Positions 1 through 64,000 of a stretch of 64,000 bases of DNA are shown here, piece after piece. The DNA lies in assembly GCA_029775855.1 (NCBI GenBank), contig JARVJZ010000004.1:130901-194900 (forward strand). Reading direction: 5' to 3'. The notes beneath the pieces were generated by a model that saw only the letters and a program-made list of their open reading frames with translations, made no database searches and was not told the origin of the DNA. The position numbers and the translations under genes are program-made. Each line of letters starts with the position of its first letter. Within the stretch, counting starts at the first letter, position 1. This DNA comes from Nitrososphaeria archaeon (GTDB lineage Archaea > Thermoproteota > Nitrososphaeria > Nitrososphaerales > JAAOZN01).

Positions 1-3000
1 CTCCTCAACATTAAGTCTGCTGAATTAACTACATCGATGATTAAGTTAAGGTCACTTATACTGTAGCTGACTTGTGATAAGGAAACTAAAAGCCTAGCTT
101 TAACTTTATTTAATTGTGATGATAAGTCATTTAGGTCTTTGACGTCTTTGTTGTAGTCGGAAAAAAGAGTGGATGGGGAGCCAGTGTTTATCATAAATTT
201 AGATGGGATGTAAGTCAAAGTTGATTCCAATGGTATAGGTCTAGGTGACTCAAATTGGTTGACAAATAGAGTAGTCTTAGGACTGGCTATACGTAATGTT
301 ACTAGTGTTGATAGAATTGGTCCGAGAACTTGTGCTGTGTGTATAAGCGCGAAGACAAAAGCTTCAAATTTACTCTCTTGCCCGCCGACGAAAGCGTAGT
401 ATAGGGTTGGGGTCCAAACCCCCTTTACCGCCATGTCAAACAAACTGCTTAAGATTAAAGCAAGGTAAAGCTTTGCTACTACATCTTTTAAGCCTACTTG
501 CTTAGTTGTGGTGCCAGCCTTGAAGGTTAGAGGAATGTTCAAAGCCTTTAAGAGTTGGGGGCTTACGGATATGCTTGAACCCATCATCTTCTCGTGTATC
601 CCATCAAGCCCTCTAGCTATTGACAGTAGGAGTGCTGCAATATTCTGCGCTTTGATTAACACGTCTGCTGTACCATAGAAGAGCTCTTCAGTGTAGCTGT
701 AGAAGGATGCAGAGGATAATACGCCTTCACGTTCAACCCTACCACTCCACGTTTGAGAGGCTGGCTTTTTGCTTCGTAGAGAAGATAATGGTGAAGTTAG
801 GCTTTCAAAATCGGCTAGCTCATTCGGATACTTTCCAAGGTTAGGCAGTGAAAGCAGGATTACGTTGTTGAGAGCAGGGATTAGAGGAGAAACTACAGAT
901 AACACTGGCGTCCCTACAGGGAAATAGGTGTATTGGGAATCGAGCTCGTTCACTACTATTAACTGCATCATCACATTGTAGAGGTACATGAGAGTGTGTG
1001 CTATAAGTGTACTTAAAACTTGAAACATCAATTCAAAACTTAACTCACCTAAAAATTCTCCCATACCGATCAGCGAAGAGTAATAAAATCTTATTAATTT
1101 GAACGAAAAAGCTATAAAAGCAGTGGAGGCTTCTTTACTTCCAAGCATCTCATTAAGGGTTCTGGATATTAAGTCGTTTCCCAGTATATTCAGTAGTGAA
1201 AGTATAGTGCCTTCAGTTACTAGATACGCTATCTTCTTACTGCCTAATATGGTTGCTACTTCTTTTGGTGCGATGTTGGGATACTTCTTAGCGATCTGCG
1301 CAAAAATATTCTTCTGGTTCCAGAATTTAGTATAGCTGAAATATCCTTTAAAGGTCTCTAAGGTCATGGCTAGAGCGAGTATCTTAGAGGTTAGTAGAGT
1401 TGATAATTCAGCATAGAAATAGTTTCTAAGCATTAATCCTTGTAGGGCAACCAGTTTAGCTAGCTTATTCCAGTAGTTAGTTGGGACATCTATATCGGTA
1501 GGACTTAGCCTGAACTGTGGTAGACTAAGGTTCAGAGGATTATTGAAGACTTCCAGTTCAGTACCCCTAGTCTCTTCTGTGCCTATAGTTGGAAAGATTA
1601 CCCTTGGTCCTATGTACATTAGATCTTCTTGTCTTTTTAAGGTAGTTGCAAAAATTTCTTTAAGAATATTCTTTATGTCTGACTCGCCGCTGAAACGGTC
1701 TAAGGAATTTAAGAGATTTTGAGCAAATCGCAGCATCTGATTTACTATGGTATGGTCAGCAAGTACCATCTTGTAGTTTGGTTCTACAGCAAGTTTCTTT
1801 TGGTAATCAATATAGTATGTGAAAAGTGAGTATGGTAAGTAGAGTTTTACGTCGTAGACCGCAATTCCTTGAGTTTTTTCTTCTTTAGGTATTACAACTC
1901 TAACTCCCGCATCATTAACATTTAAAGTAGGGTATCCTTTAATACCATAAGAACCGAAATATATTGTATAAGATATTCGATAGACCGCATCTTCCTTAAT
2001 ATTCTCATCGTCGTCTAAGGAAACCAGAAGCGGCTTTGAACCCACGCTAAAGCTCTCTATTACTTTGTTAGTCTTGGTGTCGATCAAATTGATAGCTACA
2101 GGTTTGGGTAAGGGTCTCTCAAGCTTTCCGCTATAGATGCTTTCCCTTATAGAAGTGAGAATATTCCTCCTCCAAGGGTTATCTGGGTATCCTAGGTATA
2201 AGTCATACGCAGTGATACGTAAGTATTTTCCAAAGGTGTATATGTCGATCCAGCTCGTGGAATCAGCTCCTCTACTATCCTCCGCTTTTAACCTCAGATA
2301 TAGGAACTTGGGCACATCACCACGTAAGGTTTCATTTAGCTTGCTGTATGAGGGTATCTTAATCTTGAAGTAAGCATATCCAGTTTTATCAGCCTTGCTT
2401 TGCATTTTTGATAGTTGCAGTACAACAGTTTTATTTGTTAGTTCTAACCAACTTTCTAATTTGACTGTAACATCCTCAGAACCTTCACCATAACTTGCGG
2501 TGATAACCTCTACTTCTTCTCCGCTAAGCACTGAATACTTGTCTGGAATTATAAATAAGATCTTACTTTCTCTCTGATACACAGAGGCTTCGGCTTCTCC
2601 ATATGGGAACTCTAATATTGTGTTTACATAAACTTCACCCCCAGAAAACATTAGAGGTGTGTAGGTATTGTTTTGCCGTATTATTTGCCCCATCCAAGCG
2701 AAGATGGCATATTGTGTTTCGCCCTGTTCAACTTGGTTTATCGTATCTTTGTCGACGAATGCTCTATTTAGATATAACTCAGCGTATAACGGAAAAGTCC
2801 TAAATACACCTTTAACAGTAGCGTTGACATATCCTAGTGGCTCACTACTAATTTTGTAGGCCTCAGATTTTTGTTCATGGCTTACTCCGGTGAGATAACT
2901 TTGGTAGGTGGTGGAGCGATCTTCTGCAAACTGCATAAGGACATTAACAGACGGTGGCTTATTATACAGGTAGAGCAGAAGGTCTATCTTAGAACTTGAC

Positions 3001-4709
3001 TGGAAGACATCTGAGCTTCTACTTTCATCCCACACTATCTCGTCTTTAAAGAACGCTCTACGCTCTCTTAATGAGTAAAATTTATTATAGTCTATCTCCT
3101 TTGAAACTATCTGAGCTTCTGGTGGGAGTTCAACCTTTTCTTGGATAAAATAAGACTCCCCAGTATAAAGAACTTTTTGGTAACGCTTAAAGTGCATCTC
3201 ATGTGAATACATAATGCATTCTAATGATGTAGCTTCAATCGCATAACCAGGTGGAGCAGGGTTAGGCAACCATCCTCCAACCTTAACTAATCCGCTAACT
3301 CGTGTCTTGGCTTGGGCTTCCTCCACTTCAATACCTAGAGGATTCTTACTGTTCTTATAAAGAGATTGCGCGTGATTATAAAGAATTCCGACATTTAAAA
3401 GTAAAGCCCCATCATCTGCATAACCCGCCTTATTAACACTTAACCTTGTATAGGTAGTGTAGGAGCCGTCGAACTTCACCTGCGGAGTTTCAACGGTATC
3501 GGAGAACGTCTTAAGGTCGTAATGAACATGCTTGAGAAATGCTTGAAATCTTTCAGGCCCTACCTCAACTTCGAAATTAAAGGTTAGCTTAAACCTTTCT
3601 TTTGAATCCGATATGGTTAAGCTGACAATATCATTCCCTTTGTAGACCTCTGGATCAATTATGTAGAAGACTGCGGTGCTAAGGAAGAAACTTTTCATGT
3701 CATTGATAAGCAAGTCTATAGTTTGGTTATGCTTTGTAGTAGCTGCTCCTATAGGCTGGAAGATTCTGGTTTTATTCTTATTCCAAAAGACATGGTGTTT
3801 ATATTCACTAAGATACCGTTCCATCTCCTCCTCAGTCCACTTAACGTGGATTATAGCGCCTGAGGGGTTAGGGGCAACTATATGCTCGTAGTCGGCAGGC
3901 GCGGCTGGAATGAAGTAGCCTACCTTACCCTCTGTGCTCCATGAGACCGTTAAATGAGAATAATAAAGATCATCTACCGGTAAAGAGCCCAACAAACTCA
4001 TTAAATCGTTCGGAAAAGGAATACTCCTCCTTTCACCCTTCAATATACTCCTAACAACACTCAAGATGTTAACCTGTTTGAAACCTAAGGATAGGAGAAG
4101 GCTCTCACCCTTAGGTATCTTCACAGCCCCGCGGTTTGGTATCGTAAGATAAGTGTAAAGCGCTTCAGGGTATTCCTCGTAAACACTTTCAACTGGGAAT
4201 GAAATGTGATAAAACATCACATCGCCTTCTTGGTAAAGAGTGTACATGTTCGGTTTAAGAGAGTCTGGGATATAGCCTCCCCACAACAAGTATTGATCAA
4301 ACTTAATCTTATCTATGCGATAAGTTAGGTTATAGGGCTCACGACCTATCGTAATAGGTCCGACCTTTTTCCAGCCGGGGAAGGAGATGTTTAGCAAGAA
4401 GTAATCTTTGCCCTTGTAGAGATAATTTGTAATATAGTCTAGGTATGTAGGTCTACTTTCAGCCTTCCAAAACTCCAGTGCACCTAAAGGTTCACTAAAA
4501 CTTATTGGTGGGTCTATAACCTTGCCTAAGCTTTCGTAAGGCAAGCCTCTAAATACAAACATTCCGTTGATTATTAAGTTGTTTGAAAGCCAATTTCTTA
4601 ATTGAGTGTATGGGTCATCTAAGGCCACCGCTAGTGGTGAAGATAAATTTGATAAAGCCAACATAAATATGAGCGATGATGCAGCTAGTTTTAGCGTATG
4701 GTTCTTCAT
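1..4709 (-). CDS. Giant secreted protein of unknown function, C-terminus outside window
   Basis: An open frame of 1569 codons reads leftwards from an ATG at 4709 and leaves the window still open. I translated it directly; the frame was rechecked in the N-terminal, middle and left-edge parts and no stop was found. Residues 1-29 form a signal peptide (KLAAS..LIFMLALS) ending near AVA. The rest is mixed beta-rich sequence; one segment around residue 740 (GEEVEVITASYG...) looks like an Ig/macroglobulin-type fold. The last ~400 visible residues hold several long hydrophobic stretches. An in-frame ATG at 4718 directly follows a stop codon and is an alternative start. It is divergent from another surface-protein operon. 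I do not recognise the family; an S-layer, adhesin or macroglobulin-like role is only inferred. Confidence 0.85.
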   Translation of the reverse strand, partial: MKNHTLKLAASSLIFMLALSNLSSPLAVALDDPYTQLRNWLSNNLIINGMFVFRGLPYESLGKVIDPPISFSEPLGALEFWKAESRPTYLDYITNYLYKGKDYFLLNISFPGWKKVGPITIGREPYNLTYRIDKIKFDQYLLWGGYIPDSLKPNMYTLYQEGDVMFYHISFPVESVYEEYPEALYTYLTIPNRGAVKIPKGESLLLSLGFKQVNILSVVRSILKGERRSIPFPNDLMSLLGSLPVDDLYYSHLTVSWSTEGKVGYFIPAAPADYEHIVAPNPSGAIIHVKWTEEEMERYLSEYKHHVFWNKNKTRIFQPIGAATTKHNQTIDLLINDMKSFFLSTAVFYIIDPEVYKGNDIVSLTISDSKERFKLTFNFEVEVGPERFQAFLKHVHYDLKTFSDTVETPQVKFDGSYTTYTRLSVNKAGYADDGALLLNVGILYNHAQSLYKNSKNPLGIEVEEAQAKTRVSGLVKVGGWLPNPAPPGYAIEATSLECIMYSHEMHFKRYQKVLYTGESYFIQEKVELPPEAQIVSKEIDYNKFYSLRERRAFFKDEIVWDESRSSDVFQSSSKIDLLLYLYNKPPSVNVLMQFAEDRSTTYQSYLTGVSHEQKSEAYKISSEPLGYVNATVKGVFRTFPLYAELYLNRAFVDKDTINQVEQGETQYAIFAWMGQIIRQNNTYTPLMFSGGEVYVNTILEFPYGEAEASVYQRESKILFIIPDKYSVLSGEEVEVITASYGEGSEDVTVKLESWLELTNKTVVLQLSKMQSKADKTGYAYFKIKIPSYSKLNETLRGDVPKFLYLRLKAEDSRGADSTSWIDIYTFGKYLRITAYDLYLGYPDNPWRRNILTSIRESIYSGKLERPLPKPVAINLIDTKTNKVIESFSVGSKPLLVSLDDDENIKEDAVYRISYTIYFGSYGIKGYPTLNVNDAGVRVVIPKEEKTQGIAVYDVKLYLPYSLFTYYIDYQKKLAVEPNYKMVLADHTIVNQMLRFAQNLLNSLDRFSGESDIKNILKEIFATTLKRQEDLMYIGPRVIFPTIGTEETRGTELEVFNNPLNLSLPQFRLSPTDIDVPTNYWNKLAKLVALQGLMLRNYFYAELSTLLTSKILALAMTLETFKGYFSYTKFWNQKNIFAQIAKKYPNIAPKEVATILGSKKIAYLVTEGTILSLLNILGNDLISRTLNEMLGSKEASTAFIAFSFKLIRFYYSSLIGMGEFLGELSFELMFQVLSTLIAHTLMYLYNVMMQLIVVNELDSQYTYFPVGTPVLSVVSPLIPALNNVILLSLPNLGKYPNELADFESLTSPLSSLRSKKPASQTWSGRVEREGVLSSASFYSYTEELFYGTADVLIKAQNIAALLLSIARGLDGIHEKMMGSSISVSPQLLKALNIPLTFKAGTTTKQVGLKDVVAKLYLALILSSLFDMAVKGVWTPTLYYAFVGGQESKFEAFVFALIHTAQVLGPILSTLVTLRIASPKTTLFVNQFESPRPIPLESTLTYIPSKFMINTGSPSTLFSDYNKDVKDLNDLSSQLNKVKARLLVSLSQVSYSISDLNLIIDVVNSADLMLR

Positions 4710-4718
4710 CTCACACAT

Positions 4719-4967
4719 CTACTAGTTTTAGCTAAATTATTTAAATTATTCGTGACAAGTTGCGGAGGGGGTTGAAAAGAATACTTACTTAACAGCGCTA
4801 TATCAGTCCTTATTTTGAATCTTGCCGATGCTCCCTGTCTCAGGCATTCAATTTCACCCCTATGCTTTATCCGCTGCTAGAGACCCGTTTTATATGATTA
4901 TGCATCCAAGAAAACATAGCTGAAAAAGGTAAACTTTAAAGAAAGGCTTATATAGTTTATTAACAGC
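4719..4967. other. Divergent intergenic region between two surface-protein operons
   Basis: About 250 bases without a gene, AT-rich near both ends. It must contain the promoters of the leftward giant gene and the rightward surface operon. I see no small gene or strong repeat in it apart from the TATA element listed separately. Confidence 0.6.
4948..4955 (+). promoter_or_regulatory. TATA box of the surface-protein operon
   Basis: TTATATAG preceded by purine-rich AAAGAAAGG, which fits a BRE. The expected transcription start, about 25 bases on, falls near 4976. That is downstream of the ATG at 4968, so either that start is weakly used or translation begins at the in-frame TTG at 4980 on a leaderless mRNA. 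Confidence 0.55.
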
Positions 4968-6788
4968 ATGTGCATCAATTTGAGCGTCAAGCATCTTTTA
5001 TCAAGGAGGCAGACTCTTGCCGTCCTCCTTACAATTGCGATTATTGGAGGGTTACTTTTCATTCCTCAAGCATCCGCCATCAGGGTGGAGATAAGCGGTA
5101 TAACCAGCGGTGAAACTATAACGCTTGGTGTAGTTAAAGAACTTGAGTTTAGGATAGTTGTGGAAAGCGGCGAAGTGGTGCCTGTGCAAGAGATACGTGT
5201 AGTCATAGATGGTGTGCAATACACAGCTCCACCTACTGGTGGTGACCTAACACCAGCAAACAGCATCATACCAACAATCACACTAGTTACACCACCACCA
5301 GGCTACTTCTACTCAGCAAGCTACGGCTACGGATACGGATACCTCTACGGATACGGATATGCATTCGGATATGGATACAGAGCTCTCTACGGCTACGGTT
5401 ACGGATATGGTTTCACATCTGGCAGCCAGATAAGGTATTCAGCATCACTCTACACATCATATCTAAGTTTAGGCAGCCACACAATAAGGGTTGATGTAGC
5501 GACTGGTCTCCAGCCCTCAAACATATTCTCCTCACAGACCATATCGTTCACGTTAGTATCCCCGCCTACACCTACACAACCAGCACCATCAGCACCACCA
5601 ACAGCGTCTGATCTCGAAGCTATGTCTGCTGAGGAGAGGGCTGCACAACTTACACAGATGAATGCATCTGACGCAGCAAATAGAATTGAGCAGATGAGCG
5701 TAGACAAAGCTGTAGAAGCAATAAAGGCGATGAACGCTACAGACGCAGCAAGAATACTTAACCTCGTCAACACAACTAGAGCTGCTCAAATCCTAGCCAG
5801 ATTAACCGTTGAAGAAGCGGTTAGAATTACACTTAACCTCAACGTGGACAAAGCTGCAGACGTCGTTTTAACGATGGATGTAAGAGAAGCCGCGCCGGTA
5901 GTTGAGGGAATGACTAGGGAGAATCTGCATAGGGCTGCTCAAGTAGTAGATAATATGATTGCTAAGGATGCTGCAGGCGCAGCTAGAGTTATAGATGAAC
6001 TACCTCCAGACGTGGCAGCTGATCTACTACTCGAGATAGCTGGGTTGCCCTCAACACCTGAGAAGGCCGCTATGCTCATAGATGCGATGAGCTTAACGAA
6101 GGCTGTTGACGCCGTAAAGTCGATTATAGCATCCAACAAGATGCAGACACTCGCACAGATACTCAGCCACGTATCAACAAGCAGACTCAACGAAATATTC
6201 AAGCAGCTCTCATCTAGTGAGAGGCTCAGAACCCTACCATATCTCGACGCAGCGACACAAGCTAGGTTGAAACACGTAAAGGCGACCTTGACAGTAGAAA
6301 GGGTGGATGCACAGCCGGGCAGCTCAGTCAAAGTTAGGTTGGCCCTATCATCTACTCAACCCATACCTGAAGGCTCTGTATCATTCAGCATCCCAGCCGC
6401 TTTCAAGACAAAAGCTCTATCTGTTGAAGGGCTACCTGGAACATCTGCAAGAGAGGCTACTAGGCTCATAGTCACTAAGTTGGCTACTCAACCATCATAC
6501 GCAGCTGCTTCAGTCGCATTCGACTTGGTTGTGCCACTTAACGCCAGCGTCTCGGTTGGGCAGATTGTCACGGTAGTTGCGTCGGTGAACGTGCCAGACT
6601 TTGCTGTAAGCTTTGACACACCAACAGCGGTAAGTGTGACTGTGGTTAAACCTACGGTGCAGAGCATATTCAGCGCCTTAAACTCCTACTTCGATAAGAC
6701 AGTAAGCGTATACACTGAGGGAAGAGTGCCTGTGAAGCAAGACATATACAGCTTACTGGACTTCTACTTCAGAGGGAGAGTGGATTAA
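4968..6788 (+). CDS. Secreted surface protein with Tyr/Gly-rich segment, helical repeats and cohesin-like end
   Basis: 606 residues. A signal peptide (about residues 1-37, ending PQASA) is followed by a beta domain, then a striking segment at roughly 117-150 made of YGYGYGY-type units. After a Pro/Thr linker, residues about 210-440 are tandem short helical pairs of the type SAEERAAQLTQMNASDAANR, resembling the MgtE N-terminal superhelix. A C-terminal beta domain (about 445-560) looks cohesin-like, and the last 40 residues (LNSYFDKT...DIYSLLDFYF) recall dockerin-like helices. No membrane anchor is visible, so it may bind the anchored product of the next gene, which starts 2 bases after this stop. 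Probably exported and part of the envelope; exact role unknown. Confidence 0.85.
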   Translation: MCINLSVKHLLSRRQTLAVLLTIAIIGGLLFIPQASAIRVEISGITSGETITLGVVKELEFRIVVESGEVVPVQEIRVVIDGVQYTAPPTGGDLTPANSIIPTITLVTPPPGYFYSASYGYGYGYLYGYGYAFGYGYRALYGYGYGYGFTSGSQIRYSASLYTSYLSLGSHTIRVDVATGLQPSNIFSSQTISFTLVSPPTPTQPAPSAPPTASDLEAMSAEERAAQLTQMNASDAANRIEQMSVDKAVEAIKAMNATDAARILNLVNTTRAAQILARLTVEEAVRITLNLNVDKAADVVLTMDVREAAPVVEGMTRENLHRAAQVVDNMIAKDAAGAARVIDELPPDVAADLLLEIAGLPSTPEKAAMLIDAMSLTKAVDAVKSIIASNKMQTLAQILSHVSTSRLNEIFKQLSSSERLRTLPYLDAATQARLKHVKATLTVERVDAQPGSSVKVRLALSSTQPIPEGSVSFSIPAAFKTKALSVEGLPGTSAREATRLIVTKLATQPSYAAASVAFDLVVPLNASVSVGQIVTVVASVNVPDFAVSFDTPTAVSVTVVKPTVQSIFSALNSYFDKTVSVYTEGRVPVKQDIYSLLDFYFRGRVD

Positions 6789-6789
6789 G

Positions 6790-7716
6790 ATGAATAAGTT
6801 ATGCTTTAATAACTTGACTTCATATGGATGTGCGGGTAAAGCCTTGAAGATATACACCTATACAGCTTTAGCGATTCTTATACTTGCCTCAGTATTGACA
6901 TTCCTACCTAACGTATATTCAGCGCAAGCAACAGCTGCCTTCAATCTCTCAGATGGTTTGATTAAGGTTGAAGTCACAAGCCCGGTAGAAGTCTATCAAT
7001 TTCAACTCTCAATAACTCTACCTAGTGGTGCAACCATCAATGCTGCGCAAGCATCTACCACGGGCTTCATGGAGAATGCGGTCTTCCTGCAGGTGGGCAA
7101 TGAATATAGGTGGTTCAATCTTGACGCAAAACCATCGAAGGTAGGCTCATTAACCGTGCCAGCTTCTGGAGTAGGTGTAGACAACTTACCTCAGCTGCAG
7201 CTAGTAAGATTGGATCTGCTGGACGCGGGTGGAAATAAGATAGATCTTCAGCAGACATTACCGCTAAAGGCTACACTGGCACCGATTACAGTGACAACTA
7301 CGGTTAGGGAGACTATAACCACGACAACAACCGTAACCCAGACAACAACGCGCACAACCACAGTAACACAGCCTACAACAACCACACTCACATCAACCAT
7401 AACGCAGCCGACCACAATTACAACTACCTCTACAGTCACACAACCAACCACAGTCACAATAACGGTTACTTCAACAACAACTCAGCCAACAACAGTTACC
7501 GCGACATCTACAACTACAGCAACCGAAGTCAAAACCACAACTCAGACAACTACATCAACATCCACATACACAATAACTAGAACAGAGCTAGCAACTACAA
7601 CGGCCTACAAAGAGATAACCGTAGACACAACACCATACATAGCAGGCATCGTTATACTGATAATTATAATCATCATCCTAGCGATCCTAATGCTTAGACG
7701 CAAAGCAGCGGTCTAA
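6790..7716 (+). CDS. Membrane-anchored surface protein with cohesin-like domain and Thr-rich stalk
   Basis: 308 residues: an N-terminal hydrophobic export signal (about residues 20-45), a single beta domain (about 48-160) starting AFNLSDGLIKVEV and similar in style to cohesins, a roughly 100-residue stalk dominated by Thr with repeated TVTQPTT units, then a C-terminal membrane helix (about 280-302, rich in Ile) followed by RRK. The architecture is that of archaeal surface proteins anchored by the C-terminus, with a stalk that is a likely O-glycosylation target. It is the second gene of an operon with the preceding secreted protein, so the two may form one surface complex. Confidence 0.85.
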   Translation: MNKLCFNNLTSYGCAGKALKIYTYTALAILILASVLTFLPNVYSAQATAAFNLSDGLIKVEVTSPVEVYQFQLSITLPSGATINAAQASTTGFMENAVFLQVGNEYRWFNLDAKPSKVGSLTVPASGVGVDNLPQLQLVRLDLLDAGGNKIDLQQTLPLKATLAPITVTTTVRETITTTTTVTQTTTRTTTVTQPTTTTLTSTITQPTTITTTSTVTQPTTVTITVTSTTTQPTTVTATSTTTATEVKTTTQTTTSTSTYTITRTELATTTAYKEITVDTTPYIAGIVILIIIIIILAILMLRRKAAV

Positions 7717-7723
7717 ACCCCAA

Positions 7724-7729
7724 TTTTTT
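7724..7729 (+). terminator. T-tract terminator after the surface operon
   Basis: A run of six T eight bases after the stop of the membrane-anchored surface protein, before the opposing tRNA-Gly gene. Archaeal terminators are often simple T-tracts. Confidence 0.45.
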
Positions 7730-7744
7730 AAACTTAGATAAAAG

Positions 7745-7817
7745 TGCGGGATGCGGGATTCGAACCCGCGACCACCAGCTTGGGGGGCTGGTATCCTAAC
7801 CACTAGACCAATCCCGC
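7745..7817 (-). tRNA. tRNA-Gly (anticodon CCC)
   Basis: 73 nt on the minus strand with a perfect acceptor stem (GCGGGAT/ATCCCGC), discriminator A, D-stem GTCT/GGAT, anticodon stem CCAGC/GCTGG and T-arm GCGGG-TTCGAAT-CCCGC. The seven-base anticodon loop reads CCCCCAA, giving anticodon CCC and a C at position 33, where almost all tRNAs have U. No CCA is encoded and no intron is present. Confidence 0.93.
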
Positions 7818-7933
7818 CACATTAACTTCCCCTTCAGCCTCCTTTAAACCGTTACTCCCTTCTTTCTCAAGGAAGGGAGAAGATACTGAGAAGTAAAATC
7901 TTTAATCAAGCATTTCAGTAGCTAGAGTGAAGG

Positions 7934-8068
7934 GCCGCGGTCGCCTAGGCTAAACAAGGGGGAGACGCTAAATGCCCCAGCTCGGTAGGGCGCAGGCCTG
8001 GAGCCTTAGTCCAGCTTGTTAGCCTGTGACCCGCAAGGGTCTCGAGGGTTCAAATCCCTCCCGCGGCG
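7934..8068 (+). tRNA. tRNA-Ser (anticodon GGA) with two introns
   Basis: Acceptor stem GCCGCGG/CCGCGGC, discriminator G, long variable arm GACCC-GCAA-GGGTC and T-arm GAGGG-TTCAAAT-CCCTC identify a serine tRNA. The gene is 135 nt, about 49 too long. Removing about 32 nt (near 7947-7978) restores a perfect D-stem GCCT/GGGC with a nine-base loop. Removing 17 nt (8004-8020) restores the anticodon loop CTGGAGA between stem CAGGC/GCCTG, with anticodon GGA at 8000-8002. The second intron sits at the canonical 37/38 position; the first lies at the D-stem/D-loop edge. Exact boundaries could shift by one or two bases. No CCA is encoded. Confidence 0.88.
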
Positions 8069-8136
8069 CTCTCTATTAAGAAGCTGGTTAATATTAAAGA
8101 TATTTAACGATTTAGGGAACTTTACTACTTATTATA

Positions 8137-8158
8137 GTTAATTAATTAATTAATTAAC
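8137..8158. repeat. (TTAA)5 perfect palindrome upstream of a TATA box
   Basis: Five TTAA units flanked by G and C make a 22-bp perfect palindrome just upstream of the cassette promoter. It could be an operator or a simple microsatellite. Confidence 0.6.
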
Positions 8159-8164
8159 AAAAAA

Positions 8165-8171
8165 TTTATAT
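8165..8171 (+). promoter_or_regulatory. TATA box of the 8.2-9.7 kb cassette
   Basis: TTTATAT lies so that transcription would start at about 8193-8197, essentially at the ATG of the first gene (8197). This predicts a leaderless mRNA for the four-gene cassette. Confidence 0.55.
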
Positions 8172-8196
8172 TTCAGATGCGCTCTTACTCAGTTCT

Positions 8197-8466
8197 ATGA
8201 ATTGGAAGGCGTCGAGTAAAGATTTCCGTGAAGAATTAGAAAGAATCTTCCAAGAAGGCGAGCGTAAAGGCTTACAATATGTAGATGTTATTTCAGGTGA
8301 GCTACATAGGAGAGTAGGTGGGTACCCCGGACGCAATCATAGAATGCCGCTCTGTTGTCACGTTATGCGAAGTATGATGCAAGAAGAAGATGAAGTGCTT
8401 GCTGAGCCGCCTAAAGGTAATGGGGCTACCCTAAAGATAAGGTATAGATTGCCAAGGAGGGTTTGA
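8197..8466 (+). CDS. Small His/Cys-motif protein, first gene of a four-gene cassette
   Basis: 89 residues, no signal or membrane segment. The core is a dense motif, HRRVGGYPGRNHRMPLCCHV (residues about 37-56), which looks like a conserved active or metal-binding site. The C-terminal part (PPKGNGATLKIRYRLPR) is basic. I believe similar short proteins occur in bacteria, but I cannot name the family or function. The next gene starts one base after its stop, so the two are translationally coupled. It directly follows the 3' end of tRNA-Ser, a common site for inserted DNA. Confidence 0.7.
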   Translation: MNWKASSKDFREELERIFQEGERKGLQYVDVISGELHRRVGGYPGRNHRMPLCCHVMRSMMQEEDEVLAEPPKGNGATLKIRYRLPRRV

Positions 8467-8467
8467 A

Positions 8468-8941
8468 GTGAGGATTCTTATAGTCGTACCTTGCGGGAAG
8501 AGTAAGATCTGGGATGTAGACCAGGACAGAGGGCCGACGAGGGCAGAGGAAGCATACACTGGAGGGCCGTTCAAGGTTAATCGGGCGTTTGCAAAGAGAT
8601 TCGCCGATAGATGGGTGATCCTTTCAGCTAAATACGGTTTCATAGACCCGTCTTTCACTATCCTCGAAAATTATAACGTGACATTTAAAGACCCTTCTAC
8701 TAACCCGATAAGTTTAGAACAGCTAAGAAGCCAGGTGGATGAGATGAAGCTGGATGCATACGATGTCGTGATAGCCTTAGGCGGCAGAGATTACACATCA
8801 ATAGTCAAGAGGTGTTTTGGCGATAAAAAGAAGGTGATATGCCCAGCTGAAGGGCTGCCGGTGGGTAAAGCTATGGGGTGCATCAGTAATCTTACAAATC
8901 TCGACAGAGAGGAGATGCTAAGGGAGATAGGTTTGTGTTAA
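8468..8941 (+). CDS. DUF6884-family protein
   Basis: 157 residues with a GTG start one base after the preceding stop. The N-terminal PCGKSKIW motif, the central LSAKYGF and the later VVIALGGRDY are hallmarks I associate with DUF6884, a family with a nucleotide-binding-like alpha/beta fold that often sits in mobile or defence neighbourhoods. Its biochemical function is not established. The stop overlaps the start of the next gene as TAATG, supporting an operon with the GIY-YIG protein. Confidence 0.75.
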   Translation: MRILIVVPCGKSKIWDVDQDRGPTRAEEAYTGGPFKVNRAFAKRFADRWVILSAKYGFIDPSFTILENYNVTFKDPSTNPISLEQLRSQVDEMKLDAYDVVIALGGRDYTSIVKRCFGDKKKVICPAEGLPVGKAMGCISNLTNLDREEMLREIGLC

Positions 8942-9582
8942 TGTGGAGAAATTCTGTGGAAGAAATCTGTAGATGTGTACATGAACTTATCAGCTCACTG
9001 TCAGCGTACTCTAATCCCAGTCAAGTGTCTTTCACCAATGGCCTATACTTCTTTTACGAGAAGGGGGAAGTGTCCATTCATGCACCCAATGGTCGTGTTG
9101 TTAGAGTAGGTAATCACCCATATTCAAGCAATGGTTTAAAAAGGCGCTTGCAGCTCCACTACTCTGGAAACAAGAATAGCAGCGTGTTCCGCAAGTTCCT
9201 TGGAGGAGCTTTAATGCGTAGAGAAAACCCTGCACATCCATGTTTACCTCATTGGGAAAAGCAAGGCCAACCTACCTGCAAAGTATGCAGGAAGGTCGAA
9301 GAAGATGTTTCAAATCTTCTAAGAGCTAACTTCTACTTCCGATGTGTAAAGATCGAGGATAAAGGGACGCGTAATCTTCTTGAGAAAAAGCTGATAGCCA
9401 CAATCTCTTCATGTAAGATATGTAAGCCGTCTGGAAATTGGTTAGGGAGGTACGCATATTCAGATCTTGTTAGAAGTTCTGGTTTATGGAACTCTAATTA
9501 TGTTTATGATGGGGATTGGGTTATGTCAGCAGAAGATTTAAATTTGCTGCGTAATCTGATACAGTTAACGCGTGTAAGGTAA
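8941..9582 (+). CDS. GIY-YIG nuclease-like protein
   Basis: 213 residues from the ATG at 8941. This start is preferred over an in-frame GTG at 8935 because the same TAATG overlap recurs at the next junction. GLYFFYEKGE (about 36-45), VVRVGN (about 58-63) and the Arg in LKRRLQLH correspond to the GIY, YIG and Arg motifs of the GIY-YIG nuclease fold; SGNWLG near 170 could supply the distal Asn. Two Cys pairs (CKVCRK and CKICK) may bind zinc. The catalytic motifs are partly divergent (GLY for GIY, VVRVG for YIG), so nuclease activity is inferred. Confidence 0.72.
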   Translation: MWRNSVEEICRCVHELISSLSAYSNPSQVSFTNGLYFFYEKGEVSIHAPNGRVVRVGNHPYSSNGLKRRLQLHYSGNKNSSVFRKFLGGALMRRENPAHPCLPHWEKQGQPTCKVCRKVEEDVSNLLRANFYFRCVKIEDKGTRNLLEKKLIATISSCKICKPSGNWLGRYAYSDLVRSSGLWNSNYVYDGDWVMSAEDLNLLRNLIQLTRVR

Positions 9583-9734
9583 TGACAGCGCAGAGCCGTA
9601 TTGTTCTTTGCAGCTATTGTAAGAGAAGAAGGGCGGAATATGACATTGGCAGCGAGGTTTATCTATGCAAGGAATGTTACGAGGAGTGGCACTTTAACGC
9701 TTTTCAACAGATGAGTGAATTCAGCTTATTCTAA
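9582..9734 (+). CDS. 50-residue zinc-ribbon protein closing the cassette
   Basis: Read from the sequence: starts with ATG overlapping the previous stop (TAATG) and encodes 50 residues ending SEFSLF. Two CxxC knuckles (CSYC and CKEC), 19 residues apart from first Cys to third, form a treble-clef/zinc-ribbon-like site. The end overlaps the stop of the convergent MFS gene by four bases. Probably an accessory nucleic-acid or protein-binding subunit of the cassette. Confidence 0.65.
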   Translation: MTAQSRIVLCSYCKRRRAEYDIGSEVYLCKECYEEWHFNAFQQMSEFSLF

Positions 9735-10951
9735 CGATACACCGCTCTTTTTGAACGATCAACACCCACTGGAAGCAGAAGTATAACGCTTAAGACCATT
9801 GCCGCTGCTGAAAGTGTAAAGGCTGGGCTATAGCTACCCATAGACTCACGTAGAAAGCCCGCAACAATAGGAGATACTGTAGCACCGATACCGTAAAATA
9901 AGGTCCATAAGCCGATTACTGATCCAGACGACTTCTCCTCAAAATACTCTGAAGCGCAAGCTGCATATATAGGGAACATAGACGCATAAAAGATGCCGTA
10001 CATAATGGCTAAGAGCATCAGTAGATGGAGACTTGCTCCAATAGCAACCATGCTGTAGATTGACACTGCGACACCAAGGTTGCAGAGGGCTAAGCCTTGT
10101 ATTCGACCTATTTTGTCTGATAGATATGGGAGGATTAGACTTGCGGGGATGCCGCTGAAGGCAACGGCGCTAGCCAGTCCTGCCGAATAAGCATAATCTA
10201 TTGAGAGATCTATGTTAAAGTATGCTACCATAAAGGTCATCGTGGTGCTTGTAGCGAAGGCTATAGCAAAGTATGATGAGGCTATGAACCAGAACGTTCC
10301 TGATGATAAGATTATTTGAGTTGCTTCTTGTGTTCTAAATTCTCTTCGTCTATCCGTTGATTCTTTTTCTTTTAGGAGAAGCGCTGAGGCTGCAGCTAGT
10401 GTTAGGGTGAAGACGCCCATTAGATACCATCCATGCTGCCAACCATAGGTGTCTACAATTATTGGCAGCAGTAAACCCATCAAGCCGTATCCAACACCAT
10501 AGCCTGAATTCACTACTCCTATTGCTCTACCTCTCTTCTCAGCTTTAAACCACATAGTAACAAGCCTTATGATTGCAACCCATCCAGCGTGTGAACCAAC
10601 CCCGACGAGCGCGAATAAGAAGACTCCTAGAGACCACTCTTTAACAGAACCCATCATAAATGTGCCGAACCCCATCACCACACAGAGCAGCGGTATAACC
10701 TTCTTGCAGCCAACTCTATCAACCATGAAGCCTATCAGTGGCGCTGATAGCGTATATGAGAGGAAATAGGCGCTTGCTATAAACCCGCTCTGAACATCTG
10801 TCAAATTTAGAGAAGACTTCATCGGCGGTATTAGAATACCGTATCCAAACCTTATGCCATATGATGCGAGCACAAGAAGAAAACCTACACCAAGTATCAC
10901 ATAACCCCAGTAAAAGCGCTTGAGCATCCTCTTGTATGAGAATAGACCCAT
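9731..10951 (-). CDS. MFS transporter, oxalate/formate or monocarboxylate type
   Basis: 406 residues with about 12 membrane helices. The loop motif GFMVDRVGCKK after helix 2 and its counterpart DKIGR in the second half are typical of the major facilitator superfamily. The pattern of an N-terminal YKRMLKRFYWGYVILG and gapped first loop resembles the oxalate:formate antiporter/MCT group. The substrate is probably a small carboxylate but cannot be read from sequence. Confidence 0.85.
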   Translation of the reverse strand: MGLFSYKRMLKRFYWGYVILGVGFLLVLASYGIRFGYGILIPPMKSSLNLTDVQSGFIASAYFLSYTLSAPLIGFMVDRVGCKKVIPLLCVVMGFGTFMMGSVKEWSLGVFLFALVGVGSHAGWVAIIRLVTMWFKAEKRGRAIGVVNSGYGVGYGLMGLLLPIIVDTYGWQHGWYLMGVFTLTLAAASALLLKEKESTDRRREFRTQEATQIILSSGTFWFIASSYFAIAFATSTTMTFMVAYFNIDLSIDYAYSAGLASAVAFSGIPASLILPYLSDKIGRIQGLALCNLGVAVSIYSMVAIGASLHLLMLLAIMYGIFYASMFPIYAACASEYFEEKSSGSVIGLWTLFYGIGATVSPIVAGFLRESMGSYSPAFTLSAAAMVLSVILLLPVGVDRSKRAVYR

Positions 10952-11005
10952 TAGATTAAGTTTCTCTTTTTAATAAAAATATGAAGTGGGTAGGTTTTCT
11001 TTATG

Positions 11006-11779
11006 CTACCTACCCTTAAAGACAGGCTTCCTCTTTTCCAGAAACGCTCTCATAGCCTCCTTTTGATCCTCAGTTGTGAAGAGTGGAAGCTGCTCGAGCT
11101 GCTGGTAAAGTAGCCCATCGTCGATCTGCATCTCTCCACCAACATTGATGGTCATCTTGATGGCGCCGATTGCCTTTGTCGGCCCGTTTGCTAATTGATT
11201 GGCGATTCTAAATGCTTCTTCAAAGAGTTTATCTGCTGGAACGACCCAGTTGACTAATCCAAGCTTCTGAGCTTCCCAAGCTGATATTGGATCTGGGAAG
11301 AAGAGGAGCTGCTTGGCCTTTAATCTGCCAACCCATCTAACTAGAAGCTGGGAGATTCCTGCGCCTGGTGAGATTCCTACGCCTACCTCTGGGTTGGCTA
11401 ATCTTGCGTCATCAGCAGCAACGATGAGGTCAAAGCCGTTCAGCATATCCATTACGCAGAAGCCGTTGACCGCAGCTATAATCGGCTTCCTCAGCCTCAT
11501 CATATATTTGTAGAGCTCTATCATTTTGCCGTTAAACTTGAGCATGAATTCTGGGGTTGCATCTTTGAACTCCTGTAAGTCGCCACCAGCATTAAAGTTC
11601 CTACCAGCAGCTGTGAATAGTATGGCTCTTACACTATCGTCTTCACCGGCTCTGTGCATGGCATCCCAGAGCTCAGAGACCATCTGAGAGTTGACTGCAT
11701 TATTCACCTCAGGTCTATTCAAAGTGATTATAGCAACGCCGCCACGCTGCTCATACTTGATAGTCTTATACTCAGACAT
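11006..11779 (-). CDS. Enoyl-CoA hydratase/isomerase (crotonase) family protein with altered oxyanion loop
   Basis: 257 residues of crotonase fold. The CoA-binding element RNFNAGGDLQEF is present, as is the Glu in NPEVGVG that corresponds to the second catalytic Glu of enoyl-CoA hydratases. The usual NG-x-A-x-GGG-x-E loop, which completes the oxyanion hole and carries the first catalytic Glu, is instead NGFCVMDMLNGFD, about three residues shorter and without the glycines. It is therefore unlikely to be a standard hydratase; a hydrolase or decarboxylase-type crotonase is possible. It stands alone between an MFS gene and a divergent DUF72 gene. Confidence 0.85.
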   Translation of the reverse strand: MSEYKTIKYEQRGGVAIITLNRPEVNNAVNSQMVSELWDAMHRAGEDDSVRAILFTAAGRNFNAGGDLQEFKDATPEFMLKFNGKMIELYKYMMRLRKPIIAAVNGFCVMDMLNGFDLIVAADDARLANPEVGVGISPGAGISQLLVRWVGRLKAKQLLFFPDPISAWEAQKLGLVNWVVPADKLFEEAFRIANQLANGPTKAIGAIKMTINVGGEMQIDDGLLYQQLEQLPLFTTEDQKEAMRAFLEKRKPVFKGR

Positions 11780-11861
11780 AGCGCATCGTTAAGCATTTAT
11801 CAAAAGGGTCTTTTTAGCCTTTCGACTAAAAGGTTAAAGCATCTTATGTCTTTCAAAATCT

Positions 11862-12560
11862 ATGATGCAGAGGGCTAAGGTAGGTACATCTGGATACAGC
11901 TACTTTTGGAACTTAGGTGTGCCTACACCCTTTGAGTGGTATGTTAAACAAGGCTTTAACACAGTCGAGATCAATGCAAGCTTCTACCGTTTTCCCTCTC
12001 CAAGCTGGATCAAGGCTTGGAGTAAAGCGCCCTCAGGATTTGATTTCTCCGTTAAGGTGCATCGCTCTCTAACACACTACGCTAAGCTTTCAGAGAAAGC
12101 AGTAAAGCTTTGGTATATCTTCAAAGATCTGTTCAAACCTATTGGGGACAGAATTGCTTTCTGGCTCTTTCAGATGCCTCCAAGCTTTACACCAACAGAA
12201 AAGAACCTAAAACGCATTAAAGCCTTCTTCAACACGCTGCATCTAGGCTCATCAGCTGCTGTTGAATTTAGGGATCCCGCGTGGTGGAGCGTTAAAAATG
12301 ATTTAAAGGATTGTGAGGTTACTTTCTGCTCAGTAGATGCACCTTTTCTGCCGAGAGAAATAGTCTGTCTGAGTGATGCGCTCTATCTTAGGCTTCACGG
12401 TAGAGAAGAGTGGTACGCTTACACATATAGTAGGCGTGAACTTGAGGAGATTGCGAAGCGGGTTAAAGAAGCGCAAACAGAGAGAATATACATATATTTG
12501 AACAACGACTTTGGTATGCTAGAGAATGGCAAACTTCTACTGAAGCTTTTAGAAGAGTAG
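11862..12560 (+). CDS. DUF72 family protein
   Basis: 232 residues with the DUF72 signatures KVGTSGYSYFW at the N-terminus, NTVEINASFYRFP, FDFSVKVHRSLTH, AVEFRDPAWW and YLRLHGREEWY. The family is a TIM-barrel of unknown biochemical role, often near nucleic-acid repair genes. Length is normal for the family. A second ATG three bases on is equally possible as start. Confidence 0.9.
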   Translation: MMQRAKVGTSGYSYFWNLGVPTPFEWYVKQGFNTVEINASFYRFPSPSWIKAWSKAPSGFDFSVKVHRSLTHYAKLSEKAVKLWYIFKDLFKPIGDRIAFWLFQMPPSFTPTEKNLKRIKAFFNTLHLGSSAAVEFRDPAWWSVKNDLKDCEVTFCSVDAPFLPREIVCLSDALYLRLHGREEWYAYTYSRRELEEIAKRVKEAQTERIYIYLNNDFGMLENGKLLLKLLEE

Positions 12561-12605
12561 GGTTAACTTTATCTACAATAAATAAGGTAATCATGCTGTA
12601 TTACT

Positions 12606-13100
12606 TTGGCGCGCAGACGCATATTTCTACTCGTACTTCTCGCTCTGATAGGGGTTGCTGCATCAGGCTCAGCATCAGCTATGGGCAAAGAAGAAGCGAA
12701 TAAGATGCTAGAAGATGTGAAAAAGAGTGTACCCTCTTCGCCAAATATTATAGACATATTCACTAACAACCTTAGAGTAGCTCTGCTTATGCTAATACCA
12801 GGATTAGGGCTTATTCTAGCACCCTATGTGCTCTACAACACAGGATTGGTCTTCGCAGCCACAGGTGTAGTGAATGGTGTACCCGGTTTAATGCTTCTTT
12901 TGGCAACAGCTATTTTACCCTTTTTTTGGCTTGAGTTCGTAGCGTATGCCACATCCACCACGCAGAACCTATATCTGATATGGGCGATTAAGTCCAAGAC
13001 TCTTCGCTATGAGCTACGAAACCTTGGCTACAGCTTACTTATGATAGTACTCTTACTTCTGTTAGGCGCTTGGATAGAAACGCTCTTTCTATCTTCTTAA
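12606..13100 (+). CDS. SpoIIM/DUF95-family membrane protein
   Basis: 164 residues from a TTG. An N-terminal hydrophobic helix (about 5-25) precedes a short soluble stretch, then four further helices. The segment FTNNLRVALLMLIPGLGL and the final helix with WIETLF match the stage II sporulation protein M-like family, which is widespread in archaea and of unknown function there. Tail-to-tail with the citrate-synthase-like gene, one base apart. Confidence 0.8.
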   Translation: MARRRIFLLVLLALIGVAASGSASAMGKEEANKMLEDVKKSVPSSPNIIDIFTNNLRVALLMLIPGLGLILAPYVLYNTGLVFAATGVVNGVPGLMLLLATAILPFFWLEFVAYATSTTQNLYLIWAIKSKTLRYELRNLGYSLLMIVLLLLLGAWIETLFLSS

Positions 13101-13101
13101 C

Positions 13102-14547
13102 CTACTTAATTTTCTGATTGAGTCTAATCTTATTGTTGAGTTTCTCAAGTAGCCAAGGCATATACTTCTTGACCAACATAAGCATCTCGTCATTTCCTAT
13201 CCTTGTAAGTCTACCTTCATCATACTTAGCTTGAATCTCTCTGTGGATCTCAGATACTCCAGGTGTTGACTTTGTAACCTTATTTTCTCCCGTGAGTCTA
13301 AAGTAGTGGTTTATCCAGAATACAACACCAGCTAACCCCGAATATTCAGAAACTGCTACACTTGGAGAGCGATCCAAGAGCTTCTCGGTGTCGAACGGCA
13401 GATACATTTCTATATTCTTTAATAATCCGTCTGCGTGTATTCCAGCCCAAGTTATGTTGAAGTTCTCGCCTACTATAGGGTAGTATGAAGGTATGCTGTA
13501 ACCCACTTCCTCTTCGTAATATTGGGCTATCTTGGTTATGACTTTAGTGTCCATCCCATCTAAGTCGCCTTTTATGGTTGCATACATGAAGACCATCGCT
13601 TCTAAGGGTACATTTCCAGCCCTTTCACCTATACCCAGCAAGGTGCAGTTTACTAGCGATGCACCATATAGCCAAGCTGATACAGAGTTAGCAACACCCA
13701 TGTGAAAATCGTTATGCCCATGAAACTCCAGACAATCAGATGGAACATCACATAAATTGTTGATTACCCAGATTAGCTTCGGCACGCTTCGTGGAAGCGC
13801 GCTCGAATCCCAAGGTAGTCCTATACCTAGTGTGTCGCATACCCTAACCTTAGCTGGTAACCCATATTTTCGCGAGAGTTTCATAAGTTTCTTTATGAAT
13901 GGTACTACCACACCAAAGATGTCAGCCCTTGTGCTGTCCTCTAAATGCACTCTTGGCACTATACCAAGCTTGAAGGTTTCTTCAGCAACCTCAAGATACT
14001 TTGATATAACCTTCTGCCTTCCTAACCCTTGAAACTTATAGAAGATATGGTAGTCGCTTACTGGTGTAACCATACCGCACTCCTCTACACCACTTTCTTT
14101 AACGAGCCTAAGGTCTTCGTACGTAGGTCTCATCCAACCAGCGATAATAGGATATTCATAGCCAAGATTTCTACAGGCCTCAACAGCTTCTCTATCCTTC
14201 TTAGAGTATAAGAAGAATTCTGATTGAAGAACCTTTCCCTTAGAGCCGCCTAACTCGTGTAATAGTGTATAAAGATCAACTATCTGCTTAACGGTATAGG
14301 GTTCACGCGCCTGCTGCCCGTCTCTAAATGTAGTGTCTGTTATCCAGATCTTGTCAGGTATCTTTATGGGTAAGAGAACACCGTCGAAGACAGTTAAAGG
14401 AGGCTTATCCCAAGGAAAGAACTCCTTGTAAAGCTTCGGCTGAGGCACTTCTACAACTTCGTAGTCAGGAAGGTCTATAGATTCCTTTCGAAGGTAGGAT
14501 AGGAATTCCTGTCTTTTTTCGTAATCAAGGTAGTTCCACTTGCTCAA
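13102..14547 (-). CDS. Re-citrate synthase-like enzyme (HMG-CoA lyase/isopropylmalate synthase superfamily)
   Basis: 481 residues of a TIM-barrel acyl-transferase of the DRE-TIM group. DTTFRDGQQ (about 70-78) gives the metal-binding Asp and catalytic Arg; HGHNDFH (about 275) gives the metal-binding His pair; GIGERAGNVPLE is the family loop. The longer N-terminal part, the YTVKQIVDLYTLLHELGG segment after the DRDG loop and the SDYHIF segment resemble what I remember of Re-face citrate synthases of clostridia and Dehalococcoides rather than LeuA or homocitrate synthase. There is no LeuA regulatory domain. If right, it makes citrate from oxaloacetate and acetyl-CoA; assignment is by motif memory only. 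Confidence 0.75.
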   Translation of the reverse strand: MSKWNYLDYEKRQEFLSYLRKESIDLPDYEVVEVPQPKLYKEFFPWDKPPLTVFDGVLLPIKIPDKIWITDTTFRDGQQAREPYTVKQIVDLYTLLHELGGSKGKVLQSEFFLYSKKDREAVEACRNLGYEYPIIAGWMRPTYEDLRLVKESGVEECGMVTPVSDYHIFYKFQGLGRQKVISKYLEVAEETFKLGIVPRVHLEDSTRADIFGVVVPFIKKLMKLSRKYGLPAKVRVCDTLGIGLPWDSSALPRSVPKLIWVINNLCDVPSDCLEFHGHNDFHMGVANSVSAWLYGASLVNCTLLGIGERAGNVPLEAMVFMYATIKGDLDGMDTKVITKIAQYYEEEVGYSIPSYYPIVGENFNITWAGIHADGLLKNIEMYLPFDTEKLLDRSPSVAVSEYSGLAGVVFWINHYFRLTGENKVTKSTPGVSEIHREIQAKYDEGRLTRIGNDEMLMLVKKYMPWLLEKLNNKIRLNQKIK

Positions 14548-14667
14548 GGTTCCTAACTATACCTATTGGATAGAGAGTATATTACCTTATCGCTTTTCTG
14601 GGCAAACTAGCAGCAAATCACCCTATCACTTAACATTTGTCGATTAAAGTGTGTTCTTGCTGGACGA

Positions 14668-15129
14668 TTAATGTTTAGATACATTTATAATTTCTGCACA
14701 AATAGTGCTTTGCAAATCGCTGACCTTTATCTTCATGACAGCGTTCGGTTCACCAGCAGCAGCCCAAACTTCGCTCCATCTGAAAAGGGATACATCAAGA
14801 TAGATCTTCACTTGAGGGTTATGTGGAAACGGTGGGACACCTCCTATCACATAGCCTGTGTTTGCCTGGATGTATTCTGGGTCTGCCATTTCAACTCTTT
14901 CATTTACGATGTTTGATAGGGTGTTTAAATCGACTTTTTTGTCGCCAGAGATTACTACGACGATAGGCCTAGAGCCTTTGAAGACTATGGATTTGGCTAT
15001 CTGTGCTACTGTGCAACCTAATGCTTCTGCCGCAAGCTTGGATGTCTTTGTGCTGGAGTCTAGAACTACAATTTCAGCATTTATACCTTTCTCATCGATA
15101 AAATGCTTAACCCGGTCTATCCCCTTCAA
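14668..15129 (-). CDS. YbaK/ProX-type aminoacyl-tRNA deacylase
   Basis: 153 residues. Motifs of the YbaK/EbsC fold are present: TSKLAAEALGCTVAQIAKSIVF, shown here in part as ALGCTVAQIAKS, VISGDKKVDL, and YVIGGVPPFPH with the GGxPP loop. Family members hydrolyse mischarged tRNA (for example Cys- or Ala-tRNAPro) in trans. It lies 10 bases downstream of livF on the same strand and may be transcribed with the transporter. Confidence 0.88.
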   Translation of the reverse strand: MKGIDRVKHFIDEKGINAEIVVLDSSTKTSKLAAEALGCTVAQIAKSIVFKGSRPIVVVISGDKKVDLNTLSNIVNERVEMADPEYIQANTGYVIGGVPPFPHNPQVKIYLDVSLFRWSEVWAAAGEPNAVMKIKVSDLQSTICAEIINVSKH

Positions 15130-15139
15130 TTCTTCATCA

Positions 15140-15844
15140 TTATTTTAGACCTAAGTAGAGCTTGCCCAACTCTGGATGTGATAGGAGTTCTTGGCTTGAG
15201 CCTTTAAAAGCCACCCTTCCACTAACTAGCAGATACGCTTGTTCACCTAATTCAAGCGCCTTTTTGGCATTTTGCTCCACCAAGATTATTGTCATATCTC
15301 TATTCTCTCTTAGCTCAACTATCTTGTCTAGGACTTCAGCGGATATCTTTGGTGAAAGGTTTGCAGTCGGTTCGTCAAACAACATTATTTGTGGGTTTCT
15401 TATTAGAGCCATAGCCATAGCTAGCATCTGCTTCTCTCCACCACTTAGCGTGCTAGCTTTCCGATCTAGGTAGGTCTTTAATACGGGGAAGAAGTTGAGG
15501 CTTTCTTCTACTCTATCTTTTAGTTCTTCGCCGCATCTATAGCCAGCCATAAGCAGATTCTCTCTCACTTTTAGAGTGTTGAATACGTTGTTGGTCTGTG
15601 GCAGATATGCTACTCCTTTTTCAGCTATCTTATGTGGCGGTAATCCGTTCAACTCGTATCCATTATATTTGATTTCGCCTGAAAAGATGGTTGTTAATCC
15701 GAAGATGGTTTTTAGTAATGTGCTTTTCCCGCTACCATTTGGTCCAACGATGACGGATATGCTTCTTCTTTGCACATCTAAGTTGATGTCATAGAGAACT
15801 TGAAGCCGACCGTATCCGGCAGAGAGGTTTTTGATGCTCAACAT
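15140..15844 (-). CDS. livF: Branched-chain amino-acid ABC transporter ATPase LivF
   Basis: 234 residues. Walker A GPNGSGKST (about 34-42), signature LSGGEKQML, Walker B IMLFDEPTANL, and a final His-free switch replaced by Gln in ILVEQNAKKA, as is usual for LivF. Two bases separate it from the LivG gene upstream. With LivG it forms the cytoplasmic ATPase dimer of a hydrophobic amino-acid importer. Confidence 0.93.
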   Translation of the reverse strand: MLSIKNLSAGYGRLQVLYDINLDVQRRSISVIVGPNGSGKSTLLKTIFGLTTIFSGEIKYNGYELNGLPPHKIAEKGVAYLPQTNNVFNTLKVRENLLMAGYRCGEELKDRVEESLNFFPVLKTYLDRKASTLSGGEKQMLAMAMALIRNPQIMLFDEPTANLSPKISAEVLDKIVELRENRDMTIILVEQNAKKALELGEQAYLLVSGRVAFKGSSQELLSHPELGKLYLGLK

Positions 15845-15846
15845 AC

Positions 15847-16605
15847 TTATCCACCTAGGTAGGCGCTTATGACTTGCGAGTCTCGCATCACCTTCTCTTT
15901 TTCCCCTTGCGTTATAAGTTTACCGTATGCTAGGACGTAGACGTAATCTACATACGGTAAGGCTAGATCAAGTCTATGTTCTATGATCAAGAATGTCAGC
16001 CCTAGCTTATCTCTTAGATTAAGTATGTATGTGAAAATCTCATGCGCTAAGGTTGGGTTTACACCAGATATGGGTTCATCTAGTAAGATCATCTTCGCAT
16101 CACTCATTAGGCTTCTCCCTATTTCAAGTAGCTTCATCTGCCCACCACTCAGCTTCGAAGCCCTAAGGTCCCAAAGGTGATCTATCTTTAGGAGCTGTAG
16201 TATCTTTAACGCTTTATCTAGATTCTCCTCTTCATCTTTGAGCCAAGAACCCGTGAAAGGCGCCTTTAGAAAGCTTTCACCTCTGTTTACCTTAGAGGCT
16301 ACGAGCAGATTCTCCAGCACAGTCAATCTTGTGAATAGGGATGGTATTTGGAAGGTTCTTACTAATCCGAGTTTGTATATTTGATGTGGTGGTAGGGCGG
16401 TTATGTCTCTGCCGTTGAAGTAGATCTTACCTTCATCAGGCGCATAGAAGCCAGAAACCACATTTATTAAAGTGGTCTTCCCGCTGCCGTTAGGCCCGAT
16501 CATCAACGCAACTTGCTTCTCATTTACCTTTACGTTCACACGGTCTAGTGCTTTGACTCCTCCGAAGCTCTTTGAGACTGATTGTATGTCGAGGAGAGTG
16601 TTCAT
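15847..16605 (-). CDS. livG: Branched-chain amino-acid ABC transporter ATPase LivG
   Basis: 252 residues with Walker A GPNGSGKTTL, the LivG-specific GLVRTFQIPSLF segment, signature LSGGQMKLLEIGR, Walker B MILLDEPISGV and switch His in IIEHRLDLAL. It is the second gene of the operon livK-livG-livF, 33 bases after the livK stop. Confidence 0.93.
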   Translation of the reverse strand: MNTLLDIQSVSKSFGGVKALDRVNVKVNEKQVALMIGPNGSGKTTLINVVSGFYAPDEGKIYFNGRDITALPPHQIYKLGLVRTFQIPSLFTRLTVLENLLVASKVNRGESFLKAPFTGSWLKDEEENLDKALKILQLLKIDHLWDLRASKLSGGQMKLLEIGRSLMSDAKMILLDEPISGVNPTLAHEIFTYILNLRDKLGLTFLIIEHRLDLALPYVDYVYVLAYGKLITQGEKEKVMRDSQVISAYLGG

Positions 16606-16638
16606 GCCCCAAAAAATAGGGGATGGGTGTTCGATATT

Positions 16639-18006
16639 TTAGGTTGGCTGTAGCCATGTTATAGAGTCGGATGCAAAGTTGTAGACCGCTGCTTTAACCC
16701 AGTCGTAGGTGCCTTGAGGTGTCTTTGCTACGCCCCAGATGTCATAGTCTCCGCCAGCCCTATCTCCCGCCTCATTAAGCAGTGTCCAGCCGCTCGCGCC
16801 GAAGTAGTTTGCGCAGATAGAAGGATAGATTTGCTTGATGGCGGTTGCATCGTATACTCCTGTTACAGATATTGCGATGGCTAGTGTCCAAGCTATGTCA
16901 TATATGGTGTAGGAGTAAATTTCTGGGTCTTCACCTATCGCTGCTTTTACCTGTGACCTTAGCTTCTCGTATTTTGGTGATGAAGTCGCTGCGAAGATTG
17001 TGCTGTAGAGCTTAATCTTCTCAGCTATAGGACCTGCGTCTGAGACTACTCTGCTGTTTTGAGCTGTGCCATCGGTCCCATACCAAGTTACATTTACTAG
17101 GTTGGGATAGTCTTTTGCTTGGAGCAGTATTAGAGCCGCTTCGTCAAATGAAATGTCAAGGAGAGCAACCTTAGCAGCACCGTAGCTCTTTATCCAATCA
17201 CCTATCTTTGTGTTTGCGCTGCTTAGCTCTGCTGAGAAGTCCTTTGCATCAGGGTTGTATCTAATAGGCACAACTTCACCACCTACCTTGCTGAATTCCC
17301 TTGCAAAAGCGTCTTGAAGCCCATCACCCCAAGCGTCACCTCTATAGAGCACAACAACGTGACTTACGCCAGCGCTTGAGAGCAACTTTGAGAGAGCTTT
17401 ACCTTGGAAGTTATCATCAGGCACAAGTCTGAATACATAGTCATCAGGTATTGCTAGAGCTGGTGCAGTAGAAGATTGGCTTACAACCAAAATTCTGTTA
17501 GAGTCAGCATACCCCTTTATGTTTCTCAGCTCACCACTAGATAGAGGGCCGATAACAAGCTTTACACCCCTTGCTGCTAAGGACTGAAGCTTCTGTAGAG
17601 CTACTGCTGGTTGTGTTGCGGTATCTTCTTCGATGATCTTGAATGTCCAACTCTGCCCAGATAGTTTAAGCCAGTCGTTTATCTCTTTTTCAGCTATCTT
17701 TAGGGATGTTGACTCCCTTTTGCCGAAGCTTGCTAAGTCTCCGCTTAAACTCATTAAAGCTCCTACCGCAATTTCGCCGCTTAGCCTAGCGCCAGGCGCT
17801 GTTACAGTTGTTGTTACTGTTGTCGGAGCAGCTGTTACCGTTGTTGCTGTTGTCTGTGTTGTAGTTCTGACTTCGGTTACTGTGCTAATGACTGGTGGAG
17901 TGGATGAGCCTACAAGATATCCTCCAGCTGCGCCTATTATTAAGCCAACGATTAGTAATACAGCCGCTATTGCTGAAGAAACACCTAACCTTTTTCTGAT
18001 ACGCAT
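16639..18006 (-). CDS. livK: Branched-chain amino-acid-type substrate-binding protein
   Basis: 455 residues. An N-terminal signal/anchor (about 10-32) is followed by a Thr-rich linker (about 40-70), then a periplasmic-binding-protein type 1 domain beginning GEIAVGALMSLSGDLASFGK. SLAARGVKLVIGPLSSGE and VVSQSSTAPALA are typical for the amino-acid-binding (Peripla_BP_6) family. The Thr-rich linker is a common archaeal tether. Substrate could be branched-chain amino acids, other amino acids or amides. First gene of the leftward half of the transporter. Confidence 0.9.
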   Translation of the reverse strand: MRIRKRLGVSSAIAAVLLIVGLIIGAAGGYLVGSSTPPVISTVTEVRTTTQTTATTVTAAPTTVTTTVTAPGARLSGEIAVGALMSLSGDLASFGKRESTSLKIAEKEINDWLKLSGQSWTFKIIEEDTATQPAVALQKLQSLAARGVKLVIGPLSSGELRNIKGYADSNRILVVSQSSTAPALAIPDDYVFRLVPDDNFQGKALSKLLSSAGVSHVVVLYRGDAWGDGLQDAFAREFSKVGGEVVPIRYNPDAKDFSAELSSANTKIGDWIKSYGAAKVALLDISFDEAALILLQAKDYPNLVNVTWYGTDGTAQNSRVVSDAGPIAEKIKLYSTIFAATSSPKYEKLRSQVKAAIGEDPEIYSYTIYDIAWTLAIAISVTGVYDATAIKQIYPSICANYFGASGWTLLNEAGDRAGGDYDIWGVAKTPQGTYDWVKAAVYNFASDSITWLQPT

Positions 18007-18028
18007 AAAGGTTGTATCTATGCGTTGG

Positions 18029-18039
18029 ATTTATAAAGC
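18029..18039 (-). promoter_or_regulatory. TATA box of the livK operon
   Basis: On the minus strand GCTTTATAAAT is centred about 28 bases before the livK ATG, so transcription would begin almost at the start codon (leaderless). A second AT-rich element, GATAAATGA at 18056-18064, is correctly placed to serve livH in the other direction. Confidence 0.5.
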
Positions 18040-18091
18040 TTATCTTCTAGATATCGATAAATGATTAAGAGATGGCTGGTGATGCTTTAGT

Positions 18092-19027
18092 TTGATTGAT
18101 CCTCTTCTTAGAAATGCAATAATCTTTGCTAATATGCTTACTTTGATGAGTATAGGTTTGACCCTAACTTATATGACGACAAAGGTTCCTAACTTTGCTC
18201 ACGGCACCTTAGTGACTGTAGGGATCTATGTGTCGATGACTGCAGGTCAGATCTTTAACTTGACGCCTTACCTTGCTCTTCCGTTCTCCTTTGTTTTAGG
18301 TGGTTTTACGGCAGTCGTCATCTACCTGCTAGTTTTGAGACCGCAGATGAAGCGTGGCGCTTCGATTGTGGGGCTTATGGTTGCCACATTAGCTATTGAT
18401 GTCTTCTTCATAGGTGTGCTCAACATATATGCAGATAGTGTGCAGCGTATCTCTAAGGTTGTGACACGCTACTTTATTTTGAGGAGATTTGACTTTACAT
18501 TTGCTGACCAGCCAGGTATCTTTTTTGTGCTTCCAAGTTTGGTTGTATGTTCGGTTGTGCTTCTTTATATTCTTCTCACACGCACAAAGTTTGGTATAGC
18601 TATGAGAGCGGTAGTTGAAGATGCGTCTCTTGCGGGGGTTCTTGGAATAAACGTGAATAAAGTGTATCTTGTTTCGTGGTTTATAGCAGGAGGGCTGGCT
18701 TCGCTTGCTGGTGCTCTTTTACCACTCTGGCTTCAAGGTTCAACTGACACAGGCACAAGGATGATAGTTAGTATCTTTTCTGCCAGCATATTAGGCGGGC
18801 TTCTTAACATATATGGCGCGGTCTTAGGTGGGCTGCTTGTCGGTTTGGTTGAGGTTCTTGGAACCAATCTACTTGCGCAAATATTTGGAGTCTGGATTAT
18901 ACCGTATAGACCAGCCCTACCTCTAGCAATTATGGTTGTTACTCTACTAGTAGCACCTATGGGTTTAGCTAGTATAAGAAGGTCAGAACTAAGAGCGGTA
19001 AAGAGGAGGGGAAGAAGTTGGCTCTAG
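18092..19027 (+). CDS. livH: Branched-chain amino-acid ABC transporter permease LivH
   Basis: 311 residues from a TTG, about eight membrane helices. The EAA-like segment with MRAVVEDASLAGVLGINVNK and the GALLPLWLQGS region are typical of LivH permeases. Divergent from livK; with LivM it forms the membrane channel. Its end overlaps the livM start by ten bases, so translation is coupled. Confidence 0.92.
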   Translation: MIDPLLRNAIIFANMLTLMSIGLTLTYMTTKVPNFAHGTLVTVGIYVSMTAGQIFNLTPYLALPFSFVLGGFTAVVIYLLVLRPQMKRGASIVGLMVATLAIDVFFIGVLNIYADSVQRISKVVTRYFILRRFDFTFADQPGIFFVLPSLVVCSVVLLYILLTRTKFGIAMRAVVEDASLAGVLGINVNKVYLVSWFIAGGLASLAGALLPLWLQGSTDTGTRMIVSIFSASILGGLLNIYGAVLGGLLVGLVEVLGTNLLAQIFGVWIIPYRPALPLAIMVVTLLVAPMGLASIRRSELRAVKRRGRSWL

Positions 19028-20091
19028 CGTTATTTGCACAGTTTATTGTGGATCTGCTGGCCTTCTTCGCTGTCTACATGATCCTATCTGTGAGTCTAAA
19101 TCTTGAATTTGGATATACAGGTGTCCCTAACTTCGGTAAGGTTCTTCTTGTAGCTGGAGGAGCGTATGTAGTAGCAGCATTCTCAGGTAGGTTCTCTCAG
19201 CTACTACTTAATGTAGCGGTAGATAAGGACTTTATCAAGGATAATGCTGCGGTTATGGCTGCGGTTAACTCGGCTTTCTCTCAAGACATCGTTGCAGCCC
19301 TCATAGTCTTCTTCGCTACAATAGTCCTAGCAGCTTTTGTGGGTGGGGCTTTAGGGTATTTGGCTTCATACCCTGCGGTTAGACTGAGAGAAGACTACCT
19401 TGGTATGACGCTCTTAGCCATAGGTGAAATATCACGGGTTATCGGTCAGAACTATGAGCCTATAGCTGGTGGAACATTGGGTGTGCAGGTGCCAGATCCC
19501 TTTGCTTGGGCTGGTGAGGTTAGGTTCTTAGCATTTACTTTGATCTTACTCGCCTTTGCGGGCTTGATCTATCTTTATGCTGAGAGGATAGCTCGTTCGC
19601 CTTTAGGTAGGCTGCTGCGCTCGATTAGAGATAATGAACTTTCTGCTGAGGCGCTAGGCAAAGATGCTACAAAAGTTAGGATAAAGATACTTATTGTAGG
19701 TTCTGCTATCGCTGGTGTAGCTGGTGCGCTCTATTCGTTCTATGCTGGAGGCGTGGTTGCTACAGCATTTAATAGAGTGGATTGGACTTTTTGGCCTTGG
19801 CTTATACTAATAATTGGTGGTGCTGCAAATAATGTGGGTGTAGCGTTTGGTTCATTCATCTTCATCACAGCGAGAAGGGTTATCGAGTTTTACAAAGATT
19901 CATTCACATTTTTACCCTTCGATGCGGTTTGGCTTGAATACCTTCTTCTCGGCTCAATCCTTATACTTGTGCTCATCTATAGACCTGAGGGGCTTATACC
20001 TGAGAAGGCTACACCAACTATCAGCAACAAGCGTCTTAAAGCCCTTATAAAGAAGGTTAAAGATGAAGCTGCTCACAAAGATAATGTTTAG
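19018..20091 (+). CDS. livM: Branched-chain amino-acid ABC transporter permease LivM
   Basis: 357 residues starting from TTG inside the end of livH. NLEFGYTGVPNFGKVLLVAGGAY is the LivM-family signature (quoted part: NLEFGYTGVPNFGK), and LLRSIRDNELSAEALGKD is the ATPase-contacting loop. About ten membrane helices. An insertion of about 45 residues (near 60-100) between the first helices lengthens the external loop relative to bacterial LivM. Confidence 0.92.
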   Translation: MALALFAQFIVDLLAFFAVYMILSVSLNLEFGYTGVPNFGKVLLVAGGAYVVAAFSGRFSQLLLNVAVDKDFIKDNAAVMAAVNSAFSQDIVAALIVFFATIVLAAFVGGALGYLASYPAVRLREDYLGMTLLAIGEISRVIGQNYEPIAGGTLGVQVPDPFAWAGEVRFLAFTLILLAFAGLIYLYAERIARSPLGRLLRSIRDNELSAEALGKDATKVRIKILIVGSAIAGVAGALYSFYAGGVVATAFNRVDWTFWPWLILIIGGAANNVGVAFGSFIFITARRVIEFYKDSFTFLPFDAVWLEYLLLGSILILVLIYRPEGLIPEKATPTISNKRLKALIKKVKDEAAHKDNV

Positions 20092-20124
20092 AAAGGTGGT
20101 CTAGATAGGTCTGTTGGTTGTGCA

Positions 20125-20673
20125 TTGGTTGTAGTTATTGCTGTAGTGGGTGGTAAAAAGTCTGGTAAGACTTGGACCATGGAGTATCTTATCTCTAGGC
20201 TCTCTGCCCTAAATTTTAAGGTGGCTGCTGTAAAACATATTCACGAAGAAGGAATTACAATAGACACCGCTGGCAAAGATACTTGGAGGTTCGCAAAGGC
20301 TGGTGCAAAAGTAGTCCTAAGTGCATCTCCAGATGAGTTAGCCTTGATCAAAAAGGCTAAGATGTATTACAGCAACTTGGATAACATTTTGGATTATTTA
20401 AAGGGTGAAGATTTGGACTTCATATTCGTCGAAGGATTTCATTCACTTGCAGCGAAAAGAATGGATGTATATAAGATCATAACCGCAAAAGATTTAGATG
20501 ATTTAAACAGACTTCTTGTAGGCACAGAGCCCCCTATACTTGCTGCAACAGGCGTAATAGGTCAGAGCGTAAGCCAAACTTCAGCATCCGACATACCGAT
20601 AATTAACCTTATGGTGAATGGAGAAGCACTAGTTGATATGGTTAGGCGGCTTGCTGTTAGAGGCAAACATTAA
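20125..20673 (+). CDS. mobB: MobB, molybdopterin-guanine dinucleotide biosynthesis protein B
   Basis: 182 residues from TTG. P-loop GGKKSGKTWT (about 9-18) and VAAVKHIHEEGITIDTAGKD with the DTAGKDTWR motif, followed by the GADLDFI-type IFVEGFHSL Walker B, match MobB. It binds GTP and assists insertion of the guanine dinucleotide form of the Mo/W cofactor. The end overlaps by four bases the convergent gene carrying an FmdE domain, another Mo/W-related family. Confidence 0.9.
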   Translation: MVVVIAVVGGKKSGKTWTMEYLISRLSALNFKVAAVKHIHEEGITIDTAGKDTWRFAKAGAKVVLSASPDELALIKKAKMYYSNLDNILDYLKGEDLDFIFVEGFHSLAAKRMDVYKIITAKDLDDLNRLLVGTEPPILAATGVIGQSVSQTSASDIPIINLMVNGEALVDMVRRLAVRGKH

Positions 20674-21389
20674 GCTTTGAGCACTTCTACTCCACTTATA
20701 ACCTCTTCTTCGTTGGCCTCAATAACCTCCTCAGCGTTGTTGAACTTTGTTGACTGGGCGAGCTTAACTCTAACACTGCAGCCCTTATAAGTGAAGGTCG
20801 CTGTATCATCTATAGGCTCTACAGCACGAAACCTCTTATTTGTAGCACCCATAGGAGCTTGGATGCCGTCTGCTATACAACCTTTAGCAGATACTATAAC
20901 CTTAAGCTCTCTATCTCTTGGATAGCAACCTAGTTCACTTACCGCCCTGTAGAGCATTCTTACACCTATGGCAACACCAGCACATAGATCGCCGTGAAAG
21001 TGTTCAGCTTCCTTTAACATAGATTTAAGCATCACCGTCTTTGGTGTGCTGCTGAATTTAGTTGCGTCATTTGGCGTTGAAGCGCTATATATGCAATCAT
21101 CTGCTGTATGATATGGCTGGATATGTAATATATTGGTAGGCTTCTTTATATTATTTGTTCTAACTTTGATTTCTACACCCTCTTTGCTAATAACTTTAGC
21201 GACATAAGCTACCGTGCTCCTACTTCTTTTCGAGTAAGCTACGAGGATTATGTGTGAGAAGCCTTTAATCTTCTCGATTATTCCTTCGGGGTCTTCAAAC
21301 AACCTGATCTTAACTAGACCATTGAGAAACGATTGAGCGCCCTCTGTTAAAGGTTCTGCTTGTGCTATCCATTTAACCTTTAAATACAT
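20670..21389 (-). CDS. TsaA-like domain fused to FmdE domain
   Basis: 239 residues. Residues about 1-100 resemble the TsaA/TrmO beta-barrel: AEPLTEGAQSFLNGLVKI, IKGFSHIILVAYSKRSR and PTNILHIQPY, where TrmO has a GTPvLDIKPY-type ending. Residues about 125-239 match the FmdE/FwdE family: FHGDLCAGVAIGVRM with the conserved His and Cys, then SAKGCIADGIQAPMGATNK. FmdE proteins accompany molybdenum or tungsten formylmethanofuran dehydrogenases, and TrmO methylates t6A37 in tRNA using SAM. The function of the fusion is unknown; the convergent mobB neighbour supports a link to Mo/W enzymes. Confidence 0.75.
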   Translation of the reverse strand: MYLKVKWIAQAEPLTEGAQSFLNGLVKIRLFEDPEGIIEKIKGFSHIILVAYSKRSRSTVAYVAKVISKEGVEIKVRTNNIKKPTNILHIQPYHTADDCIYSASTPNDATKFSSTPKTVMLKSMLKEAEHFHGDLCAGVAIGVRMLYRAVSELGCYPRDRELKVIVSAKGCIADGIQAPMGATNKRFRAVEPIDDTATFTYKGCSVRVKLAQSTKFNNAEEVIEANEEEVISGVEVLKA

Positions 21390-21423
21390 AGTTGGTTACT
21401 TGCTCATCTTAGCTAAATAAAGG

Positions 21424-21990
21424 TTAAACAAATCGCTCTTCTTCACCGACGATCTTCGTGAAGTTGGAGAGTATCTTTGACCCATCTCTACTACATTCAG
21501 GGTGGAATTGAACGCCATAAAACATCAACTCTTCATGCCCAATTATTTCGTTTTCACAGTTTTCGGAATAACCTAACGTCTTGAAGCCATTTGGTAGGCG
21601 AGATATGTTGAAGATGTGCGATTCAAATACTTTAAGCCTTGAATACGGTTCGGTCAATATATTTGGCTTCCTCACATATACGGTTTGATAGCCATAGACT
21701 TTTTGACCTAACCTAGTGAGCGCCCCACCCATAGCTAGAGATAAGATTTCAGCGCCATAGCATATTCCTAGTAGCGGTTTATGCTTTACTAGAGCTTGTT
21801 TAATCACCTTTATGTTTGCTCGGTTGATTTCGTCTGAAGCTGATCTGCGTCCAGTTAAGATAATGCCTCTATAGTCATCTAGTTTGATTGGTTGGTCATA
21901 TCGGATTATTTGATATGCAGCTCTAAGCTTCTCCAAGCTATCCACCAACTCTGGGAGTGTTGTTGAGTCGTTGTCTAGTATGAGCAGCAT
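21424..21990 (-). CDS. Class I glutamine amidotransferase, GMP synthase subunit A-like
   Basis: 188 residues. The glutaminase triad is readable: Cys in LLGICYGAE (about residue 78) and His-x-Glu in VQFHPECS. IILTGRRSASDE takes the place of the usual TGGP loop. Size equals stand-alone archaeal GuaA glutaminase subunits, which pass ammonia to a separate ATP-pyrophosphatase subunit. No synthetase partner is nearby, so another amidotransferase role is possible. Confidence 0.8.
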   Translation of the reverse strand: MLLILDNDSTTLPELVDSLEKLRAAYQIIRYDQPIKLDDYRGIILTGRRSASDEINRANIKVIKQALVKHKPLLGICYGAEILSLAMGGALTRLGQKVYGYQTVYVRKPNILTEPYSRLKVFESHIFNISRLPNGFKTLGYSENCENEIIGHEELMFYGVQFHPECSRDGSKILSNFTKIVGEEERFV

Positions 21991-22047
21991 CCTTCAGCCT
22001 ATAACCAACACCCTTTATATTCATCTTCTCCCAGCTTAGTTAAGTAC

Positions 22048-22824
22048 TTGCTCAGTAAAGATGAGTTATTTGATGTTAGTGGTAGAGTTGCAGTAGTAAC
22101 TGGAGCAGCTGGCACATTAGGCTATGCTTTCGCAGAAGCTTTAGCTTCGAGAGGCGCAAAAGTCTTTTTAACAGATAGAAGAGCTGAAGACCTTAGGAAA
22201 GTAGCATTAGACCTCAGTGGTAAAGGCTTAAATGTTGATTGGCTTGAAGCCGATTTAACCAGAGAAGAAGATGTAGACCGAGCCTTTAACAAATGTGAAT
22301 CAACTCTGGGGCATCCAAATGTGCTTGTTAACAGCATCGGCGACTCGATTTACAAACCAACCTTAGACCTCTCTCTCGCAGAGTGGAACAGAGTAATCAA
22401 CGTGAACCTAACCGCAGCATTCCTATGCTCAAAAAGAGCGGCAAAAAGCATGATAGAAGCAAGCATAAGAGGAAAGATAATACACATAGCCTCAATCTAC
22501 GGACTACGAGCAGACCGCTTCCCTATAGCAGCCTACTACTCTTCTAAGGCTGGGCTTGTGAACTTGACCAAAGCACTTGCAGTCGAATGGGCAAGATATG
22601 GTATAAATGTGAATGCAATCGCACCATCATTTTTTGCTAGTAGATTGACTAAAGTTATTCTTGAAGACACTAAGAGTAGAGAGCATCTGCTCAACCATAC
22701 ACCACTAAGGAGACTTGCTGAGCCTCAAGATCTAGTAGGCGCATTAATCTTCTTGGCGTCTCCAGCATCAGACTACGTGACGGGGCAGGTTATCGTTGTT
22801 GATGGCGGTTGGTCTTCTTGGTAA
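22048..22824 (+). CDS. Short-chain dehydrogenase/reductase
   Basis: 258 residues, from a TTG. The Rossmann motif TGAAGTLGYA (about 18-27), NSIGD in place of NNAG, catalytic Ser in IASIYG, and YYSSK (Tyr-x3-Lys) define a classical SDR; the C-terminal YVTGQVIVVDGGWSSW is typical of 3-oxoacyl-ACP reductase/gluconate dehydrogenase-like enzymes. Cofactor and substrate are not determinable. It abuts the end of the convergent hef gene without a spacer. Confidence 0.9.
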   Translation: MLSKDELFDVSGRVAVVTGAAGTLGYAFAEALASRGAKVFLTDRRAEDLRKVALDLSGKGLNVDWLEADLTREEDVDRAFNKCESTLGHPNVLVNSIGDSIYKPTLDLSLAEWNRVINVNLTAAFLCSKRAAKSMIEASIRGKIIHIASIYGLRADRFPIAAYYSSKAGLVNLTKALAVEWARYGINVNAIAPSFFASRLTKVILEDTKSREHLLNHTPLRRLAEPQDLVGALIFLASPASDYVTGQVIVVDGGWSSW

Positions 22825-24984
22825 TCAGTCGCCACAGTAGTTGAATTCCGCTACTTCTCTAATCTTAGATGCTGTCTTATCTCCTATTCCCTCAACCGTC
22901 TTTAATTCATCTAAGCTTGCTGAGAAGACCCCCTTAACGTTCTTAAAGTGTTTGAGAAGCCTATCAGCCAAGATAGCATCAATACCCGGCACACCAGCAA
23001 CAACATACTTCTGAATCTCTGGTGTAGTTAATGGTTTTCTGCCCTCCCTAACTCTTACAGCCTTTCTTCCCTCCTCTTGCTCCCTTTTAGCTATATAGTA
23101 GATAATTACAGCTGTCTCTTCATCGTCTTCTGACGTATATATTGGGATGTAAAAGTCTGTTAATGCACTCGCGAGTGAAGAGTAGAAGGCTGGTAGCCCT
23201 ATGCTGGCGCCCTTCTTTCTACTGCCTTGCACGATGAGCAGCGGCTTTGGATACTTATTCTTCATTGCTACCAGTTGGCTGAAGAGCCTGTTATCCATAA
23301 GCGACTTGATGTAGTCTTCAACGGTCTTTCGTTCAACAACAATATCCTCACTCAAGACGAAGTCTCCTATGTCTAGTTGCTCAATGTGGACTTCTGCACC
23401 CATCCTCTCCAGACAATCTACGAGAGATCTTGACTCACGCGTGTCAACATATATTATTGGACCCTTTGTGGGTTTTAAGTATGTGTCTAGGATTTGAGCT
23501 TCTTTCTTAACCTTAAGCTCTTCAATCACTTGCTTTGCTTCCCTCAACCTTTTCTTAGCCAGCCAATAGTATGCTTCATCTCTTGTTCCTTTAACTAAGA
23601 ATGCCACTACTCTACCCGGCGCTCTTCTTCCTGTTCTTCCTCTTCGCTGAACAAAGCGTATCGCGCTAGGCACGTTGTCGTAAAAGACTACCAGCCTACA
23701 TTCAGCTATGTCTAGACCCTCTTCGCCAACTTGTGTTGATATAAGTATGTCAAATTCTCCTCTTCTCATCTCCTCAAGCACCGCTACTTGCTCCTTTTGT
23801 GTAAGACCGCCGCTTCCTCGCTTTCCCACTAAGATTCTTGCTCTTAGACGCTCTGAAGCCAGCTTCTTATAGATCTCTTGAACTGAGGCTCTGTAGCTAG
23901 TGAATACGATAGCCTTTTCTCCTGGAGGTAGGGTTTTAAGCACCTTGATCAGCTCCTCAAGCTTAGGGTGCTCGACCCCTAACTCGAGTGTACCCTTGGC
24001 TATTTCATATGCAGTCCTCAGATGCTCGTTTTGCAGAAGTTCTTTTAACCCTATGCCTTTACCTCTACTTAAGAGCCGCTCCATAAACTGAGTGAATGAT
24101 GCTACTGTCTGAGTCTCTATTAGCCCAAGCATCATGGTTAACCTAATTAGAGAGAAGAGCGCGCTCCGTGCAGCAGGATTTGCTGAATACTCCGGCTTAG
24201 CCCTCAACTCAATTAGATGCTTCATCTTAGGCTGAACACCTATTTCTCCTAAACCAAGTGCAGCAAGCCTACTCACATAGTCTTTTATTGCTTCAAGCAG
24301 TTCACTTCTTATTCTATTCAAGAGAGGGTTAAGTTGAACTTCAATCCATTCGATAGAGGTCTTTTGCACATACCGCGCTATCTGCTCACTATCTTCCCTC
24401 TTCGCCTCCACTCGATTTAGCTTGAGGTTCCTCAGAATCTCCTCTACCTTCTCTTTTTCTGCTGGTAGTGATGCTGTCATCCCAAGCCTCTTTACATTAG
24501 GGTTTTCACCCATTTTCATACTAACCAAAGTGTAAGCGTAGGCTCCAACAGACCTATGCGCTTCGTCAAATATTATGAGTGAAAACTGTTTGGGATCTAT
24601 CAGCCCACGCTCCAAATCAGCAGCCATTATTTGAGGGGTTGCGCAAACCACACGCTTAGACCAAGCAAGCACTCTATCATTTAACTTCATCTCACCAGTT
24701 ACAACAGAAATATCCTCTGAAGATATATCCAACATCCTAGAAAGGAAAGCCTCGTGCTGAGAAGCCAAGACCCTAGTTGGTGTAAGCAAGACGCACTTCT
24801 TATCAGGATACCTATAGAGCATCTCAGCAATTAGAAGGAGAGCTACAGCTGTCTTGCCTAATCCTGTGGGAAGCACGATGAGAAGGTCTTCTTCTAAGCA
24901 GAGTCTAAATAGGTCTAACTGATAATCTCTTTTCTCAAGCGTCTGGCTTTTTAGTAGAGGGTGGCTTACCCACTCCATAGGCAA
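22825..24984 (-). CDS. hef: Hef-type helicase/nuclease
   Basis: 719 residues. Superfamily 2 helicase part: Walker A PTGLGKT (39-45), IIFDEAH, MTASL and QRRGRTGR. XPF/ERCC4 nuclease part: VDTRESRS, DIGDFVL and ERKTVED at 551-557, which satisfies the ERKxxxD active site. Tandem helix-hairpin-helix motifs (about 662-711: VPGIDAI and VEGIGDKTAS) end the protein. Hef processes stalled replication forks and flapped DNA and is homologous to eukaryotic FANCM/XPF. This is the long, helicase-containing form, all motifs intact. Confidence 0.96.
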   Translation of the reverse strand: MPMEWVSHPLLKSQTLEKRDYQLDLFRLCLEEDLLIVLPTGLGKTAVALLLIAEMLYRYPDKKCVLLTPTRVLASQHEAFLSRMLDISSEDISVVTGEMKLNDRVLAWSKRVVCATPQIMAADLERGLIDPKQFSLIIFDEAHRSVGAYAYTLVSMKMGENPNVKRLGMTASLPAEKEKVEEILRNLKLNRVEAKREDSEQIARYVQKTSIEWIEVQLNPLLNRIRSELLEAIKDYVSRLAALGLGEIGVQPKMKHLIELRAKPEYSANPAARSALFSLIRLTMMLGLIETQTVASFTQFMERLLSRGKGIGLKELLQNEHLRTAYEIAKGTLELGVEHPKLEELIKVLKTLPPGEKAIVFTSYRASVQEIYKKLASERLRARILVGKRGSGGLTQKEQVAVLEEMRRGEFDILISTQVGEEGLDIAECRLVVFYDNVPSAIRFVQRRGRTGRRAPGRVVAFLVKGTRDEAYYWLAKKRLREAKQVIEELKVKKEAQILDTYLKPTKGPIIYVDTRESRSLVDCLERMGAEVHIEQLDIGDFVLSEDIVVERKTVEDYIKSLMDNRLFSQLVAMKNKYPKPLLIVQGSRKKGASIGLPAFYSSLASALTDFYIPIYTSEDDEETAVIIYYIAKREQEEGRKAVRVREGRKPLTTPEIQKYVVAGVPGIDAILADRLLKHFKNVKGVFSASLDELKTVEGIGDKTASKIREVAEFNYCGD

Positions 24985-25006
24985 GAGGAGGCTCCTTTAG
25001 CTTGCT

Positions 25007-25270
25007 TCAGCCAAACCGTCTTGTGAATTCTTCTCTGGGTATCGCAGGGAAGGTTTCGGTTGAGCATATATCTGATAAACCTACGACCACTTCGGTAACC
25101 TTTAGTTGGTCATCAGCCTCAACGTGCCAGATCACGTCGTATCTACCTAAAGTGAAGTACATGCCGTGTGGTTTGAAGCCTGGAGGTGGTTTTTCACATA
25201 GGTTGTTTAGGCGGCTTAGAGTTTCTCTCCCAACCTTGCTTCTAAACTTCATCACGATTATGAAGTCCAT
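25007..25270 (-). CDS. GYD-domain small protein
   Basis: 87 residues with FKPHGMYFTLGRYDVIWHVEADD: the GRYD stretch is the GYD-domain signature of a small dimeric alpha/beta-barrel family of unknown function. It sits between hef and the VTT membrane protein on the same strand. Confidence 0.8.
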   Translation of the reverse strand: MDFIIVMKFRSKVGRETLSRLNNLCEKPPPGFKPHGMYFTLGRYDVIWHVEADDQLKVTEVVVGLSDICSTETFPAIPREEFTRRFG

Positions 25271-25312
25271 ACTTACTGTTGCAGGGCTAGAACTATTTAT
25301 ATCTAATATGGG

Positions 25313-25825
25313 CTAAGCAAGGACTAGATTATACAGATATTCCCACCCTATGTGACCTACGTGAGCATAGATGAGGTTAAGAATTATCTTACCGGATATG
25401 GCTGCTAAAAGTGCCTTGAGCTTGGGATACCTCATTGCTCCTAATGGTATCCATATTAGGTCGTCTGGGGTCAGAGGTGTAGCTGCAAAAAGAAATATCA
25501 AGATTACCCCGTATTTGTCAAGTCTCTTTCTCCATTTATCTAACCCCTCCCTCCGCTTTGTTGAGAGGAGATACCTACCACCTAACCCAACATAGTAATG
25601 CAGAAACTGCCCTACGCCAGCACCTAGGCCTCCTAACACTCCTACAATTATAGGGTTAAGCGTCGCCCCTAGAAGCGCGATGACGACATAGGATGGGAAG
25701 ATAGATATGAAGAGGCTGCTTGAGCCTAATACACCAGCTACAAAGGCGCCCACATAGCCAAGATTTGACACAATCTTTAATATAAATGCTATATCAAGCA
25801 ACCTTGGTCTCTCATCTACTTTCAT
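25313..25825 (-). CDS. VTT/DedA-like membrane protein
   Basis: 170 residues, four to five membrane segments. The central part GVGQFLHYYVGLGGRYLL and LIFLFAATPLTPDDLIWIPLGAMRYP match the VTT (SNARE-associated/DedA) family, including the re-entrant-type Pro-rich loop with an Asp pair. Such proteins are lipid scramblases or ion-coupled carriers. Its start lies three bases after the NikR stop, so the pair is one operon and the protein could be nickel-related. Confidence 0.78.
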   Translation of the reverse strand: MKVDERPRLLDIAFILKIVSNLGYVGAFVAGVLGSSSLFISIFPSYVVIALLGATLNPIIVGVLGGLGAGVGQFLHYYVGLGGRYLLSTKRREGLDKWRKRLDKYGVILIFLFAATPLTPDDLIWIPLGAMRYPKLKALLAAISGKIILNLIYAHVGHIGWEYLYNLVLA

Positions 25826-25828
25826 AAA

Positions 25829-26254
25829 TTAAACAGAATGCTCAAAATAGTCTACTTTTAGCTGTAGAATACCCCTTAAAGAAGCTAATTCCTCGCCAAT
25901 TTTCTTTATCTCGAAGCTAGAGCCTCTTACCACAATAACCGCCAAACACTTGATTTCATCGAGATGGATGTGTAGTGTTGAGGACACCAAATTTCTATAT
26001 TTGTGCTGTATGTCGGTTATCTTCTCATCCAGTCCACCTACTTCGTGGTTATAGATCAGCAATATGACCGCTGAACCTCTTGACTTAGGTTCCTGGCTCC
26101 ATTGAAATTCGCTTATGAAGTTTCTCATTGCGGCTTGTATGGCTCTTGAGCGTTCATTATACCCCATAGATGAGGAGACCTTATCAAAGAGGTCCAGTAG
26201 GGTTGGTGGTAAGGATATGCTAATTCTCTTGACATTCTCCTCTTTTTCTTTCAA
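25829..26254 (-). CDS. nikR: NikR nickel-responsive regulator
   Basis: 141 residues. The N-terminal ribbon-helix-helix domain (VKRISISLPPTLLDLFDKV, about 8-50) is followed by an ACT-like metal domain. The four nickel ligands of NikR are all present with exact spacing: His84, His95, His97 and Cys103, corresponding to E. coli His76, His87, His89 and Cys95. It should repress nickel uptake genes when Ni is sufficient. It is co-transcribed with a VTT membrane protein; no Nik transporter is in this window. Confidence 0.93.
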   Translation of the reverse strand: MKEKEENVKRISISLPPTLLDLFDKVSSSMGYNERSRAIQAAMRNFISEFQWSQEPKSRGSAVILLIYNHEVGGLDEKITDIQHKYRNLVSSTLHIHLDEIKCLAVIVVRGSSFEIKKIGEELASLRGILQLKVDYFEHSV

Positions 26255-26298
26255 CCTAGAATAGGCACCATAGACCTTATGTATAAACTTGATGGGAC

Positions 26299-26982
26299 TT
26301 ACTTGCGTCCTGCAACCAAGAGAAGTATGTCCGAGAGGTTATCTACCAGATAGTCTGGTTCAGCATCTAAGTCACTCTTAGAGCCGAAGAATGTGCTTTT
26401 TAAGGCCACAACCACTACCCCGGCCGCTCTACCAGCCTTAACATCTATGGGGCTATCTCCTACAAACATAGCACGACTTTCAGAAACAGCAAACCTTCCT
26501 AAAACCCATTTTATACCATCAGGATAAGGTTTCAACCTAAGCCCATCGTTTCTGGTTATAATAGCGTCAAAGAAGCCTTCTAAACCAAACTTCTTTATCA
26601 TAAACTCAGTAGCTTTCCTACCGTTATTAGTAACTAAAGCGAGCTTCAAACCGAGCTTTTTAAGAGCTTGTAGAACTTGTAATGTGTCTTCAAATAAGCG
26701 CGTCGTAAGAGCAGCTTCCATCTCATATTCGTCAATTACTTCGCTAACACGCCTCATGACTTCATCCAAGTCAAGCGAACCTAATCGCTTGACTTGGAAA
26801 ACAATTTCGTCAAATATATCTTGCGTGGATTTGCGTAGAGCTTCATCAGATAAAGATATTCCCATTTCAGCCAAGATCTTCAGAACACTTATCTTGGCTT
26901 CTTTGAAACGGTATCTGAACTCAACTAAAGTGCCATCAAGATCAAATATAACTAGATCTACTGAACGATTAACGATAACCAA
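26299..26982 (-). CDS. HAD-superfamily phosphatase (phosphoglycolate phosphatase-like)
   Basis: 227 residues with HAD motif I FDLDGTLVEF, motif II LVTNN, motif III Lys in RLKPYP and motif IV FVGDSPIDVKAG. A helical cap (about 30-110) sits after motif I. Substrate unknown. The start (TTG) overlaps the end of the upstream DUF123 gene by 14 bases. Confidence 0.9.
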   Translation of the reverse strand: MVIVNRSVDLVIFDLDGTLVEFRYRFKEAKISVLKILAEMGISLSDEALRKSTQDIFDEIVFQVKRLGSLDLDEVMRRVSEVIDEYEMEAALTTRLFEDTLQVLQALKKLGLKLALVTNNGRKATEFMIKKFGLEGFFDAIITRNDGLRLKPYPDGIKWVLGRFAVSESRAMFVGDSPIDVKAGRAAGVVVVALKSTFFGSKSDLDAEPDYLVDNLSDILLLVAGRK

Positions 26983-27439
26983 TTTGCATACCTAAATTTT
27001 TGGGTTCTAATTCAAGCGTGGAATAAGCTTTCCAGATAGCATCAATAGCATCCTTCTCTCCATAAGATTTATGGTGGAGGAGATGCCCGAGACAACCTTG
27101 CTTACAATCTGAGGAGCCAAATCCTTTAATCGGTTGAGCGCCCAATAGTAAGCAGATCCTCTTATTAACTTCACACTCCATTCTCTTCTTAGTAGGTGAG
27201 AAGACGGCTTCCAACACTACACCATCACCATCAAGCAGATAATCTATATGCCAAAATCGCTTTTTATTTGGAACCAGATGTCTCCCAATCCTCCTCTCTA
27301 GGCTCGCTGAACCTTCCCCAAATGCTGAACCTGTGTAGATGTAGTAGCCCTTTTCAATATAAAGCTGTAAGCCAGATCTGAGCCTAATCGGCTTATCCTT
27401 ACATAACTCTATAAATAGACTATACACACCCTTACTCAA
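26969..27439 (-). CDS. DUF123 (GIY-YIG-related) protein
   Basis: 156 residues from a TTG. GVYSLFIEL, GYYIYTGSAFG, LERRIGRHL and FWHIDYLL are the archaeal DUF123 signatures; the fold is related to GIY-YIG nucleases and in some archaea the domain is fused to endonuclease III. A Cys cluster follows (CEVNKRIC, CKQGC, H). Likely acts on nucleic acid, role unproven. Confidence 0.85.
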   Translation of the reverse strand: MSKGVYSLFIELCKDKPIRLRSGLQLYIEKGYYIYTGSAFGEGSASLERRIGRHLVPNKKRFWHIDYLLDGDGVVLEAVFSPTKKRMECEVNKRICLLLGAQPIKGFGSSDCKQGCLGHLLHHKSYGEKDAIDAIWKAYSTLELEPKNLGMQIGYR

Positions 27440-27440
27440 A

Positions 27441-27572
27441 CTAGTCAGCTCGCCCCTTAGCGACCAAGATCAGAATTACAAGCCCAGCAAATCCCAATGC
27501 AACAATAAGTAAAGATATGGGAAACATCAGCTCAGAGCCTTTAACTGCAAGCATCAAAAACTCCTTTAGCAT
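27441..27572 (-). CDS. 43-residue single-membrane-helix protein
   Basis: Read from the sequence: ATG at 27572, stop at 27441, one base before the DUF123 start. It encodes MLKEFLMLAVKGSEL followed by one long hydrophobic helix (about 16-37) and a basic end, KGRAD. Placement and composition suggest a real small membrane protein of the same operon, but no family is recognised. Confidence 0.5.
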   Translation of the reverse strand: MLKEFLMLAVKGSELMFPISLLIVALGFAGLVILILVAKGRAD

Positions 27573-27668
27573 CCCAAAAGATGTGATTAGACACCATCTT
27601 AAAGTTTAAGTTCGGTAATCAAAAGGGTTAAAAGTTAAGTATAGCCAGTTCGAATCCCATATTGAAGG

Positions 27669-28892
27669 TTGATTAGAGAAATGAACTTGGAACAAGGACC
27701 TTGGGTAGGCGACAAATGGTGGGTCAGCCACTTCAACTATGTAGAAGAGGTAAGAAAGAACTTCAACCTACCTAACAGAGTCGAAATATACGATGTGACT
27801 CTTAGAGACGGGGAGCAGACACCCGGAGTAGTCTTCAAAAAGGAAGAAAAACTGCACATAGCACAGCTCCTAGACGAAGCTGGTGTGCATAGAATCGAAG
27901 CCGGCATGCCAGTAGTCTCATCTGAAGACGCTGAGGCAGTCAAAGCCATAGCCCACGCCGGGCTTAAGGCAAAGATCTTTGGCTTCTGCCGTATGGTGAA
28001 GGGCGATATCGACGCTGCGATAAAAAGTGATGTTCAAGGAGTAATAATAGAGGGACCTGTCGGTGTGCCTAAGCTGAAGCAGTTCGGCTGGCCTTACGAT
28101 GAAGTCGTTAAGAAAGCTATAGAGGCTGTGGATTATGCTAAAGCGCACGGGCTGCAGACAGCATTCTTCTCTGTAGATATGACTAGAGCGGAACTCTCAT
28201 TCATAAAGAGGCTGTTGAGCGAAATAGGCACACAAACAAAGGTTGACTCCTTCATTGTTGTTGATACGTTTGGTTGCGCTTTACCCGAGGCTATGGCCTA
28301 CTTGGTTAGGGAGCTCAAGAAGGTGGTTAAGCAGCCGCTTGAAATGCACTGCCACAACGACTTTGGCTTGGGTACGGCTTGCACATTAGCTGGTATAGCT
28401 GCTGGAGCTGAGGTAGCGCATACGTCTGTTAACGGCATAGGTGAGAGAACTGGAAACGTCTCTTTTGAGGAAGTTGTTATGGGTTTGAAGTATCTTTATG
28501 GTGTCGATTTAGATATAAAGACTGAAAAGTTATATGAGTTATCTAAAGTCGTTGAACAATACTCAAGGTTCAAGGTTCCAGTTAATAAGCCGTTTGTAGG
28601 CGATCGAGCCTTTACCAGAGAAGCAGGAATATCAATCGCTGGTTGGGTTAAGTACTACCTCGGTTCAGAACCTATTCTCCCTGAGTTGGTAGGCAATAGA
28701 CACGGTGTAGTTATGGGGAAGAAGAGTGGTAGGCATTCGGTTGAGTGGAAACTGCAGCAGCTAGGTATGCACGCTCCTCCTGAAAAGATCCCACTGATAC
28801 TTGAGGAGCTTAAAAACGAGTCTGTAAGAAGAAAAGCAGCGATAGAGGATGAAGACTTCAAGAGCATAGTCGCCAAGGTGCTTTCGTCTTAA
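27669..28892 (+). CDS. Homocitrate/isopropylmalate synthase-family enzyme without regulatory domain
   Basis: 407 residues. DVTLRDGEQTPG (about 42-53), the His pair in MHCHNDFGLG, and GIGERTGNVSFEEV define the DRE-TIM acyltransferases. The C-terminus (about 310-407) is a short helical subdomain; the LeuA allosteric domain is missing. That architecture fits homocitrate synthase or (methanogen-type) AksA-like chain-extending enzymes better than LeuA. GDKWWVSHFNY before the barrel is a lineage-specific extension. Start could be TTG at 27669 or the ATG at 27681. Confidence 0.85.
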   Translation: MIREMNLEQGPWVGDKWWVSHFNYVEEVRKNFNLPNRVEIYDVTLRDGEQTPGVVFKKEEKLHIAQLLDEAGVHRIEAGMPVVSSEDAEAVKAIAHAGLKAKIFGFCRMVKGDIDAAIKSDVQGVIIEGPVGVPKLKQFGWPYDEVVKKAIEAVDYAKAHGLQTAFFSVDMTRAELSFIKRLLSEIGTQTKVDSFIVVDTFGCALPEAMAYLVRELKKVVKQPLEMHCHNDFGLGTACTLAGIAAGAEVAHTSVNGIGERTGNVSFEEVVMGLKYLYGVDLDIKTEKLYELSKVVEQYSRFKVPVNKPFVGDRAFTREAGISIAGWVKYYLGSEPILPELVGNRHGVVMGKKSGRHSVEWKLQQLGMHAPPEKIPLILEELKNESVRRKAAIEDEDFKSIVAKVLSS

Positions 28893-28989
28893 ATCGGAGT
28901 GTGAGTGGCTTTCTCAATAACCCCATCTCTTCAAAAAGTTTAACTAACAAGAGAAGAAAACACAGCTCAGCAGAAGAGAAGCGGCTAAA

Positions 28990-29661
28990 GTGAGCCATAT
29001 GCTAGCAATCTTTGACTTAGAGGGTGTTCTTGTCGACGGGGAATTCCTTCCAGAATTAGCCAAGCTTAAAGGTATAGAGGATAGGATCTGGGATATAACG
29101 CTGAAAGGGATAAGAGGGGAAATAAACTGGGAAGATGGTTTACGAATGAGAATAGAAGAGCTAAAGGGCGCAAGCTACAGCGACTGCGTAAACATATCTA
29201 ACAGCCTTAGGCTTATGCCGGGCGCTAAAGAAGTCTGTAAAGCACTAAGAGAGATGGGGTTTATGTTGGCATCAGTTTCAGGAGGATTCACTTTACTTGC
29301 TGAGCGTGTTCAAAAAGAACTCGGCTTGGACTATTTTTTCGCTAATGAGTTAGTGTTTGTAGCGGATAAATTAAATTCTGTAGTTATAAGAGTTAACTCA
29401 AATAAGGCAAACTCGATTCAAGGTTTGGTAAGGGCGTTAAAGGAGCCTAAGGAGCAGATAATAGCTGTGGTGGATGGGGCTAATGACCTTACACTCTTTG
29501 AACTAGCGGGGTTAAGAGTGGCGTTCTGCGCACAACCTGTAGTAGAATCTAATGCAGACGTGGTCATAAAAAATAAAGATTTGAGGCTTATCTTACCGCA
29601 TATCAGAAGATATATCAATAATTTAGAAAACAACGGCATCATAATCAAGAAATACAGATAA
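28990..29661 (+). CDS. SerB-like HAD phosphatase
   Basis: 223 residues from GTG (or the ATG three codons on). Motif I reads FDLEGVLVDGE: the nucleophile Asp is present but the usual second Asp is Glu, as in ThrH-type phosphoserine phosphatases. ASVSGGFTLLAERV is motif II, and VVDGANDLTLF motif IV. Most like phosphoserine phosphatase; the change in motif I leaves the substrate open. Confidence 0.8.
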   Translation: MSHMLAIFDLEGVLVDGEFLPELAKLKGIEDRIWDITLKGIRGEINWEDGLRMRIEELKGASYSDCVNISNSLRLMPGAKEVCKALREMGFMLASVSGGFTLLAERVQKELGLDYFFANELVFVADKLNSVVIRVNSNKANSIQGLVRALKEPKEQIIAVVDGANDLTLFELAGLRVAFCAQPVVESNADVVIKNKDLRLILPHIRRYINNLENNGIIIKKYR

Positions 29662-29772
29662 AATAGAGAGACTCACCTTGAAAAACCTAAACTATTTAGT
29701 GATCTTATTCGGTCTAAATTATGCTAAGCATATATCTTAGAAAAGGTTAATCACAGCTCGGAGGCGCCTAAC

Positions 29773-30342
29773 TTGCTGGAGGATGGAGGGTTGATAGAGA
29801 TACGCTGGCACGGGCGAGGTGGACAAGGTGCTGTCACGGCTGCTGAACTATTTGCACACGCGGCTATAAATCAAGGCTGGTACGCTCAAGCATCCCCTTC
29901 TTTTGGTCCAGAGAGGCGTGGTGCACCCGTGATGGCTTATAATAGATTAGACAATGTGCCCATAGGTATAAGGTCTGAAGTCTATGAGCCAGATGTTGTT
30001 GTAGTTATAGATCCAAGTCTTCTGAAGATGGTAAATGTGCTGGAGGGCCTTAAAGAAAATGGGACGCTTATAATAAATACAAGGAAGACGATAAATGATA
30101 TTAGAGGAGAATTGGGTTTAAACTACCGAATCGCAGTTATAGATGCCAAAAAAATAGCGCTTGAAACACTTGGGGTACCAATAGTCAACACAACGATGCT
30201 AGGAGCAGTTACTAGAGTAATCGGTCTAGTTGACTTAGAATTTATTTTAGACGCTGTAAAAGAACGATTCAGTGCAAAAGCCAGTGAAATGAATGCTAAA
30301 GCGGTAGCAAGAGGGTTCAACGAAGTTAAAATAGGTGAGTAG
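29773..30342 (+). CDS. porG: 2-oxoacid:ferredoxin oxidoreductase gamma subunit
   Basis: 189 residues from a TTG. EIRWHGRGGQGAVTAAELFA is the gamma-subunit signature. First gene of a gamma-delta-alpha-beta operon; the next gene starts within its last codons. The complex oxidatively decarboxylates pyruvate or a related 2-oxoacid to acyl-CoA with reduction of ferredoxin. Confidence 0.94.
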   Translation: MLEDGGLIEIRWHGRGGQGAVTAAELFAHAAINQGWYAQASPSFGPERRGAPVMAYNRLDNVPIGIRSEVYEPDVVVVIDPSLLKMVNVLEGLKENGTLIINTRKTINDIRGELGLNYRIAVIDAKKIALETLGVPIVNTTMLGAVTRVIGLVDLEFILDAVKERFSAKASEMNAKAVARGFNEVKIGE

Positions 30343-30631
30343 ATTGACCACTGACAAACCTACAGTTAAAAACCTACCAATAGCAGGCATAATCTTCGTC
30401 CCAGGTTCAGCAAAAGAGTATAACACAGGCGCATTTAGAAGCCAGAAGCCAATCCTAGACGCTAAACTTTGTACTAAATGTGGAATGTGCTGGGTTTACT
30501 GCCCAGATGGAGCGGTCTTTGTCAACTCTGAAGGCATGTATGAAATCAACTTAAAGTATTGTAAGGGCTGTGGGATATGCTCTGAAGAATGCGCTAGAAA
30601 GGCCATTAAGATGGTTGATGAGGAGGAGTAA
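30335..30631 (+). CDS. porD: 2-oxoacid:ferredoxin oxidoreductase delta subunit (ferredoxin)
   Basis: 98 residues from GTG, overlapping the gamma gene by 8 bases. Two 4Fe-4S motifs: CTKCGMCWVYCP and CKGCGICSEECA. The preceding NTGAFRSQKPILD is typical of PorD. It shuttles electrons from the catalytic subunits to soluble ferredoxin. Confidence 0.94.
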   Translation: MSRLTTDKPTVKNLPIAGIIFVPGSAKEYNTGAFRSQKPILDAKLCTKCGMCWVYCPDGAVFVNSEGMYEINLKYCKGCGICSEECARKAIKMVDEEE

Positions 30632-30633
30632 AG

Positions 30634-31815
30634 TTGGGTAAGCGGATCTCTATAGAATGCGCACACGCAGCATCCTTAGCCGTCAAGTTAGCTAATGTAG
30701 ATGTAATAGCAGCCTACCCTATAACACCGCAGACACATATCGTAGAGCGCTTAGCGGAATATGTGGCAAATGGAGAACTCGATGCAGAATACATAAATGT
30801 CGAATCAGAGCATTCAGCTATGAGCGCATGCATAGGTGCGAGTGCAGCTGGAGCTAGAGTCTACACGTCAACGGCTGGTCAAGGGTTAGCTCTTATGCAC
30901 GAAATGCTCTTCATTGCTGCTGGGAACAGGCTTCCTATAGTTATGGGTGTGGCAAATAGATCACTTTCACCAAACTTGAACATATGGGGTGACCAAAGCG
31001 ACATGATGGCTTCTAGAGACTGCGGATGGATCCAGATATATGCTGAAAACGCGCAGGAGGTCTTTGACCACACGCTTCAAGCCTTTAAGATTGCTGAAGA
31101 TGAGCGCGTTCTCTTACCTGTGGCTGTTTGCTTCGACGGTTTCCACGTCACACACGTTATAGAGCCTCTTATTACACTCGACCAAGAAGAGGTTGACCGC
31201 TTTCTACCCAAACATAGAAAGGCAGTATACAAGCTTACACCCGACCAGCCAAGCACGTGGGGTCCTGTTGCCGGGCCTGATATCCAGACGGAGTTGAAGG
31301 TTCAAAATGAATGGGCGCTGAATTCATCGAAGGATGTAATCTTAGAAGTTTGGCGTGAATTTGGCGATCTATTTGGGCGATACTATGCGCCCCTTGAGAC
31401 ATATAAAGTCGAGGATGCTGATGCCGTTATACTCATATTAGGGGGCTTTGCGGGAACGGGAAGAGTGGCTATAGATAAGATGAGGGAAGAGGGCAAGAAG
31501 ATAGGTTTAGTTAAACTTAGACTCTACAGACCATTCCCCATACAAGAAGTGAAAGATCTTTTGACTAGAGTTAAGGCTGTGGCTGTAGTGGATAGGGCAA
31601 TATCTGCAGGAGGATTAGGAGGCCCGGTCTACGGCGATATAAGAAACATACTATATGATGAAGAGCATCGACCGAAAGTTCTAAGTTTCATAGCAGGCTT
31701 AGGAGGACGGGACATAACGGTAAAGGACTTTAAGAGGATAGGTGAGAAGGTGCTAGACGTGGCAGCCAAAGGGCATAGTGAACATAAGGTTGACTTTATT
31801 CAGGTGAGGATATAA
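30634..31815 (+). CDS. porA: 2-oxoacid:ferredoxin oxidoreductase alpha subunit
   Basis: 393 residues; TTG start with GAGGAG upstream. AAYPITPQTHIVE and NVESEHSAMSA are the alpha-subunit substrate-site motifs, and TSTAGQGLALMHE follows. The C-terminal transketolase-like domain contains RPFPIQEV. The alpha type with YPITPQT and a separate gamma and delta gene fits pyruvate as substrate, though other 2-oxoacids are possible. Confidence 0.93.
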   Translation: MGKRISIECAHAASLAVKLANVDVIAAYPITPQTHIVERLAEYVANGELDAEYINVESEHSAMSACIGASAAGARVYTSTAGQGLALMHEMLFIAAGNRLPIVMGVANRSLSPNLNIWGDQSDMMASRDCGWIQIYAENAQEVFDHTLQAFKIAEDERVLLPVAVCFDGFHVTHVIEPLITLDQEEVDRFLPKHRKAVYKLTPDQPSTWGPVAGPDIQTELKVQNEWALNSSKDVILEVWREFGDLFGRYYAPLETYKVEDADAVILILGGFAGTGRVAIDKMREEGKKIGLVKLRLYRPFPIQEVKDLLTRVKAVAVVDRAISAGGLGGPVYGDIRNILYDEEHRPKVLSFIAGLGGRDITVKDFKRIGEKVLDVAAKGHSEHKVDFIQVRI

Positions 31816-31816
31816 G

Positions 31817-32752
31817 ATGAGCGCACAAGCATTCAGAAGCATAAAAGATATTCCTCTTGAGGAATACTTTACACCAGGCCATAGAGCCTGCCAAGGATGC
31901 GGGGAAACCATAGCAGTTAGGCATATTTTGAAAGCAGCCGGACCTGATGTAATTGTGGTGAACGCTACTGGATGCCTTGAAGTAATTTCATCACCCTACC
32001 CCTACACAGCTTGGGCTGTGCCTTGGTATCACGTCGCTTTTGAAAATGCTGCCGCTGTAGCTTCTGGTATTGAGGCTGCTCTGAAGGTTTTAACGAGGAA
32101 GAATTTGATCTCTGGGAAGAAGATTCATGTGGTTTGCTTTGCTGGAGACGGGGGCACAGCAGACATAGGTTTTCAAGCGCTCTCTGGCGCCTTAGAGCGG
32201 GGGCACGACTTCCTTTACGTATGTTTAGATAACGAAGCATATATGAACACAGGCATCCAGAGGTCGAGCTCAACACCATACGGCGCTTGGACCACAACCT
32301 CTCCGCCTGGTAAAGTAAAACCAGCTGGTCAGATGACATATAAGAAGGATCTACCTTCAATATTCGCTGCACATGGAATACCTTACGTGGCAACAGCAAC
32401 AGTAGCCTATCCACTAGACCTCATTAATAAGGCTAAGAAGGGGCTTGAGGTTGAAGGGCCTGCTTATCTACATGTATACACTCCTTGCTCACCAGGATGG
32501 CGGATTCCAAGTGAAAAGGTGGTTCAAGTTAGTAGGCTTGGTGTTCAGACAGGTATGTTCCTCATCTACGAGGTTGAGAATGGGCAGTTGAGGTTGACGG
32601 TCAAGCCTTCGCGAAGGAAGCCTGTTACTGAGTATCTTAAGATGCAGGGTAGGTTTAGGCACCTCTCTGATGAAGATGTTGAGAGGATTCAGCGCCTCGT
32701 TGATGAGCGGTGTGCTAAGTTTGGGCTTCCTCCCTTAGAAGCTTCTACTTAG
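31817..32752 (+). CDS. porB: 2-oxoacid:ferredoxin oxidoreductase beta subunit
   Basis: 311 residues. Cys pair in CQGCGE and the later Cys residues bind the proximal cluster; GDGGTADIGFQAL with NEAYMNTG forms the thiamine-diphosphate/Mg site. One base separates it from porA. Its end overlaps the convergent adenosyltransferase gene by eight bases. Confidence 0.94.
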   Translation: MSAQAFRSIKDIPLEEYFTPGHRACQGCGETIAVRHILKAAGPDVIVVNATGCLEVISSPYPYTAWAVPWYHVAFENAAAVASGIEAALKVLTRKNLISGKKIHVVCFAGDGGTADIGFQALSGALERGHDFLYVCLDNEAYMNTGIQRSSSTPYGAWTTTSPPGKVKPAGQMTYKKDLPSIFAAHGIPYVATATVAYPLDLINKAKKGLEVEGPAYLHVYTPCSPGWRIPSEKVVQVSRLGVQTGMFLIYEVENGQLRLTVKPSRRKPVTEYLKMQGRFRHLSDEDVERIQRLVDERCAKFGLPPLEAST

Positions 32753-33290
32753 CTGAGTTCCCGCTGATCCACTCTTTCTCAACCACGCCACTCTTTAATG
32801 CTGTGTATCTTGCCGCTACATATAGTAGTGAAGATAGTCTGTTAAGATATTTGACGGAAGAGAGTAGTCGTGAATCTGTTCTTGATAGCTTCACTATGAT
32901 GCGCTCAGCCCGCCTTACTACACTTCTCGCCAAGTATAGTGAGGCTACAGCTGGTGTTCCATTTGGAAGCACGAATCTACGGTAATCAGGTAGAGCTTTG
33001 GCAAGTATATTTAGATGCTCTTCCAGAACCTTCACCATACTTTCATTCACGCGGCTTTCTGAAATTGGGGAGATAACATCCAAGCCGATTAGGAAGAAGT
33101 CTTGCTGCACCGCTTCGAGTATGCTGTTTATTTCTGGTAGATTGACGAAGCTTCTAGACAAGCCTATCATAGAGTTTGCTTCATCGAGCTCGCCTAAAGC
33201 CTCTATTCTAATGTCATCTTTACCAACTCTAACGCCTTTTAGAAGGCTTGTCTCACCTTTATCTCCACTACCCGTATAGAACTTGGTCAT
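32745..33290 (-). CDS. pduO: PduO-type cob(I)alamin adenosyltransferase
   Basis: 181 residues. FYTGSGDKGETSLL is the ATP-binding motif, GELDEANSMIG and SLYLARSVVRRAERII complete the PduO signature. It transfers adenosyl from ATP to cob(I)alamin to make coenzyme B12. Monocistronic and divergent from the next gene. Confidence 0.93.
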   Translation of the reverse strand: MTKFYTGSGDKGETSLLKGVRVGKDDIRIEALGELDEANSMIGLSRSFVNLPEINSILEAVQQDFFLIGLDVISPISESRVNESMVKVLEEHLNILAKALPDYRRFVLPNGTPAVASLYLARSVVRRAERIIVKLSRTDSRLLSSVKYLNRLSSLLYVAARYTALKSGVVEKEWISGNSAK

Positions 33291-33371
33291 ACAGCATCCT
33301 CATACTGTGATGGTTGATTAAAATCCTTACCTTCCTCTTATGTTACAATCAAAACACTTTTTAGTCTAATA

Positions 33372-33387
33372 CGCTTAATATTAAGCG
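33372..33387. promoter_or_regulatory. 16-bp perfect palindrome before a small gene
   Basis: CGCTTAATATTAAGCG lies between a TATA-like CTTTTTAGTC (about 33357) and the ATG at 33390. Its position between TATA box and start suits an operator for the 92-residue gene; a chance palindrome is possible. Confidence 0.5.
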
Positions 33388-33389
33388 GC

Positions 33390-33668
33390 ATGACCCTAGG
33401 CTTTGTCATATTTTATAGAGTAAGGGAGCTAACGCCTAAGGAGCTAGAGGACTCAAAGAAGAAGTGGGAGGATTTCAAGCAGAAGAAGTGGCCTAAAGAT
33501 GTGAAGCTGGTAGGTGAATACGACCACGCATTCGGTATAGGGTACAACGGCTTCTTTGTGGTTGAGGCTGAGGATTACGATGCTTTCTTAAAGTTCTATG
33601 ACACCTTTAGGGATCACACTAGATGGTATGTGACTGAAACTAGAACGATAACTGGGGTTAAGCAGTAG
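33390..33668 (+). CDS. Small conserved-looking protein, probable dimeric alpha/beta barrel
   Basis: 92 residues, soluble, charged, starting LGFVIFYRVRELTP and containing EYDHAFGIGYNGFFVVEAEDYDAFLKF. The pattern (strand, long helix, strand, GxxGFFVVEAED) resembles DUF3303/ferredoxin-like dimeric barrels. Function unknown. A 16-bp palindrome sits directly upstream. Confidence 0.65.
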   Translation: MTLGFVIFYRVRELTPKELEDSKKKWEDFKQKKWPKDVKLVGEYDHAFGIGYNGFFVVEAEDYDAFLKFYDTFRDHTRWYVTETRTITGVKQ

Positions 33669-33676
33669 GCGCCCCT

Positions 33677-33871
33677 TCAACTCCTTTTTTCTTTTTGTAA
33701 GACCCCTTTTAGCCACGCTTCTAAGGTGATCTCTGGGGGGCGCTCGTAAGTCTTTTCAAAACCGCATTTGTTGCATCTCACATATACTCTTACAACATTT
33801 CTTAATGGGTTTTGTGTTGTACTTACTTTGAGGCTACCACCGCATACTGGGCAATTTACCTCACTGCTCAT
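33677..33871 (-). CDS. Zinc-ribbon protein
   Basis: 64 residues with CPVCGG and CNKCGF, a classic zinc ribbon, followed by a short helical tail EITLEAWLKGVLQ. Probably a small nucleic-acid or protein-binding factor; no family assigned. Confidence 0.7.
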   Translation of the reverse strand: MSSEVNCPVCGGSLKVSTTQNPLRNVVRVYVRCNKCGFEKTYERPPEITLEAWLKGVLQKEKRS

Positions 33872-33905
33872 ACCTTAGGTTATTATGTGAACCCGTATAT
33901 GAAGA

Positions 33906-35105
33906 TTAATCGAAGCCTTTATGAGTTAAGTCTCTTAGCGCAGCTTCTGCTAAAGAGGGGTTTGAAGCGCTTACTATTAGAAGTTTGGTATCTTGTGTTA
34001 GCATCGCTAGATTTCTACCATCAATTCTTAATATTCGCCCATCTTTAGATAGTGCTCCACTCAGCTCACTGTAGAGCATCTGCTTTAATGTTTTGGCTTG
34101 CTCATCGGTTGATAAGTTGATCTGCCAGTAGAGTAGTAGGTCTTCTTCGTTTAGGTAGAGAGTTGAATTATCGCCAATCCACCAAGATGTAGCCTTGAGT
34201 GCTTCCTCGGAATCTAATGTGCGGGTTAGAAAGAGGTTAAAGAAGTAGGCGCCTAAAACATCTGGGTAGTAGATGCGCCAGCCAGAAGTGGGTGGAGAAG
34301 GATTATTTGGGTAAGCTGGTTTAAAGCCGCTTAGGTAGAGGTTTGGGTATAGTATTTCAGCTGTTGATGTAGGGGGTTCTACGTGAGCTTGATCTAAACC
34401 ACGCCAGCCTTCAGCGACATATATTTTATAAGCAAAGGTTAGACCATAGATATATGGAAATAAAGTTAATTGATCTACAAACCACTTATTTATACCGCTT
34501 TTGGGCGGCTTCGGCATAGGCATAGTTGAGGTAAGTCTACCCGTTTTATTTGATGTATATAGCTCTGCTACCAAGTCTGCTTCTCCTTCAATGAAGGCTG
34601 ACCAAGCTAGTTGTGAATCCATAGTTAGGAACTTGGAATGCTTTGCTCTGTTATATTGGAGAATATGTGTATATTCATGCGCTAGGATTCTGGGTGCATC
34701 ATCAGAGTGTGGATTGAAATATTCTCTGACTATATAGAGTGTGTAGGCTGAGGCTGCTGCTACCACGAGCCCAGCCCTCTCTTTCTTATATTCTTTGATG
34801 GAGAAGTTTTGTGGTACAAGTAGTAGAGATTTATACAGTGCTTCCCTCGCGGCATCCAATTCATCTACGCCGTCTGATGTATCTTTCTGGAAGAAGGATA
34901 TGTCAACTACTTTCAGATTTATGGGGTTTGTAGATGTTAGGTTGCGTAAGGATTCTGTATCAGCTTTAACTTTTTGGAATAGTCTTCTGACTTCCGCTTC
35001 GTATTCATCTTCTTCGCTGGCTCGGTTGAGGTATAGGGCTGAGGCTGTGATAAGAAGCGCAGCGAATATTATTGTTAGAAGCAGCTTTTTTGAAGCCGTT
35101 CTCAA
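33906..35105 (-). CDS. Secreted or membrane-tethered zinc metallopeptidase (gluzincin-like)
   Basis: 399 residues from a TTG. A single N-terminal hydrophobic helix (about 8-26) exports or anchors it. HEYTH at 143-147 is the HExxH zinc motif, and FIEGEADLVAEL (about 171-182) supplies the downstream Glu ligand expected in gluzincins. The remainder is an external domain of unknown family. Probably degrades or processes extracellular or envelope proteins. Confidence 0.8.
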   Translation of the reverse strand: MRTASKKLLLTIIFAALLITASALYLNRASEEDEYEAEVRRLFQKVKADTESLRNLTSTNPINLKVVDISFFQKDTSDGVDELDAAREALYKSLLLVPQNFSIKEYKKERAGLVVAAASAYTLYIVREYFNPHSDDAPRILAHEYTHILQYNRAKHSKFLTMDSQLAWSAFIEGEADLVAELYTSNKTGRLTSTMPMPKPPKSGINKWFVDQLTLFPYIYGLTFAYKIYVAEGWRGLDQAHVEPPTSTAEILYPNLYLSGFKPAYPNNPSPPTSGWRIYYPDVLGAYFFNLFLTRTLDSEEALKATSWWIGDNSTLYLNEEDLLLYWQINLSTDEQAKTLKQMLYSELSGALSKDGRILRIDGRNLAMLTQDTKLLIVSASNPSLAEAALRDLTHKGFD

Positions 35106-35154
35106 CCGAACGATGGTTCGCTTTAAAGCATTTTAACTTTATCTGCTTAACTGG

Positions 35155-36222
35155 ATGCGTATGGAAAGCGTCGATATTGGGAGCCTACCTTTCCAAGGTG
35201 ACTATGAAAAGTTGAATAGAGGGGCTAGAGGTGAAGAACAACATTACTTTGAGAAGATAATAGTTGACTACTATGTTGGTAAAATAATGGCTGGGTTAGA
35301 TGTTGCGACCTACCCGCAGCTCAGAGACATGTGCGGCATGTTTCTTGATGAATTATCTGGTCTTGTTAAGGTTGAGGGGAAGTATGCTGCTCTGGACTCT
35401 CTTAAGCCTAGATGTAAAGGTATAGCTGAAGTCGATGTAATATTCAAGCATTCAAGGCGTATCTATGAGAAGGTCAACAAGCCGTTTAAGATGAGGGTTT
35501 GCCTGACAGGACCATATACACTTTCATCATTTCTAATCGAGTCAAATGTTGACCAAGTGTTAGATCTTGCTGAGGCTCTCTATCAGATAGCAGAAGGCTC
35601 TATTCACTCAAACAGCTATGGTTGCGTGGAGATGCTTGCTATAGAAGAGCCTCTTTTAGGGGTTGTAGACGACCCTAGGCTTGATTATGCTGGGGAGTGG
35701 AGTGAAGCCTTTTTGAGGGCTTGGGATAAAGTCTTCTACGCTGCCTCAAGTAAAGGTGTTTTATGCTCTATGCATTTACACAGCACATCGAACAAAATAT
35801 TCTGGGATGTAGATAGGCTCAACATAATCGAAGCAGAAGCGGATGACGATATATTTAGAGCAGAAAGAACGAGAAAACTACTTGAGCGGCTTGACAAGAA
35901 GCTGAAGGCAAGCATATGCATAACAGATGTAAACAGACTCGCTGAGAAAGCTGCAGAACATACACCACGCTACAGCACACTACCTGAGGAGCACCGGGTG
36001 GGTCAGCTATGGGCTGACATAAAGCGTGGAAAGGAGGATGCCACGATTCTTCTAGAGAGCGAAGAAGAGATTTCTGCAAGGCTCCAACAGACGATTAAAC
36101 TTGTAGGTCTGGAGAACATTCCTTACGCTGGTCCGGAATGCGGGTTAAAAGGTTTCTTAACTTTAGACAACGCGCTCCTCTACTTAAAGAGATGCAGCGA
36201 TGTGGTAAGGCGATTTGGTTAA
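35155..36222 (+). CDS. MetE C-terminal-like (cobalamin-independent methionine synthase family) protein
   Basis: 355 residues with the barrel of the MetE catalytic domain: SVDIGSLPF at the start, MRVCLTGPYTLSSF, AIEEPLL, and the zinc ligands in CSMHLHST and PECGLKG. Archaeal homologues of this length act as core methionine synthases using corrinoid proteins or unknown methyl donors. The downstream glycosidase starts inside its last codons, an unusual pairing. Confidence 0.8.
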   Translation: MRMESVDIGSLPFQGDYEKLNRGARGEEQHYFEKIIVDYYVGKIMAGLDVATYPQLRDMCGMFLDELSGLVKVEGKYAALDSLKPRCKGIAEVDVIFKHSRRIYEKVNKPFKMRVCLTGPYTLSSFLIESNVDQVLDLAEALYQIAEGSIHSNSYGCVEMLAIEEPLLGVVDDPRLDYAGEWSEAFLRAWDKVFYAASSKGVLCSMHLHSTSNKIFWDVDRLNIIEAEADDDIFRAERTRKLLERLDKKLKASICITDVNRLAEKAAEHTPRYSTLPEEHRVGQLWADIKRGKEDATILLESEEEISARLQQTIKLVGLENIPYAGPECGLKGFLTLDNALLYLKRCSDVVRRFG

Positions 36223-37708
36223 GTATAGACTCAATCCAACAATCTACGAGGTTAACACGCTACTGTGGCTTAACCAGCTCAGAGAAGTTTACGGCTCAGA
36301 TCTAACCCTTTCTAGGGTGCCTTACGAGGAGTGGCTGCGACTTAAGAAGCAAGGTTTCGACTACATTTGGCTCATGGGTGTATGGAAAAGGAGTAGTAAA
36401 AGTAGGGAAATAGCGATGAATATAGATGCGCTAAAGGCTCAGTACTCCTTAGCCCTACCAGAGTGGAAGCCTGAGGATGTTGTCGGTTCACCATACGCTA
36501 TACAAACCTATGATGTTGACCCGTTGTTAGGTAGGCTAGAGGATCTGAAGGAAGTTAGGAAGATTTTGAACGAGTTAAACATAGGGCTTATACTTGATTA
36601 TGTGCCTAACCATGTTGCTATCGACCATCCTTGGGTCTTTAAGCATCCTGATTACTTCATATGCGTTGATGCAGCAGAAGCTGAGAGAAACCCACCTCAC
36701 TATACCGTTGTCGATTTAGGCTCTGAAAGAGTATTTATTGCACACGGCAGAGACCCCTATTTTCCACCTTGGACTGATACGGTTCAAATCAATATATTCT
36801 GCGCTGAGGCTAGAGAGGCACTTATTGAAGTTCTTGAGTTGATTTCAAGTCTTTGTGATGGTGTTAGATGTGATGTGGCTATGTTGCTGCTTAATGATGT
36901 CTTTGAAAGAACTTGGGGTCATCTGCTTAAGAAGCTCAGATTTTCAAGAAGCGGCGAAGAGTTTTGGAGAGAGGCTATATCTCGAGTGAAGACGCTAAAC
37001 CCAGACTTTAATATGATAGCTGAAGTCTATTGGGGTCTTCAAGATCGATTGCTAGACCTTGGCTTCGACTATGTGTATGATAAGGATCTTTATGACAGTT
37101 TATTTAATGAGCAACTTGAAGCCTTAAAGCGGTGCACCTCAATAAATGTCAGCAGACAGAGCAGATATGTTAGGTTCACAGAGAACCACGACGAGATAAG
37201 AGCGGTGAACGCCTTCGGGAGGGAGAGGTCTATGGCAGCTTCACTTATAACCTACACTACACCGTCTATGAGGCTGTTCCACCAAGGGCAGCTCGAAGGC
37301 AGACGCATAAAGGCACCACTTCAACTCCAAAGGATAAAGAGCGAGGATGTCGACGAAGAGATACAAAGATTCTACAACGATTTATTAAATTTGTTGAACA
37401 CCAATACACTACATAACGGAGACTGGCGCCTCTTAACTGTAGAGGGAGCTCAGACCGTCTTCGGCTGGATATGGGAATATGATTTAGAAAGTGTGTTGAT
37501 CTGCGTAAACTACTCGGGCAGAGAAGCTGAGTGTAGCGTTAAAGTCGATGGATTGACAAACATACCACTTAACATCACACCCTTTTTCAGAAAAGGTGCT
37601 ACACTTATCGATGCAGAGAAGGATTATGTTAGACTCAGATTTGAGCCTTACGGGTTTTGGCTAAGTCGGATGGTTTCTCACCCTCCTAATCAGCAGAATG
37701 AAGGGTAG
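36215..37708 (+). CDS. GH13 alpha-amylase family protein
   Basis: 497 residues from a TTG that overlaps the MetE-like gene by eight bases. GH13 regions: DYVPNHVA, the nucleophile Asp in GVRCDVAML, the acid Glu in MIAEVYWG and the transition-state Asp in TENHDEIRA. No signal peptide, so it acts in the cytoplasm, probably on glycogen, maltodextrin or trehalose-type glucans. The WIWEYDLESVLICVNYSG C-terminal beta domain is typical. Confidence 0.9.
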   Translation: MVKYRLNPTIYEVNTLLWLNQLREVYGSDLTLSRVPYEEWLRLKKQGFDYIWLMGVWKRSSKSREIAMNIDALKAQYSLALPEWKPEDVVGSPYAIQTYDVDPLLGRLEDLKEVRKILNELNIGLILDYVPNHVAIDHPWVFKHPDYFICVDAAEAERNPPHYTVVDLGSERVFIAHGRDPYFPPWTDTVQINIFCAEAREALIEVLELISSLCDGVRCDVAMLLLNDVFERTWGHLLKKLRFSRSGEEFWREAISRVKTLNPDFNMIAEVYWGLQDRLLDLGFDYVYDKDLYDSLFNEQLEALKRCTSINVSRQSRYVRFTENHDEIRAVNAFGRERSMAASLITYTTPSMRLFHQGQLEGRRIKAPLQLQRIKSEDVDEEIQRFYNDLLNLLNTNTLHNGDWRLLTVEGAQTVFGWIWEYDLESVLICVNYSGREAECSVKVDGLTNIPLNITPFFRKGATLIDAEKDYVRLRFEPYGFWLSRMVSHPPNQQNEG

Positions 37709-38818
37709 AACAGAAGATAACTCAATCAAAATAGAGAAGGCTACAATATACACATACCCCAAATTATAGAGCCAACCTATCACACTACCGCCTACAAACC
37801 ACGAAAAGCCGAGCACAGCGTTAAGAGCACCGAATCCAAACCCTCTTTTTACTGCCGGAAGAATGCTGGCGGCGCCAGCCCTCAAAATAGTCTCGTGCAG
37901 ACCCATAACTACACCCCAAAGCAGCGAGGCGAGGACAATCAAAGCATAGCTCTGCGTAAAAGCAAACACAGAAATTAGGGCTGTAAACGCCGGTATGATA
38001 CTTAGCATAAGTAGCCCAAATCTGTCGAAGAATCGGCCTACACCAAGCGCTGCAACCGCATCAAAGACCATAGCCAAAGAGAACAGCAGAGGTATATCAG
38101 CGTCTGCAAAACCCAAAGTATTCATGTGATAAGCCATGAGTTGAAAAGGAGCAAACCCGGCGACACTCAACCCAACGAATAAAAGATACGCTTTAACCAA
38201 CCCCGTCTCGCTAACCTCTCCCAATCTAGAGCTCTTCTCCATCCTCTCTGGCTTAGGATACGCTTTAGCAACAAAAGCTAGTATGATTAGAGCAAGTAGT
38301 GCCGGTAAAGCCAAAAAAGCGAAACCTTCACGATACCCGCCACCTAAAAGAAAAACTGCCGCAACTAGAGTAGGCCCCAATACCGCCCCAACTTGATCTA
38401 AAGCTTCGTGTAAAGCATACCCCTTACCTAACCCTATATTTGAAGACGCATAAGAAATGATTACATCTCTAGCCGGAGTTCTGACAGCCTTACCTAAGCG
38501 CTCAGCAAAGATCAGCATAGCAGCCAATTCCCATCGACCAACAAAAGCTAGAAGAGGAACTGAAACAAGATTCACAAAATACCCTAGGAAGAGTATCGGC
38601 CAATAACTCTTAGATCTATCAATCAGCGCCCCTGAAGCTAAACGGAGACCATACCCTAGAAGTTCACTGAAGCCGCTTACAAACCCTACCGTAAGGGCGG
38701 AAGCGCCTAAGATAGCGAGGTAAGGTCCGACTATACTTCTAGCACCCTCATATGTGACATCAGCGAGGAGACTTACTAACCCTAAAAGCAGAATAAGGTT
38801 TAACGCTTGGCTACGCAC
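37661..38818 (-). CDS. MFS transporter
   Basis: About 385 residues from the GTG at 38818. I prefer this to the upstream in-frame extension to 38941, which would run into the divergent phosphorylase gene and lacks membrane character. Starts VRSQALNLILLLGLVSLLAD; about 12 helices; YGLRLASGALIDRSKSYW is the MFS loop 2-3 motif. The C-terminal end overlaps the GH13 gene by 48 bases (convergent). Resembles multidrug or sugar efflux carriers; substrate unknown. Confidence 0.82.
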   Translation of the reverse strand: MRSQALNLILLLGLVSLLADVTYEGARSIVGPYLAILGASALTVGFVSGFSELLGYGLRLASGALIDRSKSYWPILFLGYFVNLVSVPLLAFVGRWELAAMLIFAERLGKAVRTPARDVIISYASSNIGLGKGYALHEALDQVGAVLGPTLVAAVFLLGGGYREGFAFLALPALLALIILAFVAKAYPKPERMEKSSRLGEVSETGLVKAYLLFVGLSVAGFAPFQLMAYHMNTLGFADADIPLLFSLAMVFDAVAALGVGRFFDRFGLLMLSIIPAFTALISVFAFTQSYALIVLASLLWGVVMGLHETILRAGAASILPAVKRGFGFGALNAVLGFSWFVGGSVIGWLYNLGYVYIVAFSILIELSSVLPFILLIRRVRNHPT

Positions 38819-38880
38819 ACCACACCAATATACTCTAAGGGGAAAAGGTTTTAGAATGTTACCCAACAAACGAATAGAAG

Positions 38881-39660
38881 ATGAGTTCTGAACCATTCTA
38901 CCATGTGAGGGTAAAGGAAGGCGAGGTGGGCAGACTCGCACTCTTACCCGGAGACCCAGCTAGGGTAAAATTGATAGGCGAACAACTTAAAGAACCAAAG
39001 ATAATAGCTTCACACAGAGAGTTCACAGTATTGAATGGGTATCTAGATGATGAATTAGTTACTGTATGCTCAACAGGCATAGGTGGGCCATCTGCTGCTA
39101 TAGCGGTTGAAGAGCTCTCTCGAGCCGGTGTAAAGACGATGATAAGAGTAGGCACCTGCGGCGCAATACAAAGAGAAGTGAAGATTGGTGATCTCGTAAT
39201 AGCAACTGCAGCGGTGAGACTCGATGGTACTTCAAAGCAGTATGTTGTGCCTGAATACCCAGCTGTAGCATCACCACAGATAGTCTACGCGCTATCTAAG
39301 GCTGCAAAAGAGCTTGGCTTCAGATTCCACATCGGCTTATGCGCTTCTACAGACGCATTCTATATAGGGCAGGGTAGACATGGCTTCCAAGGCTTTCGCA
39401 CAGCTGAAAGCAGAAGCATATCATATTTGATGCGTAGACTGAGGGTTCTTTGCTTCGAGATGGAGGCTTCAACTATATTCACCTTATCGACAATATATGG
39501 GCTGAGGGCTGGCGCAGTCTTTGTAGCCATACCAGCAAAAGCATCAGACCCAGATAGGTTGGGACACGAGCTAAGAGTCTCAAAGAGCGCAGTAGAAGCC
39601 CTAAGAATATTGATGAAGTGGGATAAAGAGGCAGAAGGAGGCATATGGCTGCCCAAGTAG
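38881..39660 (+). CDS. Uridine phosphorylase/nucleoside phosphorylase
   Basis: 259 residues. LLPGDPARVKLIGEQL, MIRVGTCGAIQ (phosphate site) and FEMEASTIFTL (ribose site) define the NP-I nucleoside phosphorylases, with best fit to archaeal uridine phosphorylase. It cleaves nucleosides with phosphate for salvage. The next gene begins within its last 16 bases. Confidence 0.9.
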   Translation: MSSEPFYHVRVKEGEVGRLALLPGDPARVKLIGEQLKEPKIIASHREFTVLNGYLDDELVTVCSTGIGGPSAAIAVEELSRAGVKTMIRVGTCGAIQREVKIGDLVIATAAVRLDGTSKQYVVPEYPAVASPQIVYALSKAAKELGFRFHIGLCASTDAFYIGQGRHGFQGFRTAESRSISYLMRRLRVLCFEMEASTIFTLSTIYGLRAGAVFVAIPAKASDPDRLGHELRVSKSAVEALRILMKWDKEAEGGIWLPK

Positions 39661-40304
39661 GTAGAAGCACGCTAAAAAAGATCATAGCGGCGATAGACGA
39701 AGGTAAATTAAACTTAGATGAGTTTAGGAAGGCAGCTGCTCTTACAGAACCGTTATTCAAGGAAGGAAGCGCTCTGCTGTCATCAAATCAAATCGGCATC
39801 TGGAGTGATTATACAGTGACATTTAGAAGAGGAGACAAGATGAAGGCTGCACTACTACTCTGCAAAATGGGCGAACCCTTGAATGAGGTCGCCAAGATGC
39901 TAAAATGGTCTGAATTCGAAGACTTCGCAGCAACACTTCTGGAAGGCGAAGGCTACTCTGTTAGAAGGAGGGTTAGGTTAAAGAAGCCGAAGTGTGAAAT
40001 AGATATAGTTGCTGCTAAAGATGACTTAGCCTTAATCATAGACTGCAAACACTGGCGTAGATCCGGAGGAACCTCAACGATAAGTAAAGTGGTAGACGCC
40101 CAAATAAATAGGGCAAAAGCCCTTGCCGCAAATAAACCGAGCTTTATGAGCGGGTGTGATAAGTTTCTTACAGTCATTCTGACACTTTACAGCGAAAGTT
40201 TCACTATGCTAAAAGGCGTTCCTATCGTGCCTATTAACCTACTCTCAGACTTTATACTGAAGATAAGAGGCTACCTAAACGAAGTGAATATCATAAAAAA
40301 CTAA
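39645..40304 (+). CDS. Mrr-like PD-(D/E)xK nuclease
   Basis: 219 residues; ATG overlaps the phosphorylase gene by 16 bases and has AGGAGG just before it. The C-terminal half carries the restriction-endonuclease-like core: SEFEDFAATLLEGEGYSV, KPKCEIDIVAAKDD and LALIIDCKHWRR, i.e. the Asp...Asp-Cys-Lys active-site array. N-terminal helices (about 1-90) are probably DNA-binding. Its end overlaps the convergent primase-like gene by four bases. Likely a DNA repair or restriction nuclease. Confidence 0.85.
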   Translation: MAAQVGRSTLKKIIAAIDEGKLNLDEFRKAAALTEPLFKEGSALLSSNQIGIWSDYTVTFRRGDKMKAALLLCKMGEPLNEVAKMLKWSEFEDFAATLLEGEGYSVRRRVRLKKPKCEIDIVAAKDDLALIIDCKHWRRSGGTSTISKVVDAQINRAKALAANKPSFMSGCDKFLTVILTLYSESFTMLKGVPIVPINLLSDFILKIRGYLNEVNIIKN

Positions 40305-41428
40305 AGAAGGCTAGTTGGATCACATATAGGTAGAGCCATCGTAGACACATATTCATTAAGACGCTCAACAACAGCGCTCGGCTCAGCATCCTCAACTCTA
40401 AACTCTAGAAGCCTCTGAAGAGGTATGGGTGTAGATATAAGACCAGTCTTATAATGCATAGATAGAGGTGCTCTCACATCACCCATAGGTTTAAGAAGCG
40501 ACCAATCGACAAGAATCTGCTTCAACCTCTTCTCCTTATGCGCAACTTGTGATGTAGTAAACCCAGCTTCTAAATCAACCATATCTCTAAATCGGTCGAT
40601 AAACGATCTATCAGATCTAAGCCTCCGCTCAAGCTCAGCCTGAACCTTGACGGCTATTTTCCTATAGGCTTTAAAGACATCACCTCTATGTTTAAGTGAA
40701 GTGTTATCAAGCCTAGCCCAGATCTGAAACCCCCTTGAGCCACTAAACTTAACCATAACCGTGATACCATACTCTGTAAGCATTTCAGCCAGCCTATATG
40801 TGACCTCCTTCAGCAGCTGGAAACCGTCTTCAACTCTAAGAAGCTCTCCGCCAGCATCTAGATCTAGCACAAAAAAGTCTGGCTCACTGGAGTTTAAGGT
40901 GTGTATGTAGGGTATAAAGTCAACGCAGTGGTCATAAACCAACTCAATAAGCCTCTCCTTACTACCTATAGTCAAGAGCTGCGGCTTAGGCTTATACTTC
41001 GCATACCTCACAAATATCGCCTCAACTTCATTAAGCGGATCTTTCTTACCAGAAAAGACCTTAACCGCTGATACAGCTCTATCTTTAAGGAAGGGCATCA
41101 TATAATCTGCCACCCTTGGGTAGTAATCTTTAGCAACCCAAACCCTAAGGTAAGAGGTGTTTAAGAGTGCTCCTACACGCTCAGCACACCTCCGTACTAC
41201 ATCGTCAAGCAGATCAGTCTTAGCGAAGCCTTCAACACCCTTCACAACAAATCCACTTGCAACCATCTTACCTAAAGCCTTTTGAACCTCATCAACACCA
41301 ACCTTCCTCTGCTCAGCAGCCTCCACATCTCTAGCCACCTTAGAATACAAGTGTTCAAAATCAACAAACTTCCCAGGCTCCTTTATGGCTAATAGTAGAG
41401 CAAGCCTCTCTTCGACAGTAGCCCTCAC
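40301..41428 (-). CDS. Archaeo-eukaryotic primase superfamily protein (LigD-Pol/PriS-like)
   Basis: 375 residues. N-terminal helical/winged part (about 1-80), then an AEP core: DFFVLDLDAGG (two catalytic Asp), VKFSGSRGFQIW, the third Asp in DMVDLEAG and APLSMHYKTGLISTPI, which parallels the end of PriS and LigD polymerase domains. In these enzymes the second motif is normally SGxRGxH; here His is replaced by Gln (codon CAG confirmed). It may fill gaps or prime DNA in repair, or be inactive. Convergent with the Mrr-like nuclease. Confidence 0.8.
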   Translation of the reverse strand: MRATVEERLALLLAIKEPGKFVDFEHLYSKVARDVEAAEQRKVGVDEVQKALGKMVASGFVVKGVEGFAKTDLLDDVVRRCAERVGALLNTSYLRVWVAKDYYPRVADYMMPFLKDRAVSAVKVFSGKKDPLNEVEAIFVRYAKYKPKPQLLTIGSKERLIELVYDHCVDFIPYIHTLNSSEPDFFVLDLDAGGELLRVEDGFQLLKEVTYRLAEMLTEYGITVMVKFSGSRGFQIWARLDNTSLKHRGDVFKAYRKIAVKVQAELERRLRSDRSFIDRFRDMVDLEAGFTTSQVAHKEKRLKQILVDWSLLKPMGDVRAPLSMHYKTGLISTPIPLQRLLEFRVEDAEPSAVVERLNEYVSTMALPICDPTSLL

Positions 41429-41595
41429 ACCAACACACCCCTCTTTTCGGAGTCTCAGCCTAATGCCTTATCTTCACACATCAGATCAACTCTGAGCCAT
41501 CATCGACTCCACTACTATAAGAAAAAGGTTAGATATTAGCGTTAAACCAGCTACACAACCAAAACTCTTTAGAGCGTATCATCAGAGGCTAAGAT

Positions 41596-42756
41596 GTGCA
41601 AGAAAAGAAAGCGTTTCTTCTACCAGCCTTCGCCCTCGGGCACACAGCCCACCACCTATACACAGCCATAATACCGGCGCTTCTACCCATCTTTAAATCT
41701 ACATTCAACCTAACCTATGTTGAGACAGCACTACTGCCCACAGCGTTCCAAGTAGGCTTAACAGCCCAGATAATCGTAGGACTCTACTCAGACAAAACCA
41801 CAAAACGAAGCATAATAGTATCACTAGGACTCGCAGCAACAGCAGTCGCAATAGCGGCGCTAAGCCTAGCCAACGCATACCCCTCACTCCTAATAACATC
41901 CTTCCTAGCGGGTGTCGCAGCGAGCACATACCACCCAGCTGGCACAACACTTGTCACAGAACACTACCCACAAAAAATGGGTTTCGCACTAGGCATACAC
42001 GCAATAGGAGGCGGATTAGGAACATCACTAGGGCCAATAATGCTCGGCGCCTTAGCCGCAACCCTAACATGGCAAGAAGCCCTCTACATTATAACCCTAC
42101 CCGGCTTAATAACCTCCCTAATATACTCAAAGCTTGTAAAAGATGTCTGGACATTTAAGCCAGAATCACAAAAGCAGTCTAAAACGCAAGAAGATGTCAT
42201 GCGACGAATCGCACCTACACTAACTATCTTTCTAGCAGCCTACCTCATGGGGCAGTTCGCAGCCGAAACAATGGTAGATTTTATACCACTATACCTCACA
42301 GCAACCTTCCTAGTCGCAGCGCCTATAGCAGCCATACTACTAGGACTAATGCGCATACTAGGCGTAATAGGCGGACCAATAGGAGGGCTCATAGTAGACA
42401 AACTAGGCTCAAAACGCATCGTAAGCCTCAGCTTCTTAGGTCAAGCAGCCTGCATACTACTCCTACTCCAAATGGAACTAGGGGGAAACCTCTATCTGCT
42501 GCTAGCCTTAATGGGATTCTTCTTCGCCATCCAGATACCAGCAGGCAACGCATACCTCGCCAAACTCGTGCCAGAAAGAAGAAGAGGCACAGCATACGCA
42601 ATATTCTTCACCGCAAACGTAGCCTGGGCAGCGCTTGTCCCACCCATCTCAGGAGCAATCATAGAAGCCTATAACTTCCACACAGCATTCACAACAGCAG
42701 CACTAATCTGCGCAGCAGGAGCCACAATAATGCTTACTCTCAAAGAGCCTAAGTGA
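41596..42756 (+). CDS. MFS transporter, fosmidomycin-resistance-like
   Basis: 386 residues, about 12 helices. FALGHTAHHLYTAIIPALLP at the N-terminus and ASTYHPAGTTLVTEHYP resemble the fosmidomycin-resistance group of MFS exporters; VDKLGSKR is the second-half loop motif. The codon usage is shifted to A/C-rich third positions compared with neighbours. The substrate is unknown. Confidence 0.85.
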   Translation: MQEKKAFLLPAFALGHTAHHLYTAIIPALLPIFKSTFNLTYVETALLPTAFQVGLTAQIIVGLYSDKTTKRSIIVSLGLAATAVAIAALSLANAYPSLLITSFLAGVAASTYHPAGTTLVTEHYPQKMGFALGIHAIGGGLGTSLGPIMLGALAATLTWQEALYIITLPGLITSLIYSKLVKDVWTFKPESQKQSKTQEDVMRRIAPTLTIFLAAYLMGQFAAETMVDFIPLYLTATFLVAAPIAAILLGLMRILGVIGGPIGGLIVDKLGSKRIVSLSFLGQAACILLLLQMELGGNLYLLLALMGFFFAIQIPAGNAYLAKLVPERRRGTAYAIFFTANVAWAALVPPISGAIIEAYNFHTAFTTAALICAAGATIMLTLKEPK

Positions 42757-42793
42757 AAAAGATTTAGGTATCAACCAAGCCAACCCACTTAGA

Positions 42794-42867
42794 GCCCCGG
42801 TAGCTTAGCCCAGCAAAGCGCCTGCCTCGTAAGCAGGAGATCGCGGGTGCAAATCCCGCTCGGGGCT
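42794..42867 (+). tRNA. tRNA-Thr (anticodon CGT)
   Basis: 74 nt, intronless. Acceptor stem GCCCCGG/TCGGGGC (one G-U pair), anticodon stem CCTGC/GCAGG with loop CTCGTAA, T-arm GCGGG-TGCAAAT-CCCGC, discriminator T, which suits threonine. No encoded CCA. A short T-run follows the 3' end. Confidence 0.95.
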
Positions 42868-42935
42868 TTTCTACTACAATAAATATTTTCAGGAAGAGAT
42901 ATTTACTTAAATAATCTGAGGGTTGGTTTGAAGGA

Positions 42936-45900
42936 ATGTCTCTGCTCGATAGATACGCAGCAAACACTGTTAAGCGTCCCAAAACACTTATAGCGGTAGC
43001 TGTGGTTATTATAATACTGCTAAGTTTTAATGCTCCACACCTGGATGAGTACATCCTGTATAGCATCGACCTGTTCATACCCACTACACTTGAAGCGAAG
43101 AGGACCCAAGAGATTATCAGTACAAAGATAGGTGTGGAACAAGCTGACGTGGAGTTTATTGTAGTAGAAGCAGATGGATCCAGACTTTTCTCAGAGGATG
43201 GACGGCTACTACTATCTAGGCTAACTAGGGGTTTAGAAGAGAGCAGTGGTGTGACTCTGAAGGGAGTTAGGGAGGTAGTAAGTATCACAAAGGTCTATGA
43301 CGAGGTGCTTAACGTATATTGGCTGAAGATGAATGAAACTTATCGCAATATAGAAGATTTTGTGAGAAGTAATCTAACCAAGCTCCATCTAGCATTTTAT
43401 GAAATGGTAGACAGCTTACACACACTACACACACAGCTTTACCACACTCTAAATAACCTAACCGCAGCATCCGAAATAGTATACGGAGTACCTGCACTAT
43501 ACCTCAAAGTTTGGAGTAATACAGTGGAACAAATGTTTAAAGCTAACCCTACACGCCCAATATCAACCAAGCTCGTTAACGAATTAGCGTTTAACACATC
43601 TTTAGCAATGCTACCAGCTGACGGTCGAGCTTTAACCGAAAGCTACCTTAAAGCATTCTACAGCGCTTGGTCCTCAAGCTTAAAGGAAGACTTTTTGAGT
43701 TTAAGCGACCTTACACCACAAAATCTTTATGGGAGAGCCCAAGAAGCCATAGACTCAACCGCCCCTCTTATATTTAATTCTGCTACTCTCGGCAAAGCTT
43801 CCCTGTTATTCACAAAAGTCCATAATATAATGAATCTAACAACGTGGTTAGATGCATCTCTAAGGCATGACTTGCTAAAGGATGTAACAATTACTCTAGT
43901 ATCTGAAGAGGCTGGTCTAGAACCTGAGAGCGTGAAGAAAGTTTTCAACTTAGGTGCTGAAATTTCAGAGCAAGAACTGAATAAATTAACCGTAGACTTG
44001 TTGAGCGAAAGGCAGGTTGCTAATAGGACTCTACTCGAGACATGCTTAGAGCTAGGTCGTAACCCAACCAGTGAAGAGATAGACGCTGTCGTAAAGAGCG
44101 TCACATCAAAGCTGTTTGAGGATATTAAAGCTCGTTTTCCAAAACCAAGTTTCCCAGAAAGCATCCCAAAAGATCTGTATAACAGATTTGTGAGCAGTGA
44201 TAATAAAACTACCATCATTATAGTAAGATTTAACCACAACCTAACCGAGTCAGAAAAGGAAGCCAACATTAAGAGCTTACATAACATAGTTGAAGAAGTG
44301 AAAGAGCCCAGCTTCACAATTCTACTTACAGGACCGATGAGCCTCTCTCACGACATCAAAAGCATAAACACTAGAGACATAGAGAATATAGATAAAGCGA
44401 CTATCATAGTTGTGTTTATACTCGGTGCTTTTGTGTTAACCTCGTTAGTAGTACCATCCATATCGCTGATAACCGTAGGCGCAGCGCTTTTTGCTGCCTT
44501 AGGCCTATTGACCCTCTTATCTTCAATAGGCTTCAAACCCTACTACCTGCTAAGAAGTATGATAAGCGTAGTCACGTTAGGTGCTGGCGTAGATTATGTG
44601 ATCTTTATGCTCTTTAGATACCTTGAGGAGCGAACTATTCAAAGTGATAATTCTGTAGCGGTTAAGAGGACGGCTTTACACGCTGGCGGCGCAGTAGTTC
44701 TAAGCGCATCGGCTGTCATCATCGGCTTCCTCAGCCTAACACTCTCAGAAATAGGCATCCTTCGAAGCATAGGCCTTGGTCTAGCGATAGGCATACTCAT
44801 AACCCTAGCAGCTGCTCTATTAATAATACCCTCAACGCTCTTTATAGTTAAAGAGAGGATTCTTTGGCCAAGGAAGAGGATCCCAACACACGCAGCCAGA
44901 ATAGTCCTCTTCAGGAGGATGGCACACTACTGTGTGTCAAAACCTAAAAAGATTCTGGCAATAGGGTTATTAATAACAGTAGCATTAGGCGTAATACTCT
45001 CCACAATAACCGTCACGTTTAACGACATAGAAATGTTGCCTCCCTTTGAATCTAAGGAAGGTGTGGAACACATTCTTAACGCATTCGGGGCGGCACCATT
45101 CTCACAAGCCCAAGTTGTAGTATTAAGTAAAGAGCCCCTCTTCTATGACACAATAATTAACGTTGGACTTTACCTAGCGTTAGACAGGCTCGGCCAAGAA
45201 GTATCTGCTGTAGATGGTGTAGTCGCTCACTACACGTTAGGCCCGACGAGACCAAATGGTACTTATATTTCGCCAGAAGAAGCTGATAAAAGCATCATTA
45301 AGCAGTTCATGGATAAAGAAGGTAAAATCTTCCTCATCACGACAAGCCTCAAACACTTTTACACAAGCGACGAAGCGTTTAGAACGATCAAATCTATTAG
45401 GGAAAAGGCTGCAGAGCTTGTTAGAGAAGAAAAAGCGTTGAGTGGGGCAGAGATTCTGGTCGGGGGTAGCGCTGCATTTTACTATGATATAATGAGCAAG
45501 ATAAACGCCGACTTCCTCTACTTTATAATCCCTGTGGCGTGTGTAAGTATCTTCTTAATACTTTTGATTGCATTAGGCTCCTTTATCATCCCGCTTCGGC
45601 TTCTTGCAACAACAGCGATGAGCGTAGTGTGGTCTCTTGCTCTTCTAGTTTTAGTATTCCAACATTGGTTAGGCTTCCAGATATACTGGCTTACACCATT
45701 CCTGACCTTTGCTCTACTTATGGGGCTAGGTATGGACTACGACATCTTCCTCATAACAAGAGTTAGAGAAGAAGCCCTTAAAGGTTTCAGTGACGAGCAA
45801 GCAGTCGTTAACGCCGTAGAGAAAACTGGTTTGGTGCTTACCGGCGCAGGCTTGATACTAGGCTCGGCTCTTGCCACACTTATGCTCAGCCCAAATATAG

Positions 45901-46043
45901 TTCTTAAGGAGATGGGGTTTGCTTTAAGCGCAGCAATCTTCATAGATACATTCTTCATGCGGCTCGTCTTTAACCCATCTATAATAGTGGTAGCTAAGAA
46001 ATGGAATTGGTGGCCAAGAAGGTTAGCGCAGAAAAACCAATGA
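42936..46043 (+). CDS. RND/MMPL-family exporter
   Basis: 1035 residues in two homologous halves, each with one N-terminal helix, a large external domain and about five helices. The first external domain (about 45-490) is unusually large and helical; the second spans about 695-850. GAGVDYVIFMLFRYLEE and GLGMDYDIFLITRVREE are the MMPL helix-4 motifs with the proton-relay Asp, one in each half. Members export lipids, hopanoids or drugs. Here it follows tRNA-Thr and stands alone. Confidence 0.9.
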   Translation: MSLLDRYAANTVKRPKTLIAVAVVIIILLSFNAPHLDEYILYSIDLFIPTTLEAKRTQEIISTKIGVEQADVEFIVVEADGSRLFSEDGRLLLSRLTRGLEESSGVTLKGVREVVSITKVYDEVLNVYWLKMNETYRNIEDFVRSNLTKLHLAFYEMVDSLHTLHTQLYHTLNNLTAASEIVYGVPALYLKVWSNTVEQMFKANPTRPISTKLVNELAFNTSLAMLPADGRALTESYLKAFYSAWSSSLKEDFLSLSDLTPQNLYGRAQEAIDSTAPLIFNSATLGKASLLFTKVHNIMNLTTWLDASLRHDLLKDVTITLVSEEAGLEPESVKKVFNLGAEISEQELNKLTVDLLSERQVANRTLLETCLELGRNPTSEEIDAVVKSVTSKLFEDIKARFPKPSFPESIPKDLYNRFVSSDNKTTIIIVRFNHNLTESEKEANIKSLHNIVEEVKEPSFTILLTGPMSLSHDIKSINTRDIENIDKATIIVVFILGAFVLTSLVVPSISLITVGAALFAALGLLTLLSSIGFKPYYLLRSMISVVTLGAGVDYVIFMLFRYLEERTIQSDNSVAVKRTALHAGGAVVLSASAVIIGFLSLTLSEIGILRSIGLGLAIGILITLAAALLIIPSTLFIVKERILWPRKRIPTHAARIVLFRRMAHYCVSKPKKILAIGLLITVALGVILSTITVTFNDIEMLPPFESKEGVEHILNAFGAAPFSQAQVVVLSKEPLFYDTIINVGLYLALDRLGQEVSAVDGVVAHYTLGPTRPNGTYISPEEADKSIIKQFMDKEGKIFLITTSLKHFYTSDEAFRTIKSIREKAAELVREEKALSGAEILVGGSAAFYYDIMSKINADFLYFIIPVACVSIFLILLIALGSFIIPLRLLATTAMSVVWSLALLVLVFQHWLGFQIYWLTPFLTFALLMGLGMDYDIFLITRVREEALKGFSDEQAVVNAVEKTGLVLTGAGLILGSALATLMLSPNIVLKEMGFALSAAIFIDTFFMRLVFNPSIIVVAKKWNWWPRRLAQKNQ

Positions 46044-46117
46044 AAAAGCAAAAATCTTATCTCTTTAAAGTATGCTCAGTACGTCTATAATGCAATAAAA
46101 CTCTCGAAAAAGTGCTC

Positions 46118-46314
46118 TTAAATATAGCGCTTTTTAGCTTCTTTGGCAATCTTCAAAATAAAGTTATCTAGAAAACATACAAACGCCTTTGGATTGGAAG
46201 ATTTAAGAAACTTATTCTGCTCTCTATCCTTCCCCAACTTCTCTAAAGACATCCTTTATCTGTAAAGCTGCGAATACTACGCCTAGTCGCTATCGCCTCC
46301 AAAACACTCAACAC
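46118..46314 (-). pseudogene. Decayed nitroreductase N-terminal fragment
   Basis: On the minus strand the frame from 46311 reads LSVLEAIATRRSIRSFTDK, matching the very characteristic start of nitroreductases (LEAIxxRRSIRxFxDK). A frameshift and stop follow. In a second frame, ending at 46118, NPKAFVCFLDNFILKIAKEA resembles the later FxVVxDxxxxxkIAEA segment. The intervening residues and everything downstream are missing. I read it as a relic of an FMN-dependent nitroreductase gene. Confidence 0.6.
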
Positions 46315-46382
46315 AACTATCCATTCGATGTTAAAGACACAAACTATTAATCATTTCAAATAGCAACTAAGGAAAACATTAA

Positions 46383-46422
46383 AGACTCGATATATCTAAA
46401 CAACATCAGCCGGATCGAGTCT
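46383..46422. repeat. Nine-base perfect inverted repeat with 22-base loop
   Basis: AGACTCGAT at 46383-46391 and ATCGAGTCT at 46414-46422. It lies about 75 bases before the mscL start and just ahead of the likely TATA element. It could be a terminator-like hairpin for upstream RNA or a regulator-binding site. Confidence 0.6.
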
Positions 46423-46496
46423 GATTATTGTATGGATGTTATAATATTCGCCGAAAACTTTAGGAAGATGCTGAACAAAATTGATAAGGAGCGTAT

Positions 46497-46862
46497 TTGG
46501 TTAAAGAAGATGAAATTCTGGAAGAGCTAAAACGAATTCGTACGCTTATAGAACCTAAGCCCGCGCCACCTCCACCTAAAGGATTCTGGGCTGAATTTCT
46601 AGACTTTCTCTCAAAATACAAGGTTATGGGCATGGCTGTTGCCTTTATTCTTGGTTTATATCTCGGTGCGCTGGTCAAAGCGCTAGTCGATGACCTTATA
46701 ATGCCAATCGTGCAGTTCGCTGTCCCCAACGTTGCTTGGGAAGCAATAGAGATAGGTCCTTTCCGTGTAGGCCATTTTGCAGGAGCGGTCATCACATTCA
46801 TAATAATCGCGCTAGTTGTCTTCGTAATGGTGAAGATAACCAGAAGATTAGGAGTAGAATAA
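46497..46862 (+). CDS. mscL: Large-conductance mechanosensitive channel-like protein
   Basis: 121 residues from TTG behind AAGGAG. An N-terminal amphipathic helix (EDEILEELKRIRTLI) and Pro-rich PPPPKG linker precede the first helix MGMAVAFILGLYLGALVKAL, the MscL pore signature, followed by VDDLIMPIVQFAVP. A second helix (about 90-113) precedes a short basic tail. The N-terminal helix and linker replace the C-terminal bundle of bacterial MscL. Releases osmolytes at hypo-osmotic shock. Confidence 0.8.
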   Translation: MVKEDEILEELKRIRTLIEPKPAPPPPKGFWAEFLDFLSKYKVMGMAVAFILGLYLGALVKALVDDLIMPIVQFAVPNVAWEAIEIGPFRVGHFAGAVITFIIIALVVFVMVKITRRLGVE

Positions 46863-47032
46863 GACTACACCAAAATACACCTCCACAGAGGAGAGCAAAT
46901 ATTACAGCCAGAGAATTAGCAAGCCTAACCTCGTGCATCTTGTGCTACCTTGTTGCCTGTTTTTCTCATAGGTTCTGCCTCGACATCGGCGTATAAGGGT
47001 GGTCTATTCCTGGTTTATCCATAAAAGCAATG

Positions 47033-47070
47033 GTCAATGGTAACTTGAGCTGATGTAGGCTCACATTGAC
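47033..47070 (+). ncRNA. Predicted hairpin in an empty region, possible structured RNA
   Basis: GTCAATG (47033-47039) pairs with CATTGAC (47064-47070), and nested inside TGAGC (47046-47050) pairs with GCTCA (47059-47063), directly adjoining on the 3' side with a six-base bulge on the 5' side. That gives 12 perfect pairs in 38 bases. No gene is present from 46863 to 47128. Could be a small RNA or a processing signal; strand is uncertain. Confidence 0.3.
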
Positions 47071-47128
47071 TTACCGAGCTTTGGAAAGAGATTTTGAAGC
47101 CTACAAAGGAGACTATGTGAATTAATAG

Positions 47129-47220
47129 TGCGGTCGCCGGGATTTGAACCCGGGTCGCGAGCTTGGAGGGCTCGTGTCCTAGACCAGATTTTCCGCTTGT
47201 CTGCTCTGGACGACGACCGC
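47129..47220 (-). tRNA. tRNA-Gly (anticodon TCC) with D-loop intron
   Basis: Acceptor GCGGTCG/CGACCGC, discriminator A, anticodon stem CGAGC/GCTCG with loop CCTCCAA (anticodon TCC, C at position 33), T-arm CCGGG-TTCAAAT-CCCGG. At 92 nt it is about 19 too long; removing 47187-47205 gives D-stem GTCC/GGAC with loop AGTGGTCTA, nearly identical to that of the tRNA-Gly(CCC) at 7.7 kb. CCAGA and TCTGG can pair across the junctions, suiting a splicing motif. No encoded CCA. Confidence 0.9.
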
Positions 47221-47260
47221 TACTAGATGGTTTGATGAAGGGTGATTAAAAGCGTATATG

Positions 47261-48127
47261 TTATTTGGAGAGGTATCTCCAAGAGAGAATTATTCCTAGG
47301 GTTGATAGCGTGGCTGCGAAGGCTGCTAGGTATGTGAAGCCGAAGCTTAGGTCACTCATGCCTGGAGATGCTAGTAGAAGTTGTCTGCATATGTCTGCTG
47401 CGTAGCTTATTGGGTTTATCTTCGCTATTGTCTGTAACCACGTTGGCATGTAGTTTACTGGGAACATAGCGTTGCTTGCGAAGAGAATGGGTAGATTTAG
47501 TAGATTCATGACTGCCATTTGAGCCTCCCAGCTTGTTGACCTTATGGCTAGGGTGACGAATAGTGAGGCGAAGCCTACTATGAGTAGAAGTAAAGCCAAG
47601 AAAGACCCAAGCAGACCAGCAGGGGTTATATGTGATATATCCATACCTAATAGCGCAGCGAGTAAGAGTACTATTGCTGCTTGAGCTAGAGCGCGAATCA
47701 CTGTTGATATAACTTTGGCCATAGGTATGGCGCCTCTTGCTACTGGCGTGCTGAGAACTTTATCTAGGAAGCCTAGTCTTCTATCCCAGACTATTGACAT
47801 GCCGCTGAACATAGCGGTGAATATTGAGATGAATGTGAGCATGCCTACTGCTAGGTATGAGAAGTAGTCTTGTGTGCCGAAGGTCTGGAGCATTATCTGC
47901 TTACCAATTTGGTTTACAACTTCCTTGGGTATGTTTAATCCGGGTATGTTGAAGGCGCTTCCTGTAAATAGAGCGGTTATGTTCATAGCTTTTCCGAAGA
48001 GTGCTAACCAGATGAATGGTTGGATAAGGGACATCAGAAATATGAATGGCACCTTATACCATTTTTTGAGGTCTCTGTTTGTTAGAGCCCATATGCCGTG
48101 TAGTGGGCTTGTGTTGACTTTGTCCAT
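47261..48127 (-). CDS. ABC-2 type exporter permease
   Basis: 288 residues, six membrane helices. SGMSIVWDRRLGFLDKVLSTPVAR is the ABC-2 permease (DrrB-like) signature (core DRRLGFLDKVLSTPVAR), and LLNLPILFASNAMFPVNYMP is the typical helix 5 loop. Four bases separate it from the ATPase gene. Together they would export a drug, lipid or polysaccharide component. The substrate is unknown. Confidence 0.9.
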   Translation of the reverse strand: MDKVNTSPLHGIWALTNRDLKKWYKVPFIFLMSLIQPFIWLALFGKAMNITALFTGSAFNIPGLNIPKEVVNQIGKQIMLQTFGTQDYFSYLAVGMLTFISIFTAMFSGMSIVWDRRLGFLDKVLSTPVARGAIPMAKVISTVIRALAQAAIVLLLAALLGMDISHITPAGLLGSFLALLLLIVGFASLFVTLAIRSTSWEAQMAVMNLLNLPILFASNAMFPVNYMPTWLQTIAKINPISYAADICRQLLLASPGMSDLSFGFTYLAAFAATLSTLGIILSWRYLSK

Positions 48128-48131
48128 TGGT

Positions 48132-49136
48132 TTAACCTCTTGCTTTGTGTAGTGTCCTTCTCAATGCCATCATTTCCTCCTCGCTTGCTTGCTCAGCTCT
48201 TAATGAGCGACCAGTGTATTCAAGGTAGACTTCGTCTAAGGTTGGTTTTATCATAGAGAGTTTTGATACGGTTAGGCCTCTGCTTCTCATTGCTTCGATT
48301 ACTGCTGGGGCAACTTCTTCACCTCTCTCGGCTTTTATGCGGTAGAGAGCATCCGCTTTCTTAACTTCTTTTACGCCCTTGATCTCTCTGATTAATGTTG
48401 TCAAGTCTAGTTTGTCTGTGTTTACGCTTATTTCTATGATGTCTCCACCTAGTCCAGATTTTAGTTCGTTTGGACTACCGATTTTAAGTATCTTCCCATG
48501 ATCTATGATGGCAACTCTGTCACATATAGCATCTGCTTCTTCCAAATAGTGTGTAGTCATAAAGATGGTCATACCATACTCTTCCTTCAATCTTTTAATG
48601 TAGTTCCAAACCGCTACCCTAGTCTGCACATCTAATCCTAATGTTGGTTCGTCTAGAAAGAGTAGTGTTGGTCTACTTATCAACCCACACGCCAATTCTA
48701 ACCTCCTTCTCATCCCTCCTGAATATGTTTCGACCTTACGTTTAGCAGCCTCTTTGAGTTCAACGAGTTCGAGTAGTTCCCACGCTCTCTGCTTTGCTGT
48801 GCTGCTTGGTATGCCGTAAAGGGCTGCGCATAGCAGTATGTTGTCCAGTCCTGTGAGGTCTTCGTCTGCGGTATATTCTTGGTGGACTACTCCTATGGAG
48901 CGTCTTACTTCAGCTGCTTCTCTTATGATGTCGTAGCCGCAGACCTTTGCTGTGCCTGAGGATGGTTTGAGGATGGTTGTAAGCATGTTTATCATTGTGC
49001 TCTTTCCCGCGCCATTTGGTCCTAGTAGCCCGAAGGTTTCTCCTTGTTCAATCTCTAGATTTACGTTATCTACTGCTTTTACTTTTTTGTTAAATATTTT
49101 TGTGAGGTTATGTGCTTCAACTACTTTAGGTGGCAT
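48132..49136 (-). CDS. ABC exporter ATPase, DrrA-like
   Basis: 334 residues. Walker A GPNGAGKST, Q-loop VVHQEYTADEDLTG, signature YSGGMRRRLE, Walker B LLFLDEPTLGL and switch His in MTTHYLEEAD. The C-terminal ~100 residues form the accessory domain of daunorubicin-type ATPases. The start overlaps the end of the PadR regulator gene by 16 bases. Confidence 0.93.
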   Translation of the reverse strand: MPPKVVEAHNLTKIFNKKVKAVDNVNLEIEQGETFGLLGPNGAGKSTMINMLTTILKPSSGTAKVCGYDIIREAAEVRRSIGVVHQEYTADEDLTGLDNILLCAALYGIPSSTAKQRAWELLELVELKEAAKRKVETYSGGMRRRLELACGLISRPTLLFLDEPTLGLDVQTRVAVWNYIKRLKEEYGMTIFMTTHYLEEADAICDRVAIIDHGKILKIGSPNELKSGLGGDIIEISVNTDKLDLTTLIREIKGVKEVKKADALYRIKAERGEEVAPAVIEAMRSRGLTVSKLSMIKPTLDEVYLEYTGRSLRAEQASEEEMMALRRTLHKARG

Positions 49137-49714
49137 AGTTTAACATCCTCCTTATTTTTGAGTGTTTGTATCTTCTGCTTTACCCACTTTATTTCATCTT
49201 CTAGGTGCTTTGCGTATTCGGTTAAGATCTTTTGTGTGATTTCTGGGTTTAGCTTCTGAGTATTCTTATCTATTATTGCGTGTAGTATGTTGAAGTGTAG
49301 TTTAGAGCCTTCGGCTATGAATTTTGGTATATCTTCGGTGTCCAGCATATCTATAAGTAAGTTGCGGGATGCTGCAAGGCGTTGGCTCCCATTTATAAAG
49401 AGGGATTTAGCGGTTCTTAGGTGGTGCAGACCTTTTGGTGTTATGGTGTAGAGCCTTCTAATCTTCCTTCTAGCCTCTACTTCCTTAACTTCGATGAAGC
49501 CTTTTTCAAGCATCTTTTTGAATAAAGGGTAGAGTGAACCCGGGCTTGGTTGCCACTTGCCTTGTGTTTTATGTGTTATGTCTTTTAGGATTTCGTAGCC
49601 GTATGCTGGCTTAGAAGCTAGCTTGTGGAGTATGTAGTGCATCAGTAAGCCTATGGGCACACCTTGACGAGTTGAACATAGAAGCGGTTCTTTGGAAGAG
49701 ATTACTGTTTTCAA
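49121..49714 (-). CDS. PadR-family transcriptional regulator
   Basis: 197 residues. The winged-helix domain (about 20-110) contains ASKPAYGYEILKDI, QPSPGSLYPLFKKMLEKGFI and RRLYTITPKGLHHL, all PadR hallmarks; a C-terminal dimerisation region of helices follows. First gene of the operon regulator-ATPase-permease, a classic arrangement in which PadR represses its own exporter until a ligand binds. A perfect inverted repeat lies 35 bases upstream. Confidence 0.92.
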   Translation of the reverse strand: MKTVISSKEPLLCSTRQGVPIGLLMHYILHKLASKPAYGYEILKDITHKTQGKWQPSPGSLYPLFKKMLEKGFIEVKEVEARRKIRRLYTITPKGLHHLRTAKSLFINGSQRLAASRNLLIDMLDTEDIPKFIAEGSKLHFNILHAIIDKNTQKLNPEITQKILTEYAKHLEDEIKWVKQKIQTLKNKEDVKLCHLK

Positions 49715-49748
49715 ACCCTTAACAATCTTCTCATTTGGGTGTAGATAA

Positions 49749-49768
49749 ATATATCGGATACGATATAT
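49749..49768. promoter_or_regulatory. Inverted repeat, probable PadR operator
   Basis: ATATATCG-GATA-CGATATAT is a perfect 8+4+8 inverted repeat 35 bases before the padR start and overlapping the expected TATA position. Placement fits a self-repressing PadR site. Confidence 0.6.
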
Positions 49769-49776
49769 GCAGCTGT

Positions 49777-51279
49777 TTAGTGAAGGTGTTTTAGTTTTCC
49801 TAATCCTGCTGGCTCCAAGTTGAAGATAATGGTCTTGAGCCTCGTCATCTCATCTATACTATATCCTATTCCCTCTCTACCTATGCCTGAATCCTTCCAG
49901 CCTCCAAATGGGAAGTAGCCTACACCATGCTTTGGTAGGTCATTAACGGTAATTTCACCAACCTCTAGTTTCTTGGCTACCTTCCACATTCTGTAGAAGC
50001 TGCTCGTGAATACGCATGAATCTAGACCGTAGCGTGATTTCTTAGCCAACTCAATTGCTTCGTCTTCATCTTTAACTACAACAATCGTAACTACGGGGCC
50101 AAAGGTTTCTTCGTAGACGATCTTTGAGTTAAGTGGGACGGAGTCTAGGATGGTTGGTTGGTAGTAGTGTCCATGGTATGCTCCACCAATTAGTAGTTTA
50201 GCGCCTTTCTGTATAGCATCTTCTACTAGTGAATGTATTCTTCTCACTGCTTCTTGGTTTATTAATGGGCCTACTTTCCAGTTTCTTACTTCTTCAAGCA
50301 CTTTAGTTATGAATTGGGTGTGAATATTGGTTTGGACTGCTATGAGGCTGATGGCATCGCACCTCTGGCCAGCATTCTTTAATGCGCCTTCAACGCATTT
50401 TTTGGCTGCTAAGTTTAGGTCTGCATCATCTAAGACGATGGCTAAGCCTTTCCCTCCTAGTTCTAAGTGTAGGTGTTTTAATGTGGCTAGGCTGGATATC
50501 TTTTTACCCACGGTTGTGCTGCCGGTGAAAGATATCATGTTAACTCGTTCATCTAGGATCATTCTCTCTCCTATATCTCCGCCTCCTGTTAAGGTGTTTA
50601 GCACACCTTTTGGCAGTTTTGCTTCCTCAAGCACCTTTGTGAATAGGAGTAGTGATAGGGGCGTTTCGCTTGAGCTCTTGGCTACTACAGCATTCCCAGA
50701 CAGTAGGGCGGGTATAATTTTAGCTGAGGCTATATAGAGTGGGTAGTTAAAAGGTGTTATTGCTGCTATAACGCCTAGAGGCTCTCTTATAACTAGTGCG
50801 ATCTTACCGCTTGTGCCTTCAGACCAGTCTCCTGGTATGTATTCGCCGAAGATCTTTCTGATTTCTTCCAGCGTTAGGTTTAGCCGCTCGATGGTTGCAT
50901 TCACCTCTCCTTCGGCATCTTCAGGTGTCTTTCCTACTTCTAATGTGAGTGTATTTATGAAGTCTTTTTTATGGCTTTTTAAGATATCTGCTGCGCGTTT
51001 GAATATCTCTATTCGGTCTATTCCTGGGATGTCTCTAATTTCTTGCTTATTGTTATGCGCTGAGGCTATTGCTCTGTCGACATCTTCTAGGCTTGCTTTA
51101 CTTGCATACGCTATTACCTTTCCGTTTATTGGTGTGTCTACTTTGATGTATTCTTTTGTGCTTGACTCTACCCATTCGCCGTTTATATAGAGTTTGAATA
51201 ATGGTAGGTCATCTTCGCTTCTTCTCCAGATGCCGTCAAATAGGGGAGAAAGCCTCAGCTCAACGTTATTTTGATGCAT
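49777..51279 (-). CDS. gapN: Aldehyde dehydrogenase, probably non-phosphorylating GAPDH (GAPN)
   Basis: 500 residues. Cofactor site ITPFNYP and FTGSTTVGKK, catalytic Glu in LELGGKG and catalytic Cys in NAGQRCDAI. The C-terminal stretch NDLPKHGVGYFPFGGWKDSG and REGIGYSIDEMTRLKTIIFN closely parallels archaeal GAPN of Thermoproteus and Sulfolobus as I remember it. GAPN oxidises glyceraldehyde 3-phosphate to 3-phosphoglycerate in the modified glycolysis of archaea. Other aldehyde substrates remain possible. Confidence 0.8.
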   Translation of the reverse strand: MHQNNVELRLSPLFDGIWRRSEDDLPLFKLYINGEWVESSTKEYIKVDTPINGKVIAYASKASLEDVDRAIASAHNNKQEIRDIPGIDRIEIFKRAADILKSHKKDFINTLTLEVGKTPEDAEGEVNATIERLNLTLEEIRKIFGEYIPGDWSEGTSGKIALVIREPLGVIAAITPFNYPLYIASAKIIPALLSGNAVVAKSSSETPLSLLLFTKVLEEAKLPKGVLNTLTGGGDIGERMILDERVNMISFTGSTTVGKKISSLATLKHLHLELGGKGLAIVLDDADLNLAAKKCVEGALKNAGQRCDAISLIAVQTNIHTQFITKVLEEVRNWKVGPLINQEAVRRIHSLVEDAIQKGAKLLIGGAYHGHYYQPTILDSVPLNSKIVYEETFGPVVTIVVVKDEDEAIELAKKSRYGLDSCVFTSSFYRMWKVAKKLEVGEITVNDLPKHGVGYFPFGGWKDSGIGREGIGYSIDEMTRLKTIIFNLEPAGLGKLKHLH

Positions 51280-51336
51280 ATCATCTTTAAATACGGCTTA
51301 CAGACTTAAGAAGATTGCCGAAGATAAGGGGTTAGT

Positions 51337-51852
51337 ATGCATAGAGCATACTGCAAGTTTGTAAACTCTCCACTAGGTTCAGTTTCGCTTTTTGCTACAG
51401 ATAAAGGGTTGATTTTGGTAAAAATTGGGGCTGAACTCAACACCATTAGCGGCGGAACTTTAGCATCAGACATAAAATTTGCTGGTGAGAATGATGTGCT
51501 TAAGTTGGCTGAAGTTGAACTCAACGAATACTTTGAAGGGAGGCGTAAATACTTCACAGTTAACCTAGACATCTCTGGCTCCGAGTTTGATATGGATGTG
51601 TGGGATGCTGCTAAAAGCATACCATATGGTGAGACCAGAAGCTACTGCTGGCTATCTGAGCAGATAGGTCGACCTAAAGCATATAGGGCTGTAGGTGGGG
51701 CTTTAAGTAGAAACCCAACCCCTATCTTTATTCCATGCCATAGGGTTATCCGCTCTGACGGTGGTTTAGGCGGTTATAGCGCAGGTCTTCGGGTTAAGCG
51801 CCTTCTACTTAAGTTTGAGAAAGAAGGCAAATTAGATCCTAACGACCTCTAG
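51337..51852 (+). CDS. ogt: Methylated-DNA-protein cysteine methyltransferase
   Basis: 171 residues. Active site PCHRVI with the methyl-accepting Cys, preceded by PYGETRSYCWLSEQIGRPKA and followed by GGYSAGLRVKR, the arginine-finger and helix-turn-helix DNA-binding parts of Ogt/MGMT. Repairs O6-alkylguanine. Its end overlaps the convergent dtdA gene by 21 bases. Confidence 0.95.
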   Translation: MHRAYCKFVNSPLGSVSLFATDKGLILVKIGAELNTISGGTLASDIKFAGENDVLKLAEVELNEYFEGRRKYFTVNLDISGSEFDMDVWDAAKSIPYGETRSYCWLSEQIGRPKAYRAVGGALSRNPTPIFIPCHRVIRSDGGLGGYSAGLRVKRLLLKFEKEGKLDPNDL

Positions 51853-52665
51853 TCCTACTTCATCTATTATGCTGAGAAGATTCTGCTTCTCTGTTGACAA
51901 CCCCTTCCAATCTAAGATAGCATAATTGACATCTTCAACACACCTACTAACCATTAGCCTCACGGTATCGACAGTCAGCTCTTTAAGCATGTGTTTAGAG
52001 GCTACCGCACCCAATGCATATTCAGATTCAACTAAAAGCTGCGTAAACTTCGACGAGTAATGTGTGCCGCCAAACCCTAAACCGATTTTAGAAGCATATT
52101 CATTGTTGCAGAGAGCAGACCAAAGCGAGTCAGCAACAACAGAAGCAGCATGCGTATCAGCCCACTGAAGAGGCGTAGAACCCACTTCAACGAACATGCA
52201 AGGCTTCTTTAGGCTTGATGGGCCGTGATGCATAGGCTCTAAAACAACTTGGTATCCTTTAACCTCATTCCTCCTAAGCCATAGCTCTTTAATGTATCTC
52301 TTGAGTAGGCTCGGATAGGTTATAGAAGGCTCTTTAGGTTTGCCACCGTAACTTGCGTCTGCACCCAAGTTTCCTGGGAAGTGGGCTGTTAGACACGGTA
52401 TACCTTTCTCTGAGCTGTGGCGTGAAAGGAAGATGTATGCCTTGGGTTTAAATGCGTAATCTAAGTGGTCAGCATATATAATCTCCCTCTCTGTGTATAT
52501 GAGCTTGACGCCATCCTTATCAAAGACACTATACCCTTCAAAATGCTCAGATGACTCTCTGAAACCGTATTTGGATCTTAGCGAGGAAGCTATGTTACAT
52601 CCAGCCTTATCTTTAATTGAGGCTACAAGTATATACTCTGCACCCTCTGCATCCATCTCCCTCAC
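51832..52665 (-). CDS. dtdA: D-aminoacyl-tRNA deacylase, archaeal type
   Basis: 277 residues. CLTAHFPGN, VVLEPMHHGPSSLKKPCMFVEVGS (core EPMHHGPS) and GLGFGGTHYSSKFT with its His are the GEK1/DtdA signatures. It hydrolyses D-aminoacyl-tRNA and binds zinc. It is downstream of cbf5 and probably in one transcription unit with it. Confidence 0.92.
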   Translation of the reverse strand: MREMDAEGAEYILVASIKDKAGCNIASSLRSKYGFRESSEHFEGYSVFDKDGVKLIYTEREIIYADHLDYAFKPKAYIFLSRHSSEKGIPCLTAHFPGNLGADASYGGKPKEPSITYPSLLKRYIKELWLRRNEVKGYQVVLEPMHHGPSSLKKPCMFVEVGSTPLQWADTHAASVVADSLWSALCNNEYASKIGLGFGGTHYSSKFTQLLVESEYALGAVASKHMLKELTVDTVRLMVSRCVEDVNYAILDWKGLSTEKQNLLSIIDEVGLEVVRI

Positions 52666-52671
52666 ACCATT

Positions 52672-53655
52672 CTACTCTTTTGAACGCCAGAGTCTTCCAT
52701 AGGTTCCCTGCTTCATCACAACTCGATTGGTTTTGAAGGCGATCCCCTTCTCTTTTTCAACGATCTCCATAGACGATAGAAGCGCTTGAGCTATCGCAAC
52801 GATCTCACCTTTGAGCGTGTAGATCACCACAATATCTCCCGCAGCGATGTCACTTGACAATCTTACAATTCCTGGTATGGCGAGCTGTGCACCGTGACAT
52901 ATAGCATCTACCGCAGAGTCTCTGATGTATACCTCCTTCATCCAAGCTGTAGCGTATTCTACTGGGCGAACACAGCGCCTCATGTAGCTTTCGTCGCCAG
53001 CTGCTAACATTTCTTTTGCGTAGAGCAAGTCGTGTAATCTTACAAAGCCGTCTTGCTCTGAGATGTTGCAGACTTTTATCCTTCTTAACTCAACCATCGT
53101 AGCTCCGCAGCCGAGCACCTCACCTACATCGTAGATGAGCTTCCTAATGTATGTCCCGGCTTGGCACGAGACCTTAAGTAAAATCAGTTTACCAACTTGC
53201 TCTAAGAGTTCGATGCTATATATTCTTCTGACCCTTGTGATTCGCTTCACGGAAGACCTTTGAGGAGGCCTCTGATAAATATCGCCTACAAACTCTTGAA
53301 GAACCTTCCTAAGCCTCTCTTCACCCACTGGGTCGTGAAGCCTCGCGACAGCAACATACTCTTTAGGCCCTAGCAGTAAGGTTGATAGGGCTTTTGTTGC
53401 TTCCCCTATGCCCACGGGTAAGAGACCTGTCGCTGGCGGGTCTAATGTGCCGCTATGCCCAGCTTTTTTTACATTCAAGATTCTTCTAACATATGAAACT
53501 ACCTCATGGCTAGTTGGACCTTCTGGCTTATCCAATGGGATTATGCCATATTGGAGAAGGACATCAATTGGTCTTTTGTCAAAGGGATATCCGTAGGATG
53601 GGTTAGAGTCTTCTTGTGCGAGCTCTATGAGCGGAGCTTTCTGCTTCTCCAACAC
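52672..53655 (-). CDS. cbf5: Cbf5/TruB tRNA and rRNA pseudouridine synthase
   Basis: 327 residues. Catalytic Asp in HSGTLDPPATGLLPV; the archaeal N-terminal extension and C-terminal PUA domain (about 245-327, ending KQGTYGRLWRSKE) are intact. It is the catalytic subunit of H/ACA ribonucleoproteins. Gene order DUF106, cmk, cbf5 is a conserved archaeal cluster; three bases separate it from cmk. Confidence 0.96.
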   Translation of the reverse strand: MLEKQKAPLIELAQEDSNPSYGYPFDKRPIDVLLQYGIIPLDKPEGPTSHEVVSYVRRILNVKKAGHSGTLDPPATGLLPVGIGEATKALSTLLLGPKEYVAVARLHDPVGEERLRKVLQEFVGDIYQRPPQRSSVKRITRVRRIYSIELLEQVGKLILLKVSCQAGTYIRKLIYDVGEVLGCGATMVELRRIKVCNISEQDGFVRLHDLLYAKEMLAAGDESYMRRCVRPVEYATAWMKEVYIRDSAVDAICHGAQLAIPGIVRLSSDIAAGDIVVIYTLKGEIVAIAQALLSSMEIVEKEKGIAFKTNRVVMKQGTYGRLWRSKE

Positions 53656-53658
53656 ACC

Positions 53659-54231
53659 TCACACAAATTGTTTAACGAAGGTTGCAACAATTTCAACGAC
53701 TGCATCTCTACTAAGAATGTCTGTGTTTACTATGAGGTCGAAGACCGATAGATCCTCTCCGAACTTTATACCGTAGATCTTCAGATAGAGGTTTCTATTC
53801 TCCTCGTCACGCTTCTTAACAATAGTTAGAGCTTCTTCATAGCTTATCTTATCTCGCTCAACCATACGCTTAGCCCTCTTTTCAAGGCTCCCTCGAAGCC
53901 ATATCTTTACCCCTAAATCTGTAATCCAAGGCAGTGAGTAGCTAGTTACAACTACACCGCCGCGCTCCAATTCCGCTATAAGCATTTTATCTACTTCTTT
54001 ATCATACTCTGGGTTCGCAGCCCGCTCAGCTAGAAAACGCATTCCTTGAGCGGTATCCCACCAATCTCTTCCCTTAGGGGTATACCCTCTTTTCGCCGCC
54101 AGCTCTTTAAGGGCATCGCCACCACCATAAACTCTTAACCCAAACCTTTCAGCTAATGCTTCGGCTACCGTCGTCTTTCCAACCGCTGGAGGACCGGAGA
54201 TTATAAAACTCATTTTAAGCATACATTGCAC
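53659..54231 (-). CDS. cmk: Cytidylate kinase, archaeal type
   Basis: 190 residues. P-loop GPPAVGKTTVAEAL (about 12-25), VTSYSLPWITD and KIWLRGSLEKRAKRM match archaeal cytidylate kinases. Phosphorylates CMP/dCMP. It abuts the DUF106 gene with no spacer. Confidence 0.93.
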   Translation of the reverse strand: MQCMLKMSFIISGPPAVGKTTVAEALAERFGLRVYGGGDALKELAAKRGYTPKGRDWWDTAQGMRFLAERAANPEYDKEVDKMLIAELERGGVVVTSYSLPWITDLGVKIWLRGSLEKRAKRMVERDKISYEEALTIVKKRDEENRNLYLKIYGIKFGEDLSVFDLIVNTDILSRDAVVEIVATFVKQFV

Positions 54232-54744
54232 CTAGTCTGTTAGGCTCACACCAAAGAGTTTTGTTATCATCCCGCTAAACGCGAACGATGAAATCATATA
54301 CCACCAAAATAGGTTCAGCTCAGGACCTATAGGGCCTCCGTTAGCCCCAAGTGGGATGGGGATGGGAACAGGTGAGACTGCTACTGTGCCTGGGCCGATT
54401 ATGCCGTTTACAAGCCACCATAAGAGCATTAGCGGGATGAAGAATAGGAAGGTGACTTTAAGGTTGTCAGTTGCAACCTTGGCTTGCAGCTTATCCATCT
54501 GCGGCTTCTTCTTCTTGAGCTTCTCCTCCTTTGCTTTATTCCTCGTCATAATCGCTTCTCTGAGCTCCTTTTGATATTCTTTAAGTTCTGCTTGTATGCG
54601 TTTCATCTGCTCCACGTTGGTCAGCAGCCTCCGCCCAACCGCGTAGAGTATATTCACCCCCAAAGCCATCGCGATAACAACTAAGGTTGAGTAAGGTATG
54701 TGTGTGAATGTGTCGCCAAGTATCTGAAGCATAGCCGCAAACAA
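54232..54744 (-). CDS. DUF106 (EMC3/TMCO1-like) membrane insertase
   Basis: 170 residues with three membrane segments (about 18-36, 95-113, 145-163) and a charged coiled-coil (about 43-90, QMKRIQAELKEYQKELREA) between the first two, the layout of the Oxa1-superfamily archaeal Ylp/DUF106 proteins. It inserts membrane proteins. An in-frame ATG at codon 5 could also be the start. Confidence 0.9.
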   Translation of the reverse strand: MFAAMLQILGDTFTHIPYSTLVVIAMALGVNILYAVGRRLLTNVEQMKRIQAELKEYQKELREAIMTRNKAKEEKLKKKKPQMDKLQAKVATDNLKVTFLFFIPLMLLWWLVNGIIGPGTVAVSPVPIPIPLGANGGPIGPELNLFWWYMISSFAFSGMITKLFGVSLTD

Positions 54745-54866
54745 CCCCTTTTCTCTTACACAAACTAACCAGCGAATGTAGGCTAATAAGGGTTACGCAA
54801 AGCAGTCTTGTAGGTAAGGTAAGTTATACAGCTTCGCATAGTGCTAACCATCTAGCTAATAGAAAG

Positions 54867-55089
54867 TCAGGTAGAAAACTTTTCCTTTAACTCCTCTACC
54901 TCAGCTTCTAAAATAGTTAAGCGCTGTATTCACATCTAACCGCTTCTCCAGACCCTCGAAGCTGCGTTCAAGAGCGTCCAGCCGCGCATCAACAGCCTTA
55001 AAGCGCTCATCGACGGTAGTTCTCAAACCGTATACGCTTGTTCTTAAATCATCGATTCTCTTATTTATCTCTATCAACTCCTCCTTCAA
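54867..55089 (-). pseudogene. Coiled-coil protein gene interrupted by one frameshift
   Basis: From a TTG at 55089 the frame encodes a heptad-patterned coiled coil: KEELIEINKRIDDLRTSV, VDERFKAVDARLDALERSF, GLEKRLDVNTA, then ends at a stop at 54901 as ...LNYFRS. Shifting one base near 54920 gives LTILEAEVEELKEKFST and a stop at 54867, which restores the coiled-coil pattern perfectly. So the intact gene would encode about 73 residues. It may be a mutation, a base-call error, or a recoded gene. Confidence 0.6.
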
Positions 55090-55173
55090 TAAAGCAAGAT
55101 ATGTTGAAAATATCTCCCACTCATAATCGTATGACCAACAAGCTTATTTCTCCAGCCTTACACTACTTGTTAA

Positions 55174-56763
55174 ATGCATCCTACTCAACCCCTATTGGCC
55201 TCTGAAGGGATTGTTGCCTCAGCACACCCCTTAGCTTCACTCGCTGGGATTCGCGTAATGCAAGAGGGTGGGAATGCGTTTGATGCTGCTATAGCGGTTA
55301 ACGCTGTGCTTAACGTCACTCAACCCCATATGTGCGGTATTGGTGGGGACATATTCTACCTTCTGTATTCTTCTGACGAGGGGTGTGTGCGCTTCCTTAA
55401 TGGTAGCGGTAGGGCTGCTAAAAGAGCAAATATAGAATACTTTCTTCAACGCGGGCTAAAGAAAATTCCTTCCTACGGGCAGCTGGCTTGCGTGACTGTG
55501 CCTGGATGCGTTAGCGGTTGGGAAGCATTAAACAAAAAGTATGGCTCAAAGGGGTTAGGTGAACTTCTACGCTTCGCCATAGAATACGCTCAAAAAGGAA
55601 TTCCAGTAAGTAGAAACTTGGCTAACACTATCACACAAATCTCCAAAAGCGAAGCTTCCAGTAGCTGGTTTAAAGTGTATACGCCGAACGGAAGGGCTCC
55701 TAGGGAAGGGGATATTTTGAAGCAAGAGGCTCTTAGTAGAAGTCTCAGAGTTGTTGCTGAAGGTGGTGCTGAAGCCTTTTACGCTATGTTGGCTGAAGAG
55801 ATCTCTGAGAATGAGCCTGAGATTCTGCTTACTGAAGAGGACTTTACTACGCATACATCGGATTGGGGTGAGCCGATTTCAACAGAGTATCGTGGATATG
55901 TTGTTTATGAGACGCCGCCTAACACGCAAGCCATCTCAACTCTAATTGCTTTAAATGTGTTAGAAGGCTTTGATCTAAGTGGAAAGGCTCATCATTCGGC
56001 TGAAACCATACACATCTTGGTCGAAGCCGTAAGGCTTGCATATGAAGATAGAGCCAGATACATAGCAGACCCAAGATTCATTGAAATTCCTGTAGATTAT
56101 CTACTTTCGAAAAAGCATGCATCTGATCTTAGGGGAAGAATATCTCTTAACCAAGCCTTACCCTATGCAGAAGAAGTTTGGACGAATGAAGGAGATACGA
56201 CCTACTTTGCTGTTGTAGATAAAGATAGGAACTGTGTCTCTTGTGTCCAAAGCCTATACCACCCCTTCGGCTCACGCGTAGTAGTTGGTAAAAGCGGTGT
56301 AGTATTGCATAACAGAGGCTCATACTTCACACTAGATCCTAAGCATCATAATAGGCTTGAACCTGGTAAGAGACCCTTCCACACGCTATGCGCATCTATC
56401 ACGTTTAAAGAAGAAGAGCCGCATATTATCTTAGGCTCTATGGGTGGAGATGGGCAACCGCAAACACATCTACAGATCCTATCCTCAATCATAGACTATG
56501 GGTTGAATATTCAAGAAGCTATCTATAAACCAAGATGGGTTCTCCCCGGCACCATATATGAGAAGCATAAGATTCTGCTTTTGGAAGGGAGGTTTTCAAG
56601 CAGCGTGGTCGATGGGCTTAAGGCATTAGAGCATAAGGTTAGTGTAATAGAGCCATTCTCATCTATGATGGGGCACGCTCAAGGTGTTGTGATTAGCAAC
56701 GGTGGTAAGGTAATACAAGGAGGCGCTGACCCACGAGGCGATGGGTTGGCGATAGGCTACTAA
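55174..56763 (+). CDS. ggt: Gamma-glutamyltransferase-family protein
   Basis: 529 residues. NEGDTTYFAVVDKD carries the Thr nucleophile created by self-cleavage (large subunit about 1-345, small subunit to the end), with GGNAFDAAIAV, GGDIFYLL, HNRGSYF and LGSMGGDGQPQ typical of GGT. No signal peptide is seen, unlike most bacterial enzymes, so it acts in the cytoplasm, perhaps as a gamma-glutamyl amide hydrolase or cephalosporin acylase-like enzyme. Confidence 0.9.
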   Translation: MHPTQPLLASEGIVASAHPLASLAGIRVMQEGGNAFDAAIAVNAVLNVTQPHMCGIGGDIFYLLYSSDEGCVRFLNGSGRAAKRANIEYFLQRGLKKIPSYGQLACVTVPGCVSGWEALNKKYGSKGLGELLRFAIEYAQKGIPVSRNLANTITQISKSEASSSWFKVYTPNGRAPREGDILKQEALSRSLRVVAEGGAEAFYAMLAEEISENEPEILLTEEDFTTHTSDWGEPISTEYRGYVVYETPPNTQAISTLIALNVLEGFDLSGKAHHSAETIHILVEAVRLAYEDRARYIADPRFIEIPVDYLLSKKHASDLRGRISLNQALPYAEEVWTNEGDTTYFAVVDKDRNCVSCVQSLYHPFGSRVVVGKSGVVLHNRGSYFTLDPKHHNRLEPGKRPFHTLCASITFKEEEPHIILGSMGGDGQPQTHLQILSSIIDYGLNIQEAIYKPRWVLPGTIYEKHKILLLEGRFSSSVVDGLKALEHKVSVIEPFSSMMGHAQGVVISNGGKVIQGGADPRGDGLAIGY

Positions 56764-56774
56764 GGTAATGCAAG

Positions 56775-57440
56775 ATGCCTAACATCGCTGCAGTAGTCTT
56801 CGATTTCGACGGCACACTTGTAGATGAAAGCAAAATCTTTGAACAATCTCTGATATACGCTTGCAAGGCAGTTGGTTTTACACTGTTAGGCAAAGGTGAG
56901 ATTAAGCGCTTGGCTAAACAGCATCCAGACATCTATCTGCAGCGCGTAATACCTACTGACATAGCCGATAGAAATAAGCTTGTAGAGCGTTTTCTTAAAT
57001 CATTTACAGAAGCATATGAGCGCAATGGGCATAAGCAAGCTAAACTCGTTAAGCACGCTAAACCGCTGTTGAGAGCGTTAAAGATGAGTGGTGTAAAGGT
57101 TGGTTTGATAACCCGGAGGATAACCTTGTGGCGTGCTGTGCCGGAAATACTTCAGATGTTCTCAATATCTACATTGGTGGATAGGTTAGTAACTTGCAGG
57201 GAAGCAGAGAGCAAAGTGGAGCAGCTAAGGATATGTCTAAAAGATCTTCAAGTAAAGGCTTCAGCATCATCAGTGGTAGGGGATACTGCTGAAGACATCT
57301 ATGCTGGTAAAGCGGTTGGATGCTTAACCATAGCGTATACAAAGGGTTTCGGAAGCAAAATCGAGATTTTAAGAGCCGAACCAGACTACCTTGTCGCAGA
57401 CCTCATAGATGTGCTGCAAATACTTGCATCAATAAAGTAA
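56775..57440 (+). CDS. HAD-superfamily phosphatase
   Basis: 221 residues. VVFDFDGTLVDES motif I, GLITRR motif II, Lys in REAESKVEQL at the motif III position, VVGDTAEDIYAGKAVG motif IV. Helical cap after motif I. Similar in layout to phosphoglycolate phosphatase and to the HAD protein at 26.3 kb. Substrate unknown. Confidence 0.9.
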   Translation: MPNIAAVVFDFDGTLVDESKIFEQSLIYACKAVGFTLLGKGEIKRLAKQHPDIYLQRVIPTDIADRNKLVERFLKSFTEAYERNGHKQAKLVKHAKPLLRALKMSGVKVGLITRRITLWRAVPEILQMFSISTLVDRLVTCREAESKVEQLRICLKDLQVKASASSVVGDTAEDIYAGKAVGCLTIAYTKGFGSKIEILRAEPDYLVADLIDVLQILASIK

Positions 57441-57474
57441 AGCCTAACTTCAACTTCCTACCTAGCTCTGGTGG

Positions 57475-58122
57475 ATGAGGACAGCACGCTTATATTGGAT
57501 AGACCCATATATCAGCGACTTTAACGCTAAAGTCGAATACATAAACGGTAAAGAAGTTGTGTTAGATGGCACCTACTTCTACCCTCAAGGCGGAGGACAG
57601 ATCTATGATACTGGCACAATCTCAGAGATTAGAGTGGTAAAAGTTAGGAGAGAAGGCGACTTGATTATACACACACTCGAATCAGAACCAAACTTTCAAG
57701 TAGGCAGTGTAGTGGAGTGTAAGGTTGACTGGAGTAGAAGATATAAGATAATGAAACTACATTCATCAGCCCACCTACTTTACTACGCCATGCAAGAAGA
57801 ATTCGGCGAAGAATGCAGACCGGCAAGCCCAGGCTTGACGGATGATGTTAAATCGAGAGAAGACTACATCTTCAAAGAAAAGATAGACCTACAGAGGCTT
57901 CGACGCGTTGAGGAGAAGGTGAACACTCTGATAGCAGCCAACCTAAACATACACACTTGGAGTGAGGGGGAGACAAGATACTGGAAGATAGAACCCTATC
58001 CACCTATGCTGTGCGGAGGCACGCACCCAAAGAAGACTGGCGAAATAGGCGCAGTGAAAGTTAGCAGAGGAAAAAAGCCAGGGGCTGGAAAGGAGAGGAT
58101 AGAAGTAACCTTACTAGCGTAA
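57475..58122 (+). CDS. alaX: AlaX, alanyl-tRNA editing protein
   Basis: 215 residues. Zinc ligands in LHSSAHLL (HxxxH) and MLCGGTHPKKTGEIG (CxxxH), preceded by YFYPQGGGQIYDTG. It matches the AlaRS editing domain found free-standing as AlaX and deacylates Ser- or Gly-tRNAAla. Ends 58 bases before the tRNA-Asn. Confidence 0.94.
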   Translation: MRTARLYWIDPYISDFNAKVEYINGKEVVLDGTYFYPQGGGQIYDTGTISEIRVVKVRREGDLIIHTLESEPNFQVGSVVECKVDWSRRYKIMKLHSSAHLLYYAMQEEFGEECRPASPGLTDDVKSREDYIFKEKIDLQRLRRVEEKVNTLIAANLNIHTWSEGETRYWKIEPYPPMLCGGTHPKKTGEIGAVKVSRGKKPGAGKERIEVTLLA

Positions 58123-58180
58123 AGATTACATTAAAGTTTATTTTCTTCACGGAAGTGGGTAGAGTGGAGCAACTCCAGAA

Positions 58181-58257
58181 GCCGCCGTAGCTCAGCGTGG
58201 TAGAGCAGCTGGCTGTTAACCAGTTGGTCGTCGGTTCAAGTCCGACCGGCGGCGCCA
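58181..58257 (+). tRNA. tRNA-Asn (anticodon GTT) with encoded CCA
   Basis: Acceptor GCCGCCG/CGGCGGC, discriminator G, anticodon stem GCTGG/CCAGT with loop CTGTTAA, T-arm GTCGG-TTCAAGT-CCGAC. CCA follows the discriminator directly at 58255-58257, unlike the other four tRNA genes in the window. No intron. Confidence 0.96.
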
Positions 58258-58325
58258 CCCTTTTTCAACTAGCTGTAAATTGCATCCTTAACCTTATATC
58301 TTACTGCTGTCTCGTCGCATATAGG

Positions 58326-58952
58326 ATGAATTCAGATGTGCTGTCGATCTTAACAAGCCGCTTCGAAGCGATTAAGAGTAGGGACGCTGAGAAGATCATG
58401 GGGTTGATAGAGCTGAGACGCTACACTAAGTTTGATGACTGGCCTCCTTTTAAGAGGATGAAGATGGATGGGTTTGAGGAGGAGAAAGCAGCTTTAAAGG
58501 TCTTGAAGGAGTATGTATATAAGATTGAGGAACCTATGATTGAAGTAAACGGAGACACAGCTTGGGCAACATTCTACTTGAGCTATGCTGGTGTTATTCG
58601 CGACATGGAATTCGCCATAAAATCAAGGGCAACAGTCATATTTGTGAAGACTCAAGGTGAGTGGAAGATCGTGCACGAGCACTACTCTAGGATTCCTGGT
58701 TTAGAGCCCACAGACTTGTTAAGAGGAGCTGAACAAATCAAGGTTGAGGAGGATCTGTTAGAGAAGAGGATTCTAGAGGCTTTGGCTGATGGTAGTGCTT
58801 TGACAGCTATAGAGATATCGGAGAGAATAGGCAAGGTTAGCGGGGAGAAGGTTGAGCCCTCTGAAGTTGCTAGAAAGTGCAGAGAACTTGTGGAGAGGAA
58901 AAAGCTTGAAAAAGAAGGTTTTCTGCAGCCTAAGTATAGGCTGAAGCGGTAA
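58326..58952 (+). CDS. SnoaL/NTF2-like domain with C-terminal winged helix
   Basis: 208 residues from the ATG at 58326; the frame is open further upstream but that would run through tRNA-Asn. Residues 1-125 (VLSILTSRFEAIKSRDAEKI ... VNGDTAWATFYLSY ... GEWKIVHEHYS) have the NTF2/SnoaL fold seen in ketosteroid isomerase-like and DUF4440 proteins. Residues about 145-208 (ILEALADGSALTAIEISERI) are a winged-helix DNA-binding domain. Might sense a small molecule and regulate the proBA genes 15 bases downstream; that is inference. Confidence 0.8.
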   Translation: MNSDVLSILTSRFEAIKSRDAEKIMGLIELRRYTKFDDWPPFKRMKMDGFEEEKAALKVLKEYVYKIEEPMIEVNGDTAWATFYLSYAGVIRDMEFAIKSRATVIFVKTQGEWKIVHEHYSRIPGLEPTDLLRGAEQIKVEEDLLEKRILEALADGSALTAIEISERIGKVSGEKVEPSEVARKCRELVERKKLEKEGFLQPKYRLKR

Positions 58953-58967
58953 GGTGAGGAAGCAGAC

Positions 58968-59816
58968 TTGACTCCAAAGAGTGATGATGTAGCGGCTGCG
59001 TATAATATACCGCGCCCTAAAGAATATTTGATGAAGGCATCTAGAATAGTAGTCAAGGTCGGCACAAGCAACCTAACCGAAGAAGACTCAAAGATAAGTG
59101 AAGCGAAGATCAAAAGGCTTGTCGACACTATTATGGCTTTAAAGAGAGAAGGGCGTGAAGTCTTTTTAGTCACCTCAGGCGCTATAGCTTCAGGCTTAGG
59201 CGCATTAGGTTTAAAGGCACGCCCTAGGCAGATGCCTTTTCTACAAGCAGCTGCTTCTATAGGTCAGAGCATACTTATGAAGACTTATGCTGAACACTTT
59301 GCCAAGTATAATCAGATGGTAGCCCAACTTCTCCTAACAAAGGAGGACTTTATGGATGAGCATAGACATCAGAATCTCATGAATACTCTGGAGGCTCTAA
59401 TAACTTGGGGTGTGCTTCCGATAGTGAATGAAAATGATACTGTTGCTGTAGATGAAATTAGATTTGGAGATAACGATAACCTCGCCGCACTGCTAAGTAT
59501 AAGTGTTAAAGCAGACCTTCTTGTGCTGCTTTCAGACGTAGATGGTATATACACCAGCGACCCTAATTTAACATCTGCATCTAAACCCATACGCACTTTA
59601 ACCTCTGTGACACCCGAGTTGGAGGCTATGGCTGGAGGGGCGCATAGAGGTTCAGGTGGGCTGATAACCAAATTACAGGCAGCAAAGGTAACTCTACAAG
59701 CTGGTATACCTATGGCAATCGTAAACGGTGAAGAGCCTAACGCCATCCAAATGCTTCTTAGAGGCGAGATGATTGGTACATTATTTGTGCCTATGAGTCT
59801 GGTGAAGGTGAGTTGA
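58968..59816 (+). CDS. proB: Glutamate 5-kinase
   Basis: 282 residues from TTG with GGTGAGG upstream; an in-frame ATG at 59031 gives a start closer to the domain. IVVKVGTSNLT, LVTSGAIASGLGALGL, IVNENDTVAVDEIRFGDNDNLA (core NENDTV and FGDNDNL) and LLSDVDGIYTSDP are the ProB amino-acid-kinase motifs. The C-terminal PUA domain of bacterial ProB is absent. Makes gamma-glutamyl phosphate for proline. Confidence 0.92.
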   Translation: MTPKSDDVAAAYNIPRPKEYLMKASRIVVKVGTSNLTEEDSKISEAKIKRLVDTIMALKREGREVFLVTSGAIASGLGALGLKARPRQMPFLQAAASIGQSILMKTYAEHFAKYNQMVAQLLLTKEDFMDEHRHQNLMNTLEALITWGVLPIVNENDTVAVDEIRFGDNDNLAALLSISVKADLLVLLSDVDGIYTSDPNLTSASKPIRTLTSVTPELEAMAGGAHRGSGGLITKLQAAKVTLQAGIPMAIVNGEEPNAIQMLLRGEMIGTLFVPMSLVKVS

Positions 59817-61141
59817 GCACCGTTAGAGAATTGGCGTTAGAGGCTAGAAGAGCGTTTTACGAGTTAGCGAAGCTGCCACGCTCCACTAAAGATAAGGCTC
59901 TAATGGAGATGGCTGATACGATATGGAGAGAGAAGGATAGGCTACTTGAGGCTGCTTTAACAGATGTTAAATCAGCTCAAGCAGAGGTCGAGGCTGGTAG
60001 GCTTACAAAGCCTGTCTTGGAGCGGCTTAAGCTAGATGAGGTAAAGCTGAAGGCTATAGTCGATATGGTTAAAAGCGTTGCTGCACTCGACGACCCAGTC
60101 GGTAAGACTCTTTACGCTGTTGAGTTAGATGACGGCTTTGAACTCTATAAAGTGACTTGCCCACTTGGCGTCATAGGTGTAGTCTTTGAGGCGAGACCGG
60201 ATGTGCTACCTCAGATTTCAAGTCTATGCCTAAAGTCTGGTAATGCGGTTATACTAAAAGGTGGGCGTGAAGCAGCGAATATAAACCGCGCGCTCTACAC
60301 AGTCATCAAAGAATCTACAGAGAGAGTAGGCATCCCAAGAGGTTGGATTCAACTCCTAGAAGCTAGAGAAGAAATCATGGAGCTTTTAAAGCAAGATGAT
60401 TTAGTTGATCTGATCGTGCCAAGAGGAAGTAATGAGTTCGTCAGATTCGTGCAGGAGAACACACGGATACCAGTCTTAGGGCACTCATCTGGTGTATGCC
60501 AGATATATGTGGATAAGGCTGCTGATATTACTAAGGCAGTTGAGGTGTGTTTCGATGCGAAAGTGCAGTATCCTGCGGTCTGTAATGCCGTTGAATGCAT
60601 ACTGGTGCATAAAGATGTTGCACACACATTCCTACCCAAGTTGGCTGAATGGTTCTCGAAGGCTGGTGTTGAGATGAGATGCTGCCCAAGGGCTAAGGAA
60701 GCTTTAAGCGGTTTTAATGTTAGAGATGCTACAGAAGAAGACTGGGGCCGTGAATACTTAGATTTGAAGGTCGCTTTAAGAGTAGTAGATTCTTTGGAGG
60801 AAGCAGTTGACTACATAAATAAATACGGCTCCAAACACACAGATGCTATAATAACTGAAGACCGCTCTGCAGCCTCAAGATTTATAGCTGGTGTGGACTC
60901 GTCAACGGTGATACACAACGCTTCAACGCGTTTCAGCGACGGCTACAGATTCGGCTTAGGCGCAGAAGTAGGAATAAGCACAAGCAAGATACACGCAAGA
61001 GGACCAGTAGGGCTAGAAGGGCTAGTAACATACAAATACATCCTATTAGGAGACGGGCAGAAAGTTTCAACATATATAGGTGCTAACGCAAAGAAGTTCA
61101 AGCATAAGCGTTTAGATAAAACGTGGACGCCAAGCGAATAG
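59813..61141 (+). CDS. proA: Gamma-glutamyl phosphate reductase
   Basis: 442 residues; TTG start overlaps the proB stop. VCPLGVIGVVFEARPDV-type (here TCPLGVIGVVFEARPDV) N-terminal motif, catalytic Cys in QYPAVCNAVE, and RFSDGYRFGLGAEVGIST C-terminal motif. Normal length. With ProB it gives glutamate semialdehyde, the proline precursor. Confidence 0.96.
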   Translation: MSTVRELALEARRAFYELAKLPRSTKDKALMEMADTIWREKDRLLEAALTDVKSAQAEVEAGRLTKPVLERLKLDEVKLKAIVDMVKSVAALDDPVGKTLYAVELDDGFELYKVTCPLGVIGVVFEARPDVLPQISSLCLKSGNAVILKGGREAANINRALYTVIKESTERVGIPRGWIQLLEAREEIMELLKQDDLVDLIVPRGSNEFVRFVQENTRIPVLGHSSGVCQIYVDKAADITKAVEVCFDAKVQYPAVCNAVECILVHKDVAHTFLPKLAEWFSKAGVEMRCCPRAKEALSGFNVRDATEEDWGREYLDLKVALRVVDSLEEAVDYINKYGSKHTDAIITEDRSAASRFIAGVDSSTVIHNASTRFSDGYRFGLGAEVGISTSKIHARGPVGLEGLVTYKYILLGDGQKVSTYIGANAKKFKHKRLDKTWTPSE

Positions 61142-61186
61142 ATAGAAGTTATATACACCACATTAGGAAGCCCTACTTGAATAAAC

Positions 61187-62425
61187 TTGCCGAGTAAAAT
61201 AGCAGACCCATCCTTAGCGAAGAAAGGCGAACTATCATATAATTGGGCTTACAACCACATGCCAACCTTAACAACTATAATAGAACGTGAAGTATCTAAG
61301 AAACCTCTTTTTGGCAGAAGAGTTGGTGTATGTCTTCACGTTACAAAAGAGACATCTGTTCTCGTTATGGGTTTGGCTAGGCTTGGTGCTGAAGTCTACC
61401 TTACCGCTGCTAATCCACTATCAACACAAGACGACATAGCAGCTTACTTAGCCTCACAAGGCATAAACGTGTATGCTTGGCGAGGCGAAAAGCCTGAAGA
61501 ATACTATGACTGCATACGACAAGTGTTATCATCAAACATAGAGTTTCTTATGGACGATGGTGCAGATGCCCACGCAGAAGCCCATAAGATAGGAGTAAGA
61601 GGAATATTTGGTGGAACCGAGGAGACTACGACTGGTGTAATTAGGCTTAAGGCTCTTGAGAGGGAGAGGTTACTTAAATACCCAGTAATAGCAGTTAACA
61701 ACGCCTACACAAAGTATCTATTCGATAACAGATACGGCACAGGTCAAAGCGTCATAGACAGCATTATGAGGGCTACAAGCTTACTTTTGGCTGGAAAGAC
61801 GGTTGTTGTATGTGGCTATGGTTGGGTTGGAAGAGGGATTGCGAAGAGGGCTAGAGGAATGGATGCACATGTGATAGTGACTGAAGTTGATCCTCTTAAG
61901 GCTCTGGAAGCACATATGGACGGCTACGAAGTTATGCCCATATCTAAAGCTGCTGAGGTAGGGGACTTATTCATCACAGCAACAGGTCAAACTGGTGTGA
62001 TTAGAGGAGAGCATATAGAGAAGATGAAGAGCGGAGCCATACTCGCAAACGGCGGGCACTTTGATGTAGAAATAGATGTAAAATACCTAAACTCAGCTGC
62101 AACCTCTAAAGTTGAAGTCAGACCATACACAGAAGAATATAGGCTTAAGAGCGGTAAGAGAATCTACCTAATCGGACAAGGCAGAATCTCTAATTTAGTA
62201 GCGGCTGAAGGACACCCTCCAGATGTGATGATGATGTCCTTCTCGAACCAGCTCCTATCCCTACTTCATCTTACCAAGAACCATAAAGAGATGCAGGCGA
62301 AGGTTTATGATGTGCCCCAAAGCATAGATCAGCAAGTAGCTAGAACAACCTTAGAGGCGCTAGGCATAGAGATAGATGAGATGACAGAAGAACAGAAGAA
62401 GTATGCTGAAACTTGGCTCTTATGA
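61187..62425 (+). CDS. ahcY: S-adenosylhomocysteine hydrolase
   Basis: 412 residues from TTG. GADAHAEAHK, NNAYTKYLFDNRYGTGQS, NAD-binding GYGWVGRGIAKRARG, TATGQTGVI and GGHFDVEIDV are the signatures. Short archaeal form without the insertion of eukaryotic enzymes. Splits S-adenosylhomocysteine to adenosine and homocysteine. The QQVARTTLEALGIEID C-terminus is intact. Confidence 0.96.
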   Translation: MPSKIADPSLAKKGELSYNWAYNHMPTLTTIIEREVSKKPLFGRRVGVCLHVTKETSVLVMGLARLGAEVYLTAANPLSTQDDIAAYLASQGINVYAWRGEKPEEYYDCIRQVLSSNIEFLMDDGADAHAEAHKIGVRGIFGGTEETTTGVIRLKALERERLLKYPVIAVNNAYTKYLFDNRYGTGQSVIDSIMRATSLLLAGKTVVVCGYGWVGRGIAKRARGMDAHVIVTEVDPLKALEAHMDGYEVMPISKAAEVGDLFITATGQTGVIRGEHIEKMKSGAILANGGHFDVEIDVKYLNSAATSKVEVRPYTEEYRLKSGKRIYLIGQGRISNLVAAEGHPPDVMMMSFSNQLLSLLHLTKNHKEMQAKVYDVPQSIDQQVARTTLEALGIEIDEMTEEQKKYAETWLL

Positions 62426-62444
62426 CCTAAATGTGAAACTCTAA

Positions 62445-64000
62445 ATGGGCAGCGAAAAGATCGTCATCACAAGCGCACTACCATACGCAAATGGTGAAAT
62501 TCACCTAGGGCACGTTGTCTCCACATATTTACCCGCAGATATCTACGCAAGATTCTGCAGAATGAAGGGCTACGACGTTGTGTTCACATGCGCCACAGAC
62601 GACTATGGCACCCCCATTCTCATAAGAGCGGAGCAAGAGGGGAAGACACCAAGGGAGTATGTGGAATACTGGAATAAAAGAGACCTCGAAGACTTTACGA
62701 AGCTAGGCATAACATTTGACATCTTCTACAAAACATCTTCAGAAGAAAACTTAAAACTTACGCAATACTTCTTCCTAAGATTATATGAAAAAGGCTACAT
62801 CTATAGCGCGGAAGTTGAGCAACCATACTGTAAAAATGATAAAAAGTTTCTACCAGACCGATATGTAGTTGGTAGGTGCCCATACTGCGGCGCAGAAAAC
62901 CAATATTCTGACGGCTGTGAAGTTTGCGGGCGAACCTTTGCTGCTGGTGAAATTAAGGAGCCAAAGTGTATACTTTGCGGCACACCACCAACCACGAAAA
63001 GAAGCGTACATTACTTCTTTAGACTCTCACAATTCTCAGAGCGGTTAAAGGCTTGGCTTGAAGGAAACACCAATCTCCAAACCGAGGTTAAGAACTATGT
63101 GTTAAGATGGATTGAAACAGGGCTTAAAGATTGGGACATAACTCGAGACATCTCTTGGGGTGTCCCTATACCGCTGAAGGAGGCTGAGGGGAAGGTTCTT
63201 TACGGCTGGTTTGATAACCATTTATGCTACATTTCTACTACAATCAAATACCTTGAGGAGAAGGGTATTGATGGTAAGAAGTTTTGGAATTCAGCCAAGA
63301 TTTTACATTTTATAGGCAAAGATATCGTCTATCACCACTACCTATTCTTACCAGCGATGAGAATGGGGTTAGATGAAGAATACGCTCTACCATATGCTAT
63401 ACCAACAAGGGGGCATCTACTACTTCAAGGCCAAAAATTCTCTAAAAGTAGAGGATGGTATGTGAGTCTAAGAGAGTTCCTTGAATACTTCCCAGCAGAC
63501 TACCTAAGGTATTACCTCGCATCTATCACGCCTTATAGCCAAGCAGATGTAAATTTCGATTGGCGGGAGTTCGCTGCCAAGATTAATAATGAGTTGGTTG
63601 CTAACATAGGCAATTTTGTGTATCGCGTGCTCAGCTTTATATATAGTAGATTTGAAGCAACGGTACCTCAACCTAAGGAGCCAGATGAACTTGACACAGA
63701 ACTGATAGATAGAATCAAGTCTACCACGGTAAATGTAGGCTCACATATCGAGAAGAATGAGTTAGATAGAGGGTTAAAGAGTATAGTAGAGCTTTCAGCA
63801 TTCTGCAACCAATATTTTCAAAGAAAGGAGCCTTGGAAACAGAGTGAAAAAGCTGCGAACTGCCTATATTATTCAGTAAATGCAACACGGAGCCTAGCAA
63901 TACTCCTACACCCCTACATACCATACTCAACAGAAGAACTTTGGAGGCAACTTTCATTAGGAGGTAAGCTGGACCTACAGAGTTGGGATTCAGCAAAAGA
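62445..64000 (+). CDS. metG: Methionyl-tRNA synthetase, cut by the window edge
   Basis: 518 codons visible from the ATG at 62445 with no stop before the edge. HIGH motif is HLGH, KMSKS motif is KFSKS, zinc knuckles CPYCG, CEVCG and CILCG between. TSALPYANGEIHLGH is the classic MetRS start. The class Ia anticodon domain (about 390 on) has begun. Charges methionine to initiator and elongator tRNA. Confidence 0.96.
   Translation, partial: MGSEKIVITSALPYANGEIHLGHVVSTYLPADIYARFCRMKGYDVVFTCATDDYGTPILIRAEQEGKTPREYVEYWNKRDLEDFTKLGITFDIFYKTSSEENLKLTQYFFLRLYEKGYIYSAEVEQPYCKNDKKFLPDRYVVGRCPYCGAENQYSDGCEVCGRTFAAGEIKEPKCILCGTPPTTKRSVHYFFRLSQFSERLKAWLEGNTNLQTEVKNYVLRWIETGLKDWDITRDISWGVPIPLKEAEGKVLYGWFDNHLCYISTTIKYLEEKGIDGKKFWNSAKILHFIGKDIVYHHYLFLPAMRMGLDEEYALPYAIPTRGHLLLQGQKFSKSRGWYVSLREFLEYFPADYLRYYLASITPYSQADVNFDWREFAAKINNELVANIGNFVYRVLSFIYSRFEATVPQPKEPDELDTELIDRIKSTTVNVGSHIEKNELDRGLKSIVELSAFCNQYFQRKEPWKQSEKAANCLYYSVNATRSLAILLHPYIPYSTEELWRQLSLGGKLDLQSWDSAK

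Follow-up and report, generated by a model that had tools for sequence, protein, structure and literature searches.

What do four closely packed genes behind a tRNA gene of a Nitrososphaeria archaeon encode, and do their products work together? The preliminary description of this region proposed a mobile system for defence, DNA modification or stress. We analysed the genes within the window (the whole 64,000-nucleotide stretch of DNA) and their relatives in other archaea, bacteria and viruses. The features are as follows.

7934..8068, plus strand: tRNA gene whose variable arm is long, read by eye as tRNA-Ser(GGA) with two presumed introns.
8069..11861, no strand assigned: variable segment of 3.8 kb with P1-P4, an MFS transporter gene and an enoyl-CoA hydratase gene, between the tRNA gene and a DUF72-like gene.
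8165..8171, plus strand: possible archaeal TATA box (TTTATAT), proposed from a reading of the sequence and general promoter knowledge.
8197..8466, plus strand: P1, 89 aa, winged-helix-like; DUF6884-GIY_YIG-P1 fusions end in a homologous C-terminal domain.
8468..8941, plus strand: P2, 157 aa, DUF6884 (PF21818; PDC-M57A), of the YfjM-like VPCGxxKIWD subtype.
8941..9582, plus strand: P3, 213 aa from the ATG at 8941, GIY-YIG-like nuclease (PDC-M57B).
9582..9734, plus strand: P4, 50 aa, zinc ribbon with two CxxC pairs, TAATG-coupled to P3.

The sequence and the list of open reading frames (ORFs) confirmed the earlier observation of four same-strand ORFs with a 1-base gap and TAATG overlaps, the first of them starting exactly 128 bases after the tRNA gene and the last encoding a 50-residue zinc ribbon. 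The start codon of P2 is a GTG one base past the P1 stop codon, and P2 and P3 overlap in the TAATG at 8939-8943. An in-frame GTG at 8935 is an alternative start of P3, yielding a protein of 215 aa, and P3 residues are numbered here from this codon. The spacing between TTTATAT and the P1 ATG would fit a leaderless transcript. The arrangement is far from chance: overlapping P2 and P3 genes are seen again in both bacteria and archaea.

The second gene had been called a DUF6884 gene by inspection, and P2 indeed scored 57.1 bits against PF21818, for which the Pfam cut-off is 30. It also matched the PADLOC M57A model PDLC04712 (E 2.7e-12). The Pfam team describes DUF6884 as a YaaA-like family that has two motifs, CxxxK and LSAxxG, and a cleft of positive charge, and that is predicted to flip out a base (PMC11701544). 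Both motifs are intact in P2 (VPCGKSK and ILSAKYG), which belongs to the VPCGxxKIWD (YfjM-like) branch of the family. P2 is about 25–32% identical to most usual M57A partners and 40–42% identical to the DUF6884 proteins of two relatives (L083 and L091). The L083 gene, whose product carries an extra small C-terminal domain (DUF7662), adjoins a P3 homologue and a type I restriction cluster, and the L091 copy lies in a restriction-gene island with a P3 homologue.

The GIY-YIG likeness claimed for the third gene is only weakly visible in P3 by itself (GIY_YIG_2, 0.029), and at sequence level it is clearer in the homologues. The Pfam families matched most often by 36 P3 homologues were DUF123, GIY_YIG_2 and GIY-YIG, which we take to be one superfamily of GIY-YIG type. 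All 36 homologues matched the PADLOC M57B model, and P3 matched it (PDLC04713) with an E-value of 7.1e-39. A comparison of the P3 profile with the DUF123 profile of related archaea gave a probability of 45% (E 2e-4), with the VG...R..RH segment aligned. The P3 profile had no match among PDB sequences, and no match was found in annotated phages searched with P3. All 36 sequences have Tyr38 and Arg71, and at least 90% have Glu150; these residues are the presumed active site. The second Tyr, at the YIG position, is replaced in P3 (VRVG), and the Arg and Glu are kept. By sequence relation through weak profiles, and by its Tyr, Arg and Glu residues, P3 is probably a member of the GIY-YIG superfamily.

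The homologues do recur together, which is what the preliminary description had proposed to look for. With a ten-protein P3 alignment as query and one genome per species, 278 P3 relatives were found; 80 of them, from archaea (DPANN among these) and a wide range of bacterial phyla, were kept, and six viral contigs were added. P2 homologues around the P3 loci were then detected with an iterated P2 profile (92 loci). At 64 of the 92 loci (61, and three with larger overlaps) the gene immediately before the GIY-YIG gene encodes a DUF6884 protein, and at 9 the two are fused; in all, they are adjacent or fused at 73 of 92 loci, in bacteria and archaea alike. The genes usually overlap by 3–7 nt, with 3 nt and 7 nt the commonest values. 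Some of the loci with no upstream DUF6884 gene are contig ends, and a few have a different short protein with similar Cys/Lys motifs. At L038, L085, L091, L117 and L124 a short protein family with an HCSAKK motif replaces the typical DUF6884 protein beside the GIY-YIG gene, and this family may be a divergent DUF6884 relative.

PDC systems are putative defence candidates found by guilt-by-embedding, most of which are unvalidated (PMC12988326). Because both models are matched and the genes are adjacent, P2-P3 is assigned to PDC-M57, a candidate system of putative antiviral role. PDC-M57 was not found by name in the literature searched.

P1 had no match among Pfam, NCBIfam, PHROG and PADLOC models or in the annotated phages searched, and weak matches in close archaeal relatives looked spurious when their reading frames were inspected. 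A P1-like C-terminal domain is present on two P3 relatives, one from Acetobacterium bakii (L093) and one from a viral contig (L129). P1 was also found in 10 of 300 Bacillota genomes, one case being spurious. In six of the Bacillota cases P1 ends an intact or nearly intact DUF6884-GIY_YIG-P1 chain of about 460–480 aa, and a seventh such chain is disrupted; one of the Bacillota fusions (L138) is 59% identical to P1. Among 299 Bacillota genomes (centre genome left out), 6 of the 8 with P1 have M57B, in the same protein (Fisher p 1.3e-8, relatedness ignored). The fusions form four diverged groups, about 40% identical to each other, and the architecture is thus not one recent accident. P1 occurred in 3 of 50 tested P2-P3 genomes.

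These data suggest that (i) P1, P2 and P3 are one functional unit, split into three proteins in the window, a reading strongly supported by the overlaps, fusions and co-occurrence; and (ii) P1 is an optional or replaceable subunit, since so few P2-P3 genomes have it. Of the four genes first grouped together, tight functional coupling thus stands for P1, P2 and P3, and membership of P4 is unsupported.

The predicted structure of P1 (pLDDT 85.8) has the order H-E-H-H-E-E (helix-strand-helix-helix-wing). A Foldseek search of this model against PDB and viral structures returned nothing significant; the weak matches include ORC, CodY and FOXA2. The model of a fused protein (pLDDT 91.7, pTM 0.60) has three folded domains joined by flexible linkers. 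Foldseek of the whole fused model found no significant match in the PDB, and so did not confirm the YaaA and GIY-YIG likenesses. The P1 domain also stands at the C-terminus of two nuclease-like proteins (L148 and L166), read by eye as of PD-(D/E)XK type, L166 having no Pfam match. Stand-alone P1 proteins are encoded beside a DUF262/HEC-06-type gene and in a plasmid stretch with Avs1c. Such contexts would fit a shared DNA-docking module.

We rejected P4 as an unproven part of the module: its matches in 29 of 200 genomes were weak, generic zinc ribbons, and no homologue was found at any other P2-P3 locus. A putative lineage-specific accessory is the best explanation of this protein. In two related Bacillota the triple fusion is followed by a protein with a zinc-ribbon N-terminus (L140 840-1412 and L168 7958-8530), which recalls the place of P4 after P3, with no evident sequence similarity.

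The tRNA-Ser gene is the upstream edge of the variable segment. ARAGORN gave only a partial call (7974-8069), as Thr(AGT), and the Rfam search did not detect tRNA-Ser at 7934-8068, because the gene seems to hold two introns, apparently in the D arm and the anticodon loop. The genome of a sister species (G002) has a copy that is 88% identical, at the syntenic place after the same tRNA-Gly gene, and there the tRNA pair is directly followed by the DUF72-like gene, which sits 3.8 kb further on in the window. Synteny comparison found none of P1-P4, the MFS gene and the enoyl-CoA hydratase gene at the G002 locus; this difference may be a gain by the window lineage or a loss in G002. Upstream of the tRNA gene, the window (4968-7716) holds genes for two large proteins predicted to be secreted or at the cell surface, neither of which was found at the G002 locus; the second protein has a C-terminal membrane anchor and a stalk rich in Thr. 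The hydratase gene is present in a same-genus genome (G001), where the contig ends beyond it. The window copy (11006-11779, compared with L186 3-767) is 98% identical to that of G001, against 79–91% for its neighbours, and may have been transferred or exchanged recently. A P3 homologue was found neither in G001 or G002 nor, except for one short weak match, in the sampled order-level relatives.

The marks of a tRNA-integrated mobile element were looked for and not found: the tRNA 3' end is not duplicated in the window, no repeats were detected, and no integrase was recognised among the ORFs of the variable segment. Foreign base composition was rejected, the GC content of the cassette being 43.8% and that of the window 43.7%. 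What survives of the proposed mobility is a variable segment 3' of a tRNA gene that is absent in G002, and the signs of integration are missing.

A minority of the relatives lie among restriction genes: HsdM/S/R genes near L083, L102 and L050, genes for BsaWI- and MvaI-type enzymes near L091, and methylases, a ResIII helicase and a PD-(D/E)XK protein around L167. Some relatives are plasmid-borne. PADLOC models (e.g. type I methylase and specificity subunits, and Mad2) were matched by few of the 133 flanking proteins, so that the association with islands is real but not general. Most loci lie outside defence islands, which counts against a defence explanation. No dedicated defence gene was found around the cassette in the window, where the few PADLOC matches are helicase-like or generic. 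The defence role first suggested is favoured by the PDC-M57 listing and by the minority of relatives among restriction genes, and weakened by the position of this cassette outside a defence island. In an archaeon of the same phylum (L039 5976-8238), PAPS-reductase-type and DndB-like genes closely precede the M57B gene, a possible link to DNA sulfur modification.

What could the products of P1-P3 do? They very probably work together, and most likely would cut DNA that is foreign or abnormal, a virus genome for instance. We give about even chances to the more specific reading in which they are three subunits of one DNA-targeting, restriction-like machine that reads an abnormal or modified base. 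P1, small and winged-helix-like, would dock the complex on DNA; P2, with its presumed YaaA-like fold, would bind DNA and flip out, read or alter an abnormal base (e.g. a phage-modified base or a lesion-like nucleotide); P3 would then cut the strand. Self and non-self would most likely be told apart by the base recognised, in a type IV-like manner, and not by host methylation, because no DNA methyltransferase travels with the module: none is encoded in the cassette, none is a constant neighbour over the loci, and only a minority have one nearby. We infer docking, reading and cutting from the description of DUF6884 and from the CMoRE and Brig precedents (below); a DNA substrate and an antiviral role are presumed likewise. 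The broader proposal is tentative and somewhat harder to uphold: an undescribed class of restriction system, in bacteria and archaea, in which a YaaA-like base-flipper, a GIY-YIG nuclease and a winged-helix docking protein, as separate genes or a single fusion, recognise and cut abnormal-base DNA.

The main rival is a DNA-repair nuclease, in which DUF6884 would recognise a lesion in the cell's own DNA (an abasic site, an embedded ribonucleotide or an oxidised base) and the GIY-YIG protein would incise alongside it, as UvrC does. The DUF6884 protein YfjM has been reported as one of the proteins that bind abasic and RNA-base lesions, and a role in the response to oxidative stress is given for YaaA (PMC11701544). 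Two archaea (L043 and L044) have a gene for a KatG-like catalase-peroxidase as the immediate neighbour of the DUF6884-GIY-YIG pair. Repair genes are usually more evenly retained across genomes, however, and this distribution is very patchy: it covers 7 of 300 genomes of the archaeon's own phylum, and M57B was found in 12 of 300 Bacillota genomes; the sister species lacks the module. The variable segment behind a tRNA gene, and relatives on plasmids and among restriction genes, also speak against repair, which we regard as unlikely.

Base modification is the next alternative: DUF6884 would alter a nucleobase, in the way that DpdC and ArcS act on 7-deazaguanine, and the nuclease would police DNA left unaltered. 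P2 and its relatives have weak DpdC matches, the CxxxK motif could be catalytic, and DUF6884 alone, with no nuclease, occurs in several phages (Halobacterium phage ChaoS9, Fusobacterium phage phiFN37 and others), possibly for counter-defence or base modification. Yet the DpdC matches are near threshold, the cassette has no genes for 7-deazaguanine synthesis, and the nuclease is the only constant partner; we consider this reading quite unlikely.

Two small genes with a tight overlap and a patchy distribution would also suit an RNA- or self-targeting abortive system, or a toxin-antitoxin pair with DUF6884 restraining the nuclease. Fusion of toxin and antitoxin in one chain is unusual, whereas here the halves are fused in many lineages, and the DUF6884 motifs look enzymatic or base-binding, which makes such a system very improbable. 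That only P2 and P3 are linked, with P1 and P4 mere neighbours behind a tRNA gene, would agree with the lack of an associated P4 homologue anywhere searched and of P1 in most P2-P3 genomes, but it is hardly credible given that P1 shares a polypeptide with P2 and P3 in several diverged lineages, a fact that contradicts it for P1 only.

To our knowledge, few defence systems have been characterised in archaea. The restriction-like machine, if its reading of a base is true, would give the DUF6884 family a function and add a pairing of base sensor and nuclease to the archaeal restriction repertoire. The fusions show which domains belong together and give PDC-M57 a third, optional subunit for which the searched libraries have no model; the single chains of about 460 aa are compact versions.

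Compared with known systems, the closest is PDC-M57 itself (PADLOC-DB 2.0.0; M57A and M57B), already known in its two-gene form as an unvalidated candidate: P2 matches M57A and P3 matches M57B, in the typical order and with the typical overlap. The window differs by the addition of P1, for which PADLOC has no model, and of the zinc-ribbon P4, and by a P2 of the VPCGxxKIWD subtype, remote from most usual M57A proteins. The P1 domain and the three-component form appear to be new, as no description of them was found in the literature searched, mostly freely accessible journal articles. As a DUF6884 protein, P2 shares both motifs reported for the YaaA/YfjM group (DUF328, DUF6884); E. coli YaaA and B. 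subtilis YfjM, set apart by description, appear with no nuclease partner in the Pfam paper. The resemblance to DpdC/ArcS consists of marginal matches over the central part of P2, and there are no dpd or queuosine-pathway genes nearby. The phage-defence DNA glycosylases Brig1 and Brig3 would work alike in that a defence protein flips a modified phage base, but by description they have a uracil-glycosylase fold and no nuclease partner, and no homology was seen. CMoRE, a GIY-YIG type IV enzyme of solved structure that restricts modified-cytosine DNA (PMC12923530, which also refers to PD-T4-3), would be similar in its working, in that a base-sensing part is attached to a GIY-YIG nuclease. By description CMoRE is a single chain that has a GIYxY-YIG motif and whose sensing domain is C-terminal, whereas here P3 lacks the second Tyr at the YIG position and the presumed sensor is the DUF6884 protein encoded upstream.
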